From Proteiniphilum sp. (lineage in GTDB: Bacteria; Bacteroidota; Bacteroidia; Bacteroidales; Dysgonomonadaceae): DNA of 52,143 nt. A program made the translations under genes and the position numbers. The DNA lies in NCBI GenBank assembly GCA_018433945.1, contig JAHDQF010000028.1:1-52143 (forward strand), written 5' to 3'. Of this stretch, positions 1 to 52,143 are shown piece after piece. Numbering within the stretch: the first letter of the stretch is position 1; every line of letters starts with the position of its first letter. The notes under the pieces were generated by a model. The model was not told where the DNA came from. It made no database searches and saw nothing but the letters and a program-made list of their open reading frames with translations.

Positions 1-156
1 ACACTAATGGAACCAGTCCGCCGTTGGTTCTTCACACAAAATACAAAAAATGAGAATGATAAAAACGAATAATTAACAAGAAATCTGCATATGCGCTAAA
101 CAACTTTAGCTTTTACGCTACTGCGGAAATTAGTACAACTATAATATATTGCTGAT

Positions 157-1386
157 ATGACCCAGTTCCCAGGTACATTACTTCGCCGAGATACTTACAT
201 TGATAGAATAAAACCATTCATGCGTACTTCAATCGTCAAAGTCATGATAGGCCATCGCCGTGTTGGTAAGAGTTTTATCCTATTCCAACTTATTGAGCTT
301 ATTAAAAATGAGGAACCAGATGCCAATATTATTTATATCAATAAAGAGGATATTGAATTTACTGACATGATATCCTATCAGGAATTACACAAATATATTT
401 CGGACAGGCTTGCCCAGGATAGAAAGAACTATATATTTGTTGATGAGATTCAGGAAATTACCGATTTTAGAATTGCCATTAGGTCACTGGCACTGGATAA
501 CAATAATGATATTTATATAACAGGCAGTAATGCTGAGATGTTCTCCGCTGATTTAGCAAATGAGCTGGGTGGCAGATATATAGAATTCCGGATTTACAGT
601 CTCTCCTACCTTGAATTTCTGGATTTCCACAAGTTGCCGAACAGTGATGATTCACTCGAAAAATACATGCATTTCGGAGGGTTGCCCTATTTGATGCATC
701 TTCCACTGGAGGAGTATGTTGTGATGGAATACATCCGCAGCGTTTATGCAACGATTGTATTGCGTGATGTAATACAGAGAAAGAATATCCGGAATGCAGC
801 TTTTCTTGAACAACTCATCCGCTTTTTGGCAGACAATGTGGGGAGTCTTTTCTCATCAAAGAGTATCAGTGATTTTTTAAAGAACCAAAAAGTCAGTATT
901 TCACCTTATACCGTCTCAGAATATGCGGATGCACTAGCTGAAGCGTTTATTGTTCATCGGATAGGGCGATACGATATAACAGGGAAAAAAAATTTCGAAC
1001 GGGGTGAAAAATATTATTTCGAAAATATGGGTATTCGGAATGTTATTGCCGGATATAAACTGCAGGACAGGGCAAAACGGCTTGAAAACATTGTGTGTAA
1101 TCATCTGCTGTTTTGCGGATATGATGTTAAAGTTGGCACCCTCAACCCGGAAGAGATCGATTTTGTATGTACAAGAGGTGGCGAGACACTTTACATTCAG
1201 ACGGCCATTGCATTATCGTCTCCTGAAACCATTAAACGTGAGTTTGGCAATCTTTTAAAAATCAAAGATAATTATCCAAAGATAGTGGTATCCTGGGAAA
1301 AGGCTTTTGAGAACAGTTTTGAAGGAATATCACACATGTATATTCGTGATTTTCTCTCATCTACGCTAACTCGCGAATTGTCATAA
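157..1386 (+). CDS. AAA-type ATPase with C-terminal DUF4143-like domain
   Basis: Predicted 409-aa P-loop ATPase of the AAA_14/DUF4143 family, widespread accessory proteins of Bacteroidota and archaea with unclear function. Visible motifs: Walker A GHRRVGKS (residues 32-39), Walker B-like FVDEIQE (94-100) and a sensor-like TGSNA (122-126). The C-terminal part contains EEIDFVCTRGG, a D/E-x-D-F pattern like the restriction-endonuclease-like fold found at the end of this family, so DNA binding or cleavage is possible but only inferred. No signal peptide or membrane segment. The gene is clearly more AT-rich than the rest of the window and stands next to a SusD remnant, which suggests acquisition by transfer. 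Family assignment is confident; cellular role is unknown. Confidence 0.85.
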   Translation: MTQFPGTLLRRDTYIDRIKPFMRTSIVKVMIGHRRVGKSFILFQLIELIKNEEPDANIIYINKEDIEFTDMISYQELHKYISDRLAQDRKNYIFVDEIQEITDFRIAIRSLALDNNNDIYITGSNAEMFSADLANELGGRYIEFRIYSLSYLEFLDFHKLPNSDDSLEKYMHFGGLPYLMHLPLEEYVVMEYIRSVYATIVLRDVIQRKNIRNAAFLEQLIRFLADNVGSLFSSKSISDFLKNQKVSISPYTVSEYADALAEAFIVHRIGRYDITGKKNFERGEKYYFENMGIRNVIAGYKLQDRAKRLENIVCNHLLFCGYDVKVGTLNPEEIDFVCTRGGETLYIQTAIALSSPETIKREFGNLLKIKDNYPKIVVSWEKAFENSFEGISHMYIRDFLSSTLTRELS

Positions 1387-1453
1387 TATTTCGAATCTGT
1401 AATAAAATAAGTGTTCTTTTGCCACGAATTTAAAGAAGACAGAAGAGATTTAG

Positions 1454-1645
1454 ATTGAACAAGCACCGATTCTTGTCGACGTCACTACTACGGGTGTAGG
1501 TAAAATAACTTTGTCGGAAGGAGACTTTGGTGAGATCATCTATGATCCTGGACAACGCGAGTGGCAGGACAAAAAGTATTTGTATCCCATTCCCGAAGCC
1601 GACAGACTTAAAAACCCAAATCTGGGACAAAACCCGGGTTGGTAA
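1454..1645 (+). pseudogene. 3' remnant of a SusD/RagB-type outer membrane lipoprotein gene
   Basis: An open frame of 63 codons without a start codon, opening just after an in-frame TAG. It ends in KYLYPIPEADRLKNPNLGQN followed by PGW and a stop. This closely resembles the usual C-terminus of SusD-family glycan-binding lipoproteins (YLxPIPxxExxxNPxLxQNPGY/W). About nine tenths of a SusD gene and its SusC partner are missing. The neighbouring EEP-family hydrolase gene is a kind often found in SusC/SusD loci, so this looks like the edge of a deleted polysaccharide-utilisation locus. The call rests on recognition of the terminal motif, not on an alignment. Confidence 0.75.
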
Positions 1646-1665
1646 TCCTATTTTTATTAAATTTG

Positions 1666-1691
1666 TGAGCCCGGTAAATCGATCGGGCTCA
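1666..1691 (+). terminator. hairpin after the SusD remnant
   Basis: TGAGCCCG (1666-1673) and CGGGCTCA (1684-1691) form a perfect 8-bp stem with a 10-nt loop, followed by TTT and a run of A. It lies 20 nt after the SusD remnant stop and 17 nt before the next gene, so it is most simply the surviving terminator of the SusD gene. A TAAATTTG (1658-1665) just before it matches a -7 box, so the hairpin could instead sit in the 5' UTR of the next gene. Confidence 0.55.
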
Positions 1692-1708
1692 TTTAAAAAA
1701 AACAGAAT

Positions 1709-2560
1709 ATGAGAACAATCATCATTTGGATGTCCCTTCTCTTTTTATCTGCAACCTCGCTTTCATCCCAGAACATGCACGGATCTTCGTTAAATATCGC
1801 CACTTTTAATATCCGGATGGATACCCCAAAAGACAGCCTGGATGCATGGAGTCACCGCAAAGAGATGGTAAATGGTCTGATTCGCTTTCATGATTTCGAC
1901 ATTTTCGGCATACAGGAGGGATTTCACCATCAGATCATGGATATCCTGGAACCCGGAGATTACGCCTATGTGGGTGTAGGTCGTGATGACGGGAAAGAAG
2001 CGGGTGAGCATTCGGCCATCATTTACAAGAGAGAAAGATTTCTGGTTTTGGATAAGGGGGATTTCTGGTTTTCCGAAACACCCGATATCCCCGGAAAGGG
2101 ATGGGATGCAACCTGTTGTAACCGAATCTGTTCCTGGGCAAAGTTTAAAGATGTTGCATCCGGAAAAGCGTTTTACTTCTTTAATGTTCACTATGATCAT
2201 CAGGGAAAAGAAGCCCGCAGACAATCATCGCTCTTGTTGATGAAAAAAATCCGTCAGCTCGCCAAAGGTTATCCCGTAATTTGTACCGGCGACTTTAATG
2301 CGACCCCCGATTCAGAACCCATTCAAATCATTCTCGAAGACGGATTGCTCAACGATTCATACCGGGTTAGCCTGCAGCCTCCTTATGGAACAACCGGCAC
2401 CTTTAACTCCTTTCATTTACAAGCGGAAATGACCAGCAGAATTGATTATATCTGGACTACCAAAGATATTATGGTGAAGACATACGGGGTGCTGAATGAT
2501 GTGCAGTATGGTCATTTTCCTTCGGATCACTTTCCGGTGATGATTAACGTAAGTTTTTAG
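1709..2560 (+). CDS. endonuclease/exonuclease/phosphatase (EEP) family protein, exported
   Basis: 283-aa predicted secreted metal-dependent phosphohydrolase of the EEP superfamily. An N-terminal signal peptide (about residues 1-20, hydrophobic core IIIWMSLLFLSA, then SLSSQ) precedes the catalytic fold. Superfamily motifs in order: IATFNIR (Asn), FGIQEG (Glu), VHYDH, TGDFNATPDS (Asp/Asn) and the C-terminal SDHFPV (Asp/His). All metal and catalytic residues appear present. In Bacteroidota such exported enzymes often accompany SusC/SusD loci and may act on phosphodiesters or glycan-linked phosphate; the actual substrate cannot be read from the sequence. The SusD remnant immediately upstream supports such an origin. 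Confidence 0.85.
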   Translation: MRTIIIWMSLLFLSATSLSSQNMHGSSLNIATFNIRMDTPKDSLDAWSHRKEMVNGLIRFHDFDIFGIQEGFHHQIMDILEPGDYAYVGVGRDDGKEAGEHSAIIYKRERFLVLDKGDFWFSETPDIPGKGWDATCCNRICSWAKFKDVASGKAFYFFNVHYDHQGKEARRQSSLLLMKKIRQLAKGYPVICTGDFNATPDSEPIQIILEDGLLNDSYRVSLQPPYGTTGTFNSFHLQAEMTSRIDYIWTTKDIMVKTYGVLNDVQYGHFPSDHFPVMINVSF

Positions 2561-2610
2561 ATATTTCCGATAATCTGTCGTGTTGTCCACATCGATGCTG
2601 CCACGATGCA

Positions 2611-2650
2611 AAAAATCGCCGGATCAAAATAATTGTATCCGGCGATTTTT
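2611..2650. terminator. bidirectional terminator
   Basis: AAAAATCGCCGGA (from 2611) pairs with TCCGGCGATTTTT (to 2650), giving a 13-14 bp stem with an AT-rich loop and a run of A on one side and T on the other. It lies between the convergent EEP gene and gpmA and can end transcription from both. Confidence 0.85.
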
Positions 2651-2710
2651 ATCAAAAAAGGTTTGAGAGCGGAGTTTCGCTCAAATTTCCGGCATAAATG
2701 AGGAAGTTAG

Positions 2711-3460
2711 TTACTTTGCTTTTCCCTGATTGGCAACGGCCTCCATCAGCTTCTTGATCTCTTCGGGGTCGCCCAGGGAGTAATCTTTCTGCAGGTTCAT
2801 CTCATCATCGAACTCAAACACATAGGGCACGGCAGTAGGGAGGTTGAGGCTCACGATTTCTTCATCGGAAATGTTTTTCAGATGCTTGATGATGCCCCTC
2901 AGGCTGTTTCCGTGCGCAGCCACGATGGTTTCGTTGTATTTGGTCTTCATCTCCGGAACGATGGTATTGTTCCAGTAGGGCAGAATGCGTTCTACCGTAT
3001 CTTTCAGCGCTTCGGTAAGGGGGAGGTCTTTTTCATCCACTCCCCTGTATCGTGGGTCCTGAAACGGAGATCGTGGATCATCTTTTTCCAGGGGCAGTGG
3101 CGGCACATCGTAGCTGCGGCGCCAGATGAGTACCTGCTCGTCACCATATTTGGCAGCTGTTTCGGCCTTGTTCAGTCCCTGCAGCATGCCGTAATGTTTT
3201 TCGTTCAACCGCCAGGTCTTCTCTACCGGAATCCAGTCCAGATCCATCTCATCGAGGATCACATTCAATGTTTTCACTGCCCTCTTCAAGTAAGAGGTAT
3301 AGGCTTTTTCAAATTGAAACCCTTCTTGTTTCAGGTATTTACCTGCTTTATGGGCTTCCTCAATCCCTTTCTCGGTGAGATCTACATCGGTCCAGCCGGT
3401 AAAACGGTTCTCCTTGTTCCAGACACTTTCGCCGTGGCGAATCAATACTACTTTCTTCAT
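2711..3460 (-). CDS. gpmA: 2,3-bisphosphoglycerate-dependent phosphoglycerate mutase
   Basis: 249-aa cytoplasmic glycolytic enzyme interconverting 3- and 2-phosphoglycerate. The histidine phosphatase signature is LIRHGES, with catalytic His at residue 9. LNEKHYG supplies the acid Glu at 87, RRSYDVPP is the family's substrate-binding stretch, and the second catalytic His is in AAHGNSLRG (residue 183). Length is that of the bacterial dPGM family. It is a single-gene unit with a -7 box upstream and a shared bidirectional terminator downstream. Confidence 0.96.
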
Positions 3461-3519
3461 ACACTTATTTTATTTTGTGGGTAAATAGGGTCTATTGCTG
3501 CATGCTGGTTCACGCTGTA

Positions 3520-3527
3520 CAAAACTA
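3520..3527 (-). promoter_or_regulatory. -7 box for gpmA
   Basis: Minus-strand TAGTTTTG fits the Bacteroidota -7 consensus TAnnTTTG and lies about 60 nt ahead of the gpmA start. No clear -33 TTG at the usual distance. Confidence 0.45.
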
Positions 3528-3539
3528 CATAAAATCGGC

Positions 3540-4928
3540 TTAATTTGTAGCATGGGGCGGCAAATTTCTCTGCACATCTCCCGCTTCCATCCGATTCAGC
3601 TGTCTCAGCTGGATCAGCAGCAGATAGATCGACAGCAGGGCTGCCAGCGTGTCAGAGACAGGCATTGCGATCCACAATCCGTCGAGTCCCCATAAACGGG
3701 GTAGGAAGATGATGCCCGGTATCATAAATATCAGTTGCCGGCTCAGGCTCTGAATGATGGATTTGGCTGCGAACCCGATGCTCTGGAAGAAGCTGGACGA
3801 TACAATCTGAAACCCCACCAATGGCAGGGCTGCCACGGCAATGCGGATGCCTCTTTTGGTGATGCCCATCAGTTCGGCATCGGCGGTAAAGGTGGCGGCA
3901 AAAAGTCCCGGGAAAAATGTCCCGATCAGGAAACCGGCCACGGTGATCAGCGACGCTATCTTCAGCGAATAAAAAAGTGTCTCGCGCACTCTCTTGTAAT
4001 TGCCGGCCCCGTAGTTATAGCCGATGATCGGCTGGGTACCCTGGTTGAGGCCCATGATGATCATCAGAAAGATCATCAGCACGGTGTTGATGATGCCGTA
4101 GGCTCCCACAGCCAGGTCGCCACCGTAACGTAAGAGGGAGGTATTCATCAATAGTGCGACACCCGATGCTGCTACCTGCATGCTGAAAGGCGACATTCCG
4201 ATGGAAATGATGGAAATAATGATCTTCCTGTCGAGCCGTATGTTTCTCCGTCGCAGGCGGATCAGGCTGCTCTCCTGCAGAAAATGATGCATGACAAAAA
4301 GCATCCCGATAAACATGGATATCACGGTTGCCCACGCTACCCCCTTAATCCCTAAATCAAAACCATACAAAAAGATCGGCGTGAGAATGAGACTGAAAAC
4401 GGCGCCGATGAGCATGGTGATCATCGCCTTCTTTGGATATCCCGAAGAACGCATCATCGCGTTGAAATTATAAGCAAGGCTTACGAACACATTCCCCAAC
4501 AACACAATCTGCAGGTAATCATGGGCGTAAGGCAGGGTTTGGTCACTCGCCCCAAATGCCCGCAGGATGGGGTCGAGATATATCAGGAAAAGGGTGATGA
4601 AGACGGCATTCAGCATCACTGTTAACAGCAGCGAGTTTCCCAGTATCTTTTCGGCGGTCTCCTTGTCTCTTTTTCCCAGGCTGATGGAAATGCGCGCTGC
4701 TGCACCGGCACCCACCAGCATGCCCAGGGAGGAGGTGAGATTCATTACCGGGAAGGTGATGGCCAAACCGGAGATGGCCAGTGCACCCACACCCTGCCCG
4801 ATGAAGATACGCCCAATCACATTGTACATCACAGAGACCATAGTCCCCACGATGCCCGGCAGTGCATAGTCCCACACCAGACTGCTGATCTTTTTGGTTT
4901 GGAAAGCTATTTCTTTTTCTGTTTGCAA
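3540..4928 (-). CDS. MATE family multidrug/cation antiporter
   Basis: 462-aa inner-membrane transporter of the multidrug and toxin extrusion family, exporting organic compounds in exchange for Na+ or H+. The N-terminus (KISSLVWDYALPGIVGTMVS, then NVIGRIFIGQG) is the typical first helix pair, and about 12 hydrophobic segments follow in two repeated halves; length is normal. No ATG is available at the expected N-terminus: the frame opens after TAA at 4953-4955 and the best start is TTG at 4928-4926, giving MQTEKE. It may be cotranscribed with the 48-codon frame ending 19 nt upstream. Substrate cannot be predicted. Confidence 0.92.
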   Translation of the reverse strand: MQTEKEIAFQTKKISSLVWDYALPGIVGTMVSVMYNVIGRIFIGQGVGALAISGLAITFPVMNLTSSLGMLVGAGAAARISISLGKRDKETAEKILGNSLLLTVMLNAVFITLFLIYLDPILRAFGASDQTLPYAHDYLQIVLLGNVFVSLAYNFNAMMRSSGYPKKAMITMLIGAVFSLILTPIFLYGFDLGIKGVAWATVISMFIGMLFVMHHFLQESSLIRLRRRNIRLDRKIIISIISIGMSPFSMQVAASGVALLMNTSLLRYGGDLAVGAYGIINTVLMIFLMIIMGLNQGTQPIIGYNYGAGNYKRVRETLFYSLKIASLITVAGFLIGTFFPGLFAATFTADAELMGITKRGIRIAVAALPLVGFQIVSSSFFQSIGFAAKSIIQSLSRQLIFMIPGIIFLPRLWGLDGLWIAMPVSDTLAALLSIYLLLIQLRQLNRMEAGDVQRNLPPHATN

Positions 4929-4947
4929 AATATAAAATTCTAATAAC

Positions 4948-5094
4948 CTATTTTATTCTCATACTCTCAAGTGCCAGCCTGTCAGGTTCCTGCTTGCCGC
5001 GGTTGCCGATCAGTGCCAGGTTGCGGAGGGTTTGGTCGATATCCTCATCGGCAATTTCCTCCTGAGCTGTCACAGGGAATGCAAAAATAGTCAT
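4948..5094 (-). CDS. small ORF upstream of the MATE gene, possible relic
   Basis: 48 codons from ATG at 5094. The product begins MTIFAFPVTAQEE, which resembles the end of a signal peptide with a cleavage site after TAQ, and continues with a charged stretch containing DEDIDQTLRNLALIGNRGKQ. Codon composition looks like neighbouring real genes. An in-frame stop lies just upstream of the ATG, so the hydrophobic core of a longer signal peptide may have been lost. It ends 19 nt before the MATE start on the same strand. I do not recognise it; it may be a small exported protein, a leader or a gene fragment. Confidence 0.35.
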   Translation of the reverse strand: MTIFAFPVTAQEEIADEDIDQTLRNLALIGNRGKQEPDRLALESMRIK

Positions 5095-5147
5095 AATTCT
5101 TCACAATCACAGTTTGAAGGGTGACTCCTTTTTTTTGGCTGAGGCCT

Positions 5148-5177
5148 TGTATTTTCCGATAATTGATTCTATCTTTG
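5148..5177 (+). promoter_or_regulatory. promoter of the DUF2851 gene
   Basis: TATCTTTG (5170-5177) matches TAnnTTTG, with TTG about 20 nt upstream. Transcription should begin near 5184, downstream of the ATG at 5179, so the ATG at 5197 is the translation start. Confidence 0.65.
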
Positions 5178-5196
5178 GATGTTAATCTGTTGCGTG

Positions 5197-6489
5197 ATGA
5201 ATAGTCAGGAGCAGTTACTACACTACGTCTGGAAGTACCGGTTGTATCCCTCCGGCAGCCTGGTAACCGCTGATGGCAACCGGGTGGAGGTGATTGATCC
5301 GGGGTTGCAAAACATGCATGCCGGTCCCGATTTCTTCAATGCCAAAGTGCGAATCGGTGATGTCTTGTGGGCCGGTAATGTGGAGATTCACACCTCATCG
5401 GCAGAATGGTATCTACATGGGCATCACCTCGATCCGGTATACAACTCAGTGATTCTTCATCTTGCCGGCCGGATCAACAGAGAGGTGCTGAATCAAAAAG
5501 GAGAGAGCGTACCCCAGTTGTTGCTGCCTCTTCCCGAAAGAGTGAGCGCAAACGCTGACTATCTGCTGCAGAGTGATCATCCTCTTCCCTGCCGTGATTT
5601 TCTCGCCTCCATGGATCAACGGCTGATCCGCTCATGGTTGGATGATCTTAGCCTGGAGCGGTTGGAGCGCAAGTGCAACGAGATAGACACCCACCTGGAA
5701 TGTTTTCACCACTCATGGGATGAGGTTTTTTATGTGATTCTCACACGGAACTTCGGCTTCGGCATCAACAGCCGGCCGTTCGAGTTGCTGGCACTCTCAA
5801 TCCCATTCAATTATATCCTGAGGCACAACGATGAGCTGATGATGGTGGAGGCATTGCTTTTCGGGCAGGCTGGCCTGCTGATGGAGCCTGGAGTGAATGA
5901 TCCATATTACCGCCAACTGCAGTCAGACTATCAATTCCTCAGTGCCAAGTATGGGTTGAAAAGCCTGGAGAGCCACCTGTTCCGGAAGATGAGGATCCGT
6001 CCCCACTCTTTCCCTCACGTTCGTATTGCCCAGTTAGCCTCACTCCTTCAGCAGTCGGGTCGCCTATTCTCAACGATCCTTGAAACAGAAGATCTTCTCC
6101 GGCTCACACAGCTCTTCCGCTGTGAACCCTCTCCCTATTGGTCCACCCATTACTCCTTTGGGAAGGTGTCGCCCAAAACAACCAAATCACTCGGGGCTGC
6201 TTCTATTGACATCCTGCTCATGAACACCGTTGTCCCAATTTTGTTTGCATACGGTAGATATACCGACCTGGAAGAGTATTGCGAAAGGGCCTTGAAGCTG
6301 TTATCCTCTCTCAAGCCGGAGAAAAACAGGATCACACGTATGTTTCTGGATGTTGGGATTGAGCCTGCCAGTGCTTTCCATAGCCAGGCATTGATACAGC
6401 TCAAAAAGGAGTATTGTGATCCCAAAAAGTGCCTATATTGCAGGATAGGTCATTCCCTTCTTTCCTCTCCGGAACCATTTATTCGTTGA
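5197..6489 (+). CDS. DUF2851 family protein
   Basis: 430-aa cytoplasmic protein of the DUF2851 family, conserved in Bacteroidota and without an established function. The N-terminal block LLHYVWKYRLYPSGSLVTADG, then HAGPDFFNAKVRIGD, VLWAGNVEIHTSSAEWYLHGH and NSVILHLA, is the recognisable core. The C-terminus carries a cysteine cluster, KKEYCDPKKCLYCRIG, that could bind metal. Start chosen at ATG 5197 rather than 5179 because the promoter predicts transcription starting between them, and because MNSQEQLLHYVW matches the usual family N-terminus. It is a separate unit, followed by the promoter of the next gene. Confidence 0.85.
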   Translation: MNSQEQLLHYVWKYRLYPSGSLVTADGNRVEVIDPGLQNMHAGPDFFNAKVRIGDVLWAGNVEIHTSSAEWYLHGHHLDPVYNSVILHLAGRINREVLNQKGESVPQLLLPLPERVSANADYLLQSDHPLPCRDFLASMDQRLIRSWLDDLSLERLERKCNEIDTHLECFHHSWDEVFYVILTRNFGFGINSRPFELLALSIPFNYILRHNDELMMVEALLFGQAGLLMEPGVNDPYYRQLQSDYQFLSAKYGLKSLESHLFRKMRIRPHSFPHVRIAQLASLLQQSGRLFSTILETEDLLRLTQLFRCEPSPYWSTHYSFGKVSPKTTKSLGAASIDILLMNTVVPILFAYGRYTDLEEYCERALKLLSSLKPEKNRITRMFLDVGIEPASAFHSQALIQLKKEYCDPKKCLYCRIGHSLLSSPEPFIR

Positions 6490-6551
6490 TCTTTCAGCGC
6501 TATTTTCACTAATTTTCTGAATTCATTTTCAATAAAATGGGTAAATGATTG

Positions 6552-6559
6552 TATTTTTG
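6552..6559 (+). promoter_or_regulatory. -7 box for the Ig-like lipoprotein gene
   Basis: TATTTTTG matches TAnnTTTG. It predicts transcription from about 6566, which excludes the ATG at 6545 and supports the start at 6596. Confidence 0.6.
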
Positions 6560-6595
6560 CCGGGGGAATTGACAAACTCATTCGAACGCAGTACA

Positions 6596-8563
6596 ATGTT
6601 GAACAAAATTTTCTCATTTTTCTCGTTTCTATTTCTTGCAATGACATCTGTGGTTGTCCTTTATTCCTGCGCCAACATTGCAGCCCCCACGGGTGGTGCA
6701 TATGATGTGGATCCACCGGTGGTGAGACGTTCAACACCCGATTTCAACGCACGCAACAGCACCACTAAAAGAATTGAGATTGAATTCGATGAGAACATCA
6801 AGATCAAAACACCCAATGAGAAGGTGATCATCACCCCACCTCAGCAGAGCATGGCGGTGATTCGATCCATCGGCAGAAAGGCAGTGGTGGAACTAAACGA
6901 TGAGCTGCTGCCAAACACCACCTATACCATTGACTTCACCGATGCAATTGTGGACAATAACGAAGAGAATCCCCTCGAGAATTTTGTCTTTTCCTTTTCC
7001 ACCGGCGATCAGCTCGATACATTGTCGATCTCGGGCAAGGTATTGTCGGCATCCGATCTGGAACCTGCTACCGGTATCTATGTGGGTATCCACTCTAACT
7101 TCGATGATACCGTTTTCACCCGTGTCCCCTTTGAACGCATCTCCCGCACCGATTCACGCGGTCAGTTTACTGTCAGGGGAATGTCGCCGGGAAAGTACAG
7201 GGTCTTTGCGTTGGGTGACCTGAACAGAGATTACAAGTATGACAATCCGCAGGAGGTGATTGCTTTTCTCGATTCAACGGTTACACCCTCAGTGATGCCG
7301 GCAGTACGCCAGGATACCATCTTTCTTGACAGCCTCACCATTGACACCATCAAAACGGTTCAATATACCCGTTTTCTGCCGGATAATTTACTGCTACGCT
7401 CTTTTGTGACTGATTTTCAGCGGAAATACCTGCAGCAGCATGAGCGTCCTGAACCGCATCGTCTCCTGCTGCAGTTTGCTGCACCCGCCCCTATGCCCAC
7501 ATTCACACTCATGCGTCCCGAACAGCCCGATAAGGAGTGGTATGTCCTGGAAAAAAACAGAGGGAATGACTCTCTGCAACTATGGATTACCGACTCCCTG
7601 GTGTACCGCGAGGATTCCCTCATAATGAAAATCAACTATTTTCGAACCGATTCCCTCAATCGTGATTACATCGACACCGACACGCTTTTATTTACCGTTC
7701 GAGGAGCAGCACGACAGCGACGGACGGAAAGGCAAACGAAAAAGGATGAAAGTGATACCATTGCAGAACCCATCTCTTTTCTGGAGATGAAAACGAATCT
7801 ACAGAGCACGTTTGAACTCTTCAACCCCGTGCGGATAGAGTTTGCTGAGCCGGTGGTGCGGTTCGACTCCACCTTCCTGCAACTGCTCCTTCAGGAGGAC
7901 TCACTCTTTCATCCTACACCCTATCGTTTTGAGAGGGATACACTTAACCCCCGTAGATACATTGTTCGAACCTCCTGGGTGCCTGGAGGGAAATACAAAC
8001 TGGTGGTCGATTCTGCCGCCATCATCAGCCATTACGGACGCTGGAACAATGGTTTTGAACAGGCTTTCACCGTGAAGGATCTGGATCAGTATGGCAATCT
8101 GGAGATGGTGATCAGCGGTATCCCTGAAGGGAAAGCTGCTTTTGTGGAGCTGCTGAACAAAGAAGATAAACCTTTTCGGAAAAGTTCTGTCAAAGAGAAC
8201 AGCGCCCGCTTTCAGGATCTGCTCCCCGGTGAGTTTTATGCACGCCTGGTGATCGACGAGGATGGGGATGGTTACTGGACCACCGGCAACTATGAGGCAA
8301 ACCGCCAACCGGAACTGGTTTTCTATTATCCCGGTAAGCTCGTAATCAGGGCTTTCTCTGATCATCTCGAAGATTGGGACATCGAAAGTGTGCCGGTGAT
8401 CCGGCAAAAACCGCTGGAGATCACCAAGAATAAACCGGAACAAAAGAAAAGGAGAGATCCCAATATGGAAAGAGAAAGAACGCAACAGCAGCAAAGCTCG
8501 CCCTTTTCTGGTGCGGGGGGAGGCAGAAGTATTGGCGGAACGGGCGGTATGCGCCAGATGTAG
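6596..8563 (+). CDS. Ig-like (Big_5) domain lipoprotein
   Basis: 655-aa predicted surface or periplasmic lipoprotein. The N-terminus is a lipoprotein signal with lipobox VLYSC (Cys25). Residues about 30-130 form a Big_5/SbsA Ig-like domain: DVDPPVVRRSTP, IEIEFDENIKI and NTTYTIDFTDAIVDNNEENP. Further beta-sandwich repeats follow, with SGKVLSASDLEPATGIYVGI and GKYRVFALGDLNRDYKYDNP resembling carboxypeptidase-regulatory-like folds. The tail is a basic linker (KPEQKKRRDPNMERERTQQQ) ending in a Gly-rich segment. Such proteins are common in Bacteroidota; function is unknown, perhaps structural or adhesive. Followed by DUF3108, 45 nt away and probably cotranscribed. Confidence 0.85.
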   Translation: MLNKIFSFFSFLFLAMTSVVVLYSCANIAAPTGGAYDVDPPVVRRSTPDFNARNSTTKRIEIEFDENIKIKTPNEKVIITPPQQSMAVIRSIGRKAVVELNDELLPNTTYTIDFTDAIVDNNEENPLENFVFSFSTGDQLDTLSISGKVLSASDLEPATGIYVGIHSNFDDTVFTRVPFERISRTDSRGQFTVRGMSPGKYRVFALGDLNRDYKYDNPQEVIAFLDSTVTPSVMPAVRQDTIFLDSLTIDTIKTVQYTRFLPDNLLLRSFVTDFQRKYLQQHERPEPHRLLLQFAAPAPMPTFTLMRPEQPDKEWYVLEKNRGNDSLQLWITDSLVYREDSLIMKINYFRTDSLNRDYIDTDTLLFTVRGAARQRRTERQTKKDESDTIAEPISFLEMKTNLQSTFELFNPVRIEFAEPVVRFDSTFLQLLLQEDSLFHPTPYRFERDTLNPRRYIVRTSWVPGGKYKLVVDSAAIISHYGRWNNGFEQAFTVKDLDQYGNLEMVISGIPEGKAAFVELLNKEDKPFRKSSVKENSARFQDLLPGEFYARLVIDEDGDGYWTTGNYEANRQPELVFYYPGKLVIRAFSDHLEDWDIESVPVIRQKPLEITKNKPEQKKRRDPNMERERTQQQQSSPFSGAGGGRSIGGTGGMRQM

Positions 8564-8608
8564 GTTCGCAATAATGCGGATCGATTCAAAAAAAAAACAG
8601 TTGTGAGG

Positions 8609-9415
8609 ATGTACAGAAAAAAACATTTCATATTCATGCTTGTGCTTTCCATCTTTCCGCTTTTCACCATGGGAGTGAGCGGACAGTGCAAGGTGCAAAA
8701 TAAGGCATTTGCAAACGGAGAGGAGATCACATATGACCTCTATTTTAATTATGGGATCATCAATGCACGGGCAGGCAAGGGTATACTCTCGGTAACCGAT
8801 GCCAATTACCGCGGCGTGAATGCCTTTAAGACGGTGATGACCCTCAATACCTCCGGGTTTGCTGGAAATTTCTACTCGGTGAACGATACCCTCACCTCCT
8901 ATGTGGATAAGGATCTGCGACCACTGCTCTTTACCAAGGAGGCGGCAGAGGGAAAAGACTATTCCGTGGAACGGCAGGCATACAGCTATCAGGGCAATCA
9001 GATCACCATTCGTACCGTGCGCACCAGGAACGGTGAAGAACGGTTCGACGAAACCATCACCACCGACCGTTGTACCTACGACTACCTCTCGGTGCTCTCC
9101 TATGTGCGCAACATCGATTACACGGGTATGAACCCAGGTGACAGCCACTACATCCAGTTTATTTCCGGAAGAAAACTGGTAGATATGCATGTCATTTATC
9201 TGGGTACATCATCCTTCAAAGCAAACAACGGCAAACAATATGAGGTAATCAACATCTCCATGACCATCAAGGATGATGCTTTCACTAACCAGCAAGAGGC
9301 GTTGAAAGCCTCTCTTACCAACGATGAGAACCGAATTCCAGTGGTAATTGATACACATCTCAAACTGGGTATGGTGCATGCAGTACTCAAAAATGTCTCC
9401 GGGCTCAGACATTGA
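8609..9415 (+). CDS. DUF3108 domain-containing exported protein
   Basis: 268-aa protein with a signal peptide (MYRKKHFIFMLVLSIFPLFT, then MGVSGQC) and a DUF3108 domain over the rest. Family hallmarks are FANGEEITYDLYFNYGIINA near the mature N-terminus and an alternating beta-strand pattern such as AFKTVMTLNTSG and DTLTSYVDKDLRPL. The fold is thought to be a periplasmic beta-rich barrel; role unknown. A GTG at 8603 is possible but ATG 8609 is preferred. A Cys near the signal cleavage site (SGQC) could be lipidated but does not make a good lipobox. Confidence 0.85.
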   Translation: MYRKKHFIFMLVLSIFPLFTMGVSGQCKVQNKAFANGEEITYDLYFNYGIINARAGKGILSVTDANYRGVNAFKTVMTLNTSGFAGNFYSVNDTLTSYVDKDLRPLLFTKEAAEGKDYSVERQAYSYQGNQITIRTVRTRNGEERFDETITTDRCTYDYLSVLSYVRNIDYTGMNPGDSHYIQFISGRKLVDMHVIYLGTSSFKANNGKQYEVINISMTIKDDAFTNQQEALKASLTNDENRIPVVIDTHLKLGMVHAVLKNVSGLRH

Positions 9416-9509
9416 TCAGGATATCAGTGGCAAAGCCGGACGAGGGTGATTAAAGAAATTTATCCGTAAATATGGTGTGGCGATTCCCCGAAAATCACCG
9501 AAAAGAACC

Positions 9510-9530
9510 TATCTTTGTGATTCAACAAAG
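9510..9530 (+). promoter_or_regulatory. rex promoter with overlapping palindrome (candidate Rex operator)
   Basis: TATCTTTG (9510-9517) matches the -7 box. A perfect inverted repeat CTTTGT-GATTCA-ACAAAG (9513-9530) covers the box and the expected start point. Rex sites contain TTGT...ACAA arms, but the usual spacing gives an 18-nt site while here TTGT and ACAA span 14 nt, so autoregulation is a hypothesis. Confidence 0.5.
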
Positions 9531-9542
9531 ATTACCGAAGGT

Positions 9543-10178
9543 ATGGATGATCAGAATCAATTTACAAAAATACCAGAGCCGGCACTTCGAAGGCTCCCCT
9601 GGTATCTCTCGTATGTGAAATTACTCAAGAGCCAGGGGGAGACAATTGTCTCCTCCACTCAGATCGCCAGGAAGATTGATGTCTCCCCCTCGCAGATCGC
9701 TAAAGACCTCTCTTATGTGGATATTCATGGCAAGACCAGGGTAGGATATGAGATTGACGACCTGATCCGTGTACTGGAGACCTTTCTCGGATTCACCAGG
9801 ACACACAGAGCCGTGCTCTTTGGTGTGGGCAGCCTGGGGGCTGCACTGCTTTCCGACTCCGGCCTGGAACAATATGGCCTGAAAATCATTGCCGGTTTCG
9901 ATGTGAAAGAGTCGGTGGTGAATAAAAAAATCCATGCCATTCCGGTCTATCATTCCGATCAGTTTATCGAGAGAAACAGCACCATCGGGGCTGAAATAGG
10001 GATTCTAACCGTACCACCTGGTATTGCTCAGGAGGTGTCAGATTTTATGATCCGCGGGGGGATCAAGGGAATATGGAATTTCACTCCCTTCCGCATCCGC
10101 GTACCGGATGGAGTGGTGTTGCAGAACACATCGCTGTATGCCCATCTGGCAGTCATGTTTAACCGTTTGTTGTCATGA
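9543..10178 (+). CDS. rex: redox-sensing transcriptional repressor Rex
   Basis: 211-aa homodimeric repressor that senses the NADH/NAD+ ratio and controls fermentation and respiration genes. An N-terminal winged helix (PEPALRRLPWYLSYVKLLKS, then TQIARKIDVSPSQIAKDLSY) precedes a Rossmann domain with nucleotide-binding GVGSLGAAL. The ending QNTSLYAHLAVMFNRLL is the domain-swapping helix. The frame is open further upstream, but the -7 box at 9510-9517 places the transcript start inside that extension, so ATG 9543 is used. Its stop overlaps the start of the FAH gene by 4 nt, indicating translational coupling. Confidence 0.95.
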   Translation: MDDQNQFTKIPEPALRRLPWYLSYVKLLKSQGETIVSSTQIARKIDVSPSQIAKDLSYVDIHGKTRVGYEIDDLIRVLETFLGFTRTHRAVLFGVGSLGAALLSDSGLEQYGLKIIAGFDVKESVVNKKIHAIPVYHSDQFIERNSTIGAEIGILTVPPGIAQEVSDFMIRGGIKGIWNFTPFRIRVPDGVVLQNTSLYAHLAVMFNRLLS

Positions 10179-10789
10179 AGATATTTGCAGTGGGACTCAA
10201 CTATGCTTCGCACAATAAAGAGATGGAGCGTATGTTTGAAAGCAAAGAGCCGGTGCTGTTCATGAAGCCCGACACCGCATTGCTCAAAGATGGGAAGCCT
10301 TTTTTTCTGCCCGACTTTTCTGAAGATGTGCAGTATGAAACCGAACTGGTGGTCAGGGTTTGCCGCTTGGGAAAGAATATTGCAGAACAATTTGCCCATC
10401 GTTATTATGACCAGGTTACTGTGGGAATCGATTTCACCGCACGAGACCTGCAGAAGAAACAGAAAGAGCTGGGGTTGCCTTGGGAGATCGCCAAAGGATT
10501 TGATCAATCGGCAGCTGTGGGTGCCTTTCTCTCTAAGGAGGAGATTGGAGCGTTACAGGAGCTCAATTTCCGGCTTGACATCAATGGGGAGACTGTACAA
10601 CAGGGGAACAGCCGGGAGATGATCTACTCCATTGACCGGATCATTGCTTTTATCAGCCGTTTCTTCACCCTGAAGATGGGTGACCTCATCTTTACCGGCA
10701 CCCCAGCAGGGGTCGGCCCTGTAAGGATCAACGATCACCTGCAGGGGTTTATCGAAGAGAGGAAAGTGCTCGACTTCCGGGTAAAATAA
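10175..10789 (+). CDS. fumarylacetoacetate hydrolase (FAH) family protein
   Basis: 204-aa single-domain member of the FAH superfamily, Mg2+-dependent enzymes including acylpyruvases, oxaloacetate tautomerases and decarboxylases. The start MKIFAVGLNYASHNKEME matches short bacterial members. Metal ligands appear in VQYETELVVRV (two Glu) and TVGIDFTARDLQ (Asp). GDLIFTGTPAGVGPV is the usual C-terminal signature. It overlaps rex by 4 nt (ATGA) and precedes porV by 29 nt. In Porphyromonas gingivalis, as I recall, porU stands at this position before porV. The substrate is unknown; oxaloacetate or a related 2-oxo acid is a reasonable guess. Confidence 0.88.
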   Translation: MKIFAVGLNYASHNKEMERMFESKEPVLFMKPDTALLKDGKPFFLPDFSEDVQYETELVVRVCRLGKNIAEQFAHRYYDQVTVGIDFTARDLQKKQKELGLPWEIAKGFDQSAAVGAFLSKEEIGALQELNFRLDINGETVQQGNSREMIYSIDRIIAFISRFFTLKMGDLIFTGTPAGVGPVRINDHLQGFIEERKVLDFRVK

Positions 10790-10818
10790 CCATTCAGACA
10801 CCATCATAACGAACAATC

Positions 10819-11976
10819 ATGAAAAGAATCATCCCACTCATCATTGTCATATGCACCCTCTTTAACTTTGACCGCTCATCGGCACAGGATTACAACCCCA
10901 TACCGGTAGCTATGCCCTCACTGCTGTTTGCCCCCGACGCCAGGGCAGGTGGAATGGGTGATATGGGTGGGGCCACAATGCCCGACCTTTACGCGCAACA
11001 CTGGAACGCAGCCAAGTATCCTTTTATCAGTGCTGATGCGGGTGTGGCTTTCTCCTATACCCCCTGGCTAAGCAAGCTGGTAAACGATATTCACCTGCTC
11101 TATGCCACGGGATATTGGAAACCTTCAAACAATGCGGAGGATGCCCTGAGTGCTTCATTACGCTATTTCACCCTGGGCAGCATTGAGGTGAACAACCTGA
11201 ACGGTGAGTTCTGGCAGCGTGTCTCTCCCCATGAACTGGCATTCGACCTGGCTTACTCTCGAAAACTGACCGAGACCTTTGCCGGATCGGTGACATTGCG
11301 TTACTTGCGGGCCGACTATTCAACGGGTGACGATGAAACGACACCGGGAAACGCCTTTGCCGCCGATCTCGCGGGATACAACGAGGGGTATGTTACCCTG
11401 GGCCGGTCGGAAGCACTCCTGGGACTGGGCTTTTCGCTCTCCAATATAGGCACTAAGATCTCCTACGACGGGGGGAACAGCTCCATGTTCCTGCCTGCTA
11501 ACATGCGGGTGGGTGCATCATTGGGATACCCGCTCGATGAGCGGCACACCATCTCAATGAGTGCCGATCTGAATAAACTGCTGGTGCCAACCCCACAGTT
11601 GCCGGGGGAGGAAGAGACGGCAGAGGAATCACAAAGACGTATCGATGATTACAACAGCATCTCATCTATTGGCGGCCTGTTTCGGTCGTTTAGCGATGCT
11701 CCGGGAGGATTCCGGGAGGAGCTCCAGGAGGTGAACTGGTCACTCGGTGCGGAGTACAGCTATCTCAATCAGTTTTCATTGCGTACCGGTTATTACCATG
11801 AAGATGCCTACAAGGGCAACCGGCGTTATGTCACTTTCGGTGCCGGTTTCAGAACAGAGGCATTCCTGATTGATGTGGCATACCTGCTCTCCACTGCTCA
11901 CTCCAATCCACTCGACCAGACTCTGCGCATCTCACTGGGTTTCAATCTGGAGAGAATGGGTAAAATAATGAGATAA
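10819..11976 (+). CDS. porV: type IX secretion outer-membrane protein PorV
   Basis: 385-aa predicted outer-membrane beta-barrel. PorV (LptO) is the shuttle of the type IX secretion system that carries cargo from the translocon to the PorU sortase. After a signal peptide (MKRIIPLIIVICTLFNF, then DRSSAQ) comes the family block VAMPSLLFAPDARAGGMGDM, then GGATMPDLYAQHWNAAKYPF and GVAFSYTPWLSKLVNDIHL, followed by alternating strands to a C-terminal RISLGFNLERM. Length fits P. gingivalis PorV (about 390 aa). ispF follows after 2 nt, an order shared with P. gingivalis from memory. It implies T9SS in this organism; porU is not in the window. Confidence 0.88.
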   Translation: MKRIIPLIIVICTLFNFDRSSAQDYNPIPVAMPSLLFAPDARAGGMGDMGGATMPDLYAQHWNAAKYPFISADAGVAFSYTPWLSKLVNDIHLLYATGYWKPSNNAEDALSASLRYFTLGSIEVNNLNGEFWQRVSPHELAFDLAYSRKLTETFAGSVTLRYLRADYSTGDDETTPGNAFAADLAGYNEGYVTLGRSEALLGLGFSLSNIGTKISYDGGNSSMFLPANMRVGASLGYPLDERHTISMSADLNKLLVPTPQLPGEEETAEESQRRIDDYNSISSIGGLFRSFSDAPGGFREELQEVNWSLGAEYSYLNQFSLRTGYYHEDAYKGNRRYVTFGAGFRTEAFLIDVAYLLSTAHSNPLDQTLRISLGFNLERMGKIMR

Positions 11977-11978
11977 GG

Positions 11979-12458
11979 ATGAACATCAGGATAGGATTCG
12001 GTTACGACATGCACCGCCTGAAAGAGGGGCGCCCTCTCTGGATGGGAGGAATACAACTCGATTACAGGCTCGGCCTGGATGGCCACTCTGATGCGGATGT
12101 GTTGATACATGCTATCTGCGATGCATTGCTGGGCGCCGCCAACCTGCGTGACATAGGGTTTCATTTCCCCGACACCTCCCCGGCATTTAAGGGGGCAGAC
12201 AGCAAGAAACTGTTGAAAGAGGCCATTGTGCTATTACAAAAAGAGGGTTATCGGGTGGGAAATATTGATGCTACAGTCTGCGCCGAACAGCCCCGGCTGA
12301 ATCCCCACATTCCGGCTATGCAGGCAAAACTCGCCGATCTGATGGGGATCACTGCCGATGCCGTATCCATCAAGGCAACCACATCGGAGAAGATGGGCTT
12401 CGTTGGCAGGGAGGAAGGGATTACCGCTTATGCCGTGGCACTGATTGTTAAAGAGTAG
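11979..12458 (+). CDS. ispF: 2-C-methyl-D-erythritol 2,4-cyclodiphosphate synthase
   Basis: 159-aa trimeric Zn enzyme of the MEP isoprenoid pathway, which cyclises CDP-ME 2-phosphate with release of CMP. The N-terminus RIGFGYDMHRL supplies metal ligands Asp10 and His12, and LGLDGHSDADVLIHAICDAL gives the third ligand and active-site loop. FHFPDTSPAFKGADS and the C-terminal KATTSEKMGFVGREEGI are family signatures; length is standard. It begins 2 nt after porV. The pathway supplies precursors for undecaprenyl phosphate, made by UppS encoded at about 45 kb. Confidence 0.96.
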   Translation: MNIRIGFGYDMHRLKEGRPLWMGGIQLDYRLGLDGHSDADVLIHAICDALLGAANLRDIGFHFPDTSPAFKGADSKKLLKEAIVLLQKEGYRVGNIDATVCAEQPRLNPHIPAMQAKLADLMGITADAVSIKATTSEKMGFVGREEGITAYAVALIVKE

Positions 12459-12464
12459 TCTGTC

Positions 12465-13100
12465 ATGAGGCGATTCAGGTGGGTGCAGCGGTTCAGGCAG
12501 TCGAGAGGATATGGTGTTCACTCTCCCTTTGCTTATGAGCTGATCCGTAAGGTACTCTCATCCGGCATGCATTACTATGCGTTTGATGAGATTGCTGATT
12601 ATCTTGCTGCACATCACCCGGAAATTTCTCTCAACCCCCCGCTTCATCACCTCTCTTTCAGGCTTGTGAATCATTTTAAGGCAAAAGATATTCTGGAACT
12701 CCATTCCGGGATTGGCGTGAATAGCTTATACCTCTCCTCTCCCGGTAGAGATATCCATTGCACCTGTGTGGAGGAAAGAGCAGAGCAAATAACCTTTGCC
12801 AGGGAACTGACCATGCCAAGAAGCAGCCAATTCACCCTACTCAATCAGTTGCCGGAAGAGGGAACTTATGATGCCATTTTTATTTATCATGGAGAGGGGA
12901 GATCTCTTTCTCCCGATTCACTTATGCGCCTGAGTCGCCCCGATACTTTCTGGGTGGTTTACCCGGTGAATACTCCCCTGAGCAAACAATTTTGGCGCAA
13001 TATCGTTAATGATGAACGGGTAGGGACCACTTTCGATAAGAAAGATATTGGAATTGCCTTTCTGAGGCAGACATACAGTAAGTTACATTATTTTATTTAG
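12465..13100 (+). CDS. class I SAM-dependent methyltransferase-like protein
   Basis: 211-aa protein beginning RFRQSRGYGVHSPFAYELIR. The GxGVHSPF motif marks a Bacteroidota family annotated as O-methyltransferase-like. The expected SAM-binding motif I appears as ILELHSGIGVNSLYLS, with a His where a Gly often stands and an acidic residue at the end of the following strand (CTCVEERAEQ), so SAM binding is plausible but not assured. YDAIFIYHG corresponds to motif IV. It follows ispF by 6 nt and is probably the last gene of the porV-ispF unit. Substrate unknown. Confidence 0.72.
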   Translation: MRRFRWVQRFRQSRGYGVHSPFAYELIRKVLSSGMHYYAFDEIADYLAAHHPEISLNPPLHHLSFRLVNHFKAKDILELHSGIGVNSLYLSSPGRDIHCTCVEERAEQITFARELTMPRSSQFTLLNQLPEEGTYDAIFIYHGEGRSLSPDSLMRLSRPDTFWVVYPVNTPLSKQFWRNIVNDERVGTTFDKKDIGIAFLRQTYSKLHYFI

Positions 13101-13198
13101 TCCCTGGTTCAAGGTTCGAAGTTTAAAGTTAGCCGGTTAATCGGTTTGTTTGTTTAAAATAGCGGACCGCTTACAGCTTACCACTTATCGCTATAAGA

Positions 13199-13759
13199 AT
13201 GAAAAAAAGCATCATCTATACAAAGACAGGAGACAAGGGTACCACCGCTCTGGTTGGCGGCACAAGGGTACCCAAGACGCACCTCCGACTGGAGGCTTAT
13301 GGCACCCTCGATGAGCTGAACAGCCACATAGGGTGGCTGAACTGTTTGATCAGTGACCCGGAGGATCACGCCTTCCTCCTCTATCTTCAGCACAAACTGT
13401 TTACCCTTGGCTCCTATCTCGCTACCGAAACGGAGATCAAAGAGCCTCTTCCCGCCAGCAACATCACTGAAAAAGATATCACCCGTATTGAGACGCAAAT
13501 CGACAAAACCGATGCCCTGCTGCCGCGGCTGAACCGTTTTGTGTTGCCGGGCGGCAATGAGCCGGCATCAAGAGCACATATCTGCCGTACAGTGGCCCGC
13601 AGGGCCGAGCGTTTGGCCTACCATGTTGCTGAATCCTATCCTGTTTCTGAAGAGGCGCTCATCTTCTTAAACCGTCTATCCGATTACTTTTTCGTACTGG
13701 CGCGCAAGGAGGGGAGTAAAACCGCTGAAGAAATATTCTGGGAACAAGGTGATATATGA
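13199..13759 (+). CDS. cob(I)yrinic acid a,c-diamide/cobalamin adenosyltransferase, PduO type
   Basis: 186-aa trimeric enzyme transferring the adenosyl group of ATP to cob(I)alamin to make coenzyme B12. The family N-terminus is clear: IYTKTGDKGTTALVGGTRVP (ATP-binding loop), then LEAYGTLDELNSHIGWL. RFVLPGGNEPASRAHICRTV followed by ARRAERL is the second signature, with the Arg residues that bind triphosphate, and SDYFFVLAR closes the protein. No other cobalamin gene or B12 riboswitch was seen nearby. A 98-nt spacer separates it from the methyltransferase-like gene. Confidence 0.93.
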   Translation: MKKSIIYTKTGDKGTTALVGGTRVPKTHLRLEAYGTLDELNSHIGWLNCLISDPEDHAFLLYLQHKLFTLGSYLATETEIKEPLPASNITEKDITRIETQIDKTDALLPRLNRFVLPGGNEPASRAHICRTVARRAERLAYHVAESYPVSEEALIFLNRLSDYFFVLARKEGSKTAEEIFWEQGDI

Positions 13760-13769
13760 AAACTTTTTA

Positions 13770-13777
13770 TACATTTG
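13770..13777 (+). promoter_or_regulatory. -7 box for the DUF2795 gene
   Basis: TACATTTG matches TAnnTTTG, 36 nt before the ATG at 13814 and 11 nt after the preceding gene. Confidence 0.55.
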
Positions 13778-13813
13778 CGGAAATTTTGAGACAAACAAAA
13801 AAAAGATTTTTCA

Positions 13814-14035
13814 ATGTATTGGACACTAGAACTGGCATCCAAGCTCGAAGATGCCCCTTGGCCCGCTACAAAGGATGAGCTGATAGATTATGCCCAGCGC
13901 TCGGGTGCGCCCCTGGAGGTGATCGAGAACCTTCAGGAGATAGAAGAGGATGGCGAGGTGTTTGAGTCAATTGAAGACATCTGGCCGGATTATCCCAGCA
14001 AGGAGGATTTTTTCTTTAACGAGGATGAATATTGA
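13814..14035 (+). CDS. DUF2795 small acidic protein
   Basis: 73-aa acidic protein. MYWTLELASKLEDAPWPATK, then DELIDYAQRSGAPLEVIENLQEI, is the DUF2795 core, a short helical domain found as a single-domain protein in Bacteroidota; its function is unknown. The tail (EDIWPDYPSKEDFFFNEDEY) is strongly acidic and aromatic. It has its own -7 box and a strong terminator, so it forms a one-gene unit. Confidence 0.85.
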   Translation: MYWTLELASKLEDAPWPATKDELIDYAQRSGAPLEVIENLQEIEEDGEVFESIEDIWPDYPSKEDFFFNEDEY

Positions 14036-14054
14036 TCTCGTCAGGAGCACACAC

Positions 14055-14100
14055 AAAAAAACAGATCCCGACTGATAATTCAAGCGGGATCTGTTTTTTT
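14055..14100. terminator. strong bidirectional terminator
   Basis: A-run plus ACAGATCCCG (14055-14070) pairs with CGGGATCTGT plus T-run (14085-14100): a 16-bp stem with a 14-nt loop. It ends DUF2795 and can also act for trxA transcription arriving from the other side. Confidence 0.9.
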
Positions 14101-14177
14101 AGGTGGCTGCGGCATCTCTACGGCAACACTATTGAGTGCCTTCCCTGCACCCTGGGGTGAGGAGAGCCCTGCCCGTT

Positions 14178-14492
14178 TCAGATCAGTTGATCGATCTTTT
14201 CGGTGAACATGTGCTTGGCACCGGCACCCACTATCTTGTCTACCACCTCACCATTTTTGATGAAGAGCACCGTGGGGATGTTGCGGATACCATACCTTGA
14301 AGTGGTGTCATTGTTGTTGTCCACATCCAGCTTGCCAACCACCACACGATCCTTGTATTCTTCGCTTATCTGTTCGATGATTGGTCCTACCATCTTGCAA
14401 GGGCCACACCATTCTGCCCAGAAATCGATCACTACCAGTTTGTCTGTTTGCAACACTTCCTCTATGTTCGCGTCTGTAATTTGAAGAGCCAT
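14178..14492 (-). CDS. trxA: thioredoxin
   Basis: 104-aa cytoplasmic disulfide reductase. The active site WCGPC occupies residues 28-32 in VVIDFWAEWCGPCKMVGPII, and the cis-proline loop is RNIPTVLF. Length and pattern are standard for TrxA. It lies 26 nt downstream of dnaE on the same strand and has no clear -7 box of its own, so it is probably transcribed with dnaE. Confidence 0.97.
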   Translation of the reverse strand: MALQITDANIEEVLQTDKLVVIDFWAEWCGPCKMVGPIIEQISEEYKDRVVVGKLDVDNNNDTTSRYGIRNIPTVLFIKNGEVVDKIVGAGAKHMFTEKIDQLI

Positions 14493-14518
14493 ATTTCTTT
14501 GTTTAGTTTTGATTGTAA

Positions 14519-17500
14519 TTAATTGATTTTGAAGTCGATGTTTAGATCATCCCTCAGAGAGTCCACCAGATGCTTGTTTACCTTGATTCTGGTAGGGCGG
14601 GAGAACAACTGAATGTTCATGTGCCGCTCCTCACCGATGATCTGGAAATATAACAATGAATTTCCCGAATTGTTTTTCATCAATGCTGATAATTCCGTAA
14701 CAGTGGTGTCATTCAGCTTAGAAAGCGGTATCTGAAGCGTGATCTTCGATACCAGTTTCTCCTTTACTTCCGGGAGCAGGTTGATGGTGTTTATCTTCAC
14801 CTCTAACTCATTTTCACGGTAGCGCTTGGGCTGCACCTTGGCCTCGATGTACACCGAGAGACCGATGCGGGCATAACGGCCGAAGTTGACGCTGTCTTCG
14901 CCGAAGAGCGCTATCTCGTAGCTCCCTACATAATCTTCAATCTTGAAGATGGTATAGGGTGAGCCTCGCTTGGTTTGGCCCTCCCTTACCGCGGTGATGA
15001 TGCCGCCAAAGGTGATATCCATCCCATTCAGCTCTTCGAGATCCTGCAGCCGCACCGTGTTGGCATTGCAGACATCCTTCAGGATGAACTCATATTCATC
15101 CAGCGGGTGTGCCGAGAGATAAATGCCAATCAGCTCCCGCTCCTTGTTGAGCCGTTCCAGGTCGGACCAGCGCGTTGCCTGCGGTATTTCGGGACGGGTA
15201 ATCTGGAAAGAGGTGTCATCGCCGAAGAGAGAGGTCATAGCCCCCTGTTTGTCCTGCTGGTACTTGCTTCCGTAGCGGATCAGCGTCTCCAGGAACTCCT
15301 CTCCTTTGCTGTTGACGGCGTTGAACTGCTCGCGGTGAATGCCCGGCAGTGAGTCGAAAGCACCTGCGAGTGCCAGTGCCTCAATGGTTTTCTTGTTGCA
15401 GGAGGAGAGGTTCACCCGTTCCACAAAGTTGAAGATGTCGGCATAGGGGCCGTTTTGTTCCCTCTCTGCAATGATATCGTTCGCTGCACCTTGTCCCACG
15501 CTCTTAATGGCGGCCAGACCGAAGCGGATATCCCCCTCTTTGTTGACAGAGAACTTGAGAAACGACTCATTCACGTCGGGGCAGAGCACGTTCATCCCCA
15601 TCGCCTTACACTCATCCATGAACTTGGTGATCTCGGTGATGTTGTTCAGGTTGTTGGAGAGTACCGCCGCCATGTATTCCGACGGGTAGTTGGCCTTGAG
15701 CCAGGCGGTCTGGTAGGCTACCATGGAGTAGCAGGTGGCGTGTGACTTGTTGAAAGCGTAGGAGGCGAACTTCTCCCAGTCGGCCCAGATCTTGTTGAGA
15801 ATTTTCTCCTGATATCCGTTTTGCTTGCCTCCCGTCAGGAACTTTTCCTTGAGGGCGGTCATCTTGTCGATCATCTTCTTACCCATCGCCTTGCGCAGCT
15901 CATCCGACTGGCCGCGGGTGAAGCCTGCCAGTAGTCGGGAGAGGAGCATCACCTGCTCCTGGTAAACAGTGATGCCGTAGGTCTCGCTCAGGTACTTTTC
16001 CATCACCGGCAGGTCGTAGCTGATCTCCTCTCTGCCATGCTTACGTGCAATGAAGGAGGGGATGTAGTCCATCGGACCGGGACGATAGAGGGCGTTCATG
16101 GCGATCAGGTCTTCAAATTTGCTGGGTTGCAGCTCCTTGAGGTACTTCTGCATGCCGGCCGACTCAAACTGGAAAGTGCCGGTGGTCTGTCCGTTGCAGT
16201 AGAGCCGGTAGGTGGCCGCATCATTCATGTCGATCTGATCGATGTTGATCTTCACCCCGCGCGTCTGTTCAATGGTGGTCAGCGCATCTTTGATGATGGA
16301 GAGGGTCTTGAGGCCCAGGAAGTCCATCTTGATCAGTCCGGTCTCCTCGATTACCGACCCCTCGTATTGGGTGACCAGCAACTTCTCGCGGGTCTCCTTG
16401 TCTTCTGCCGTACTGATCGGCACCACGTCCGATATATCACTCTGGCCGATGATGACACCACAAGCATGTACCCCGGTATTGCGTACGTTGCCCTCCAGCA
16501 TCCCGGCATACTTGAGGGTGTCCCTCACCAGCGGGTCGCTGCTGTTGGCCGCCTCCTTCAGCTCCGGCACATTGTCGATGGCCACCCGTAGGTTCACCTT
16601 TTTCACGTTGGGGATCCTGTCGGGGATCAGCTTCGCCAGGCGGTTTGACTCCGAGAGAGGCAGCTTGTGCACCCTGGCCACATCCTTGATGGAAGATTTT
16701 GTCGCCATGGTGCCGTAGGTGATGATGTGGGCCACCTTCTCGCTGCCATACTTTTCGGTCACCCATCGCAGCACCTTGCCGCGTCCTTCGTCGTCGAAGT
16801 CGATGTCGATATCAGGCATCGAGATGCGGTCAGGATTCAGGAAACGCTCAAACAGCAGGTCATACTTCAACGGGTCGATGTTGGTGATTCCCAGGCAGTA
16901 TGCTGCCGCTGATCCGGCTGCCGAGCCGCGCCCCGGTCCTACCGTCACATCCATCTCCCTGGCGGCATTGATGAAATCCTGCACGATCAGGAAGTAACCG
17001 GGGAACCCCATGTGCTTGATGGTCTCCAGCTCGAAGGTGAGCCGCTCACGGATCTCCTCGGTCAGCTCCTCGCCGTAGCGGCGACGTGCTCCCTGAAAGG
17101 TGAGGTATGCCAGGTAGTCCGCCTCCAGCTTCACACGTATCACCTTGTCGTAGTCACCCAGACGGTGGAAGGTAGCCTCTCCGAACTCCTGCTTCAGCAG
17201 CTCTTCAGGGTACTTCTTACGGTACTCCTCCTCAGTGCCGAAAGATGGATCAATGGGATAGAAAGGCATCAACGGTGGGTTGTCGATCGAATAAAATTCC
17301 ACCTTGTCCGCAACCTCGAGGGTGTTGGCCAGCACCTCCGGGATATCGGCAAAGATCTGGTTCATCTCGGCGGTGGTTTTGAGCCACTCCTGTTTGGTGT
17401 AGCGCATCCGGTCGGGATCGTCGAAATCCTTTCCTGTGCTGAGGCAGATGAGGCGGTCGTGCGCATCGGCATCCTCTTCATTCACGAAGTGAACATCGTT

Positions 17501-18265
17501 GGTGGCGATCAGTTTCACACCATACTTGCGAGCAATGCGTATCAGCTCCTGGTTCACCCGCTCCTGCTTGGGGTAGGTGGTCTGATCGGCATCGGGCCGG
17601 TTGGTCTTGTGACGCTGCAGCTCCAGGTAGTAATCGTCGCCGAACACCCGCTTGTACCATTGCACCGCCTCCTCGGCATCGCTGATCTGCCCGCTGTCTA
17701 TCTTGCGGGAGATCTCACCACCGAGACAGGCGGATGTGACGATCAGCCCCTCGCGGTGTTGTTCCAGCAGTTCCTTGTCGATGCGGGGACGGTAATAGAA
17801 CCCCTCGGTCCAGCTCTTGGAGACCATCTTCACCAGGTTCTTGTACCCTCTCAGGTTCTTGGCCAGCACCACCAGGTGCCAGCCGCTGCCGTCGATCTTG
17901 TCCGACTGTGAAAAACGGTCGCGCCGCGCCAGGTAACACTCACATCCCACGATCGGCTTGAACAGCTTCTTCTCCGCTTCCTGCAGCCGCTGCAACAACT
18001 CTTCCTTCCTGGCGGAAACATCATTCCCCTCATTCACGAGGGAGTCGATCTCTTTCTTCAGTTTGAGGATCTCAGCCTTATGCGGCCCGTTTTTCTTGTT
18101 GCTGTAGTTGAGAAACTCCTTGATGCCATACATCGCTCCGTGATCGGTTAGAGCGATGGCACGCATGCCGTCGTTCATGGCTTTATCTACCAGTTGCTGG
18201 ATGCTGGCCTGCCCGTCGAGGAGCGAATATTGGGAGTGGACGTGTAGATGAACAAATGGATGCAT
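14519..18265 (-). CDS. dnaE: DNA polymerase III subunit alpha
   Basis: 1248-aa replicative DNA polymerase of the C family. It opens with a PHP domain (FVHLHVHSQYSLLDGQASIQ, then AIALTDHGAMYG). The palm has GPGRGSAAGSAAAYCLGI and the metal-binding PDIDIDFDD near residue 485. FNKSHATCYSMVAYQTAWLK belongs to the fingers. A C-terminal OB fold (DITFGGIITAVREGQTKRGS) follows helix-hairpin-helix motifs. Length is normal for the phylum and no intein or frameshift was seen. It is followed by trxA. Confidence 0.97.
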   Translation of the reverse strand: MHPFVHLHVHSQYSLLDGQASIQQLVDKAMNDGMRAIALTDHGAMYGIKEFLNYSNKKNGPHKAEILKLKKEIDSLVNEGNDVSARKEELLQRLQEAEKKLFKPIVGCECYLARRDRFSQSDKIDGSGWHLVVLAKNLRGYKNLVKMVSKSWTEGFYYRPRIDKELLEQHREGLIVTSACLGGEISRKIDSGQISDAEEAVQWYKRVFGDDYYLELQRHKTNRPDADQTTYPKQERVNQELIRIARKYGVKLIATNDVHFVNEEDADAHDRLICLSTGKDFDDPDRMRYTKQEWLKTTAEMNQIFADIPEVLANTLEVADKVEFYSIDNPPLMPFYPIDPSFGTEEEYRKKYPEELLKQEFGEATFHRLGDYDKVIRVKLEADYLAYLTFQGARRRYGEELTEEIRERLTFELETIKHMGFPGYFLIVQDFINAAREMDVTVGPGRGSAAGSAAAYCLGITNIDPLKYDLLFERFLNPDRISMPDIDIDFDDEGRGKVLRWVTEKYGSEKVAHIITYGTMATKSSIKDVARVHKLPLSESNRLAKLIPDRIPNVKKVNLRVAIDNVPELKEAANSSDPLVRDTLKYAGMLEGNVRNTGVHACGVIIGQSDISDVVPISTAEDKETREKLLVTQYEGSVIEETGLIKMDFLGLKTLSIIKDALTTIEQTRGVKINIDQIDMNDAATYRLYCNGQTTGTFQFESAGMQKYLKELQPSKFEDLIAMNALYRPGPMDYIPSFIARKHGREEISYDLPVMEKYLSETYGITVYQEQVMLLSRLLAGFTRGQSDELRKAMGKKMIDKMTALKEKFLTGGKQNGYQEKILNKIWADWEKFASYAFNKSHATCYSMVAYQTAWLKANYPSEYMAAVLSNNLNNITEITKFMDECKAMGMNVLCPDVNESFLKFSVNKEGDIRFGLAAIKSVGQGAANDIIAEREQNGPYADIFNFVERVNLSSCNKKTIEALALAGAFDSLPGIHREQFNAVNSKGEEFLETLIRYGSKYQQDKQGAMTSLFGDDTSFQITRPEIPQATRWSDLERLNKERELIGIYLSAHPLDEYEFILKDVCNANTVRLQDLEELNGMDITFGGIITAVREGQTKRGSPYTIFKIEDYVGSYEIALFGEDSVNFGRYARIGLSVYIEAKVQPKRYRENELEVKINTINLLPEVKEKLVSKITLQIPLSKLNDTTVTELSALMKNNSGNSLLYFQIIGEERHMNIQLFSRPTRIKVNKHLVDSLRDDLNIDFKIN

Positions 18266-18297
18266 ATTGTTTGATGGTTACCTGCGATTAGCAACGG

Positions 18298-18305
18298 CAA
18301 ATATA
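18298..18305 (-). promoter_or_regulatory. -7 box for dnaE
   Basis: Minus-strand TATATTTG matches TAnnTTTG, 32 nt ahead of the dnaE ATG. Confidence 0.5.
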
Positions 18306-18406
18306 CAGAAAAAGGGGGTAGCATCTCTTCGTTTTTGCGACAAGTTATCAACGATCGATTCTATCTTTCAATGGGTGAAGAACTTTCATCAAGGAAGCGA
18401 TTTCAC

Positions 18407-18437
18407 AAAAAAAACCGGCGGAATATTCCGCCGGTTT
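18407..18437 (-). terminator. terminator of the peptide transporter gene
   Basis: A perfect 26-nt palindrome (18412-18437) made of AAACCGGCGGAAT and its exact complement, followed on the minus strand by additional Ts. It lies 27 nt after the transporter stop. As DNA it can also form a cruciform; as RNA the innermost bases must open into a loop. Confidence 0.85.
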
Positions 18438-18464
18438 GCCCGTTCAGAAGAATGGGTGATCATT

Positions 18465-20000
18465 TTATTTGGCAATCTTCTCCAGCCATTTGAGCATCGC
18501 CAGCATGGTGAACATGGAGATCAGACAGGCTGCCACAAAGACCATCCAGGTGGCAGTCATTGAGATGGAGGTATAAAAAATGGCTCCGATAAGGAGCAGG
18601 CTGTTGCCCACGGCGGTGGCCCCCAGCCAGGCTCCCTGCATGATTCCCTGATATTTTGGTGGGGCCACTTTCGATACGAAAGAGATGCCGAGAGGACTGA
18701 TGAAGAGCTCGGCCACGGTCAGGATGAAATAGGTGCCGATCAGCAGCCATGGTGTGACACGGGCAGCATCGGGCAAACCTCCCATTGCATCCACCTCACT
18801 TTTGAGTGGAAGTCCCGTGGAACCAATGGCCATCACGGCGTATGCCAGTGCGGCGATACCCATGCCGATAGCGATCTTGCGTGGTGTGGAGGGCTCCTTT
18901 CCCCTGGCGCGGAGCCATCCGAAGAAACCCACGATGATGGGGGTGAGGAATACCACAAAGAAGGGGTTGATCGACTGGAAGATCTCGGCACCTTCCAGGG
19001 TTGCAAATCCCAGGTTGAGCCTGATCTGGCTCAGGTTGGTATAATCTTTGGCGAAATAGGTGAGTGTGAGGCCGTTTTGGTGGAACGAGAACCAGAAGAA
19101 GATCACCACCGCAAAGACGGCGAAAAGGGCATAGAGGCGCTGTTTCACCTCTTTAATGTCCATCTCTTCTACCGCTGTTCCATCTGCCGCGGGTGCATTC
19201 CTGTTCGCCGGATCGGGGAACCGGTTCTTGTTAACCAGGTAGATCACCAGTGAGATCAGCATGGCTGCGATGGCTACTCCAAAAGCATAGTGGAAGCCAG
19301 TGGTGAACGCATTGAGATAATCACCGGCAAAAGTGGTCAGGTCGCTGCCACTGTATCCCATCTCACCAGCCAGTCGCTGGAGACGGTCACTGCCCTCTGG
19401 CGTGATGGTGTTGCCAAGGTACTGATGTGACAGCGCTGGCAGGTCGGCATTGTAGAAGAGGCCGTTCTTCCCTAACCACCAGTTTCTGACACCTACTGCC
19501 AGGAAAGGAGCGAAAATGGCACCTACATTGATGAACATGTAAAAGAGCTGGAATCCGGAGTCACGCATCTTGCTGTACTTCGGGTCATCGTACATCTGAC
19601 CCACCAATGCCTGGAGGTTCCCTTTGAAGAGTCCGTTCCCGAATGCGATCACCAGCAGTCCAAAGCAGCTGATTGCCAGGAAGAGGGCAAACTTGTCGGC
19701 CGGAACCGGAGTCGGGGTGGGGATGGCGATGATCACGTAACCCAGCGACATCAGCAGCAGCCCCGTCATGATGATCCCCTTGTAGTTGCGGGTCTTGTCG
19801 GCCAGCAACCCGCCCACCAGGGCCAGCAGGTAGATGGAAGCGTAAAAGATGGAGTAGATGACACCAGTGGTGGTCTCGTCCAGTCCGAACTTGGTCATTA
19901 AGAAGAGAGCCAGGATCGCCATCATGGTGTAAAAACCAAAGCGCTCCCCCATGTTCGCCAGCGATGCGGCGAGAAGTCCTTTAGGATGATTTTTAAACAT
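18465..20000 (-). CDS. proton-dependent oligopeptide transporter (POT/PTR2 family)
   Basis: 511-aa inner-membrane MFS-type symporter importing di- and tripeptides with protons. The N-terminus LAASLANMGERFGFYTMMAI carries the ExxERFxYY-like signature, partly altered. GGLLADKTRNYKGIIMTGLL and FGNGLFKGNLQALVGQ correspond to further PTR2 motifs. SFHQNGLTLTYFAKD lies in the C-terminal half and ISPLGISFVSKVAPPKYQGI is the late family motif. About 12-14 hydrophobic segments are present. It is a single-gene unit with a -7 box upstream and a palindromic terminator, and fits a peptide-fermenting lifestyle (inference). Confidence 0.93.
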   Translation of the reverse strand: MFKNHPKGLLAASLANMGERFGFYTMMAILALFLMTKFGLDETTTGVIYSIFYASIYLLALVGGLLADKTRNYKGIIMTGLLLMSLGYVIIAIPTPTPVPADKFALFLAISCFGLLVIAFGNGLFKGNLQALVGQMYDDPKYSKMRDSGFQLFYMFINVGAIFAPFLAVGVRNWWLGKNGLFYNADLPALSHQYLGNTITPEGSDRLQRLAGEMGYSGSDLTTFAGDYLNAFTTGFHYAFGVAIAAMLISLVIYLVNKNRFPDPANRNAPAADGTAVEEMDIKEVKQRLYALFAVFAVVIFFWFSFHQNGLTLTYFAKDYTNLSQIRLNLGFATLEGAEIFQSINPFFVVFLTPIIVGFFGWLRARGKEPSTPRKIAIGMGIAALAYAVMAIGSTGLPLKSEVDAMGGLPDAARVTPWLLIGTYFILTVAELFISPLGISFVSKVAPPKYQGIMQGAWLGATAVGNSLLLIGAIFYTSISMTATWMVFVAACLISMFTMLAMLKWLEKIAK

Positions 20001-20048
20001 TCTGTGTAATTTTTGTGGTGATAAATATTAGTTTTCGGCTTTAAGTTG

Positions 20049-20056
20049 CAAATATA
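20049..20056 (-). promoter_or_regulatory. -7 box for the peptide transporter
   Basis: Minus-strand TATATTTG matches TAnnTTTG, 48 nt ahead of the transporter ATG. No -33 TTG at the usual spacing. Confidence 0.5.
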
Positions 20057-20150
20057 AAGTTTTTTTCAATATTTTAGGCTTGCTCCTCCAAAAAGCGCTT
20101 TTTTTTTCAGGATGGAATCGTTTCGCCCGCTATTTTTTTCTCTTTTTTAT

Positions 20151-20179
20151 TTGAATAAATAAAATTTGTTGTACATTTG
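20151..20179 (+). promoter_or_regulatory. promoter of the aromatic amino acid operon
   Basis: TTG (20151-20153), an 18-nt spacer and TACATTTG (20172-20179) fit the Bacteroidota -33/-7 consensus. Transcription should start near 20186, giving a leader of about 195 nt before pheA. Confidence 0.75.
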
Positions 20180-20206
20180 CAGCACACATTACGAAAAGAA
20201 AACAAA

Positions 20207-20263
20207 GTGAACAGTTCTGTTTTTGCATATTCTTTCTGGTTTTACTTTTACTTTAGCAGGTAA
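20207..20263 (+). CDS. aromatic-rich leader peptide of the pheA operon
   Basis: An 18-codon frame starting with GTG about 20 nt after the predicted transcript start and ending in TAA: MNSSVFAYSFWFYFYFSR. It has five Phe, three Tyr and one Trp codon; eight of nine fall in a block of eleven codons ending two codons before the stop. Such density of the pathway's own end products is the hallmark of a ribosome-mediated attenuator. The stop codon is followed after one base by the 5' arm of an antiterminator. The start codon is GTG and no ATG is available. The mechanism is inferred from the sequence. Confidence 0.85.
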   Translation: MNSSVFAYSFWFYFYFSR

Positions 20264-20264
20264 G

Positions 20265-20352
20265 GGCAGGATTTTATATGCATGAAGAGAAATAATTAAA
20301 AGTCATATCAGATAAAATAAAATCCTGTCGATCACACGATGGGATTTTTTTT
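20265..20352 (+). promoter_or_regulatory. transcription attenuator: alternative antiterminator and terminator
   Basis: Terminator: AAAATCCTGTCG (20319-20330), loop ATCACA, CGATGGGATTTT (20337-20348), a 12-bp stem with two G-U pairs, running into eight Ts (20345-20352). Antiterminator: CAGGATTTTAT (20267-20277) is the exact complement of ATAAAATCCTG (20317-20327), extendable by a G-C and a G-U pair; forming it removes the terminator's 5' arm. A ribosome resting at the leader stop (20261-20263) would cover 20265-20277 and allow termination. A ribosome stalled on Phe/Tyr codons would leave it free, giving read-through into pheA at 20380. Confidence 0.85.
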
Positions 20353-20379
20353 ATGAATGTATGACAAACCAGATAAAAG

Positions 20380-21228
20380 ATGAAAAGAGTAGCCATTCAG
20401 GGAGGCCTGGGAGCCTATCATGAAATCGCGGCACGCGATTATTTCAAAGGAGAAAAGCTGGAGATTGTACCCTGCCAGACATTCCGCGATATTTTCAGGG
20501 AAGCTGACAAGGATCCGCAATTGATCGGCGTGATGGCCATCGAAAATACCATTGCCGGGAGCCTCCTTCCCAATCACGACCTGCTGAAACAGCATCATCT
20601 ACGTATTGCCGGCGAGCACAAACTGCGGATCACACATACCCTGGCAGCACTTCCCGGTACCTCCCTCAATGAGTTGAAAGAGGTGATGTCGCACCCCATG
20701 GCACTGATGCAGTGTGAAGAGTTCCTGGAGAGCCTGCCGGGTGTGAAGATTGTGGAGCATGAGGATACCGCACTGGCGGCAAAAGAGATCCGGGAGCTGG
20801 AGTTGAAGGGCACTGCTACCGTCTGCAGCCGGCTGGCGGCAGAGATGTATGGTCTTGAGATACTGGCCCACGGCATTGAGACCAACAAACGCAACTTCAC
20901 CCGTTTCTTTATCCTGGCGGGTGAGGAGATGCTGCGTGAAGTGCAGAAGAACAATCACATCAACAAGTCATCGCTGGTGTTTGTCCTTCCACATAGTGAA
21001 GGATCCTTGTCGAGAGTGTTGTCGGTCTTTTCATTTTATGGGATCAACCTGACCCGTATTCAGTCGCTTCCCATCATTGGCAGCGAATGGGAGTACCAGT
21101 TCTACATTGATCTCACCTTTACCGATTATCAGCGCTACAGACAGTCGATTGATGCCATCACCCCACTGATCAGTAACCTGAAGCTGCTTGGCGAGTACAG
21201 GGAAGAAAAAAATTCCGGAGAGAAGTAA
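20380..21228 (+). CDS. pheA: prephenate dehydratase
   Basis: 282-aa enzyme converting prephenate to phenylpyruvate in phenylalanine synthesis. The catalytic domain starts RVAIQGGLGAYHEIAARDYF; GVMAIENTIAGSLLPNHDLL and the TRFF motif (Thr174) of NFTRFFIL are the key signatures. A C-terminal ACT domain covers about residues 190-275. In it the ESRP Phe-binding motif is replaced by RIQSLPI, so classical feedback inhibition may be altered. First gene of the operon, 28 nt after the attenuator T-run; its TAA overlaps the next ATG by one base (TAATG). Confidence 0.95.
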   Translation: MKRVAIQGGLGAYHEIAARDYFKGEKLEIVPCQTFRDIFREADKDPQLIGVMAIENTIAGSLLPNHDLLKQHHLRIAGEHKLRITHTLAALPGTSLNELKEVMSHPMALMQCEEFLESLPGVKIVEHEDTALAAKEIRELELKGTATVCSRLAAEMYGLEILAHGIETNKRNFTRFFILAGEEMLREVQKNNHINKSSLVFVLPHSEGSLSRVLSVFSFYGINLTRIQSLPIIGSEWEYQFYIDLTFTDYQRYRQSIDAITPLISNLKLLGEYREEKNSGEK

Positions 21229-22436
21229 TGGAAAGAAACGAGCAAACAATGAAAATGATTGAACCTGCTGCACATATCAAGGCAATTCAAGAGTATTATT
21301 TTTCAGTGAAACTGGCTGAGGTAGCACGTATGAATGCCGATGGGCTGGATGTGGTGAGCCTTGCCGTGGGAGCACCTGACCGGATGCCGTCGCAAGAGAC
21401 CATTGATACGCTCTGTGAAAGCGCCCGCCGGCCAGACGTGCATGCCTATCAGCCCTATACCGGTATACCGGAGTTGCGGAAAGCATACGGTGACTGGTAC
21501 AAGCGATTCTATGGTGTGGAGCTGCAACCTGCAGAGGTGTTGCCACTGATCGGCTCCAAGGAGGGGATCCTGCACATTTCGATGACATTCCTCAACTTTG
21601 GCGATGCCGTACTGGTTCCCAACCCCGGTTATCCTACCTACCGTTCCGTGTCACAGCTGCTGCGCGCGGAGGTGAGGGAGTATGACCTGCTGGAGGCGAA
21701 AGGGTGGGAGCCCGATTTTGAAGCACTGGAGCAGATGGATCTGAGCCGGGTGAAGCTGATGTGGGTCAACTATCCCAATATGCCTACCGGCGCCAATGCC
21801 ACGCGAGAGCTCTTCGAAAAACTGGTGGCTTTCGGCAGGAAGCATAGCATCGTGATCTGTCACGACAATCCCTACAGCTTTATCCTGAACGACCGGCCAT
21901 TGAGCATTTTGTCAGTGCCCGGCGCCAGGGAGACCTGTATCGAACTGAACTCGCTGAGCAAGTCACACAACATGTCGGGATGGCGCATGGGCATGTTGGC
22001 CTCCAATGCGCAGTTTGTGCAGTGGGTGCTCAAGGCAAAAAGCAACATCGACAGCGGTCAGTTTAAGCCGATGCAGCTGGCAACTGTTGCTGCTCTCTCC
22101 AACAGCGACGAGTGGCATGCGGAGATGAACCGGATCTACCGGGAGCGGCGTGGCTGGGCCGGGATGATCATGCAACTGCTCGGCTGCAGCTACGATCCGA
22201 GCCAGGTGGGACTGTTCGTCTGGGGTAAGCTGCCGGATGAGGTGGTGAGCAGTGAGGCGCTGGTCGATGACCTGTTGCTGCATGCCCGCGTCTTCCTCAC
22301 CCCCGGTTTCATTTTCGGCAGCAATGGGGAGCGTTTTATCCGCATCTCACTGGGTGCCTCCGTGGAGAAGCTGCAGGAGGCCTACAGGCGGATAAAGGAG
22401 TACATTGGGCGGCAGGATTTGGAAATTGGGATGTGA
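21228..22436 (+). CDS. PLP-dependent aminotransferase, class I/II
   Basis: 402-aa fold-type I aminotransferase, placed to make Phe and Tyr from phenylpyruvate and hydroxyphenylpyruvate (inferred from the operon). GLDVVSLAVGAPDRMPS is the N-terminal motif, YTGIPELRKAYGDWYKRFYG follows, and VLPLIGSKEGILH binds the cofactor phosphate. VNYPNMPTGANAT holds the conserved Asn, and the PLP lysine is in ELNSLSKSHNMSGWRMG. FIRISLG near the end carries the substrate carboxylate Arg. It starts on TAATG overlapping pheA, indicating coupling; ATG 21249 is a weaker alternative. Confidence 0.92.
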   Translation: MERNEQTMKMIEPAAHIKAIQEYYFSVKLAEVARMNADGLDVVSLAVGAPDRMPSQETIDTLCESARRPDVHAYQPYTGIPELRKAYGDWYKRFYGVELQPAEVLPLIGSKEGILHISMTFLNFGDAVLVPNPGYPTYRSVSQLLRAEVREYDLLEAKGWEPDFEALEQMDLSRVKLMWVNYPNMPTGANATRELFEKLVAFGRKHSIVICHDNPYSFILNDRPLSILSVPGARETCIELNSLSKSHNMSGWRMGMLASNAQFVQWVLKAKSNIDSGQFKPMQLATVAALSNSDEWHAEMNRIYRERRGWAGMIMQLLGCSYDPSQVGLFVWGKLPDEVVSSEALVDDLLLHARVFLTPGFIFGSNGERFIRISLGASVEKLQEAYRRIKEYIGRQDLEIGM

Positions 22437-22495
22437 GATGTGAAATTTGAAGATCGTTCATTTATTGATTTAAAGAAATATAACAACCGATAGAT

Positions 22496-23572
22496 ATGGA
22501 ATTCGAATCAATTTTATTGCCGGGCATTGATGCAAAAAGACCGCTGGTGATTGCGGGACCCTGCAGTGCCGAGACGGAAGAACAGGTGATGACCACTGCC
22601 AGAGAGCTGGCGGCAGTGGGTGTGAAGATCTTCCGGGCCGGGGTGTGGAAACCACGCACCAAGCCCGGTGGCTTTGAAGGGGTTGGGAGCCCTGCACTCA
22701 AATGGTTGATGCAGGCGGAGAAGGAGACCGGCATGTACATGGCTACCGAGGTGGCTACCGAGAAACATGTTTACGAGGCGTTAAAGTATGGGGTGGATAT
22801 GCTCTGGATAGGAGCCCGTACCGTTGCCAATCCTTTTGCCGTACAGGAGATTGCCGACACCCTCAAGGGGGTGGATATCCCTATCCTGATCAAAAACCCG
22901 GTAAATCCCGACCTGGAGCTCTGGATCGGCGCACTGGAAAGACTCTACAACGCAGGCATCCGCAGGCTGGGGGTGATTCATCGTGGCTTCAGCACCACCG
23001 ACAAGACCATCTACCGTAACATCCCCCAATGGCACATCCCCATTGAGCTGAAGCGGCGCTTCCCCACCCTGCCGATGATCTGCGATCCGAGCCATATCGG
23101 CGGTGATCGCAACCTGATCTTTAAGATCAGCCAGCAGGCGATGGATCTGAACTACTCGGGACTGATCATCGAGTCTCACTGCTCTCCCGATGAGGCCTGG
23201 AGCGATAAGGCTCAACAGATCACTCCCGCTGCACTGAAGGAGATCCTCAACACCATCGTGATCCGTGATACGGTGCAGACCACCGAGGATCTCTCGGTGC
23301 TGCGTGACCAGATCGACGACCTGGACAATGAGCTGCTGCAACTGCTGGCCAAGCGCATGCGTGTATCCCGCGAGATAGGACAGTACAAGCTGGAGCATGA
23401 CATGCCAATTTTGCAGACACAGCGCTATGACCAGATCCTGACCGACCGTGCTTACCAGGGTGAGCGGATGGAGATGTCGGGCGATTTCGTAAAGAAAGTG
23501 CTGGAGGCAATCCACTCAGAGTCGGTACGCCAGCAGATGGTCATCATGGAGAGGGAGAAAAAGCAGGAATAA
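22496..23572 (+). CDS. bifunctional 3-deoxy-7-phosphoheptulonate synthase / chorismate mutase
   Basis: 358-aa fusion linking entry into the shikimate pathway with the branch-point mutase. Residues 1 to about 260 are a type I-beta DAHP synthase: VIAGPCSAETEEQ, FRAGVWKPRTKPGGFEGVG (PEP binding), LWIGARTVANPFAVQEIA and MICDPSHIGGDR. About 265-355 is an AroQ-type chorismate mutase (DLSVLRDQIDDLDNELLQLL, then AKRMRVSREIGQYK). The mutase is C-terminal, as in related Bacteroidota; in Porphyromonas-type fusions it can inhibit the synthase in response to prephenate. It lies 59 nt after the aminotransferase; the operon's next gene, tyrA, is 160 nt further on. Confidence 0.95.
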   Translation: MEFESILLPGIDAKRPLVIAGPCSAETEEQVMTTARELAAVGVKIFRAGVWKPRTKPGGFEGVGSPALKWLMQAEKETGMYMATEVATEKHVYEALKYGVDMLWIGARTVANPFAVQEIADTLKGVDIPILIKNPVNPDLELWIGALERLYNAGIRRLGVIHRGFSTTDKTIYRNIPQWHIPIELKRRFPTLPMICDPSHIGGDRNLIFKISQQAMDLNYSGLIIESHCSPDEAWSDKAQQITPAALKEILNTIVIRDTVQTTEDLSVLRDQIDDLDNELLQLLAKRMRVSREIGQYKLEHDMPILQTQRYDQILTDRAYQGERMEMSGDFVKKVLEAIHSESVRQQMVIMEREKKQE

Positions 23573-23664
23573 TTCGCTGCGCGATATTCGCACTTCGTGC
23601 GTAATTCATTCGCTTCGCTCATGTTATTCGCTCGTTACACTCGCGTTATTTGTGCTGCGCACGT
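23573..23664. repeat. hairpin-rich palindromic spacer in the aromatic operon
   Basis: A 92-nt stretch made of short ATTCGC-type units with small self-complementary hairpins, for example CGCAC-TTC-GTGCG (23589-23601) and GTGC-TGC-GCAC (23652-23662). No open frame of note and no T-run, so it is not a simple terminator. It resembles dispersed intergenic palindromic repeats; copy number elsewhere in the genome cannot be seen from here. Confidence 0.6.
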
Positions 23665-23730
23665 AACAACTGAACAACAATCGAACAACAACTGAATAAC
23701 AACTGAACAACAATCGAACAACAACTGAAT
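23665..23730 (+). repeat. six tandem 11-nt repeats before tyrA
   Basis: Six contiguous copies of AACAAYYGAAY: three different 11-mers (AACAACTGAAC, AACAATCGAAC, AACAACTGAAT) repeated twice, giving an exact 33-nt duplication. The array ends two bases before the tyrA ATG, so it is the whole ribosome-approach region of that gene. It is A/C-rich and should be single-stranded in mRNA. Confidence 0.9.
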
Positions 23731-23732
23731 AG

Positions 23733-24506
23733 ATGAAAATATTAATTCTTGGTGCCGGCAAGATGGGATCCTTCTTTGCCGATGTGCTCAGTTTCGACCA
23801 CGAGGTAGCGATGCTCGACATCGACCCGAAGAAGCTGCGATTCATCTACCATACAGAGCGGATGACCAATCCGCAGGAGGTGGAGGCATTCGCACCGGAG
23901 CTGGTGATCAATGCCGCTACACTGAAATATACCATTCCCGCCTTTGAGTCGGTGCTGCCCTATCTGCCACAGACCTGTATCCTGAGCGACATTGCTTCGG
24001 TAAAAACTGGTCTGGAAGAGTTTTACAGGGAACGTACCCGTCCTTTTGTTTCCACTCACCCCATGTTCGGGCCCACTTTTGCCAGCCTGAGCGACCTGAG
24101 TAGCCAGAGTGCCATCATCATTGCCGAGTCGTCGCACCTGGGTAAGGTCTTCTTCCGTGATCTATACCGTCATCTGAAGTTGAATGTATTCGAGTATTCA
24201 TTCCGGGAGCATGACGAAACCATCGCCTATTCACTCTCCATCCCCTTTGCCTCCACCCTGGTATTTGCCTCGGTGATGAAACATCAGGATGCACCGGGGA
24301 CCACCTTCAAGAAACATATGAATATTGCACAGGGATTGCTTTCAGAAGATGATTACCTGCTCACCGAGATCCTCTTCAATCCCTACACACCGGGTCAACT
24401 GATCCATATCCGGGAGAAGCTCAAGGAGCTGCTCACCATCATTGAACAGAAAGACAGTGCCGGTATGAAAGCCTTTCTGAAACAGGTGCGGGAGAATATC
24501 AGCTGA
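23733..24506 (+). CDS. tyrA: prephenate dehydrogenase
   Basis: 257-aa NAD(P)-dependent enzyme making 4-hydroxyphenylpyruvate for tyrosine. The Rossmann motif ILGAGKMGSFFADVL lies at residues 5-19. CILSDIASVKTGLEEF and FVSTHPMFGPTFASLSDLS, with the catalytic-region His, follow; the C-terminal half is the helical dimerisation domain. There is no ACT domain, so any feedback would act elsewhere. Last gene of the aromatic operon; its stop lies 15 nt from the convergent cyclophilin gene and no terminator is evident. Immediately upstream are six 11-nt repeats that may influence translation. Confidence 0.92.
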   Translation: MKILILGAGKMGSFFADVLSFDHEVAMLDIDPKKLRFIYHTERMTNPQEVEAFAPELVINAATLKYTIPAFESVLPYLPQTCILSDIASVKTGLEEFYRERTRPFVSTHPMFGPTFASLSDLSSQSAIIIAESSHLGKVFFRDLYRHLKLNVFEYSFREHDETIAYSLSIPFASTLVFASVMKHQDAPGTTFKKHMNIAQGLLSEDDYLLTEILFNPYTPGQLIHIREKLKELLTIIEQKDSAGMKAFLKQVRENIS

Positions 24507-24521
24507 GGATCGTGAAAACTG

Positions 24522-25373
24522 TTATTCCTCTGCATAGATGCGAATGATCTTCGCATCTTGTCTGGGGCGACTCTTGTCATCCACCTCAAGCGCTGCGATC
24601 TTGTCGATCACCTCCAGCCCTTCGGTCACCTCACCAAAAACGGTGTACTCACCGTCAAGATGGTGGGCGCCGCCAACAGTGCTGTAGGCTTCTTTCAACC
24701 CCTCCGGCCAGAAGAACTTGCCGGGAGCCTCCTGATAGAGTGAGTCCACAACGCCCAAAAGGGAATCGAGAAGGGCGTTGAAGCCATGCGGATCACTCTC
24801 CTTGAGCTTTGCCAGCTCCTCCTTATGGGGAGAATAATGGGTGCGGATGATCTCGTTGCGGATGGGTACGTTGACACTCATCTCCATGCTGTCGAGTCGT
24901 CCCCGGGTATATACTTTCCCATGCACGATGTAAAACTGGGAGGCATCCGACCGCTTCTGCGGATTTTCGTTGTCTCCCTTGCGGGGGGCTCCCAGCGCTC
25001 CTTTCTTATGAAAGTGATGTTCACGGAACTCAGGCATCAGCTCCATATCGGTGCGTCCGCTGCCGATCTCTGCCCCGGGAGGGGCATTGCGTGAGTCCTG
25101 TGAACCACCCTGTATCACGAAATTCTTCACCACCCGGTGAAAGAGGGTGCCGTTGAAGTAACCTTCCCGTATCAGTTTCATGTAATGGTTGCTGTGCTGC
25201 GGGGTGTCGTCATACAACATTGCTTTCATGGTGCCATAATTGGTCTCGATCACGATGGTCGGGTATCTTGTTTGTGCCTGCAGCATGACCGCACTGCCCA
25301 GGAGTAAAGCGAGGAATAGTCTAACTTTAGTGAACTCGCAGTTATCATGTACTTGTGTGAAAAACATGTTCAT
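24522..25373 (-). CDS. cyclophilin-type peptidylprolyl isomerase, exported
   Basis: 283-aa periplasmic prolyl isomerase. A signal peptide is likely (RLFLALLLGSAVMLQAQ after a longer n-region), with ATG at 25373 or 25367. Cyclophilin motifs: TNYGTMKAMLYDDTPQHSNH, NGTLFHRVVKNFVIQGGSQD (catalytic Arg), KRSDASQFYIVHG and GEYTVFGEVTEGLEVIDKIA. About 80 residues (roughly 170-250) between the QFYIVHG and YTVFGEV blocks exceed the normal spacing and are mostly helical and charged, a pattern known in Bacteroidota enzymes. A 129-nt noncoding spacer separates it from lptG. Confidence 0.92.
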   Translation of the reverse strand: MNMFFTQVHDNCEFTKVRLFLALLLGSAVMLQAQTRYPTIVIETNYGTMKAMLYDDTPQHSNHYMKLIREGYFNGTLFHRVVKNFVIQGGSQDSRNAPPGAEIGSGRTDMELMPEFREHHFHKKGALGAPRKGDNENPQKRSDASQFYIVHGKVYTRGRLDSMEMSVNVPIRNEIIRTHYSPHKEELAKLKESDPHGFNALLDSLLGVVDSLYQEAPGKFFWPEGLKEAYSTVGGAHHLDGEYTVFGEVTEGLEVIDKIAALEVDDKSRPRQDAKIIRIYAEE

Positions 25374-25502
25374 GCTCGTTTCATATCTTGTAATTTGTCT
25401 TCAGTTTGATGTTTGAAGTGCAAAGTTTGATGTTCAGGAACCAGGAGCCAGGAAGCTGATCGTAATGAAACGAAGATCCCGGTTTATCGCGACAGCTGAC
25501 TG

Positions 25503-26606
25503 CTAATTCGGCGCTTTCCGGTAGAGGAACATCGCAATCAGGGTGAAGATGATGTTGGGAACCCATGCTGCAATGAAGGGGCTCATGCTCCCTTTCACCG
25601 CGAAGGTGGAGCTGACCGTCATGAACAGGATGTAGGCCATGCTCAGTCCCAGTCCGATGCCGATATTCACCCCCATGCCTCCTTTCACTTTCTTTGCAGA
25701 GAGTGAGGCGCCGATCAGGGTGAGGATGAATGCCGAGAAGACATTGGCAATGCGGGAGTGGTACTCGATCTGGAATGCCTGTATGTTTCCCATTCCCCGC
25801 TCTTTCTGGCTCTTTACATATCGTCGCAGCTCAGGAGAGGTCATCATCTGCTGGTCGGTATTGGCGATGATAAAGTCGTTCGGCACGATCCGCAGGGTGG
25901 TGTCGATTGAGTTGCCCCGGGTGATGGTCTCTCTGTTTCCCTCAAACTGCCTCACCTGGTAGTTGTTGATGGTCCACTGGTATGCCGAGTCGTACCGTAT
26001 CGACTGCGCCGTGAGGCGCGACACCAGTTGCAGGCTGTCGAAGTGGTCGATGGAGAAGTTGTAACCCGTATTGCTCTTCATGTCGAAATTACCGAAGTAA
26101 ACGATGGTGCCGGGAGCTACCTGGAACTGGATGTCCTGGTCGCCGGTTTTCCTTTTTTTCGGATCCACGTAGGTCCGCTCAAACTCAATGCGGGTGGCGT
26201 TAGCCGGCGGAATGATATAGCCGCCGAAGACAAAGGTGAAGATGGCGATCACCAGTGCCGCCACCATGTAGGGTTTCATCATCCTCCGGAAGCCGATGCC
26301 ATTGGAAAGGATGGCGATGATCTCCGAGTTGTCGGCCATCTTGGAGGTGAAGTAGATCACCGCCAGGAAGACGAAGAGGGGGCTGAACAGGTTGGTGTAG
26401 TAGGGGATGAAGTTGAGGTAATAATCGAAGATGATCTGGTTCAGCGAGGCATTGTTGGTCATGAACTTATCGATCTTCTCGTTGACGTCGAACACCACCG
26501 CGATGGAGATGATCAACGCGATCATGAAGATATAGGTACCCAGAAACTTCCGGATGATGTACCAGTCCAGGCGTTTCAGGTTCAGCAGTGAGAGGATCTT
26601 TTTCAT
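25503..26606 (-). CDS. LptF/LptG family permease (lipopolysaccharide export)
   Basis: 367-aa inner-membrane component of the Lpt ABC transporter that extracts lipopolysaccharide. The start MKKILSLLNLKRLDWYIIRK, then FLGTYIFMIALIISIAVV, is typical. Three hydrophobic segments lie in the N-terminal part, a periplasmic beta-jellyroll about residues 110-255, and three more helices follow, including VFSAFILTLIGASLSAKKVK and GIGLGLSMAYILFMTVSS. The frame is open upstream to 26921, but that extension lies within tgt; ATG 26606 overlaps the tgt stop by 4 nt and gives the family N-terminus. Confidence 0.92.
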   Translation of the reverse strand: MKKILSLLNLKRLDWYIIRKFLGTYIFMIALIISIAVVFDVNEKIDKFMTNNASLNQIIFDYYLNFIPYYTNLFSPLFVFLAVIYFTSKMADNSEIIAILSNGIGFRRMMKPYMVAALVIAIFTFVFGGYIIPPANATRIEFERTYVDPKKRKTGDQDIQFQVAPGTIVYFGNFDMKSNTGYNFSIDHFDSLQLVSRLTAQSIRYDSAYQWTINNYQVRQFEGNRETITRGNSIDTTLRIVPNDFIIANTDQQMMTSPELRRYVKSQKERGMGNIQAFQIEYHSRIANVFSAFILTLIGASLSAKKVKGGMGVNIGIGLGLSMAYILFMTVSSTFAVKGSMSPFIAAWVPNIIFTLIAMFLYRKAPN

Positions 26607-27733
26607 AATCGTCGTGTCACCTTTTCGATCATCCGCGGTTTCCATTCGGTGAAATCGCCGGCAATGATGTGTTTGCGTGCCTCCCTGGTCAGCCAGACAT
26701 AGAATGCCAGGTTGTGGATGGAGGCGATCTGCAGTCCCAGGATCTCGTTGGTGTTGATCAGGTGCCGCAGGTAAGCCTTGCTGTAGAGGCGGTCTACGAA
26801 CGACTCGCCATCCTCCTCGAGGGGGGTGAAGTCGCTCTTCCACCGTTCGTTGCGCATGTTCATGATGCCCTCCTTGGTGAAGATCTGACCGTTGCGGCCG
26901 TTGCGGGTGGGCATGATGCAATCGAACATGTCCACACCCCGTTCAATCGCCTCCAGGATGTTCTCCGGCTTGCCCACACCCATTAGGTAGCGAGGTTTAT
27001 CCTTTGGCAGGATCCCGTTCACCAGTTCCACCATCTCGTACATCTTTTCCGTGGGCTCTCCCACCGCCAGTCCCCCGATGGCGTTGCCATCGGCACCCAG
27101 CGATGCGATTTTCTCAGCGGCCCGCCGCCGCAAGTCGGGATAGACGCATCCCTGCACGATGGGGAAGAGCGCCTGGCTGTGGCCGTAGGGGCACTCGCTC
27201 TGACCCATGCGGGTGATGCAGCGGGCGAGCCACCGTTCGGTCAGCTCGAGCGATTTCTTTGCATAACCGTAGTCGGCATCACCAGGGGTGCATTCGTCGA
27301 AAGCCATAATGATGTCGGCACCGATGACGCGCTGGATATCGATCACTTTTTCAGGGGTGAAGAAATGTCTGGATCCATCGATGTGCGACTGAAACATGGC
27401 TCCCTCCTCCGTAAGCTTGCGGTTCCCGGTGAGGGAGAAGACCTGGTAACCGCCGCTGTCGGTCAGCATCGGACGGTTCCAGCCGTTGAAACGGTGCAGT
27501 CCCCCTGCTGCCCCGATGATCTCCAGGCCAGGACGCAGGTAGAGGTGATAGGTGTTACCCAGAATGATCTCTGCCTTGATGTCCTCTTTCAGTTCGCTGA
27601 TATGTACCGCCTTGACGCTGCCCGCAGTGCCTACCGGCATAAAGACAGGCGTTTCCACTTTCCCGTGGTCGGTGGTGATCACTCCTGCCCGCGCGTCCGA
27701 CTTCGGGTCTGTATGTATCAATTGGAAATCCAA
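26603..27733 (-). CDS. tgt: queuine tRNA-ribosyltransferase (tRNA-guanine transglycosylase)
   Basis: 376-aa enzyme exchanging guanine 34 for preQ1 in GUN-anticodon tRNAs. KVETPVFMPVGTAGSVKAV, ILGNTYHLYLRPG and PMLTDSGGYQVFSL (active-site Asp92) are family hallmarks; DMFDCIMPTRNGRNGQIF contains the nucleophilic Asp region. The zinc CxCxxC cluster expected before YSKAYLRHL is absent (DGESFVDRLYSKAYLRHL), though the His of IASIHN remains. No ATG is available. TTG 27763 overlaps a -7 box (27761-27768), so TTG 27733 is the likely start, giving MDFQLIHTDPKSDARAGVIT. Confidence 0.93.
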   Translation of the reverse strand: MDFQLIHTDPKSDARAGVITTDHGKVETPVFMPVGTAGSVKAVHISELKEDIKAEIILGNTYHLYLRPGLEIIGAAGGLHRFNGWNRPMLTDSGGYQVFSLTGNRKLTEEGAMFQSHIDGSRHFFTPEKVIDIQRVIGADIIMAFDECTPGDADYGYAKKSLELTERWLARCITRMGQSECPYGHSQALFPIVQGCVYPDLRRRAAEKIASLGADGNAIGGLAVGEPTEKMYEMVELVNGILPKDKPRYLMGVGKPENILEAIERGVDMFDCIMPTRNGRNGQIFTKEGIMNMRNERWKSDFTPLEEDGESFVDRLYSKAYLRHLINTNEILGLQIASIHNLAFYVWLTREARKHIIAGDFTEWKPRMIEKVTRRL

Positions 27734-27760
27734 ATTGTGCCTGTTCTTTGTTTTAATGCG

Positions 27761-27768
27761 CAAAGATA
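27761..27768 (-). promoter_or_regulatory. -7 box for tgt-lptG
   Basis: Minus-strand TATCTTTG matches TAnnTTTG and predicts a transcript start near 27755, about 20 nt ahead of TTG 27733. This decides the tgt start codon. Confidence 0.65.
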
Positions 27769-27870
27769 TATTTTTTGGCTTTATAAACAGAATCGTAATG
27801 GTTTAAAAATAGTTATGGGGAAAAGAAAGCGAATGTGGCTCACAAATTCGTTTATCAACGAAGAAAACCC

Positions 27871-27878
27871 TATTTTTG
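27871..27878 (+). promoter_or_regulatory. -7 box for lipA-lipB
   Basis: TATTTTTG matches TAnnTTTG, 113 nt before lipA. The 5' leader holds a weak hairpin around GGGTCAAACACCC, but no recognisable riboswitch. Confidence 0.5.
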
Positions 27879-27991
27879 TGCTGTTTTGACATTTTTATCA
27901 ATCATACAAAGCTGACAGATGCCCCAGGAGTAAGAGGGTCAAACACCCCCTGAATAACCGTGTAACTGTCTGCAAGCAACATTTATTCATT

Positions 27992-28852
27992 ATGGAAAAG
28001 ATAACAGAAACCATGCAACGTAAGCCGGAATGGCTGAAGATATCACTGCCCCAGGGCAAGCAATACCTCGATGTGAAAGAGATCATCGCCAGAAAAGGAC
28101 TGCATACCATCTGCGTGAGCGGCAAGTGCCCCAACCTGGCAGAATGCTGGGGCAGGGGCACCGCCACATTCATGATCCTGGGAGAGGTCTGTACCCGCTC
28201 CTGCCGCTTCTGTAATGTGAAGACCGGCACACCACTGGGTGTCGACTGGGATGAGCCGGCACGATTGGCCGATACCATTGAGCAGATGAACCTGCGCCAT
28301 GTGGTGCTCACAAGTGTCGATCGTGACGACCTGGACGACGGGGGGGCCGAGATCTGGTCGCGTACCGTGCGTCGCATCAAGGAGCGCTGTCCGCAGGTGA
28401 CCATCGAGACGCTGATCCCCGATTTCAACGGACAGGAGGAGCTGATACGCAAGGTGATTGACGCCGGCCCCAACATTGTATCACACAACATGGAGACGGT
28501 ACGGCGGCTCACACCCAAGGTGCGGAGCCGGGCGAAGTATGAGGTGAGTCTCAGGACCCTCGGCGTGATCGCAGCCAGCGGCAAGGTGAGAGCCAAGTCG
28601 GGCCTGATGGTGGGGCTGGGGGAGACCGGGCAGGAGGTCTACGAGACCATGGACGACCTGCTGGCCGTTGGTTGCAGCGTGCTCACCATCGGGCAGTACC
28701 TGCAACCCACACGGAAGCATCTGACGGTGAAAGAGTATGTCTCGCCGGAACAGTTTGCCCGTTACCGCGAGGTGGCACTCGAAAAAGGATTCCGTTTCGT
28801 GGAGAGTGGCCCGCTGGTACGCTCCTCCTATCACGCAGAGAAACATGTATAA
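27992..28852 (+). CDS. lipA: lipoyl synthase
   Basis: 286-aa radical SAM enzyme inserting two sulfurs into octanoyl groups on lipoyl-dependent enzymes. The auxiliary cluster motif CVSGKCPNLAEC provides Cys41, 46 and 52, and the radical SAM motif CTRSCRFC provides Cys67, 71 and 74. VVLTSVDRDDLDDGGAEIWS and TLIPDFNGQEELI are family blocks, and the C-terminal VRSSYHAEKH contains the conserved Ser. It has its own promoter and is followed directly by lipB. Confidence 0.97.
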   Translation: MEKITETMQRKPEWLKISLPQGKQYLDVKEIIARKGLHTICVSGKCPNLAECWGRGTATFMILGEVCTRSCRFCNVKTGTPLGVDWDEPARLADTIEQMNLRHVVLTSVDRDDLDDGGAEIWSRTVRRIKERCPQVTIETLIPDFNGQEELIRKVIDAGPNIVSHNMETVRRLTPKVRSRAKYEVSLRTLGVIAASGKVRAKSGLMVGLGETGQEVYETMDDLLAVGCSVLTIGQYLQPTRKHLTVKEYVSPEQFARYREVALEKGFRFVESGPLVRSSYHAEKHV

Positions 28853-28856
28853 GGGA

Positions 28857-29588
28857 ATGAGTAGAAAAGTGATTTTTGAAGACCTGGGTCGCATCCGCTA
28901 TCAACAGGCGTGGGAGTATCAGGAGAAGCTGTTTGCACAGGTGATTCGCGACAAGCAGGAGCAGAAGCAGGAGAAAGAGCAGTACCTGCTCTTCTGTGAG
29001 CACGAGCATGTATACACGCTCGGCAAGAGCGGCAAGCGGCAGAACTTGCTCATCACACGTCAGATGTGTGAGAGCAGGCAGATCGACCTGCATGAGACTG
29101 ACCGTGGAGGTGATATCACCTATCATGGCCCCGGTCAGTTGGTGGCCTACCCGATCATTGACCTGGAGGCGTTCGGTATCGGCATCAAGCGTTACATCTC
29201 CCTGTTGGAGGATGTGGTGATCGAGACATTGAAACCATACGGTATAAAGGGGGAGAAGGATGAGAAGGCAATGGGGGTCTGGATTGACCTGGATGACCCT
29301 CTCCGGGTACGTAAGATCTGTGCCATCGGCGTCCGTGCCAGCCGCTTTGTCACCATGCACGGCCTGGCGCTTAACATCAACAGCGATCTCACCTATTTCA
29401 ACTTCATCAATCCTTGTGGTTTCACCGACAAGGGGGTTACCTCCATGCAAAAGGAGGTGGGAGAGGAGGTTGATTTCAGGGAGGTCTCCAACGGATTGAA
29501 GCGTGCTTTCCGGGAGCTGTTTGATATGGATTTAGCCGATCAGCGAAAACCGCATCACAACCCAGATTGGGAAACTGCTGTTACTTAA
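28857..29588 (+). CDS. lipB: lipoyl(octanoyl) transferase
   Basis: 243-aa cytoplasmic enzyme moving octanoate from acyl-carrier protein to lipoyl domains, the step before LipA. Motifs: FCEHEHVYTLGKSGK, ETDRGGDITYHGPGQLVAYP (active-site fold), KICAIGVRASRFVTMHG (catalytic Lys) and INPCGFTDKGVTSMQ (catalytic Cys). Start chosen at ATG 28857, 4 nt after lipA; ATG 28845 overlapping the lipA end is possible, while the further upstream extension lies within lipA in another frame. Confidence 0.95.
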   Translation: MSRKVIFEDLGRIRYQQAWEYQEKLFAQVIRDKQEQKQEKEQYLLFCEHEHVYTLGKSGKRQNLLITRQMCESRQIDLHETDRGGDITYHGPGQLVAYPIIDLEAFGIGIKRYISLLEDVVIETLKPYGIKGEKDEKAMGVWIDLDDPLRVRKICAIGVRASRFVTMHGLALNINSDLTYFNFINPCGFTDKGVTSMQKEVGEEVDFREVSNGLKRAFRELFDMDLADQRKPHHNPDWETAVT

Positions 29589-29610
29589 ACATTTTTAACG
29601 GCGATTCCAA

Positions 29611-29639
29611 TTGAAACCAATTTAACATCTCTACTTTTG
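29611..29639 (+). promoter_or_regulatory. promoter of the Bat operon
   Basis: TTG (29611-29613), an 18-nt spacer and TACTTTTG (29632-29639) fit the Bacteroidota consensus, 38 nt ahead of the MoxR gene. Confidence 0.75.
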
Positions 29640-29677
29640 TATCTCATATCCGGAGAACCCTTTTAACAATCAACCCA

Positions 29678-30673
29678 ATGAGCCAAATAGTCGATATCAA
29701 AGAACTGAACGATAGAATTGAACAGAAAAGTGCTTTTGTGCAGACAATTGTCACAGGCATGAACCATGTGATCGTGGGACAGAAACACCTGGTGGAGTCA
29801 CTCCTGATCGGGCTCCTCTCCGATGGACACATCCTGCTGGAAGGGGTGCCGGGGCTCGCGAAGACGTTGGCCATCAAGACCCTGGCTCAACTGATCGATG
29901 CCGGTTACAACCGTATCCAGTTTACGCCCGACCTGTTGCCCGCCGACGTGGTTGGCACCATGATCTACAGCCAGCGCAACGAGGAGTTCCAGGTGAAGCA
30001 TGGTCCCATCTTTGCCAACTTCGTGCTGGCCGATGAGATCAACCGTGCCCCAGCCAAGGTGCAGAGTGCCCTGCTGGAGGCGATGCAGGAGCGGCAGGTG
30101 ACCATCGGCGAAGAGAGCTATAAGCTGCCAAACCCATTCCTGGTGATGGCAACCCAGAACCCGATCGAACAGGAGGGTACCTATCCGCTGCCCGAAGCAC
30201 AGGTGGACCGTTTCATGCTGAAAGTGGTGATCAGCTATCCCTCACGTGAGGAGGAGAAGCAGATCATCCAGCAAAATATCTTCGAGCCGGTGGTTCCTGA
30301 CCGTGCGGTCATCACCACGCAGGAGATCCTGGAGGCTCGCAAGGTGGTGCGGGAAGTATATATTGACGAGAAGATCAGCAAGTACATCGTCGATATTGTC
30401 TTTGCCACCCGTTTTCCCGATCAGTTCGGCATGGCTCACCTGAAAGATATGATCGGCTTTGGTGCCTCTCCGCGCGCCTCGATCAACCTGGCTCTGGCGG
30501 CACGCGCCTTTGCTTTCATTAAGCGCCGTGGCTACGTGATTCCCGAAGATATCCGGGCTGTATGCCACGATGTACTTCGTCACCGTATCGGGCTCACCTA
30601 TGAGGCAGAAGCCAATAACATGACCTCTGAGGAGATCATCAGCGAGATCCTCAATAAGATTGAGGTGCCCTGA
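29678..30673 (+). CDS. MoxR family AAA+ ATPase
   Basis: 331-aa AAA+ ATPase, thought to act as a chaperone for the von Willebrand A proteins encoded next to it. Walker A is GVPGLAKT (residues 56-63) and Walker B LADEINR (117-123); MATQNPIEQEGTYPLPEAQV is the MoxR-specific stretch. Length is standard. It is the first gene of the Bat (Bacteroides aerotolerance) operon, first described in Bacteroides fragilis. The next gene, DUF58, follows after 73 nt. Confidence 0.95.
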   Translation: MSQIVDIKELNDRIEQKSAFVQTIVTGMNHVIVGQKHLVESLLIGLLSDGHILLEGVPGLAKTLAIKTLAQLIDAGYNRIQFTPDLLPADVVGTMIYSQRNEEFQVKHGPIFANFVLADEINRAPAKVQSALLEAMQERQVTIGEESYKLPNPFLVMATQNPIEQEGTYPLPEAQVDRFMLKVVISYPSREEEKQIIQQNIFEPVVPDRAVITTQEILEARKVVREVYIDEKISKYIVDIVFATRFPDQFGMAHLKDMIGFGASPRASINLALAARAFAFIKRRGYVIPEDIRAVCHDVLRHRIGLTYEAEANNMTSEEIISEILNKIEVP

Positions 30674-30746
30674 TCAGCTGCGGGCTGTACCGGGACCAAT
30701 CTACCTGACGTTGTAACACCCCACGGAGGGAATCAGCAATAATTCT

Positions 30747-31616
30747 ATGGAAGCTACCGACCTGATCAAGAAAGTACGCCACATCGAGATAAAAGCAAGA
30801 GGTCTCTCGCGAAACATCTTTGCCGGAGAGTACCATTCTGCCTTCAAGGGGCGAGGCATGGCTTTTTCGGAGGTGAGGGAGTATCGTTATGGGGATGATA
30901 TGCGTGACATCGACTGGAACGTTACTGCCCGTTACAACCGTCCCTTCGTCAAGATCTTTGAGGAGGAACGGGAGCTGACGGTGATGCTGATGATTGATGT
31001 GTCGGAGAGCCTCGGCTTCGGATCCAGGTCCATGCTCAAGCGTGACATGGTGGCCGAGATAGCTGCCACACTCGCTTTCTCGGCGATACAGAACAACGAC
31101 AAGATCGGCGTCATCTTCTTTACCGACAAGGTGGAGAAGTTCATCCCTCCCCAGAAAGGGAGGAAGCATATCCTCTTCATCATCCGTGAGATCCTCGGGT
31201 TCACCCCCGAGAGCCACGGCACCGACCTGAACATGGCGCTGCGCTACATGACCAACGCCATCAGGAAACGTTGTACCGCTTTCCTGATCTCCGACTTTAT
31301 TGATCCGGGTGACTATCAGAAGGCGATGCAGATAGCCGGTCGCAAGCATGACCTGGTGGCCATCCAGGTCTATGACCAGCTGAGCACCGCCCTCCAGCCC
31401 GTGGGATTGATGAAAGTGTGGGATCCTGAAAGAGGGGATGAACGCTGGATCGATAGCTCATCGAAACAGGTACGCGAACAATACCGTCGTTGGTGGAACA
31501 GCCTGCAGGATAAGATGATCACTGCCACCCGCCAGAGCGGCGTAGACAGTGTCTCTGTGTCCACAGAGAGTGATTATGTGAAGTCGTTGCTGCAACTATT
31601 CCAACAAAGAAGATAG
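30747..31616 (+). CDS. DUF58 domain-containing protein
   Basis: 289-aa cytoplasmic protein. The DUF58 core is VRHIEIKARGLSRNIFAGEY, then HSAFKGRGMAFSEVREYRYG and DDMRDIDWNVTARYNRPFVK. A vWA-like MIDVSES follows (around residue 80), as usual when DUF58 proteins partner with MoxR. Function is not firmly known; members are linked to stress tolerance and envelope integrity. It lies between MoxR and the next Bat-operon gene, which starts 2 nt after its stop. Confidence 0.92.
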   Translation: MEATDLIKKVRHIEIKARGLSRNIFAGEYHSAFKGRGMAFSEVREYRYGDDMRDIDWNVTARYNRPFVKIFEEERELTVMLMIDVSESLGFGSRSMLKRDMVAEIAATLAFSAIQNNDKIGVIFFTDKVEKFIPPQKGRKHILFIIREILGFTPESHGTDLNMALRYMTNAIRKRCTAFLISDFIDPGDYQKAMQIAGRKHDLVAIQVYDQLSTALQPVGLMKVWDPERGDERWIDSSSKQVREQYRRWWNSLQDKMITATRQSGVDSVSVSTESDYVKSLLQLFQQRR

Positions 31617-31618
31617 CA

Positions 31619-32671
31619 TTGAGGACAAAGATATTCCATAACGGTTTGATATACAAGTGGATGTTGACATCAGTGGCGCTCCTGATGGGAGGGATGCTCA
31701 ACGCCCAGCGGGCGTCAGTGCATGCCACCGTGCAACCCACCGAGATCCTGATCGGAGAGCAGGCGGTGATCAACCTGAAAGTGATCACACCCAAGGAGAA
31801 GATCATTCATTTTCCTGTGTATGAAAAAGAGATCATCCCCGGTATTGAGGTGATTGCGATGCTGCCACCCGATACCACCATCGAGAACAACGTGATGACG
31901 CTCAATTTCCGCTATCTGGTCACCTCGTTCGATTCCACCCTCTACCATGTGCCCTACATACCGGTATTTGACGGAACCGACACCATCTACTCCAACTCTT
32001 TCGGGTTGAAAGTGACCTCACCAGAGCTATCAGACTCCACGCTGGCCTATCTGGAGCGAATCAACAAGGGAGAAACCGACTCAATCGATTTCAATCAGTT
32101 GCAGCTCAACGATATCAAACCGGTTCGCAAACCCCCATTTGTCTGGACCGATTATCTCTGGCTGCTCTGGATCCTGCTGGGGGTGTTGATCCTGTTGGCA
32201 CTCATCGCTTTGGTGGTTTACCTGGTGCTGCGGAAGAAGCGAAAAGGCTATTTCTTTAAGCCTCCCGAAGTGCTGCCGGCACACATTCGTGCCTTGAAAG
32301 AGCTGGACAAGCTCAAGCAGGAGAAGATGTGGCAGCAGGGGCGGGAGAAAGAGTTCTACAGCCGGCTGACCGATATCCTGCGTTCCTATATCTGGGAGCG
32401 TGAGGGGATACAGGCGATGGAGATGACCTCGGGAGAGATCCTGAACGCCATCCGTAAGGTGGCCGAGACCGATTCGGTTTACGACAACCTGAAACAGATA
32501 CTGACCACCGCCGATCTGGTGAAGTTTGCCAAGTACAAACCCTATCCCGATGAGAATGACCTGAGCATGGTGAATGCCTATTTCTTCGTGAACCAGACCA
32601 AAGAGGATGACCCCATCCCTGATCCGAAGGCGGATGGGAAACAGAAAGATGATCAATCCGATAACGAATAA
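31619..32671 (+). CDS. Bat-operon membrane protein with BatD-like C-terminal domain
   Basis: 350-aa protein with an N-terminal signal (TSVALLMGGMLNAQ), a periplasmic beta-rich region to about residue 175, one membrane helix (YLWLLWILLGVLILLALIAL) and a cytoplasmic domain. The latter (KEFYSRLTDILRSYIWEREG, then VKFAKYKPYP) resembles the C-terminal domain of BatD in this operon (NFYEEVLRALWGYFSDKLSI, then CEFARYAPTG). The start is uncertain: TTG 31619, 2 nt after the DUF58 stop, gives a basic n-region; the first ATG is 31661 and lacks one. The tail is acidic. Probably a membrane partner of BatA/B; function inferred only from context. Confidence 0.8.
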   Translation: MRTKIFHNGLIYKWMLTSVALLMGGMLNAQRASVHATVQPTEILIGEQAVINLKVITPKEKIIHFPVYEKEIIPGIEVIAMLPPDTTIENNVMTLNFRYLVTSFDSTLYHVPYIPVFDGTDTIYSNSFGLKVTSPELSDSTLAYLERINKGETDSIDFNQLQLNDIKPVRKPPFVWTDYLWLLWILLGVLILLALIALVVYLVLRKKRKGYFFKPPEVLPAHIRALKELDKLKQEKMWQQGREKEFYSRLTDILRSYIWEREGIQAMEMTSGEILNAIRKVAETDSVYDNLKQILTTADLVKFAKYKPYPDENDLSMVNAYFFVNQTKEDDPIPDPKADGKQKDDQSDNE

Positions 32672-32683
32672 GAGTGAATTGGC

Positions 32684-33667
32684 ATGGAGTTTTTGCATCC
32701 TGAATATCTATATCTGCTGCTGTTGTTGGTACCGCTGACGCTATGGTACATTGTGCGCCTCTCCAAGGCGCAGGCCTCTTTCAGGCTTGCCTCAACGGAT
32801 GCTTTCAACGGACTGAAGCCCGGCTTCAGGGTCTATATGCGACACTTTCCTTTCCTGCTGCGGCTGCTCTCCATTGCCCTGGTGATCATCGTGATTGCCC
32901 GCCCGCAGTCGGTGAGCAGCTGGGAAGAGTCAGAGACACAGGGTATTGATATTGTGCTGGCGCTCGATGTCTCCGGCTCCATGCTGGCACAGGATCTGCA
33001 ACCCGACCGGTTGCAGGCCGCCAAAAAGGTTGCCGCTGAGTTTATCACAGACCGGAGCAACGACAACATCGGACTGGTGATCTTTGCTGGGGAGAGCTTT
33101 ACGCAGTGCCCCCTTACCACCGACCACAAGGTATTGCTCAACCTGCTCAATGAGATCAATTTCGGCATGATAGACGACGGTACCGCCATCGGACTCGGGC
33201 TGGCTACCTCGGTGAACCGACTCAAGGAGAGCCAGTCACAGTCGAAAGTGGTGATCCTGCTCACCGATGGCACCAACAACAGCGGCCAGATAGCACCGCT
33301 TACTGCGGCCGACCTGGCACGATCTTACGGGATCAGGGTCTATACCGTGGGTGTTGGCACCAAGGGGATGGCACCCACACCGGTCAACACTCCTTTCGGC
33401 ATACGGATGCAGAACATGCCGGTGGATATCGATGAGGAGACACTCACCGAGATAGCGGCCATAACCGGGGGACAGTATTTCCGTGCACAGGATACGGAGG
33501 GACTGCGTCAGGTTTACAATGAGATTGATGAGATGGAGAAATACCTGATCAGCGTGCAGAACGTGACACGGCGACAGGAACTTTTCCTGCCCTTTGCACT
33601 CGCCGCTCTGGCGTTAATCCTGCTGGAGCTGCTGTTGAGACGTACCTGGTTGAGAAGCATTCCCTGA
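32684..33667 (+). CDS. batA: BatA, von Willebrand factor A membrane protein
   Basis: 327-aa inner-membrane protein. Two N-terminal helices (YLYLLLLLVPLTLWYIV and FPFLLRLLSIALVIIVIA) precede a vWA domain with metal-ion motif DVSGSM (residues 95-100), GLVIFAGESFTQCPLTTDHK, and DGTAIG supplying the conserved Thr. LTDGTNNSGQ gives the last metal ligand. A final helix (LFLPFALAALALILLELLL) anchors the C-terminus. Typical BatA length and topology. Located 12 nt after the preceding gene and 62 nt before batB. Confidence 0.93.
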   Translation: MEFLHPEYLYLLLLLVPLTLWYIVRLSKAQASFRLASTDAFNGLKPGFRVYMRHFPFLLRLLSIALVIIVIARPQSVSSWEESETQGIDIVLALDVSGSMLAQDLQPDRLQAAKKVAAEFITDRSNDNIGLVIFAGESFTQCPLTTDHKVLLNLLNEINFGMIDDGTAIGLGLATSVNRLKESQSQSKVVILLTDGTNNSGQIAPLTAADLARSYGIRVYTVGVGTKGMAPTPVNTPFGIRMQNMPVDIDEETLTEIAAITGGQYFRAQDTEGLRQVYNEIDEMEKYLISVQNVTRRQELFLPFALAALALILLELLLRRTWLRSIP

Positions 33668-33729
33668 CCAGTGAAGCACTGAATGTGGGTACTGATGTAT
33701 AAAAATGAACAAAGAGAATTAAAGATAAA

Positions 33730-34752
33730 ATGTTTAGATTCGGAAATCCGGAATATCTCTGGCTGTTTGCGGCTATGCCCCTCTTGCTGGCCCTTTACCT
33801 CTATCTGAACATCAGAAAGCGGAAAGATGTGGAGCAGATGGGGAGCCTCAGCACGCTCAGGATGATGATGCCGGAGCTCTCGCTGAAGCGCTCCTACCTG
33901 AAGTTCTGGCTGATTTTCGCCGCCCTCTGCACCGGCATCTTCCTGGTTGCCCGTCCGCAGTTTGGCACCAAGGTGGAGACGGTTGAGAAAGAGGGCATTG
34001 AGCTGGTGATTGCCATCGATGTCTCCAACTCGATGCTTGCCAGAGATCTCTATCCCGACCGGTTGAGTCTTGCCCGCCAGATCCTCTCCCGTCTCATCGA
34101 TGTGCGCAGGGACGACAAGGTTGCACTGATTGTCTTTGCCGGAGAGGCATATGTACAGATGCCGCTTACCTCCGACACACAATCGGCCAAGATATTCCTC
34201 AACAGCATTGATCCTTCGCTGGTGCCGGTGCAGGGTACTGCTATTGCTGACGCTATCGGTCTGGGTATGAGTTGTTTTTCTGCTGACAAGGAGGTGGGCA
34301 AAGCGATGGTGATCATCACCGACGGAGAGGATCATGAGGGCAACGCCAGTGAGGTGGCAGCCGAAGCAGCCAAGGCGGGTGTGATGATCAACGTGCTGGG
34401 GGTAGGCTCCATGGATGGTGCTCCTGTGCCGGGTGATGGCACCGGTAGCAACTACATGACCGACAGCGAGGGCAATGTGGTGGTGTCGCGCCTGAACGAG
34501 GAGATGGCAATGGAGATCGCCCGCAACGGTGGAGGGCTATATGTGCGTGCCGACAACTCCAACACGGCTATTCGTGCGCTGGAAGCACAGCTGGATGAAC
34601 TTGAGACGACGCGTACCGCCTCGCTCACCTATTCCGAGTATGATGAGCAGTTTCCGCTGCTGGGTTGGTTTCTTTTGGTGATTCTCATCGTGGAGCTGCT
34701 CATCTATGACAAGAAAAACAGGTTATTCAGAAACGTGAGGTTATTCAGATGA
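33730..34752 (+). CDS. batB: BatB, von Willebrand factor A membrane protein
   Basis: 340-aa paralogue of BatA with the same layout: N-terminal helices (YLWLFAAMPLLLALYLYLNI and FWLIFAALCTGIFLVA), a vWA domain with DVSNSM (residues 97-102), LIVFAGEAYVQMPLTSDTQS and GTAIADAIGLG, then a C-terminal helix (LLGWFLLVILIVELLIYD). The metal-binding residues are complete. It overlaps batC by 4 nt (ATGA), so the two are translationally coupled. BatA and BatB are thought to form a periplasm-facing complex with the TPR proteins BatC and BatE. Confidence 0.93.
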   Translation: MFRFGNPEYLWLFAAMPLLLALYLYLNIRKRKDVEQMGSLSTLRMMMPELSLKRSYLKFWLIFAALCTGIFLVARPQFGTKVETVEKEGIELVIAIDVSNSMLARDLYPDRLSLARQILSRLIDVRRDDKVALIVFAGEAYVQMPLTSDTQSAKIFLNSIDPSLVPVQGTAIADAIGLGMSCFSADKEVGKAMVIITDGEDHEGNASEVAAEAAKAGVMINVLGVGSMDGAPVPGDGTGSNYMTDSEGNVVVSRLNEEMAMEIARNGGGLYVRADNSNTAIRALEAQLDELETTRTASLTYSEYDEQFPLLGWFLLVILIVELLIYDKKNRLFRNVRLFR

Positions 34753-35471
34753 AACGAACAGCAATCTTACATACTCTTTTATTCCTGATAACGGTATCCA
34801 TACCGCTCTCTTCAATGGCACAGAAAGAGGTCAGAAAGAACATCCGGAAAGGGAACAAGGTATATCAGGAGCAGAAATACTCCGAGGCAGCCGGTTACTT
34901 CGGTAAAGCGGTGGAGGAGAATCCCGAATCGAAGGAGGCCGCATTCAATCTGGGGAACACCTATTACCGGCAGAAAGAGTGGGACAAAGCAACCGGGCAA
35001 TACCAGCAATTTGTGACACTGGAACAGGAGAATCCGGAGGAGGCCGCCGCCGGCTGGCATAACATTGGCAATGCTCTTCTGCAGAAAAAAGATCTGCAGC
35101 AAGCAATGGAGGCTTACAAGATGTCACTGCGGCTCAACCCGAATGATGATGAGACCCGCTACAACCTGGCAGTGGTACAGAAGATGATCCAGGATCAGCA
35201 GGATCAACAACAGGATCAGAATAAGGATGAACAGGAGCAGCAACAGGAGCAGCAACAGGAGCAACAGTCGCAAAACCAGCAGCAGGATCAACAGGATAAA
35301 CGGGCCGAACAGCCAGACCAGCCGGAGCAGATGTCGCGCGACAATGCCCGTCAGTTGTTGCAAGCCATTGAGCAGGATGAACAGCAAACGCAGAAGAAAG
35401 TACAGCAGATCAAGGCACAGGAGCGAGAGCAGAAAGCGGAAGATAACAGACGAAATAACAGAAACTGGTAG
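34749..35471 (+). CDS. batC: BatC, tetratricopeptide repeat protein
   Basis: 240-aa exported TPR protein. The signal peptide (MKRTAILHTLLFLITVSIPL, then SSMAQ) precedes about three TPR units: QEQKYSEAAGYFGKAVEENP, AAFNLGNTYYRQKEWDKATG and WHNIGNALLQKKDLQQAMEA. From about residue 150 the sequence is almost entirely Gln, Asp and Glu, encoded by CAG/CAA/GAG-rich repeats, then a charged helix. Such low-complexity tails are usual in BatC but vary in length. It overlaps batB and is followed by batD after 13 nt. Confidence 0.92.
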   Translation: MKRTAILHTLLFLITVSIPLSSMAQKEVRKNIRKGNKVYQEQKYSEAAGYFGKAVEENPESKEAAFNLGNTYYRQKEWDKATGQYQQFVTLEQENPEEAAAGWHNIGNALLQKKDLQQAMEAYKMSLRLNPNDDETRYNLAVVQKMIQDQQDQQQDQNKDEQEQQQEQQQEQQSQNQQQDQQDKRAEQPDQPEQMSRDNARQLLQAIEQDEQQTQKKVQQIKAQEREQKAEDNRRNNRNW

Positions 35472-35484
35472 CGTTCTAAAACAG

Positions 35485-37335
35485 ATGAAACAGAAGATCC
35501 ACATACACCCTCTCCTTTTACTGATTTGGGTAATGCTTGTTGCTCACAGCCCATGGCTCCCGGCACAGATCACCTTTAAAGCCACTGCTCCCGCAACAGT
35601 GGTTGAGGGAGAGCAGTTTCGCCTCAGCTATCACCTCAACAAGGAGGGGCGTGATCTGCGACTGCCCGAACTGACTGGCTTCGACCTGCTCTTTGGCCCC
35701 AGCACCTCCACCAGTTACAGCCAGCGCACCATCAACGGCAAAACCACCTCAGAGATGTCAGTCACCTACACCTACATCCTGATGGCAAATAAAGCGGGCA
35801 GCTATACCATTCCACCTGCATCCATCACCGTTGACGGGAGCAATTACCAGTCCAACAGCCTCCAGATCAAAGTACTGCCTCCCGATGAGAACAGTGGGGG
35901 TGCATCTGATGGCGGGGAGAACCGGCAGCAGAGTGCTCCATCTCCGGATGGCGCTACTGCAACGGTTTCGGCCAACGATGCCTTTATCCGTGCGATCGTT
36001 TCTAAAAACAATGTATACGAACAGGAGGGCTTCACCGTTACTTTCCGTCTCTATACTACGCTCAACGTGGTCAACTTCGGCAAGATACAGTTTCCTGAGT
36101 TTGAGGGTTTCATGGTGGAGGAGATTGATCTTCCGGCAAATAAGCAGCTGCAAATGGAGCGCTACAACGGCAGGAATTACTATACTGCTGATCTACGCAA
36201 GACGCTGCTTTTCCCTCAGCGTCCCGGCAGGATCACCATCCCCTCCGGTACCCTGGAGATGGTCTTCTCTGTACCCTCCGGCAAAAAAATATCTTCTTTC
36301 TTTGGCCCGCAGGAGCTGATGGTGGATGTGAAGAAAGCATTAAAAACGAACCCCCTTGATATCGAGGTGAAGCCACTGCCGGAGGGGAAACCTGCCAGCT
36401 ATGCCAATGCGGTGGGGACCTTCACCATGAAGTCTCACCTCAGTAATACAGCCTCGAAGGCGAATGAGGCGATTACCTTGCAACTGGAGATATCGGGTAC
36501 CGGTAACCTGAAGTTGATCCGCAATCCGTTGGTTGTTTTCCCTGATAACTTCGAACAATATGACCCCACCGTGGACAACATCTTCAACGTTACCACGAAT
36601 GGGCTCTCCGGCATGCGTCGCATAGAGTACATGGTGATCCCCCGCTATGAAGGCAATTACACCATCCCTCCCGTGGAGTTCACCTATTTCGATCCAGCCA
36701 GCGCCACCTACAAGACGCTGACCACCCCTGAATACCGGTTGAACATCGCGAAAGGAGACGCCGGGAATGTTCCCTCCTCCTCATTTGTGACCCGTCAGGA
36801 TGTGAAAGTGGAGCAGGATATTCGTTTCCTGATCACCGGAGAACCTCATTTTCAGTCGCGTGACAGATTCTTCGTGGGCTCATTGGGCTACTGGCTCTGG
36901 ATCATCATTCCTCTGCTTCTGCTGATCGTTTTCTACCTGATCTACCAGAAGCAGGTTCGTGAGAATGCCAACGTGGCGCTGATGCGCAACCGGAAAGCCA
37001 ACAAGATTGCCCTCAAGCGACTTAAGCAGGCAGAACATTATCTCAGGGAACAAAAAAGTGAGAACTTCTATGAGGAGGTGCTGCGTGCCCTCTGGGGTTA
37101 TTTTAGTGACAAGCTATCGATACCGGTGGCACGACTCTCACGTGACAATGTGGAGTCGGAGCTCAAGAGTTATGGCATTGATGAGGAGCTGACAAGCCGC
37201 TTCATGCAGATCCTTGACAGTTGTGAGTTTGCACGCTATGCACCCACCGGGGGGGATGCTGCCATGGACAGGCTTTATCAGGATACACTGGATGCAATTG
37301 GAGAGATGGAAAACAGATTAAAGAAATCAAAATGA
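35485..37335 (+). CDS. batD: BatD, large exported/membrane protein of the Bat operon
   Basis: 616-aa protein with a signal peptide (HPLLLLIWVMLVAHSPWLPAQ) and several Ig-like beta domains: ITFKATAPATVVEGEQFRLS, YILMANKAGSYTIPPASITV and MVIPRYEGNYTIPPVEFTYF. A membrane helix (YWLWIIIPLLLLIVFYLIYQ, about residue 475) and a cytoplasmic helical domain follow. Open frame extends upstream inside batC, but ATG 35485, 13 nt after the batC stop, gives the signal peptide. It overlaps batE by 4 nt. Exact role unknown; genetics in B. fragilis and Francisella-type homologues link the operon to oxidative or envelope stress. Confidence 0.93.
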   Translation: MKQKIHIHPLLLLIWVMLVAHSPWLPAQITFKATAPATVVEGEQFRLSYHLNKEGRDLRLPELTGFDLLFGPSTSTSYSQRTINGKTTSEMSVTYTYILMANKAGSYTIPPASITVDGSNYQSNSLQIKVLPPDENSGGASDGGENRQQSAPSPDGATATVSANDAFIRAIVSKNNVYEQEGFTVTFRLYTTLNVVNFGKIQFPEFEGFMVEEIDLPANKQLQMERYNGRNYYTADLRKTLLFPQRPGRITIPSGTLEMVFSVPSGKKISSFFGPQELMVDVKKALKTNPLDIEVKPLPEGKPASYANAVGTFTMKSHLSNTASKANEAITLQLEISGTGNLKLIRNPLVVFPDNFEQYDPTVDNIFNVTTNGLSGMRRIEYMVIPRYEGNYTIPPVEFTYFDPASATYKTLTTPEYRLNIAKGDAGNVPSSSFVTRQDVKVEQDIRFLITGEPHFQSRDRFFVGSLGYWLWIIIPLLLLIVFYLIYQKQVRENANVALMRNRKANKIALKRLKQAEHYLREQKSENFYEEVLRALWGYFSDKLSIPVARLSRDNVESELKSYGIDEELTSRFMQILDSCEFARYAPTGGDAAMDRLYQDTLDAIGEMENRLKKSK

Positions 37336-38177
37336 TGCGGATGAACCGATTACATTTGATCGCTTTCAGCCTCTTGTTGATGAACCTGACAGTCACAGGG
37401 ATCACGGCTCAGGAGAATCAGGATGCTACAGCGCTACAGGCTGATACGATTCCGGCAGCTTCCACTGAAACGCCACTCCCGGCTGTTGAGGCTGCAGCAG
37501 AGGCCTACAGAACAGGCAATTTCAGGAAAAGCATCGAACTGTATGAGTCGGTGGTGGCAGAAGCGTTGGCAGAAAACCGCGAGTCGGCAGAAGTTTATTA
37601 CAACCTGGGGAATGCCTATTTTCGTGATAACCAGCTGGGGAAAGCGATCCTGAACTATGAAAGGGCTTATTTGCTTGATCCCGGCAACAGTGACATCCGG
37701 CACAACCTGCGTTTTGCACAAAACAGGACAGAAGATCGCATTGAACCAGCTGCTGTTTTTTTCCTGCAAAACTGGTTTAAGGGGGTGAGAGACCTCAATA
37801 GCTCCAATCGTTGGGCGGTGATCAGCATCATCTTCTTCCTGCTGTTTCTCATCTGTGTAGCTGCTTTTCTGTTTCTGCGTATGCCATGGGTGCGGAAAAC
37901 AGCCTTTTACAGCGGGATCATCTTTCTCTTGATCATGATCGCTGCCACTACTTTCGCTTTCAGCCAGAAAAAAGAACGGATCCGGCGCGACGGCGCCATC
38001 GTGATGGTGGGAGCCGCCCCGGTGAACGCTTCTCCCGACGAAAACGGCAACCGGCTGTTTGAACTGCATGAAGGGACAAAGGTGAAAATCAGGAACAGCG
38101 ACGGCAACTGGTACGAGATAGAGATAGCCAATGGCAGTGTAGGCTGGACGGCAAAAAAGAATGTGGAACGGATTTAA
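37332..38177 (+). CDS. batE: BatE, TPR and SH3-like membrane protein
   Basis: 281-aa protein: signal peptide (LHLIAFSLLLMNLTVTGITA), TPR units (AAAEAYRTGNFRKSIELYES, VYYNLGNAYFRDNQLGKAIL and ERAYLLDPGNSDIRHNLRFA), two membrane helices (WAVISIIFFLLFLICVAAFL and FYSGIIFLLIMIAATTFAF) and a C-terminal bacterial SH3-like domain (GAAPVNASPDENGNRLFELH, then GTKVKIRNSDGNWYEIEI). Last recognisable member of the Bat operon. It overlaps batD by 4 nt. No clear terminator follows, so the PAP2 gene may be cotranscribed. Confidence 0.93.
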   Translation: MMRMNRLHLIAFSLLLMNLTVTGITAQENQDATALQADTIPAASTETPLPAVEAAAEAYRTGNFRKSIELYESVVAEALAENRESAEVYYNLGNAYFRDNQLGKAILNYERAYLLDPGNSDIRHNLRFAQNRTEDRIEPAAVFFLQNWFKGVRDLNSSNRWAVISIIFFLLFLICVAAFLFLRMPWVRKTAFYSGIIFLLIMIAATTFAFSQKKERIRRDGAIVMVGAAPVNASPDENGNRLFELHEGTKVKIRNSDGNWYEIEIANGSVGWTAKKNVERI

Positions 38178-38243
38178 CTTAACACCCAGGGTTTGGCAGC
38201 AGCTCTGTTTGGTTGCTGCATCGCCCGGCACAATGATGAATAG

Positions 38244-38327
38244 ATGAAAGAGGCGATTGAGAGGCTGCTACCCCTTGAACGGGATCTTTTTTCTGTTGAA
38301 TGGCAGCGATTCACCCTGGTTGGATGA
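38244..38327 (+). other. 5' portion of the PAP2 gene in a different frame (apparent frameshift)
   Basis: ATG 38244 opens MKEAIERLLPLERDLF and then runs past a T6 tract (38287-38292) to a stop at 38325. The peptide fits the usual N-terminus of Bacteroidota PAP2 proteins (a LIxLDxxLFxxING-like start), while the matching continuation FLLNGSDSPWLDDWMW lies in the frame starting at 38257. Loss of two Ts, or one extra T, would separate the halves. This may be a true mutation, slippage-based switching or a sequence error. Confidence 0.55.
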
Positions 38328-38940
38328 CTGGATGTGGACGGTGAGTGGCCGTTTTGTGTGGATCCCTCTTTTTCTGGCAATGCTTTTTCTCTTTTTTTAT
38401 CGTACTCCAGCGAAACAGGCATTGCTGGTCACCCTCTTCTTTATCCTGGTGTTCGTACTGAGCGACCAGCTCTCCTCAGGCTTCTGCAAGCCTTTCTTCG
38501 AACGGTTCCGTCCTACGCACCAACCTGACTTCAAGGAGCTGGTGGATATTGTGAACGGTTATCGTGGCGGCAGATACGGATTCATCTCCGGTCATGCTAC
38601 CAACAGCTTCGGATTGGCTATCTTCCTCTCGCTGCTGTTCCGTCATCGTGGGGTCACTCTTTCGTCCCTCGGCTGGGATACACTTAACAGCTACACCCGC
38701 ATTTACCTGGGGGTACACTTTATCTCTGACATCGTGGCAGGTATGATTGCCGGGTCGTTGCTGGCCTTTTTGCTCTACCAGCTGATGATGCTTCTCATGA
38801 ATCGTCTGCCGGCAACACGAGCTGTTTCAGCCGGCCCACTTTATGACCGCAATCAGGGCAAATGGCTGATCCTGTTGATCATTGGTTACCTGTTCCTGCT
38901 CACCCTGTTTAGCCCCCTGTTGGCCTCCCTGCCACACTGA
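38257..38940 (+). CDS. PAP2 family phosphatase, probably frameshifted at its 5' end
   Basis: Up to 227 aa in the main frame: an integral membrane phosphatase of the PAP2 family, acting on lipid phosphates such as undecaprenyl pyrophosphate, phosphatidylglycerophosphate or lipid A. Motifs are complete: KPFFERFRP, FISGHATN (the His of PSGH) and YTRIYLGVHFISDIVAG. Five to six helices are visible. In this frame the only upstream start is TTG 38257, giving the poor sequence MRGCYPLNGIFFLLNG, whereas ATG 38244 in another frame gives the expected N-terminus. The protein may therefore be expressed only after a frame change. A homologue alignment would settle the true N-terminus. Confidence 0.85.
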   Translation: MRGCYPLNGIFFLLNGSDSPWLDDWMWTVSGRFVWIPLFLAMLFLFFYRTPAKQALLVTLFFILVFVLSDQLSSGFCKPFFERFRPTHQPDFKELVDIVNGYRGGRYGFISGHATNSFGLAIFLSLLFRHRGVTLSSLGWDTLNSYTRIYLGVHFISDIVAGMIAGSLLAFLLYQLMMLLMNRLPATRAVSAGPLYDRNQGKWLILLIIGYLFLLTLFSPLLASLPH

Positions 38941-38992
38941 GCTCATGATCGTAACCGTTTCGTCATCTTTTCACAAAGATTTTGTGGAAAAA

Positions 38993-39023
38993 GTTTGGAA
39001 TATCTGTTTTTTTCCGTAAGTTT
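38993..39023 (+). promoter_or_regulatory. possible promoter of the small HTH-like gene
   Basis: TTTG, a 19-nt spacer and TAAGTTTA form a near match to the -33/-7 consensus (final G replaced by A), about 50 nt before the ATG at 39073. Confidence 0.35.
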
Positions 39024-39072
39024 AAGGCTTCAAATCAATCTAAAACGGATTTTCAACTAAAAATAAAAAGCC

Positions 39073-39366
39073 ATGGCAAGAACAATTACCTTTAACGAGC
39101 TAAGAGAACTGAAAGACAAACTCCCTGATGGCAGTATCCACCAAATAGCCGCAGAGCTGAAGATGAAACCCGAGACCGTGCGCAACTATTTTGGCGGATA
39201 CAATTACAAAGAAGGCAAGAGCGTGGGGATACATATTGAGCCGGGACCGAATGGTGGTATTGTCGTACTGGATGATACCACTATTTTTGACAAGGCTCTT
39301 CATATTCTGGGGCTGGAAGATTACCCCGAACCGGATCACCAACCCAAAGTAACAGAAGAGGAGTAG
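39073..39366 (+). CDS. small conserved HTH-like protein
   Basis: 97-aa protein. Residues about 5-45 (ITFNELRELKDKLPDGSIHQ, then IAAELKMKPETVRNYFGGYN) look like a helix-turn-helix, with an IAAELxMxxETVRNYF segment typical of DNA recognition. The second half (GIHIEPGPNGGIVVLDDTTI) is a short beta hairpin with an acidic end. Homologues appear common in Bacteroidota as uncharacterised DNA-binding proteins (from memory). It has a possible promoter of its own and a hairpin terminator, so it is expressed alone. Targets unknown. Confidence 0.75.
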   Translation: MARTITFNELRELKDKLPDGSIHQIAAELKMKPETVRNYFGGYNYKEGKSVGIHIEPGPNGGIVVLDDTTIFDKALHILGLEDYPEPDHQPKVTEEE

Positions 39367-39375
39367 AGACAAGAG

Positions 39376-39422
39376 AAAACCCAATGACCGTTTGATTGAA
39401 AAACAGGTGATTGGTTTTTTTT
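39376..39422 (+). terminator. terminator after the HTH-like gene
   Basis: AAAACCCAATGACC (39376-39389) pairs imperfectly with GGTGATTGGTTTT (from 39406), with one bulged C and one G-G mismatch, and leads into eight Ts ending at 39422. Confidence 0.7.
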
Positions 39423-39480
39423 GATGGATTTCACCAGACACCGGTGGCTGTGGGCTGCAGGTGTCTTAAAGGGAAGCAGT

Positions 39481-40617
39481 ATGGAAAAAGATAACAAACA
39501 TCACGAAGAGAAAATGGTCACGGTGGCCATTCATTCCTATGAGAAAGCACATATCCTGAAGACCATTCTGGAATCGGAAGGGATACCGGCTGTGATCCAT
39601 GGCATCAGGATGATCGAGCCGGTGATACCGGGGAATGTGCGGGTAAGAATCAATGAGCGTGATCTGCCGCGTGCCCTGAAAATCATTGAAGAGCTCGATT
39701 TCACTGAACAGGGTACAAAAGAGGTGAACAGGGAGAACAAAAAGGAGATTCTTGTGCCTGTCGATTTCTCTGATTATTCCCTCACCGCTTGTGCATTTGC
39801 GTTTCAACTGGCTCGTGACCTCGATTGTAAGGTGAAGCTGATGCACGTATTCTTTACTCCCTTTTATCCCGCATCGGTGCCCTTTGGCGACTCATTCACT
39901 ATACAGCCGGCCGACAGAAGCATCTATCAGGATGTGAAGAGTAAGACCGAGAAGGAGATGTCGCAACTGGTCTCAAAGATCAGGGAACAGATATCCAAGG
40001 GCATCCTGCCCGATGTTCCGTTTCAGACATTACTGGTAGAGGGACTTCCGGAGGAGGAGATCATCGCCTATTCAAAGAAGATCAGACCCACGGCCATCGT
40101 CATGGGTACCAGGGGGCGCAACGCCAAGGAACTGGATCTGATTGGCAGCGTTACCGCTGAGGTGATGGATGGATGCCGCACGCCGGTGTTTGCCATCCCC
40201 GAAGGCACTCATGTGCATGGCGTGGCAGAGATGAAGCGCATCGTCTTCCTCACCAACTTCCAGGAGCGTGAGTTCCAGGCATTCGACATCATGATGCAGT
40301 TCCTGAAGCCCTACCAGGTAAAAGTTTATTTGGCACACATCGCCAAAAAGGAGGATGTCTGGAACGAGATTAAACTCTCCGGCATCCAGAAAAAATTTGC
40401 GGAACTATACCCGCACCTGGAGACAGCGTACCGGTTGATTGATCAGAGCCTTGGACTGGAGGAGTCACTGGAGAAGTTCGTGAAAGAACATCAGATCGAC
40501 ATGATTGCCCTCTCCAGCTCCCGCAGAAATATCTTCGCCCGGATGTTCAACCCCGGCATTGCCCGCCGCATGTTGTTCCATTCCGATACACCGCTGCTGG
40601 TGATCAAGGGGATGTAA
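39481..40617 (+). CDS. DUF2007 - tandem universal stress protein fusion
   Basis: 378-aa cytoplasmic protein. Residues about 10-75 form a DUF2007 domain (VTVAIHSYEKAHILKTILES, then VRVRINERDLPRALKIIEEL). The first Usp domain (EILVPVDFSDYSLTACAFAF) carries the full ATP-binding pattern GTRGRNAKELDLIGS (G-x2-G-x9-G-S). The second Usp domain (about 245-378) ends in ALSSSRRNIFARMFNPGIAR, without that pattern, so it probably does not bind ATP. Start chosen at ATG 39481 because the open frame upstream (TTG 39421, ATG 39424) overlaps the preceding terminator. A stress-response role is likely but unproven. Confidence 0.88.
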   Translation: MEKDNKHHEEKMVTVAIHSYEKAHILKTILESEGIPAVIHGIRMIEPVIPGNVRVRINERDLPRALKIIEELDFTEQGTKEVNRENKKEILVPVDFSDYSLTACAFAFQLARDLDCKVKLMHVFFTPFYPASVPFGDSFTIQPADRSIYQDVKSKTEKEMSQLVSKIREQISKGILPDVPFQTLLVEGLPEEEIIAYSKKIRPTAIVMGTRGRNAKELDLIGSVTAEVMDGCRTPVFAIPEGTHVHGVAEMKRIVFLTNFQEREFQAFDIMMQFLKPYQVKVYLAHIAKKEDVWNEIKLSGIQKKFAELYPHLETAYRLIDQSLGLEESLEKFVKEHQIDMIALSSSRRNIFARMFNPGIARRMLFHSDTPLLVIKGM

Positions 40618-40640
40618 ACAACACCCTTGTGCATATCGGA

Positions 40641-40676
40641 AAAAAAAGGCCTCTTTTGTCAGAGGCCCTTTTTTTC
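40641..40676. terminator. bidirectional terminator
   Basis: GGCCTCT (40648-40654) and AGAGGCC (40661-40667) form a 7-bp stem flanked by an A-run and a T-run, between the convergent Usp fusion and ompH genes. Confidence 0.85.
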
Positions 40677-40697
40677 TTAGGGGTGCGGGATCACTGT

Positions 40698-41207
40698 TTA
40701 CTGAATACCCAGTTTGCTTTTCACCAACGGCGTAATGTTGACAGCCGTGGGGCTCACATAGACAATGGGCGATTGCACGGTGGAGACGTCAAAGATAAAG
40801 GTGTAGCTGTTTTCATCGCCTACCGCTTTGATTGCATCGGCAATCTTCCTGTTTACCGGCTCCAGCAACTGCTGCTGCAATTGCTGCATCTCCTGCTGGC
40901 TGTTCTGCAGATAGAGCTGATACCGTTCCTGGATCTGTGCCAGTTGTCTTTGCTGGTCCTTCAGCACGGTTTCAGATGTAGCTTTGTTCTCGTCGAACTC
41001 CTCTGCTTTCTTGTTGAACTCGTCCGCCAGTGCCTGTCCATTCTTAGAGATTTCCTCCTGTTTGGCGTTCAGTTGCTCCTCAATACCGGAGATCTCTGGC
41101 ATGGCGGAGAAGATCTCCTGTACGTTCAGATACGCAATTTTTACTTCCTGTGCCACTGCCGCCAGAGGGGCCAGAGCAATCATACAGATCAATAATTTTT
41201 TCAACAT
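40698..41207 (-). CDS. OmpH/Skp family periplasmic chaperone (distal copy)
   Basis: 169-aa periplasmic chaperone for outer-membrane proteins. The signal peptide MLKKLLICMIALAPLAAVAQ is followed by VKIAYLNVQEIFSAMPEISG, a long coiled-coil hairpin (EEQLNAKQEEISKNGQALAD to YQLYLQNSQQEMQQLQQQLL) and a C-terminal YTFIFDVSTVQSPIVYVSPT strand region. Start at ATG 41207; the frame also opens at TTG 41222. Last gene of the envelope operon, 62 nt downstream of its paralogue. Confidence 0.92.
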   Translation of the reverse strand: MLKKLLICMIALAPLAAVAQEVKIAYLNVQEIFSAMPEISGIEEQLNAKQEEISKNGQALADEFNKKAEEFDENKATSETVLKDQQRQLAQIQERYQLYLQNSQQEMQQLQQQLLEPVNRKIADAIKAVGDENSYTFIFDVSTVQSPIVYVSPTAVNITPLVKSKLGIQ

Positions 41208-41269
41208 AATTCTATTTTTCAATTTTAATTAATGAATGCTGTTTTTGAAAAGCTTACAAAGATAAGCTT

Positions 41270-41788
41270 TTATTTTGAATAGCCTAACCGGGAGAGTACC
41301 AGATCACTGATGTCGATAGAGGGAGAGGCAAAAATCACCGATGTGGCGGAGGCACGATCCAAAACCAGGGCGTAGCCCTCTTCGGTTGATATCGCCTTGA
41401 TCGCTTCGTAAATGTTGTCCTGAATAGGCTTGATCAGTTTCTCCTGTTGTTCAAACAGAGCTCCCTCCGGTCCGAAGTACTGGTTACGTAACTCCTGAAT
41501 GGCATTCTCTTTCGCCACGATCTCATTTTCCCGTTTGGTCTTTTCGCTGCCTGCCAGGAAAGCCAGATCAGCCTGGTATTTTTTGTACATGGCATTTACG
41601 GTCTCCACCTCTTTATCCACTTCAGCTTGCCACTCTTCCGTCATCGCTTCCAATTGCTTGGTGGCACTTTCGTAGGCGGGAATACGTTTGAGGATGTACT
41701 CCATGTCGATCAGTGCATATTTCTGTGCAAAACTGTTCCCCATGGAGATCATCATCAATAAACCGAAAACGAACAATACTTTTTTCAT
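41270..41788 (-). CDS. OmpH/Skp family periplasmic chaperone (proximal copy)
   Basis: 172-aa paralogue of the next gene: signal peptide (MKKVLFVFGLLMMISMGNSF), then AQKYALIDMEYILKRIPAYE, coiled coil (TKQLEAMTEEWQAEVDKEVE to ENAIQELRNQYFGPEGALFE) and YALVLDRASATSVIFASPSI. Start at ATG 41788, where the signal peptide begins; the frame extends to 41839 without support. It follows bamA after a 169-nt gap. Paired ompH genes after bamA are common in Bacteroidales. Confidence 0.92.
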   Translation of the reverse strand: MKKVLFVFGLLMMISMGNSFAQKYALIDMEYILKRIPAYESATKQLEAMTEEWQAEVDKEVETVNAMYKKYQADLAFLAGSEKTKRENEIVAKENAIQELRNQYFGPEGALFEQQEKLIKPIQDNIYEAIKAISTEEGYALVLDRASATSVIFASPSIDISDLVLSRLGYSK

Positions 41789-41957
41789 ATTTTTCTCTTT
41801 TGGATGTTTATTACAGAATGGTTCTATAAGAAAGACCATTTGTAAGGTATAACGTTTAGAGCAGCTTGCGTAAAAATTGTTAAAGAAGGTGTGAAGAACA
41901 ACCCGCCCCCCCTCAGGAGGCAGGCTATTGGACCCTCAAATGAGCTCTCCGCCTTCA

Positions 41958-44612
41958 TCAGAACTCCTGCCCGATGATAAAGTGAAACTGACTGCCGCCT
42001 CTCTGCCTGCTTCCGGTTCCAATAACAGTATCAAACCCGTATGCCCAGTCAATACCCATCAGCCCGATCATTGGCAGGAAGATGCGGGCACCTACACCAG
42101 CCGACCGCTTCAGGTCGAAAGGGTTGAGATCCTTTACTTCATTCCAGGCATTACCTGCCTCGAGGAAAGCTACACCGTAGATGGTGGAGTTGGGCTCCAG
42201 GATGAACGGATAGCGCAGCTCCACTCCCAGGCGGGTGTAGGCTCTTGCCTGCTGCGCGATTGAGTTGTTCTCGTACCCTCTCAGGGCAATGTTTTCAGTG
42301 GCGAAAGAGGCTGAATAGCCACTCATGCCATCCCCACCCACGTCGAAAGTCTCAAAGGGGGTCTGCTTGTTTTTGTTATAGTGCCCCAGTATTCCGAACT
42401 CGACCCTTGTAGCCATTACCGGTGTTCTGGTGACCGTTAGGGGAGTCAGCGGCGTGAAGGTGCGGATCTTCAATTTCCACTTGTGATACTCGTTCCAACG
42501 ATATTTCTCCGCATCGTTGTATGCCATGGCACCATAATCCTTCCCATCCCACAACGAGAAAGGAGGGGTAGCACTCACGCTCAGGGTGAATTGCGACCCG
42601 GTACGGGTGTAGATCGGGTTGTCGGTAGATATACGGGAGAGTGTGAGTCCCAGTGTAATGCTGTTGCTGACACCTGTCTGGAAAGGGAACTGGTTCCATG
42701 ACCAGTTCTCCAGTCCATAACGCTGGTACCCCAGCTCGCCCATAAACTGGAAGTAGTCGTCTGGCCATTCCAATCGCTTGCCATACCCCAGTGACAAGCC
42801 GAACATACTGAATACCTGGTTGGGGTCTGAGGCATATTGGGCCATGTCCTCATATCCATAGCCACCATAGCCACCATATCCTCCGTAGCTGCCGTAACCG
42901 TACATATAGGGGTCGTAGTAGCTGTTCTGTGAGTAGTAATCACTGTTGAGCCCGGTATACCTTGAATAGTAGGCACTCACGGAGAGGTTGTTGGGCCTTT
43001 TTCCGCCGAACCAGGGTTCCATAAACTGAAACTGGTACGATTGGTAGTAACGGCCGTTGGTCTGTGCACTCAGCACCAGTGTCTGTCCCTCACCCTGCGG
43101 GATGATGCCTCTGTGCATGGAGGGGTTGAGCAGATTCTGCAGCGAGAAGTTGTTCAGCCTCAGGCTCAGCTTGCCTACCAGTCCGGTGACACCCCATCCG
43201 GCGGAGAACTCAATCTGGTCATTGCCCTTTGAGGTGAGTGGGTAAGTGATATCCACCGTGCCATCTTCCGGGTTGGGGTTGATGCCGCCTGAGATGTCGG
43301 CAGAGAGTGCTTCCGGATCGAAATGCCCCGTTTGGGCGATCTCACGTACCGACCGAAGCAGGTCCTCCTTGCTGAAGACCGCTCCCGGCTTGGTGCGTAG
43401 TTCCCGGCGGATCACATCTTCATAGAGACGGTCGTTGCCCTGGATGATCACCCGCTTGATGGTCGCTTTGGGTCCTTCCACCACGCGCAGCTCCAGGTCC
43501 ACCGAGTCATTCTCGATGTTGATCTCTACCGGATCGATGTTGGAGAAGAGGTAGCCGTTGTTCTGGTAGAGGTTCACCACGGCATCCTCATCCATGATCA
43601 GTCGCTCCTGCAACTTCTTCTGGTTGTACACGTCACCTGGTGCCATATTGAGCAGCAGTCCCAGCTGTGCGGAGGAATATTGCGTGTTACCCACCCAATT
43701 GATGGAGCGGATATGGTACTGGGGCCCCTCATAAAGCGCTATCTCAATGTTGACCGTTTTCTCATCATGCTTGTAAACCGTGTCACGGATGACCTCCGCG
43801 TCGCGGTAACCCATTTCGTGATACTTCCCGATCAGATTTTTCTTGTCCTCCTCATACAGCTCCTCCACAAACTTCTTCGTACGGAACAGATTGCGCAGCT
43901 TCCCTTTCTCATTGGTTTTCTTCATCGCCGATTTCAGCTGTCTGTCGCTGAGCGCTTCATTCCCTTCGATCAGGATGCTGTTGACCTTCAGTTTCTCTTT
44001 CTTGTCGACATTGATCTCCAGTACCACCTGGTTCTGTTGTGTGGAGTCGGGACGTTGGAAGATGCGCACCTCGGCATCACCGAATCCTTTTTCGGCGTAG
44101 AAGCTCTTGATGATGGTTTCTGCCCGGGCAATCTGTGGTGGAGTGATCTGGTTCCCTTTTACAAAACCAATCTTCTTCTCAATGTCTTCCTGCTCACTCT
44201 TCTTCATGCCGAAATAGCGAATGTCAGCAACCCGGGGACGGTCGGTGAGACGGATCTCCAGCCATACACTATCTCCCTCAATCTTTGTCTGCAGGATCTT
44301 CACGTCGGAGAAGAGTCCCTGTCGCCAGAAACGCTTCAGCGCAGCTGTGATCTCTTCGCCGGGGATCTGTATCTCCTGTCCCTTTTTAAGGCCTGAGAAG
44401 CCTACCAACACAAACTTCTGATCCTCATACATGGTTCCCTCCACACCGGTAATTTCAATATCAGCAATGGTGTATTTGCGGGGGGGTGCTGTATAGTTCA
44501 CATTCAGTTCCGCAGGAATTGTGGCTTGAATGGTGTCATTCTGTTGCGCCTGTAATGTTGCCTGCGAAAGTGTGATGGCGAGTAAAAGTATTGGGAATGT
44601 TCTCTTCAACAT
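41958..44612 (-). CDS. bamA: outer membrane protein assembly factor BamA
   Basis: 884-aa Omp85 protein, the core of the beta-barrel assembly machine. A signal peptide (RTFPILLLAITLSQATLQAQ) is followed by five POTRA domains (about residues 45-440), for example VNSILIEGNEALSDRQLKSA, NIEIALYEGPQYHIRSINWV and TIKRVIIQGNDRLYEDVIRR. The barrel follows and contains ALRGYENNS, the VRGF/Y-type loop motif. An unusual Gly/Tyr repeat, YGYGSYGGYGGYGGYGYEDM, lies in a predicted extracellular loop near residue 575. The C-terminus FHFIIGQEF is a normal beta-signal. Located between uppS and ompH. Confidence 0.95.
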   Translation of the reverse strand: MLKRTFPILLLAITLSQATLQAQQNDTIQATIPAELNVNYTAPPRKYTIADIEITGVEGTMYEDQKFVLVGFSGLKKGQEIQIPGEEITAALKRFWRQGLFSDVKILQTKIEGDSVWLEIRLTDRPRVADIRYFGMKKSEQEDIEKKIGFVKGNQITPPQIARAETIIKSFYAEKGFGDAEVRIFQRPDSTQQNQVVLEINVDKKEKLKVNSILIEGNEALSDRQLKSAMKKTNEKGKLRNLFRTKKFVEELYEEDKKNLIGKYHEMGYRDAEVIRDTVYKHDEKTVNIEIALYEGPQYHIRSINWVGNTQYSSAQLGLLLNMAPGDVYNQKKLQERLIMDEDAVVNLYQNNGYLFSNIDPVEINIENDSVDLELRVVEGPKATIKRVIIQGNDRLYEDVIRRELRTKPGAVFSKEDLLRSVREIAQTGHFDPEALSADISGGINPNPEDGTVDITYPLTSKGNDQIEFSAGWGVTGLVGKLSLRLNNFSLQNLLNPSMHRGIIPQGEGQTLVLSAQTNGRYYQSYQFQFMEPWFGGKRPNNLSVSAYYSRYTGLNSDYYSQNSYYDPYMYGYGSYGGYGGYGGYGYEDMAQYASDPNQVFSMFGLSLGYGKRLEWPDDYFQFMGELGYQRYGLENWSWNQFPFQTGVSNSITLGLTLSRISTDNPIYTRTGSQFTLSVSATPPFSLWDGKDYGAMAYNDAEKYRWNEYHKWKLKIRTFTPLTPLTVTRTPVMATRVEFGILGHYNKNKQTPFETFDVGGDGMSGYSASFATENIALRGYENNSIAQQARAYTRLGVELRYPFILEPNSTIYGVAFLEAGNAWNEVKDLNPFDLKRSAGVGARIFLPMIGLMGIDWAYGFDTVIGTGSRQRGGSQFHFIIGQEF

Positions 44613-44663
44613 TGTTGTGATGTTATTCTTTTTTGCTGACTTTCAAGGTTCAGGGTTGATTCA

Positions 44664-45413
44664 TTATTGTTCCGGCTCAATCTGTTCGCTGATCTTGCCA
44701 TATCTTCTCTCCCTTTTCTGGTAATCGATGATCGCTTTGAAGAGCTCCTCATCGTTGAAATCAGGCCAGTAGGTATCGGTGAAATAGAACTCGGCGTATG
44801 CACATTGCCACAATAGAAAATTGCTGATGCGTTGTTCACCGCCGGTGCGGATGAGCAGATCAGGATCGGGCAGACCACAGGTGGTGAGGTAGTTGCTAAG
44901 CGTCTCCTCACAGATCTCTTCCTCTCGTAGTCTGCCTGCCTGCACATCGTGGCAGATCTTTTTTGCTGCTTCTGTCAGCTCCCATTTCGAAGAATAGCTG
45001 AGTGCGATTACCAGGGTGAGCCCTTTCCCCTCTGCAGTATCCTCGATGCACTCCTGCAGGATCCTTCTTACATTGTCTGGCAAACGCTCCAGGTCGCCTA
45101 TGGCGGCAATGCGCACACCATTTTTTTTTAGCGCTGCAGTCTCCCTTGTCAGGGCATAGACCATCAGATCCATCAGCCCTTCCACCTCCTCTGTGGGGCG
45201 ATGCCAGTTCTCGGTAGAGAAAGCATATAGCGTAAGGTATCTTACCGATGCTGAGGAGGCCGCTTCCGTCACTCTCCTGACAGCCTCCACGCCCTCCTTA
45301 TGCCCTGCACTTCTATCCAGCCCCCTGGCTTTTGCCCAGCGTCCGTTTCCATCCATGATGACGGCAATATGAGCAGGAACGTGGTTAGGATCTATTTTTT
45401 CAATCAACGACAT
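44664..45413 (-). CDS. uppS: isoprenyl (undecaprenyl diphosphate) synthase
   Basis: 249-aa cis-prenyltransferase making the C55 carrier lipid for peptidoglycan and O-antigen. The active-site motif DGNGRWA is at residues 21-27 (HIAVIMDGNGRWAKARG). YLTLYAFSTENWHRPTEEVE and the C-terminal DLLIRTGGEQRISNFLLWQC, then FTDTYWPDF, are family signatures. ATG 45413 lies 19 nt after the DUF6089 stop; a GTG at 45446 would overlap that gene and add 11 residues. It shares an operon with bamA, a common Bacteroidales arrangement. Confidence 0.95.
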   Translation of the reverse strand: MSLIEKIDPNHVPAHIAVIMDGNGRWAKARGLDRSAGHKEGVEAVRRVTEAASSASVRYLTLYAFSTENWHRPTEEVEGLMDLMVYALTRETAALKKNGVRIAAIGDLERLPDNVRRILQECIEDTAEGKGLTLVIALSYSSKWELTEAAKKICHDVQAGRLREEEICEETLSNYLTTCGLPDPDLLIRTGGEQRISNFLLWQCAYAEFYFTDTYWPDFNDEELFKAIIDYQKRERRYGKISEQIEPEQ

Positions 45414-45432
45414 CGTATCTAATTGGTTGTTT

Positions 45433-46119
45433 TTAATTGTTGCCACAACAGGGCTCCCGGCGTAACCCGAAATCCCATGTGAGGTAAATCATCGTGATGG
45501 AATACCAGTCCTGATTCTTCAGAAGAGAGCCTTCTATGCCGTAGGGGTGCTCCATATCCGGCTCCATCCCCTGCTGTGTCACATCAAGGTCATCGCTGAA
45601 CAGCTTTCTCATTGAAAATTCAATACCGATATTCATCCTGTTTTTTATTTTGTATTTCAACCCAACTCCAAATGGGATGCTCACATTCAGAAACGACCGT
45701 TCACCCGAAGCAGAGGTGATGCCAACACCTGCCAGCAGGTAGGGTGTAAAGCGACTGGTCTGGAGGTACTCATACCGGTCGCTATAGGGCAGGAAATTGA
45801 ACTCCATCTGAGCACCCGCCTCTGTGAAGCTTCTCCTGAAAGCATGGCTTGCCCCGTAAGGGAAAGCATTGCCGCTACTGGCACTGTTTCCGGAGAGGGA
45901 TCCGGCCAGGATGTTGGCTTTCACAGCCCAATGGAGGTTGATGTTGTAACGCATCAACAAGCCTCCTGCTATGCCCGGATGGAGATAGAAGCGGTTCCTG
46001 TTGAGATCACCCATATAAACCGAAGTGCCGGCAGCACCTCCCATCTCATACCGGTACTCCTGTGCATGGAGTGATATTGATAGGAAGCAGCAGAGCATGG
46101 TGATCCATAAGGAGCGCAT
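45433..46119 (-). CDS. DUF6089 family outer-membrane beta-barrel protein
   Basis: 228-aa exported protein. The signal peptide MRSLWITMLCCFLSISLHAQ is followed by EYRYEMGGAAGTSVYMGDLN, matching the N-terminus of DUF6089/porin-like small barrels. Alternating strands continue (TRFTPYLLAGVGITSASG and GVGLKYKIKNRMNIGIEFSM) to an aromatic C-terminus, ITMIYLTWDFGLRR, before a short CCGNN tail. Start ATG 46119 is within 2 nt of the preceding stop, so it is tightly coupled to DUF6242. Function unknown; it may be an outer-membrane structural protein. Confidence 0.85.
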   Translation of the reverse strand: MRSLWITMLCCFLSISLHAQEYRYEMGGAAGTSVYMGDLNRNRFYLHPGIAGGLLMRYNINLHWAVKANILAGSLSGNSASSGNAFPYGASHAFRRSFTEAGAQMEFNFLPYSDRYEYLQTSRFTPYLLAGVGITSASGERSFLNVSIPFGVGLKYKIKNRMNIGIEFSMRKLFSDDLDVTQQGMEPDMEHPYGIEGSLLKNQDWYSITMIYLTWDFGLRREPCCGNN

Positions 46120-46120
46120 C

Positions 46121-47467
46121 TTACATACCGGTAAACTTGTTAAGACGACCCCTCCAGGCATCCGTTATCTGAGCTTGCTCAGAAGATATTCCGCCGAATA
46201 TCCATATATAGTTTTCTGAATCGGTAAATACCGACGCATCGCTTCGAACCCTAAACTCCTGAGGGAATGATTGGTTCTCGCCGGTCTGCTTCCACTCCAG
46301 TCCGAAGTTATCGGAGATGTAGAGACGGTTCCCCTCTGATGTGAGCACCATCAGATAGGGCTTGCTGTCATAATAGAAGAGCCTGCTTCCCTGCAGGTTC
46401 AATGATTCTGGTACCGTTGCATGAATCGAACTGATCTGCTCGTTATCCTTCTGCAGGATCCATATCTCGTTAGCGATTGCATGGTCTGCAGTGGTGCCTC
46501 CTGTCAGCAGGAGGTACCTGATGGAGTAGGATGTTGGATCCTCTACCGGCGTAGCTGAAAAACCGCTGAGCGGGAACATTTCGGGAAGATCATTCATCAC
46601 CACCACCTCCGTGAAATCGGATGTCTCTGCAAAACGGAGCCTGTTATCCTGCTCAACAGCTAGCAGCAGCCTGCCCCCATCAGCCGCCGGAAGGGTGCCA
46701 TAGATGGCCAAGATTGTATGCGTTGAAGAGACAACATCCCAGTTGATCCCGTTGGATGAATGATAGAGTGTGTGTGCCGCTGGATCCAATGCGTAGATGC
46801 CCTCACCTGCCACGGTAAGGGTGGTTAGATCGGTTGAGGGTGGCAATCCTGTCAGGTTGAGTGGACTCCATACCAGGTCGTTTCCTGCTGCTGTCATCAC
46901 AGCTTCAACGTTGTCGCCACTCTTGTAGTAGGTGAAGAGGTGATGATTCAACTGCACGGTTTTTTGGGACAGGGGAGCTGCCGGGAGATAATCACTATCC
47001 AGCATTTGCCAGTTGATGATATAGGGATCCTCCTGGTAGATGTGCAGTTCAAAGCGGTATTCTTTCCTCGTGATCCCATCGGGAGCGGTGGTGGTGATCC
47101 CGGTGAGCCGGTTTATTGCCACTGAGTCCGATACCCTCCAGAGGTAGCTGCTGTCTGAATCGAGGGTCAACATCACCTGTGCGAAAGGGTTGTAACTGTT
47201 GGCCCCTCTGATGGTCAGCATCACGCTGTCGACCTCAAAGAGATATGGCAAAGGCTCTTTGTTGAAGATCCTCCCATTGATCTGGTCAATGGTAAACCGG
47301 GTGGCAGTCAACAACCCTGCGGTATCCGACTTGGATGCCAGTGTGATCGCGTATATCTGTGCATCGGGTGAATATTCCACATTGTCAGTCGATGAATTCA
47401 GGCATGAGGAGAGGAGCAACAAGGTTACGACAAGCACCGATGCCAAGGGGAAATATTTAGATATCAT
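46121..47467 (-). CDS. DUF6242 domain lipoprotein
   Basis: 448-aa predicted lipoprotein: MISKYFPLASVLVVTLLLLS followed by SCLNSS, with lipid Cys22. Residues about 30-150 match the N-terminal DUF6242 domain (YSPDAQIYAITLASKSDTAG, then DQINGRIFNKEPLPYLFEVD). The rest is a beta-propeller-like repeat region with recurring W/Y-containing blades: TLYHSSNGINWDVVSS, RLYISDNFGLEWKQTG and NYIWIFGG. Start at ATG 47467; TTG 47476 is the only alternative. It is the first gene of the envelope operon, with its promoter just upstream. Role unknown. Confidence 0.85.
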   Translation of the reverse strand: MISKYFPLASVLVVTLLLLSSCLNSSTDNVEYSPDAQIYAITLASKSDTAGLLTATRFTIDQINGRIFNKEPLPYLFEVDSVMLTIRGANSYNPFAQVMLTLDSDSSYLWRVSDSVAINRLTGITTTAPDGITRKEYRFELHIYQEDPYIINWQMLDSDYLPAAPLSQKTVQLNHHLFTYYKSGDNVEAVMTAAGNDLVWSPLNLTGLPPSTDLTTLTVAGEGIYALDPAAHTLYHSSNGINWDVVSSTHTILAIYGTLPAADGGRLLLAVEQDNRLRFAETSDFTEVVVMNDLPEMFPLSGFSATPVEDPTSYSIRYLLLTGGTTADHAIANEIWILQKDNEQISSIHATVPESLNLQGSRLFYYDSKPYLMVLTSEGNRLYISDNFGLEWKQTGENQSFPQEFRVRSDASVFTDSENYIWIFGGISSEQAQITDAWRGRLNKFTGM

Positions 47468-47505
47468 TTGTTTCAAAAATATTGTACACCAGGTTTAAGT
47501 ATGTG

Positions 47506-47513
47506 CAAAAGTA
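47506..47513 (-). promoter_or_regulatory. -7 box for the DUF6242-uppS-bamA operon
   Basis: Minus-strand TACTTTTG matches TAnnTTTG, 38 nt ahead of ATG 47467. A second match, TATTTTTG, lies nearer but would leave almost no leader. Confidence 0.55.
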
Positions 47514-47550
47514 GAAAGATTTTTCGCTATAACCATATTAAAATGAATAT

Positions 47551-48621
47551 TTAAAGAAAATTTCGAGTTCTTTTGCTCTTTAAATGTAACTGCAGTGAAC
47601 CTGCATATTTTTCTACATGGATGATTTCACCTTGTATCTCAGGTGCTTTTACCCCATCACCGAGCAGTAATTCCGACCGCTCCACATAGGCTTCATCCCA
47701 CAAACCGGTCTCAATGAAACTTCTCAGCAAACGGGCACCTCCCTCCACCAGTAATGAGTGGATCTTCTCCTCGAAGAGATGGCTCATCATCTGGCTGATG
47801 GTGTCACGGTTGAAGTCAATGATGATCTGTTTCACCCGTGCCGAGGGAGGAAAGGGTTTACGTGCCAGGGCGCTGAAGATGATGGTGGGTGCTGTTCCGT
47901 TGAAGAGTGCCGCATCGGATGGTATTCTGTTCTTCCGGTCAATGACCACCCGTGTGGGGTGTGCCCCAAACCATTTCCTGGAGGTGAGTTGTGGATCATC
48001 GAGCAGTGCGGTGTTGGTTCCCACAAGGATGCCGGCCACCTCCGTCCGGAACTTATGTACAATGCTTTGGGTCAGTGGGTTGGAGATCATTGCCGGAGCT
48101 CTTTCATCCAGCGATGTACGCTCATGGTCCATGAAGCCGTCACGGCTCTCTGCCCATTTGAGGATCACATAAGGCCTTTTATGGAGCTGGTTGACAAAAA
48201 AGGCTCTGTTGAGCTTTCGTGCCTCTTTCTCCAGCATGCCTTCGACGACCTCCACACCCGCCGCCCGCATCATGGCAATACCCTTGCCCGAGACCATGGG
48301 GTTGGGATCGGTGACAGCTACCACCACCCTGGGTATCTTTCGTGAGACAATCAGGGCTGCGCAGGGGGGGGTCTTCCCATGATGGGCGCAAGGCTCCAGA
48401 GAGACATAGAGCGTGGCGTCGCTGAGGAGGGAGCTCTCTTTGACCGCGGCAATGGCATTCACTTCTGCATGCGGTTCCCCATAGCGGCGGTGATACCCCT
48501 CGCCAATGATCCTGTCGTGGTGTACGATCACCGCCCCCACCATCGGGTTGGGCCCTGTGGAGCCCTCTCCCTTACGGGCTAACTGGAGCGCACGCTCCAT
48601 ATAGACGGTTTTTATGCTCAT
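47551..48621 (-). CDS. ribD: bifunctional riboflavin biosynthesis deaminase/reductase
   Basis: 356-aa enzyme for the second and third steps of riboflavin synthesis. The N-terminal deaminase domain has zinc ligands His51 in HAEVNA and Cys78/Cys87 in PCAHHGKTPPC, preceded by GPNPMVGAVIV. The C-terminal reductase domain starts near residue 145 (KRPYVILKWAESRDG) and contains LLVEGGARLLRSFIE. Start at ATG 48621 gives MSIKTVYMERALQLARKGEG; upstream codons to 48651 lie in the divergent spacer. No FMN riboswitch is visible in the short upstream region. Divergent from prmC. Confidence 0.95.
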   Translation of the reverse strand: MSIKTVYMERALQLARKGEGSTGPNPMVGAVIVHHDRIIGEGYHRRYGEPHAEVNAIAAVKESSLLSDATLYVSLEPCAHHGKTPPCAALIVSRKIPRVVVAVTDPNPMVSGKGIAMMRAAGVEVVEGMLEKEARKLNRAFFVNQLHKRPYVILKWAESRDGFMDHERTSLDERAPAMISNPLTQSIVHKFRTEVAGILVGTNTALLDDPQLTSRKWFGAHPTRVVIDRKNRIPSDAALFNGTAPTIIFSALARKPFPPSARVKQIIIDFNRDTISQMMSHLFEEKIHSLLVEGGARLLRSFIETGLWDEAYVERSELLLGDGVKAPEIQGEIIHVEKYAGSLQLHLKSKRTRNFL

Positions 48622-48629
48622 TTTGTTTA

Positions 48630-48637
48630 TCTTTGTT
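48630..48637 (+). promoter_or_regulatory. -7 box for the prmC-recX-comF unit
   Basis: TATCTTTG matches TAnnTTTG, 62 nt ahead of prmC and 9 nt from the divergent ribD start. Confidence 0.5.
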
Positions 48638-48699
48638 CTGTGATGAGCCACCCTTGTTTGTGTATCTGTGGTTTATTGCGCTAAAATGAATGACCCGTT

Positions 48700-49542
48700 A
48701 TGCAGCAGATCCTACGGTATATCCGGCAAGAGCTGGGTGAACACTACCCGCTTTCCGAGGCCAACATGCTTGCACATATCATCCTGGAAGAGGTGACCGG
48801 TTTCACATTTGCAGGCATAACCTCTGGCAAAATTAGCAATTTATCCGATTCACAGGATCGTAAACTGCAACAGATTCTCACCCGGCTGAAAAAGGGAGAG
48901 CCTTATCACTATGTGCTTGGGAAAACCATTTTTTATGGTCTCGAGTTCCTGGTGGGTGAGGAGGTGCTGATTCCCCGCCCTGAAACAGAGGAGTTGGTGG
49001 AGTGGATCATCACCGACAACGGAGACATGCCATCTGCCATCCTGGATATTGGTACCGGTAGTGGATGTATTGCCGTTACGCTGGCACTGAAAATTGCGCA
49101 AGCACGGGTAGATGCCTTGGATATCTCTGCTGCAGCACTGCAGCTGGCCGAAGCGAATGCCCGTAAGAACCGGGCAGTGGTACAGTTTACACAACAGGAC
49201 ATCCTGAAGCCATTCCCGGTAAAGGCACAATATGATGTGATCGTAAGCAATCCCCCCTATATCACCGAGTCGGAGAGAGAGAGGATGGATCGCACCGTGA
49301 CTGCTTATGAGCCCGGGGAAGCACTCTTTGTGCCGGACAGCAACCCGCTTCTTTTTTACGAGCGGATCGCTACCCTGGCGGGTGAGATGCTCAGAGAGAG
49401 AGGGCGACTCTTCTTTGAGATCCACCGAAGCAGAGGGGAGGAGGTATGTGCGATGCTGCGTGGAAAAGGATTCCGGGAGGTGGAGCTGAGAAAAGATCTC
49501 TCCGGGAACGATCGGATGGTCAGGGCGGTAATAATGAAGTAG
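48700..49542 (+). CDS. prmC: peptide chain release factor N5-glutamine methyltransferase
   Basis: 280-aa enzyme methylating the GGQ glutamine of RF1 and RF2. The N-terminal helical domain (about residues 1-85) is followed by the Rossmann domain: LIPRPETEELVEWI, ILDIGTGSGCIAVTLALKIA (SAM motif I) and the signature IVSNPPYI with NPPY at residues 184-187, which binds Gln. YEPGEALFVPDSNPLLFYER is typical. It lies 5 nt before recX. Confidence 0.95.
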   Translation: MQQILRYIRQELGEHYPLSEANMLAHIILEEVTGFTFAGITSGKISNLSDSQDRKLQQILTRLKKGEPYHYVLGKTIFYGLEFLVGEEVLIPRPETEELVEWIITDNGDMPSAILDIGTGSGCIAVTLALKIAQARVDALDISAAALQLAEANARKNRAVVQFTQQDILKPFPVKAQYDVIVSNPPYITESERERMDRTVTAYEPGEALFVPDSNPLLFYERIATLAGEMLRERGRLFFEIHRSRGEEVCAMLRGKGFREVELRKDLSGNDRMVRAVIMK

Positions 49543-49547
49543 CAGCG

Positions 49548-50048
49548 ATGGAACGAGAGAAGAAAACAGTCACCCCGGAGCAGGCATATGCCCGTATGAC
49601 GCGCATCTGCGCCAGGAAAGAGTATGCCCCGTTCGAGATCCGGCAGAAGCTGCAACGGCTGCAGCTCCCTGCCGATGTCGTTGAAACGCTCATTTCCCGG
49701 TTGATTAAAGAGCGCTACATCGACGAAAGACGCTTTGCTGAGAGCTATATTCGTGACAAACTGCAATTCAACAAGTGGGGAAGGCGGAAAATTGAGCTGC
49801 ATCTATCCATGAAGAGGATACCTCCTGCAGTGATCAGCGATGCTTTCACGCAATTCTCCGAAAGCCAATTAAATGAATCGTTGCAGACGCTGCTCGAAAA
49901 AAAAAGGAGGAGTATTACCGGGCGCTCTGACTATGAACGAAACGGGAAGCTGATCCGATATGCCCTGGGGAGAGGATTCCCCATGGAGGCGATCATCCGT
50001 TGTCTGGAAAAGATGGATAGCGAATCTTACCCCGATGAGCCGCAATGA
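49548..50048 (+). CDS. recX: RecA regulator RecX
   Basis: 166-aa regulatory protein that binds RecA filaments and inhibits them. It shows the repeated three-helix modules of RecX: MTRICARKEYAPFEIRQKLQ, LISRLIKERYIDERRFAESY and IRDKLQFNKWGRRKIELHLS. The ERYIDERRFAESYI stretch is the family signature. Start at ATG 49548, 5 nt after prmC; upstream open frame lies inside prmC. The 3' end overlaps comF by 14 nt. Confidence 0.9.
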   Translation: MEREKKTVTPEQAYARMTRICARKEYAPFEIRQKLQRLQLPADVVETLISRLIKERYIDERRFAESYIRDKLQFNKWGRRKIELHLSMKRIPPAVISDAFTQFSESQLNESLQTLLEKKRRSITGRSDYERNGKLIRYALGRGFPMEAIIRCLEKMDSESYPDEPQ

Positions 50049-50730
50049 CCTGTTAAGCGAGTTTTCCACGCTCTTTTTCCCGAAAGTGTGTGTAGTGTGC
50101 GGTGAGGAGCTGCTCTCCTCTGAGGATGCGATCTGTCTTCGCTGCATGTATAAACTGCCCCGTACCCATAACTTTCGTGAGAAAGAACATGCAGCGGAGA
50201 AACTGATGGCTGGTCGCATCCCTTTTGAGCGGATCGCAACTTTCTGCGTTTATGCCAAGGGTGGACTGTTGCCGCCGCTGATCCACCAGCTCAAGTATCA
50301 CCAGCGGCAGGAGATAGGGCTCCTGTTGGGGCGGTTGTTCGGTGAGGATCTCCGGGGAAGCGACTTCCTCGCGCCAGTAGAGCTGATCGTGCCGGTGCCG
50401 CTGCATCCCCGTAAGGAGAGAGAGCGGGGATACAACCAGTCACAACTGATTGCCGAGGGGCTCTCACAGGCAACGTCACTCCCTCTCTCGGTGGGTAATC
50501 TGATCCGTGTGGTTTATAACCCCACACAGACACGCCGTAGCCGTACCCAGCGATGGGAGAATGTGCGTGATATCTTCCGGGTCATACACCCGGAGGTGTT
50601 TCAGGATAAACATCTGCTGCTGGTGGATGATGTGATCACTACCGGTTCCACCCTGGAGGCCTGCGGCATTGCACTGGCCCGCTGCCGGGGGGTGAAGATC
50701 AGTATAGCCACCCTTGGGGAAGTCTATTGA
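50035..50730 (+). CDS. ComF family phosphoribosyltransferase-like protein
   Basis: 231-aa ComF-family protein, related to amidophosphoribosyltransferases and to the competence protein ComFC. An N-terminal zinc-ribbon-like cluster (CVVCGEELLSSEDAICLRCM) precedes the PRTase domain with IVPVPLHPRKERERGYNQSQ, RRSRTQRWENVRDIF and the PRPP loop LLLVDDVITTGSTLEACG. Start ATG 50035 overlaps recX by 14 nt in another frame; the earlier open frame is within recX. In other bacteria it takes part in DNA uptake, but here its role is unproven. Confidence 0.92.
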   Translation: MSRNDLLSEFSTLFFPKVCVVCGEELLSSEDAICLRCMYKLPRTHNFREKEHAAEKLMAGRIPFERIATFCVYAKGGLLPPLIHQLKYHQRQEIGLLLGRLFGEDLRGSDFLAPVELIVPVPLHPRKERERGYNQSQLIAEGLSQATSLPLSVGNLIRVVYNPTQTRRSRTQRWENVRDIFRVIHPEVFQDKHLLLVDDVITTGSTLEACGIALARCRGVKISIATLGEVY

Positions 50731-50777
50731 TCCGATTTTTTTTACGCAAATGAATCGCACTTACGGATGAAAAGACG

Positions 50778-50785
50778 TACTTTTG
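50778..50785 (+). promoter_or_regulatory. -7 box for pyrE
   Basis: TACTTTTG matches TAnnTTTG, 28 nt ahead of the pyrE ATG and after the comF stop, giving pyrE its own promoter. Confidence 0.6.
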
Positions 50786-50813
50786 TGATTCATCTCAATA
50801 AACCTGCAACATT

Positions 50814-51467
50814 ATGCAAGACGTACAAAAACTGACCGCTGAGAAACTGCTGCAAATAAAGGCAATCAAGTTACAGCCCTCCAATCCATTCACTTGGGCC
50901 TCGGGCTGGAAATCACCCATATATTGCGACAACCGGAAGCTGATGTCCTATCCTGCCATGCGCAACTTCATCAAGGTGGAGTTCGCACGACTGATCCTGG
51001 AGAAATATCCTCAGGTGGATGCCATTGCGGGAGTTGCTACCGGAGCCATCGCTCCCGGTGCACTGGTAGCCGATCTGCTCGGCCTCCCGTTTGTCTATAT
51101 CCGTTCCACGCCAAAGGATCATGGGTTGGAAAACCTGATTGAGGGTGATCTGAAACCCAAGCAGAAAGTGGTGGTCATCGAAGACCTGGTCTCCACCGGT
51201 GGCAGTAGCCTCAAGGCGGTGGAGGCAATCCGTCGTGACGGATCGGATGTGCTGGGTATGGTTGCCATCTTCACCTATGGATTTCACCAGGCATTGCAAA
51301 GCATGAAAGATGCCAGGGTGGAGTTGACTACGTTGTGCAACTATGATGTCATCCTTGATGAGGCACTGGCAACCGATTATATTGATGAGTCGGAGCTTAA
51401 AACACTGCAGGATTGGCGCAAAGATCCTGAAAACTGGGGTCACACAATCCAAAAAAGCAAGCGATGA
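50814..51467 (+). CDS. pyrE: orotate phosphoribosyltransferase
   Basis: 217-aa pyrimidine enzyme joining orotate and PRPP to give OMP. FTWASGWKSPIYCDNRKLMS is the N-terminal substrate region; VDAIAGVATGAIAPGALVAD and the PRPP-binding VVIEDLVSTGGSSLKAVEAI are hallmarks. YIRSTPKDHGLENLIEGDL is the flexible catalytic loop, with the conserved Lys. Length is normal. Its stop overlaps the SRPBCC start by 4 nt (ATGA). Confidence 0.96.
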   Translation: MQDVQKLTAEKLLQIKAIKLQPSNPFTWASGWKSPIYCDNRKLMSYPAMRNFIKVEFARLILEKYPQVDAIAGVATGAIAPGALVADLLGLPFVYIRSTPKDHGLENLIEGDLKPKQKVVVIEDLVSTGGSSLKAVEAIRRDGSDVLGMVAIFTYGFHQALQSMKDARVELTTLCNYDVILDEALATDYIDESELKTLQDWRKDPENWGHTIQKSKR

Positions 51468-51883
51468 CTGAATTTGTAAGCGAGGTTAAAACCATTCTGC
51501 ACAGTGACGCAGATGTTTACCGTGTGCTCTCGGATCCCCGGAACCTGCAGAAAGTGAAAGGAGAGCTGCCGGAAGATCAGATCACGGATCTGATCTTTGA
51601 TGAAGATAGCATTTCATTTCGGGTGAACCCGATTGGTGCGGTACGCTTCCTGGTGATCGAGCGGGAGCCGGACAAGCTGGTGAAGCTGCAGTCGGAAAAA
51701 CTGCCCTTTGATGTCTTCCTCTGGATACAGCTGGTAGCAAAAGGGGAGAAGGATACCAGGTTGCGTCTGACAATGCGTGCAGAACTGAACTCTTTTATCC
51801 GCGGAATGGTAGAGAAACCAATGAGAGAGATGCTGGAGAAGATGTCAGAGGCATTGACGCGTCTCCCTTACGACCGGTTATAG
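51464..51883 (+). CDS. SRPBCC (START-like) family protein
   Basis: 139-aa protein with a START-like, polyketide-cyclase-type fold expected to bind a hydrophobic ligand: VSEVKTILHSDADVYRVLSD is the first strand and helix, then SFRVNPIGAVRFLVIEREPD and LRLTMRAELNSFIRGMVEKP, MREMLEKMSEALTRLPY as the long C-terminal helix. Ligand unknown. It is translationally coupled to pyrE and followed by a hairpin, so it closes that unit. Confidence 0.82.
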   Translation: MTEFVSEVKTILHSDADVYRVLSDPRNLQKVKGELPEDQITDLIFDEDSISFRVNPIGAVRFLVIEREPDKLVKLQSEKLPFDVFLWIQLVAKGEKDTRLRLTMRAELNSFIRGMVEKPMREMLEKMSEALTRLPYDRL

Positions 51884-51941
51884 CCATGAGCAGAATGTTT
51901 CTGTTGACAGAGGAGACACAATGATCAGCTAAAAAGCAGCC

Positions 51942-51967
51942 GGCCGGACGCTTCACAGTGTCCGGTC
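51942..51967 (+). terminator. hairpin after pyrE-SRPBCC
   Basis: GGCCGGAC (51942-51949) and GTCCGGTC (51960-51967) form an 8-bp stem with one G-U pair and a 10-nt loop. It is followed by only a short TTT, so termination may be partial. Confidence 0.6.
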
Positions 51968-52022
51968 AGCCTTTGGAAAATCAAAAAGTCATATAAGAAA
52001 TAGAACTAAATAGGTCTTCGTG

Positions 52023-52074
52023 TGACCGTCAGGTCATATGAAGAACGTGTTGTACTAATTTTGTACTAATTTTG
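52023..52074 (+). promoter_or_regulatory. duplicated -7 boxes with upstream palindrome at the window edge
   Basis: An 11-nt unit TTGTACTAATT is repeated in tandem, so TAATTTTG, a match to the -7 box, occurs at 52056-52063 and 52067-52074. A perfect inverted repeat TGACC-GTCA-GGTCA (52023-52036) lies 20 nt upstream. Likely the control region of a gene starting beyond the window. The surrounding 51968-52143 holds no convincing gene. Confidence 0.45.
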
Positions 52075-52143
52075 AAGTTGGTAAACTTATGGGTTTTGTG
52101 CCTTGATTTAAGTGTTTGTCATGGTTTTGTTCGGTACCGCACG

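Follow-up and report, generated by a model that had tools for sequence, protein, structure and literature searches.

A probable Phe/Tyr leader-peptide attenuator ahead of pheA in Proteiniphilum and its recurrence in the class Bacteroidia

The pheA operon and its leader region

The window, by which we mean the whole stretch of 52,143 nt that was analysed, derives from a Proteiniphilum draft genome of 2.3 Mb in 92 contigs. The nearest relative of its PheA protein, by search and by tree, belongs to a Proteiniphilum of the family Dysgonomonadaceae. The following features were located around pheA:

18465-20000, minus strand: divergent peptide transporter, the upstream neighbour of the promoter and leader
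20151-20153 and 20172-20179, plus strand: Bacteroidota-type promoter from a motif search, with TTG as −33 region and TACATTTG as −7 element
20207-20263, plus strand: leader ORF MNSSVFAYSFWFYFYFSR, read from the sequence and conserved, with GTG at 20207, 18 codons to 20260 and TAA at 20261-20263
20224-20247, plus strand: segment 1, predicted protector hairpin, 5′ strand in three stretches (20224-20230, 20234-20238, 20240-20247) inside the leader codons; from fold and pair counts
20258-20282, plus strand: predicted protector hairpin, 3′ strand in three stretches (20258-20265, 20267-20271, 20276-20282), which shares bases with the antiterminator arm; from fold and pair counts
20265-20277, plus strand: segment 2, predicted antiterminator 5′ arm GGCAGGATTTTAT; from fold and pair counts
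20317-20329, plus strand: segment 3, predicted antiterminator 3′ arm ATAAAATCCTGTC, common with the terminator 5′ arm; from fold and pair counts
20319-20352, plus strand: predicted intrinsic terminator (3:4), a 12-bp stem of 20319-20330 with 20337-20348 and eight T at 20345-20352; from prediction and pair counts
20380-21228, plus strand: pheA, prephenate dehydratase (PF00800, 187.7 bits, cut-off 25.2; NF008865, 196.8 bits, short of its 219-bit cut-off)
21228-22436, plus strand: class I/II aminotransferase with a putative role in the operon (PF00155; no NCBIfam model at cut-off among the 25 listed)
22496-23572, plus strand: DAHP synthase fused to chorismate mutase (PF00793 and PF01817, both above cut-off)
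23733-24506, plus strand: tyrA-like prephenate dehydrogenase (PF02153, 30.6 bits, cut-off 26.5; NCBIfam prephenate dehydrogenases below cut-off)

The domain matches of the four genes between 20380 and 24506 describe an operon for Phe and Tyr synthesis, in agreement with the original prediction. Downstream of pheA in relatives, where the loci had enough sequence, the aminotransferase was found in 70/75 and the DAHP synthase in 72/72. The 160-nt gap between the DAHP synthase/chorismate mutase gene and tyrA (23573-23732) contains many short repeats, with GAACAACAAY-like units near its end.

When the leader was re-read, it contained the predicted five Phe, three Tyr and one Trp codons. We searched the window for frames of 10-40 codons with at least seven Phe/Tyr residues and at least 38% Phe/Tyr, excluding stop-to-stop stretches of more than 60 codons. 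The leader was the only such frame in the 52 kb, and none occurred in 60 dinucleotide shuffles. Its start codon is preceded by an A-rich stretch and, in this leader, the only one examined for it, lacks Shine-Dalgarno pairing. Bacteroidota largely initiate translation without such pairing. A generic sigma-70 scan gave a single site, at 20296-20323, which is below the chance expectation.

Mutually exclusive helices

The eleven perfect base pairs proposed earlier as an antiterminator lie within a helix of 13 bp (20265-20277 with 20317-20329) when one G-U pair is allowed, and the terminator stem with its eight T was found exactly as described. The arm 20319-20329 is common to both, which makes the two helices mutually exclusive. 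The leader without the terminator (20208-20316) folds into one long hairpin of −25.8 kcal/mol, in which 20224-20230 pairs with 20276-20282, 20234-20238 with 20267-20271 and 20240-20247 with 20258-20265. The middle stack contains CAGGA, the core of the antiterminator arm. Fold z-scores in the window were −4.4 for the antiterminator, −3.0 for the terminator and −2.9 for the leader/protector hairpin.

The original prediction had held that no separate protector hairpin is needed and had noted a weak 7-bp pairing of 20224-20230 with 20276-20282. This pairing is present, but it forms just the outer stack of a protector hairpin of 20 bp. Since this predicted hairpin exists and is conserved (see below), the scheme is complete: in the modelled structures the full textbook set of a 1:2 protector, a 2:3 antiterminator and a 3:4 terminator is present, and the earlier reading is corrected on this point.

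A terminator-like site taken alone is poor evidence. Five such sites were found between 19000 and 21500 where 2.5 were expected, and the one assigned to the attenuator has the most pairs (12). These numbers, together with an AT-rich intergenic sequence that favours T runs and aromatic codons, could be read as a constitutive terminator or a chance arrangement without regulation. We give this explanation next to no credence, as it is contradicted by the absence of comparable frames from the 60 shuffles and by the conservation and covariation described in the next section.

Conservation and covariation among related pheA loci

Searching a species-level genome collection with PheA returned 205 relatives, of which the best 80 (57-96% identity over their best segments) were taken as loci. 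The leader was found at 77 of these best 80; L027 ends at a contig edge, and L062 and L071 have no leader. Alignment A1 therefore comprises 78 rows, the window plus 77 loci, and was used for the pair counts of all three helices. A parsed set of 74 rows (the window plus 73 loci) was used for folds, core pairing and spacing. Besides the three loci just named, the parser failed on L022 and L077, which lack a 5-mer antiterminator, and on L050 and L063, where the core pattern was missed; these four were restored for A1. The parser demanded pairing of the central 5-mer in both helices, and the fold, core-pairing and spacing counts (n=74) are conditioned on that.

The TTG-N17-23-TAnnTTTG promoter pattern occurred in 69 of the 74 parsed sequences, against 0.7 expected from base shuffles, and its distance to the leader core was mostly constant. 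This supports the −33/−7 promoter assigned earlier to TTG and TACATTTG.

Inside the frame (columns 13-54 of A1) all 28 gaps were of 3 nt, whereas gap lengths in columns 55-150 varied from 1 to 30. This points indirectly to translation of the leader. The last five core codons are mostly TTT TAC TTT TAC TTT, so that the codons themselves, beyond the amino acids, appear to be conserved. The protector stack of TTTTACTT with AGGTAAGG would account for part of this conservation; peptide and RNA constraints thus seem entangled in these nucleotides. Trp as a required signal was rejected: the lone Trp codon of the window leader is replaced by Gly, Phe, Tyr, Cys or Arg in relatives.

For the terminator, 98.8% of the cells in A1 were paired, with 103 double-changed cells and a covariation of 0.453 against 0.260 after shuffling, while slid versions of the helix reached at most 56.9%. 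The antiterminator was paired in 87.7% of the cells (64 double-changed; covariation 0.252, shuffled 0.173; no more than 50.1% when slid) and the protector in 89.8% (39 double-changed; covariation 0.237, shuffled 0.206; no more than 62.4% when slid). These shuffle tests are inflated by the relatedness of the rows. In the antiterminator and protector, the counts of double-changed pairs and of pair types were not above those of column shuffles. One protector column pair, 38-72, is broken in 50/78 rows. The most telling one, 25-88, is G-C in 42, A-U in 21, G-U in 11 and unpaired in 4; a leader codon begins at column 25, and the choice between Ala (GCA) and Thr (ACA) tracks the opposite base 88.

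We also counted minimum Watson-Crick state changes on a PheA tree, built by a quick method from 77 rows (L066, a short reading, was omitted). Terminator pairs 160-188, 166-182, 167-181 and 168-180 required 6, 3, 4 and 6 changes, antiterminator pairs 70-167, 71-166, 73-164 and 82-157 required 3, 3, 5 and 3, and protector pairs 25-88, 30-83 and 24-94 required 4, 5 and 4. In sign tests of these eleven pairs only terminator pair 160-188 reached a median p of 0.03, most being too small for significance, and no clear direction was seen on the tree for terminator pair 167-181 and protector pair 30-83. Columns 71, 166 and 182 shift jointly (G/C/G in 35, G/U/A in 21, A/U/A in 14 and others in 8 of the 78 rows); the three letters move together because segment 3 belongs to both helices. 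The alignment indicates that compensatory changes are present in all three helices, with weaker support for the predicted protector than for the antiterminator and terminator. The expectation from the single sequence, namely that the aromatic codons and the two helices then proposed would be conserved with compensatory changes, was borne out by the 78 rows.

Predicted folds and ribosome spacing

With the arm free and segment 4 absent, the minimum-energy fold contained the antiterminator in 73/74 sequences, and with the arm masked the terminator was predicted in 74/74. When the arm was free and the whole 3′ part was present, the terminator gave the minimum-energy fold in 54 of the 74 sequences and the antiterminator in the remaining 20. 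As the terminator wins in most sequences when both are possible, antitermination must depend on pairing of the arm before segment 4 is synthesised. Known attenuators rely on the same order of events. In the predicted folds of all 74 sequences, the window included, at least three of the five antiterminator core bases were paired with the leader, with the exact stacks varying.

The distance from the last aromatic codon to the antiterminator arm is 9, 10 or 11 nt in 17, 38 and 7 of the 74 sequences (62/74 in total), with a range of 4-16, in which the value 4 (L043) is an artefact of a core end set by a special pattern. A ribosome protects about 12-13 nt counted from the first base of the A-site codon. 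With the last aromatic codon in the A site, its front edge is expected to end where the arm begins. The stop codon lies 6 nt past the core in 58/74; once it occupies the A site, some eight or nine arm bases would be hidden under the ribosome. In 12/74, among them Parabacteroides, Bacteroides and Alistipes, the frame continues through the arm. Its stop lies 27-36 nt beyond the core in these cases, and a ribosome terminating there would be placed differently. Apart from these 12 stops further on, and taking this general footprint, the spacing is such that a ribosome at the control codons would free the arm and one at the stop codon would cover it.

A terminator switch run by a protein or ligand on the leader RNA, with the frame being incidental, would need only the antiterminator and terminator and would allow any ligand. 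The exclusively 3-nt gaps in the frame and the near-constant distance of the aromatic codons from the arm speak against such a switch, as does the absence of any Rfam family at gathering score in the window. We consider it extremely unlikely.

Proposed mechanism

Sequence evidence on the parts, on how they exclude one another, and on their conservation, covariation and spacing makes it very probable that the element is a ribosome-mediated transcription attenuator that senses the supply of Phe and Tyr, with translation of the leader and stalling of the ribosome presumably setting read-through. When Phe-tRNA and Tyr-tRNA are plentiful, the first ribosome would reach the TAA and cover most of the antiterminator arm; the terminator would then form and transcription would stop near 20352. 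When Phe or Tyr is short, the ribosome would wait on the TTT/TAC run with its front edge just before 20265, opening the protector. The freed segment 2 could pair with segment 3 ahead of the synthesis of segment 4; this would pre-empt the terminator and let the operon be read. If the leader is not translated, the protector (1:2) would hold the arm and the terminator would form (super-attenuation).

Relation to known attenuators

The proteobacterial pheA attenuator (pheL) has a Phe-rich leader and alternative hairpins ahead of pheA. The window element follows the same plan; it differs in having both Phe and Tyr codons, an operon for both amino acids, an A-rich stretch before the start codon and a Bacteroidota promoter. 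A T-box is a terminator switch that senses tRNA charging and needs no leader frame; like the proposed attenuator it chooses the terminator by tRNA charging, but unlike it, does so without a leader frame. We rejected a riboswitch or T-box known to Rfam, as none matched at gathering score anywhere in the window. At a relaxed threshold 19 families were reported for 20150-20400, with rnk_leader on top (28.7 bits, gathering score 50) and RF01859 Phe_leader next. The latter aligned in full length to 20213-20352 with 25.0 bits (E 0.029), far below its gathering score of 55 and behind rnk_leader. Membership in RF01859 was therefore rejected; the element is alike in plan and is not a member.

The enterobacterial trp, his, leu, ilv and pheA attenuators, as described in the accessible part of PMC1183508, also combine a leader of cognate codons with mutually exclusive hairpins, and when their leader is untranslated they terminate via I:II plus III:IV. 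They belong to another phylum and were compared for homology by the Rfam model alone. Within the phylum, the accessible text of PMC9723704 describes pheA and hisG of Flavobacterium psychrophilum and other genera of the Flavobacteriaceae as preceded by structured 5′ elements, and it reports 'strong clues' of leader-peptide attenuation upstream of flavobacterial amino-acid operons. These elements share phylum and gene with ours, are transcribed and structured, and have no Rfam match; the likeness is one of description, since this text gives no leader sequence, helices or covariation for pheA. In the available text of PMC7366714, long 5′ UTRs of Bacteroides thetaiotaomicron are noted to contain short frames 'reminiscent of leader peptides'.

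According to PMC2965389, leader-peptide systems were known in 2010 from Proteobacteria and Actinobacteria only, before that study added Firmicutes; no word beginning with 'Bacteroid' occurs in its main text as available. In the accessible text of PMC8305728, on the his genes of the superphylum, attenuation is mentioned once, for enterobacteria, and no leader is described. No paper came up in a literature search for ribosome-mediated attenuation in Bacteroidota. Nor did the literature searches, which covered few subscription journals, bring up the anatomy of four segments with covariation or its spread through the class. The mechanism is thus classical, and its presence in the phylum has already been glimpsed; leader-peptide control is barely documented in the class Bacteroidia. 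The statement of the original prediction that no characterised case is known from Bacteroidota agrees with these searches as regards the detailed anatomy, but the phylum is not blank, given the 'strong clues' in the available text of PMC9723704.

Occurrence across the phylum

Leaders of similar architecture precede pheA in many genomes of the same class. For a broader view, 60 genomes were picked at fixed steps from 395 drawn evenly from the phylum and searched with the PheA protein, which matched in 51 (23/30 and 28/30). Among genomes of the same class, taken as Bacteroidia, 12/14 carried an aromatic-rich leader ahead of pheA, and a script found the terminator in 11 of these 12; one of them, L188, was judged via L099, the same place in the same genome. 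The script found no terminator in L192. This locus harbours two successive aromatic-rich frames before pheA at about 1080-1500, MLQTRFFFGYYYFYAAA and one ending in QQVFFTYGYYFFYLKKPARCCQC, which are possibly tandem attenuators.

Outside the class, leader and terminator were found at 2/37 sampled pheA genes (L164 and L170). Their PheA scores resemble those of the same class (E 1.9e-71 and 3.6e-65), and gene and leader may have been transferred together. Their antiterminators were not above chance, being matched by 54 (L164) and 74 (L170) of 200 shuffles; the same holds for L165, with 36 of 200. A loose screen also listed frames containing Phe/Tyr without a terminator in L175, L195, L203, L206 and L212, which were not counted. 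On these sequences, the attenuator looks like one class-wide device that rarely travels.

A separate parse of more distant leaders was entered with 34 loci and succeeded for 28. L108, L171, L189, L190 and L213 failed on the leader pattern and L192 on the terminator pattern; an aromatic leader is nevertheless visible in L171, L190 and L192. In L189 pheA lies directly behind another gene, and L213 reads as a chorismate mutase/dehydratase fusion. Many of the 28 came from a covariance-model search and hence resemble A1 by selection. Their antiterminator starts a median 10 nt past the core; in 23 leaders no more than 4 of 200 base shuffles equalled it, and in 27 at least 3 nt of its arm are paired to the leader. 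The arm sequences differ, for example with GCAGGAT and ATCCTGC pairing in Bacteroidales loci and GCCGGGACT and AGTCCCGGC elsewhere.

The covariance-model search of the phylum gave hits in 111/395 genomes at E 0.01, a tally that is unusable as a prevalence. Besides the window's own, 29 loci from this search were inspected: 24 lie ahead of pheA (recognised from the start of the next frame), one ahead of phenylalanine 4-monooxygenase and four elsewhere (L097, L105, L110 and L111).

Leaders for other amino acids

In the same genome as the window, we found a His leader, MKAYRFHHHFHTCNQAS (from its ATG), followed by a terminator ahead of hisG. It lies on the minus strand of another contig (L123; G000:C13), and its stop is 263 nt upstream of the HisG match; the pheA model weakly matches this region (E 0.24). 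His leaders were present in 13/16 hisG loci, own genome included, and a fourteenth, L122, appeared in one of two screens. A branched-chain leader, VRNIDILVISILLLLEGFRG, again followed by a terminator, precedes leuA in the same genome (L223; G000:C75), 116-176 nt upstream of the leuA match, and ILVISILLL-like leaders occur in relatives of the same genus. With the own genome included, leu leaders with a terminator were seen at 14 of 18 leuA loci examined (20 fetched).

WWW leaders with a terminator were found at 3/15 trpE loci (L129, L130 and L134, from other families of the order); in the window's genus, the 520 nt examined showed no such leader. Val-run leaders occurred at 5/20 ilvD loci, two of them with a terminator. 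The His, Leu, Trp and Val leaders were identified here by their frame and, where one was found, the terminator. In L108, a Tyr leader, MKNLNNTYYYYPILTRRIGQ, and a terminator (1460-1640) lie ahead of phenylalanine 4-monooxygenase (NF008877, 251 bits, cut-off 247; TIGR01267, 240.1 bits, below its cut-off of 264.75). Judged by its sequence, this may be an attenuator that responds to Tyr, placed ahead of the enzyme converting Phe into Tyr.

These leaders also bear on how the pheA leader is read. The C-terminal part of its peptide is the most conserved, as would be expected if nascent FYFYFSR sensed free Phe or Tyr and arrested the ribosome, as TnaC does with Trp. Against such an arrest peptide, F and Y do not keep a fixed order in distant leaders (RFYFSNSFYFFF and YFWFYFGYYFFFY, for example), the His and Leu leaders of the own genome bear their own cognate codons, which fits codon reading, and the protector pairing partly explains the nucleotide conservation. 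An arrest peptide is thus very unlikely, and attenuation by codon reading remains our preferred explanation.

Coupling of transcription and translation

Taking all leaders together, we lean towards the view that the class Bacteroidia runs the synthesis of Phe/Tyr, His, Leu, partly Ile/Val and Trp, and even Tyr formation by phenylalanine hydroxylase, by classical attenuation from leaders without a Shine-Dalgarno sequence, the latter property having been seen in the window leader alone. If this is true, the device would have arisen apart from the proteobacterial attenuators, and in this group the first ribosome would be coupled to RNA polymerase, as leader-peptide attenuation needs a ribosome close behind the polymerase. 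The value of the element lies in its breadth and in what it would imply for transcription-translation coupling in Bacteroidota. The recurrence of the leader through the class makes this coupling directly testable with ready-made sensors. In the available text of PMC13323073 (2026), on runaway transcription, the phyla taken as uncoupled do not include Bacteroidota, which agrees with coupling. Three Bacteroides loci (L078-L080) bear the leader, and aromatic amino-acid synthesis in this genus is accordingly predicted to be under a control that is not annotated.
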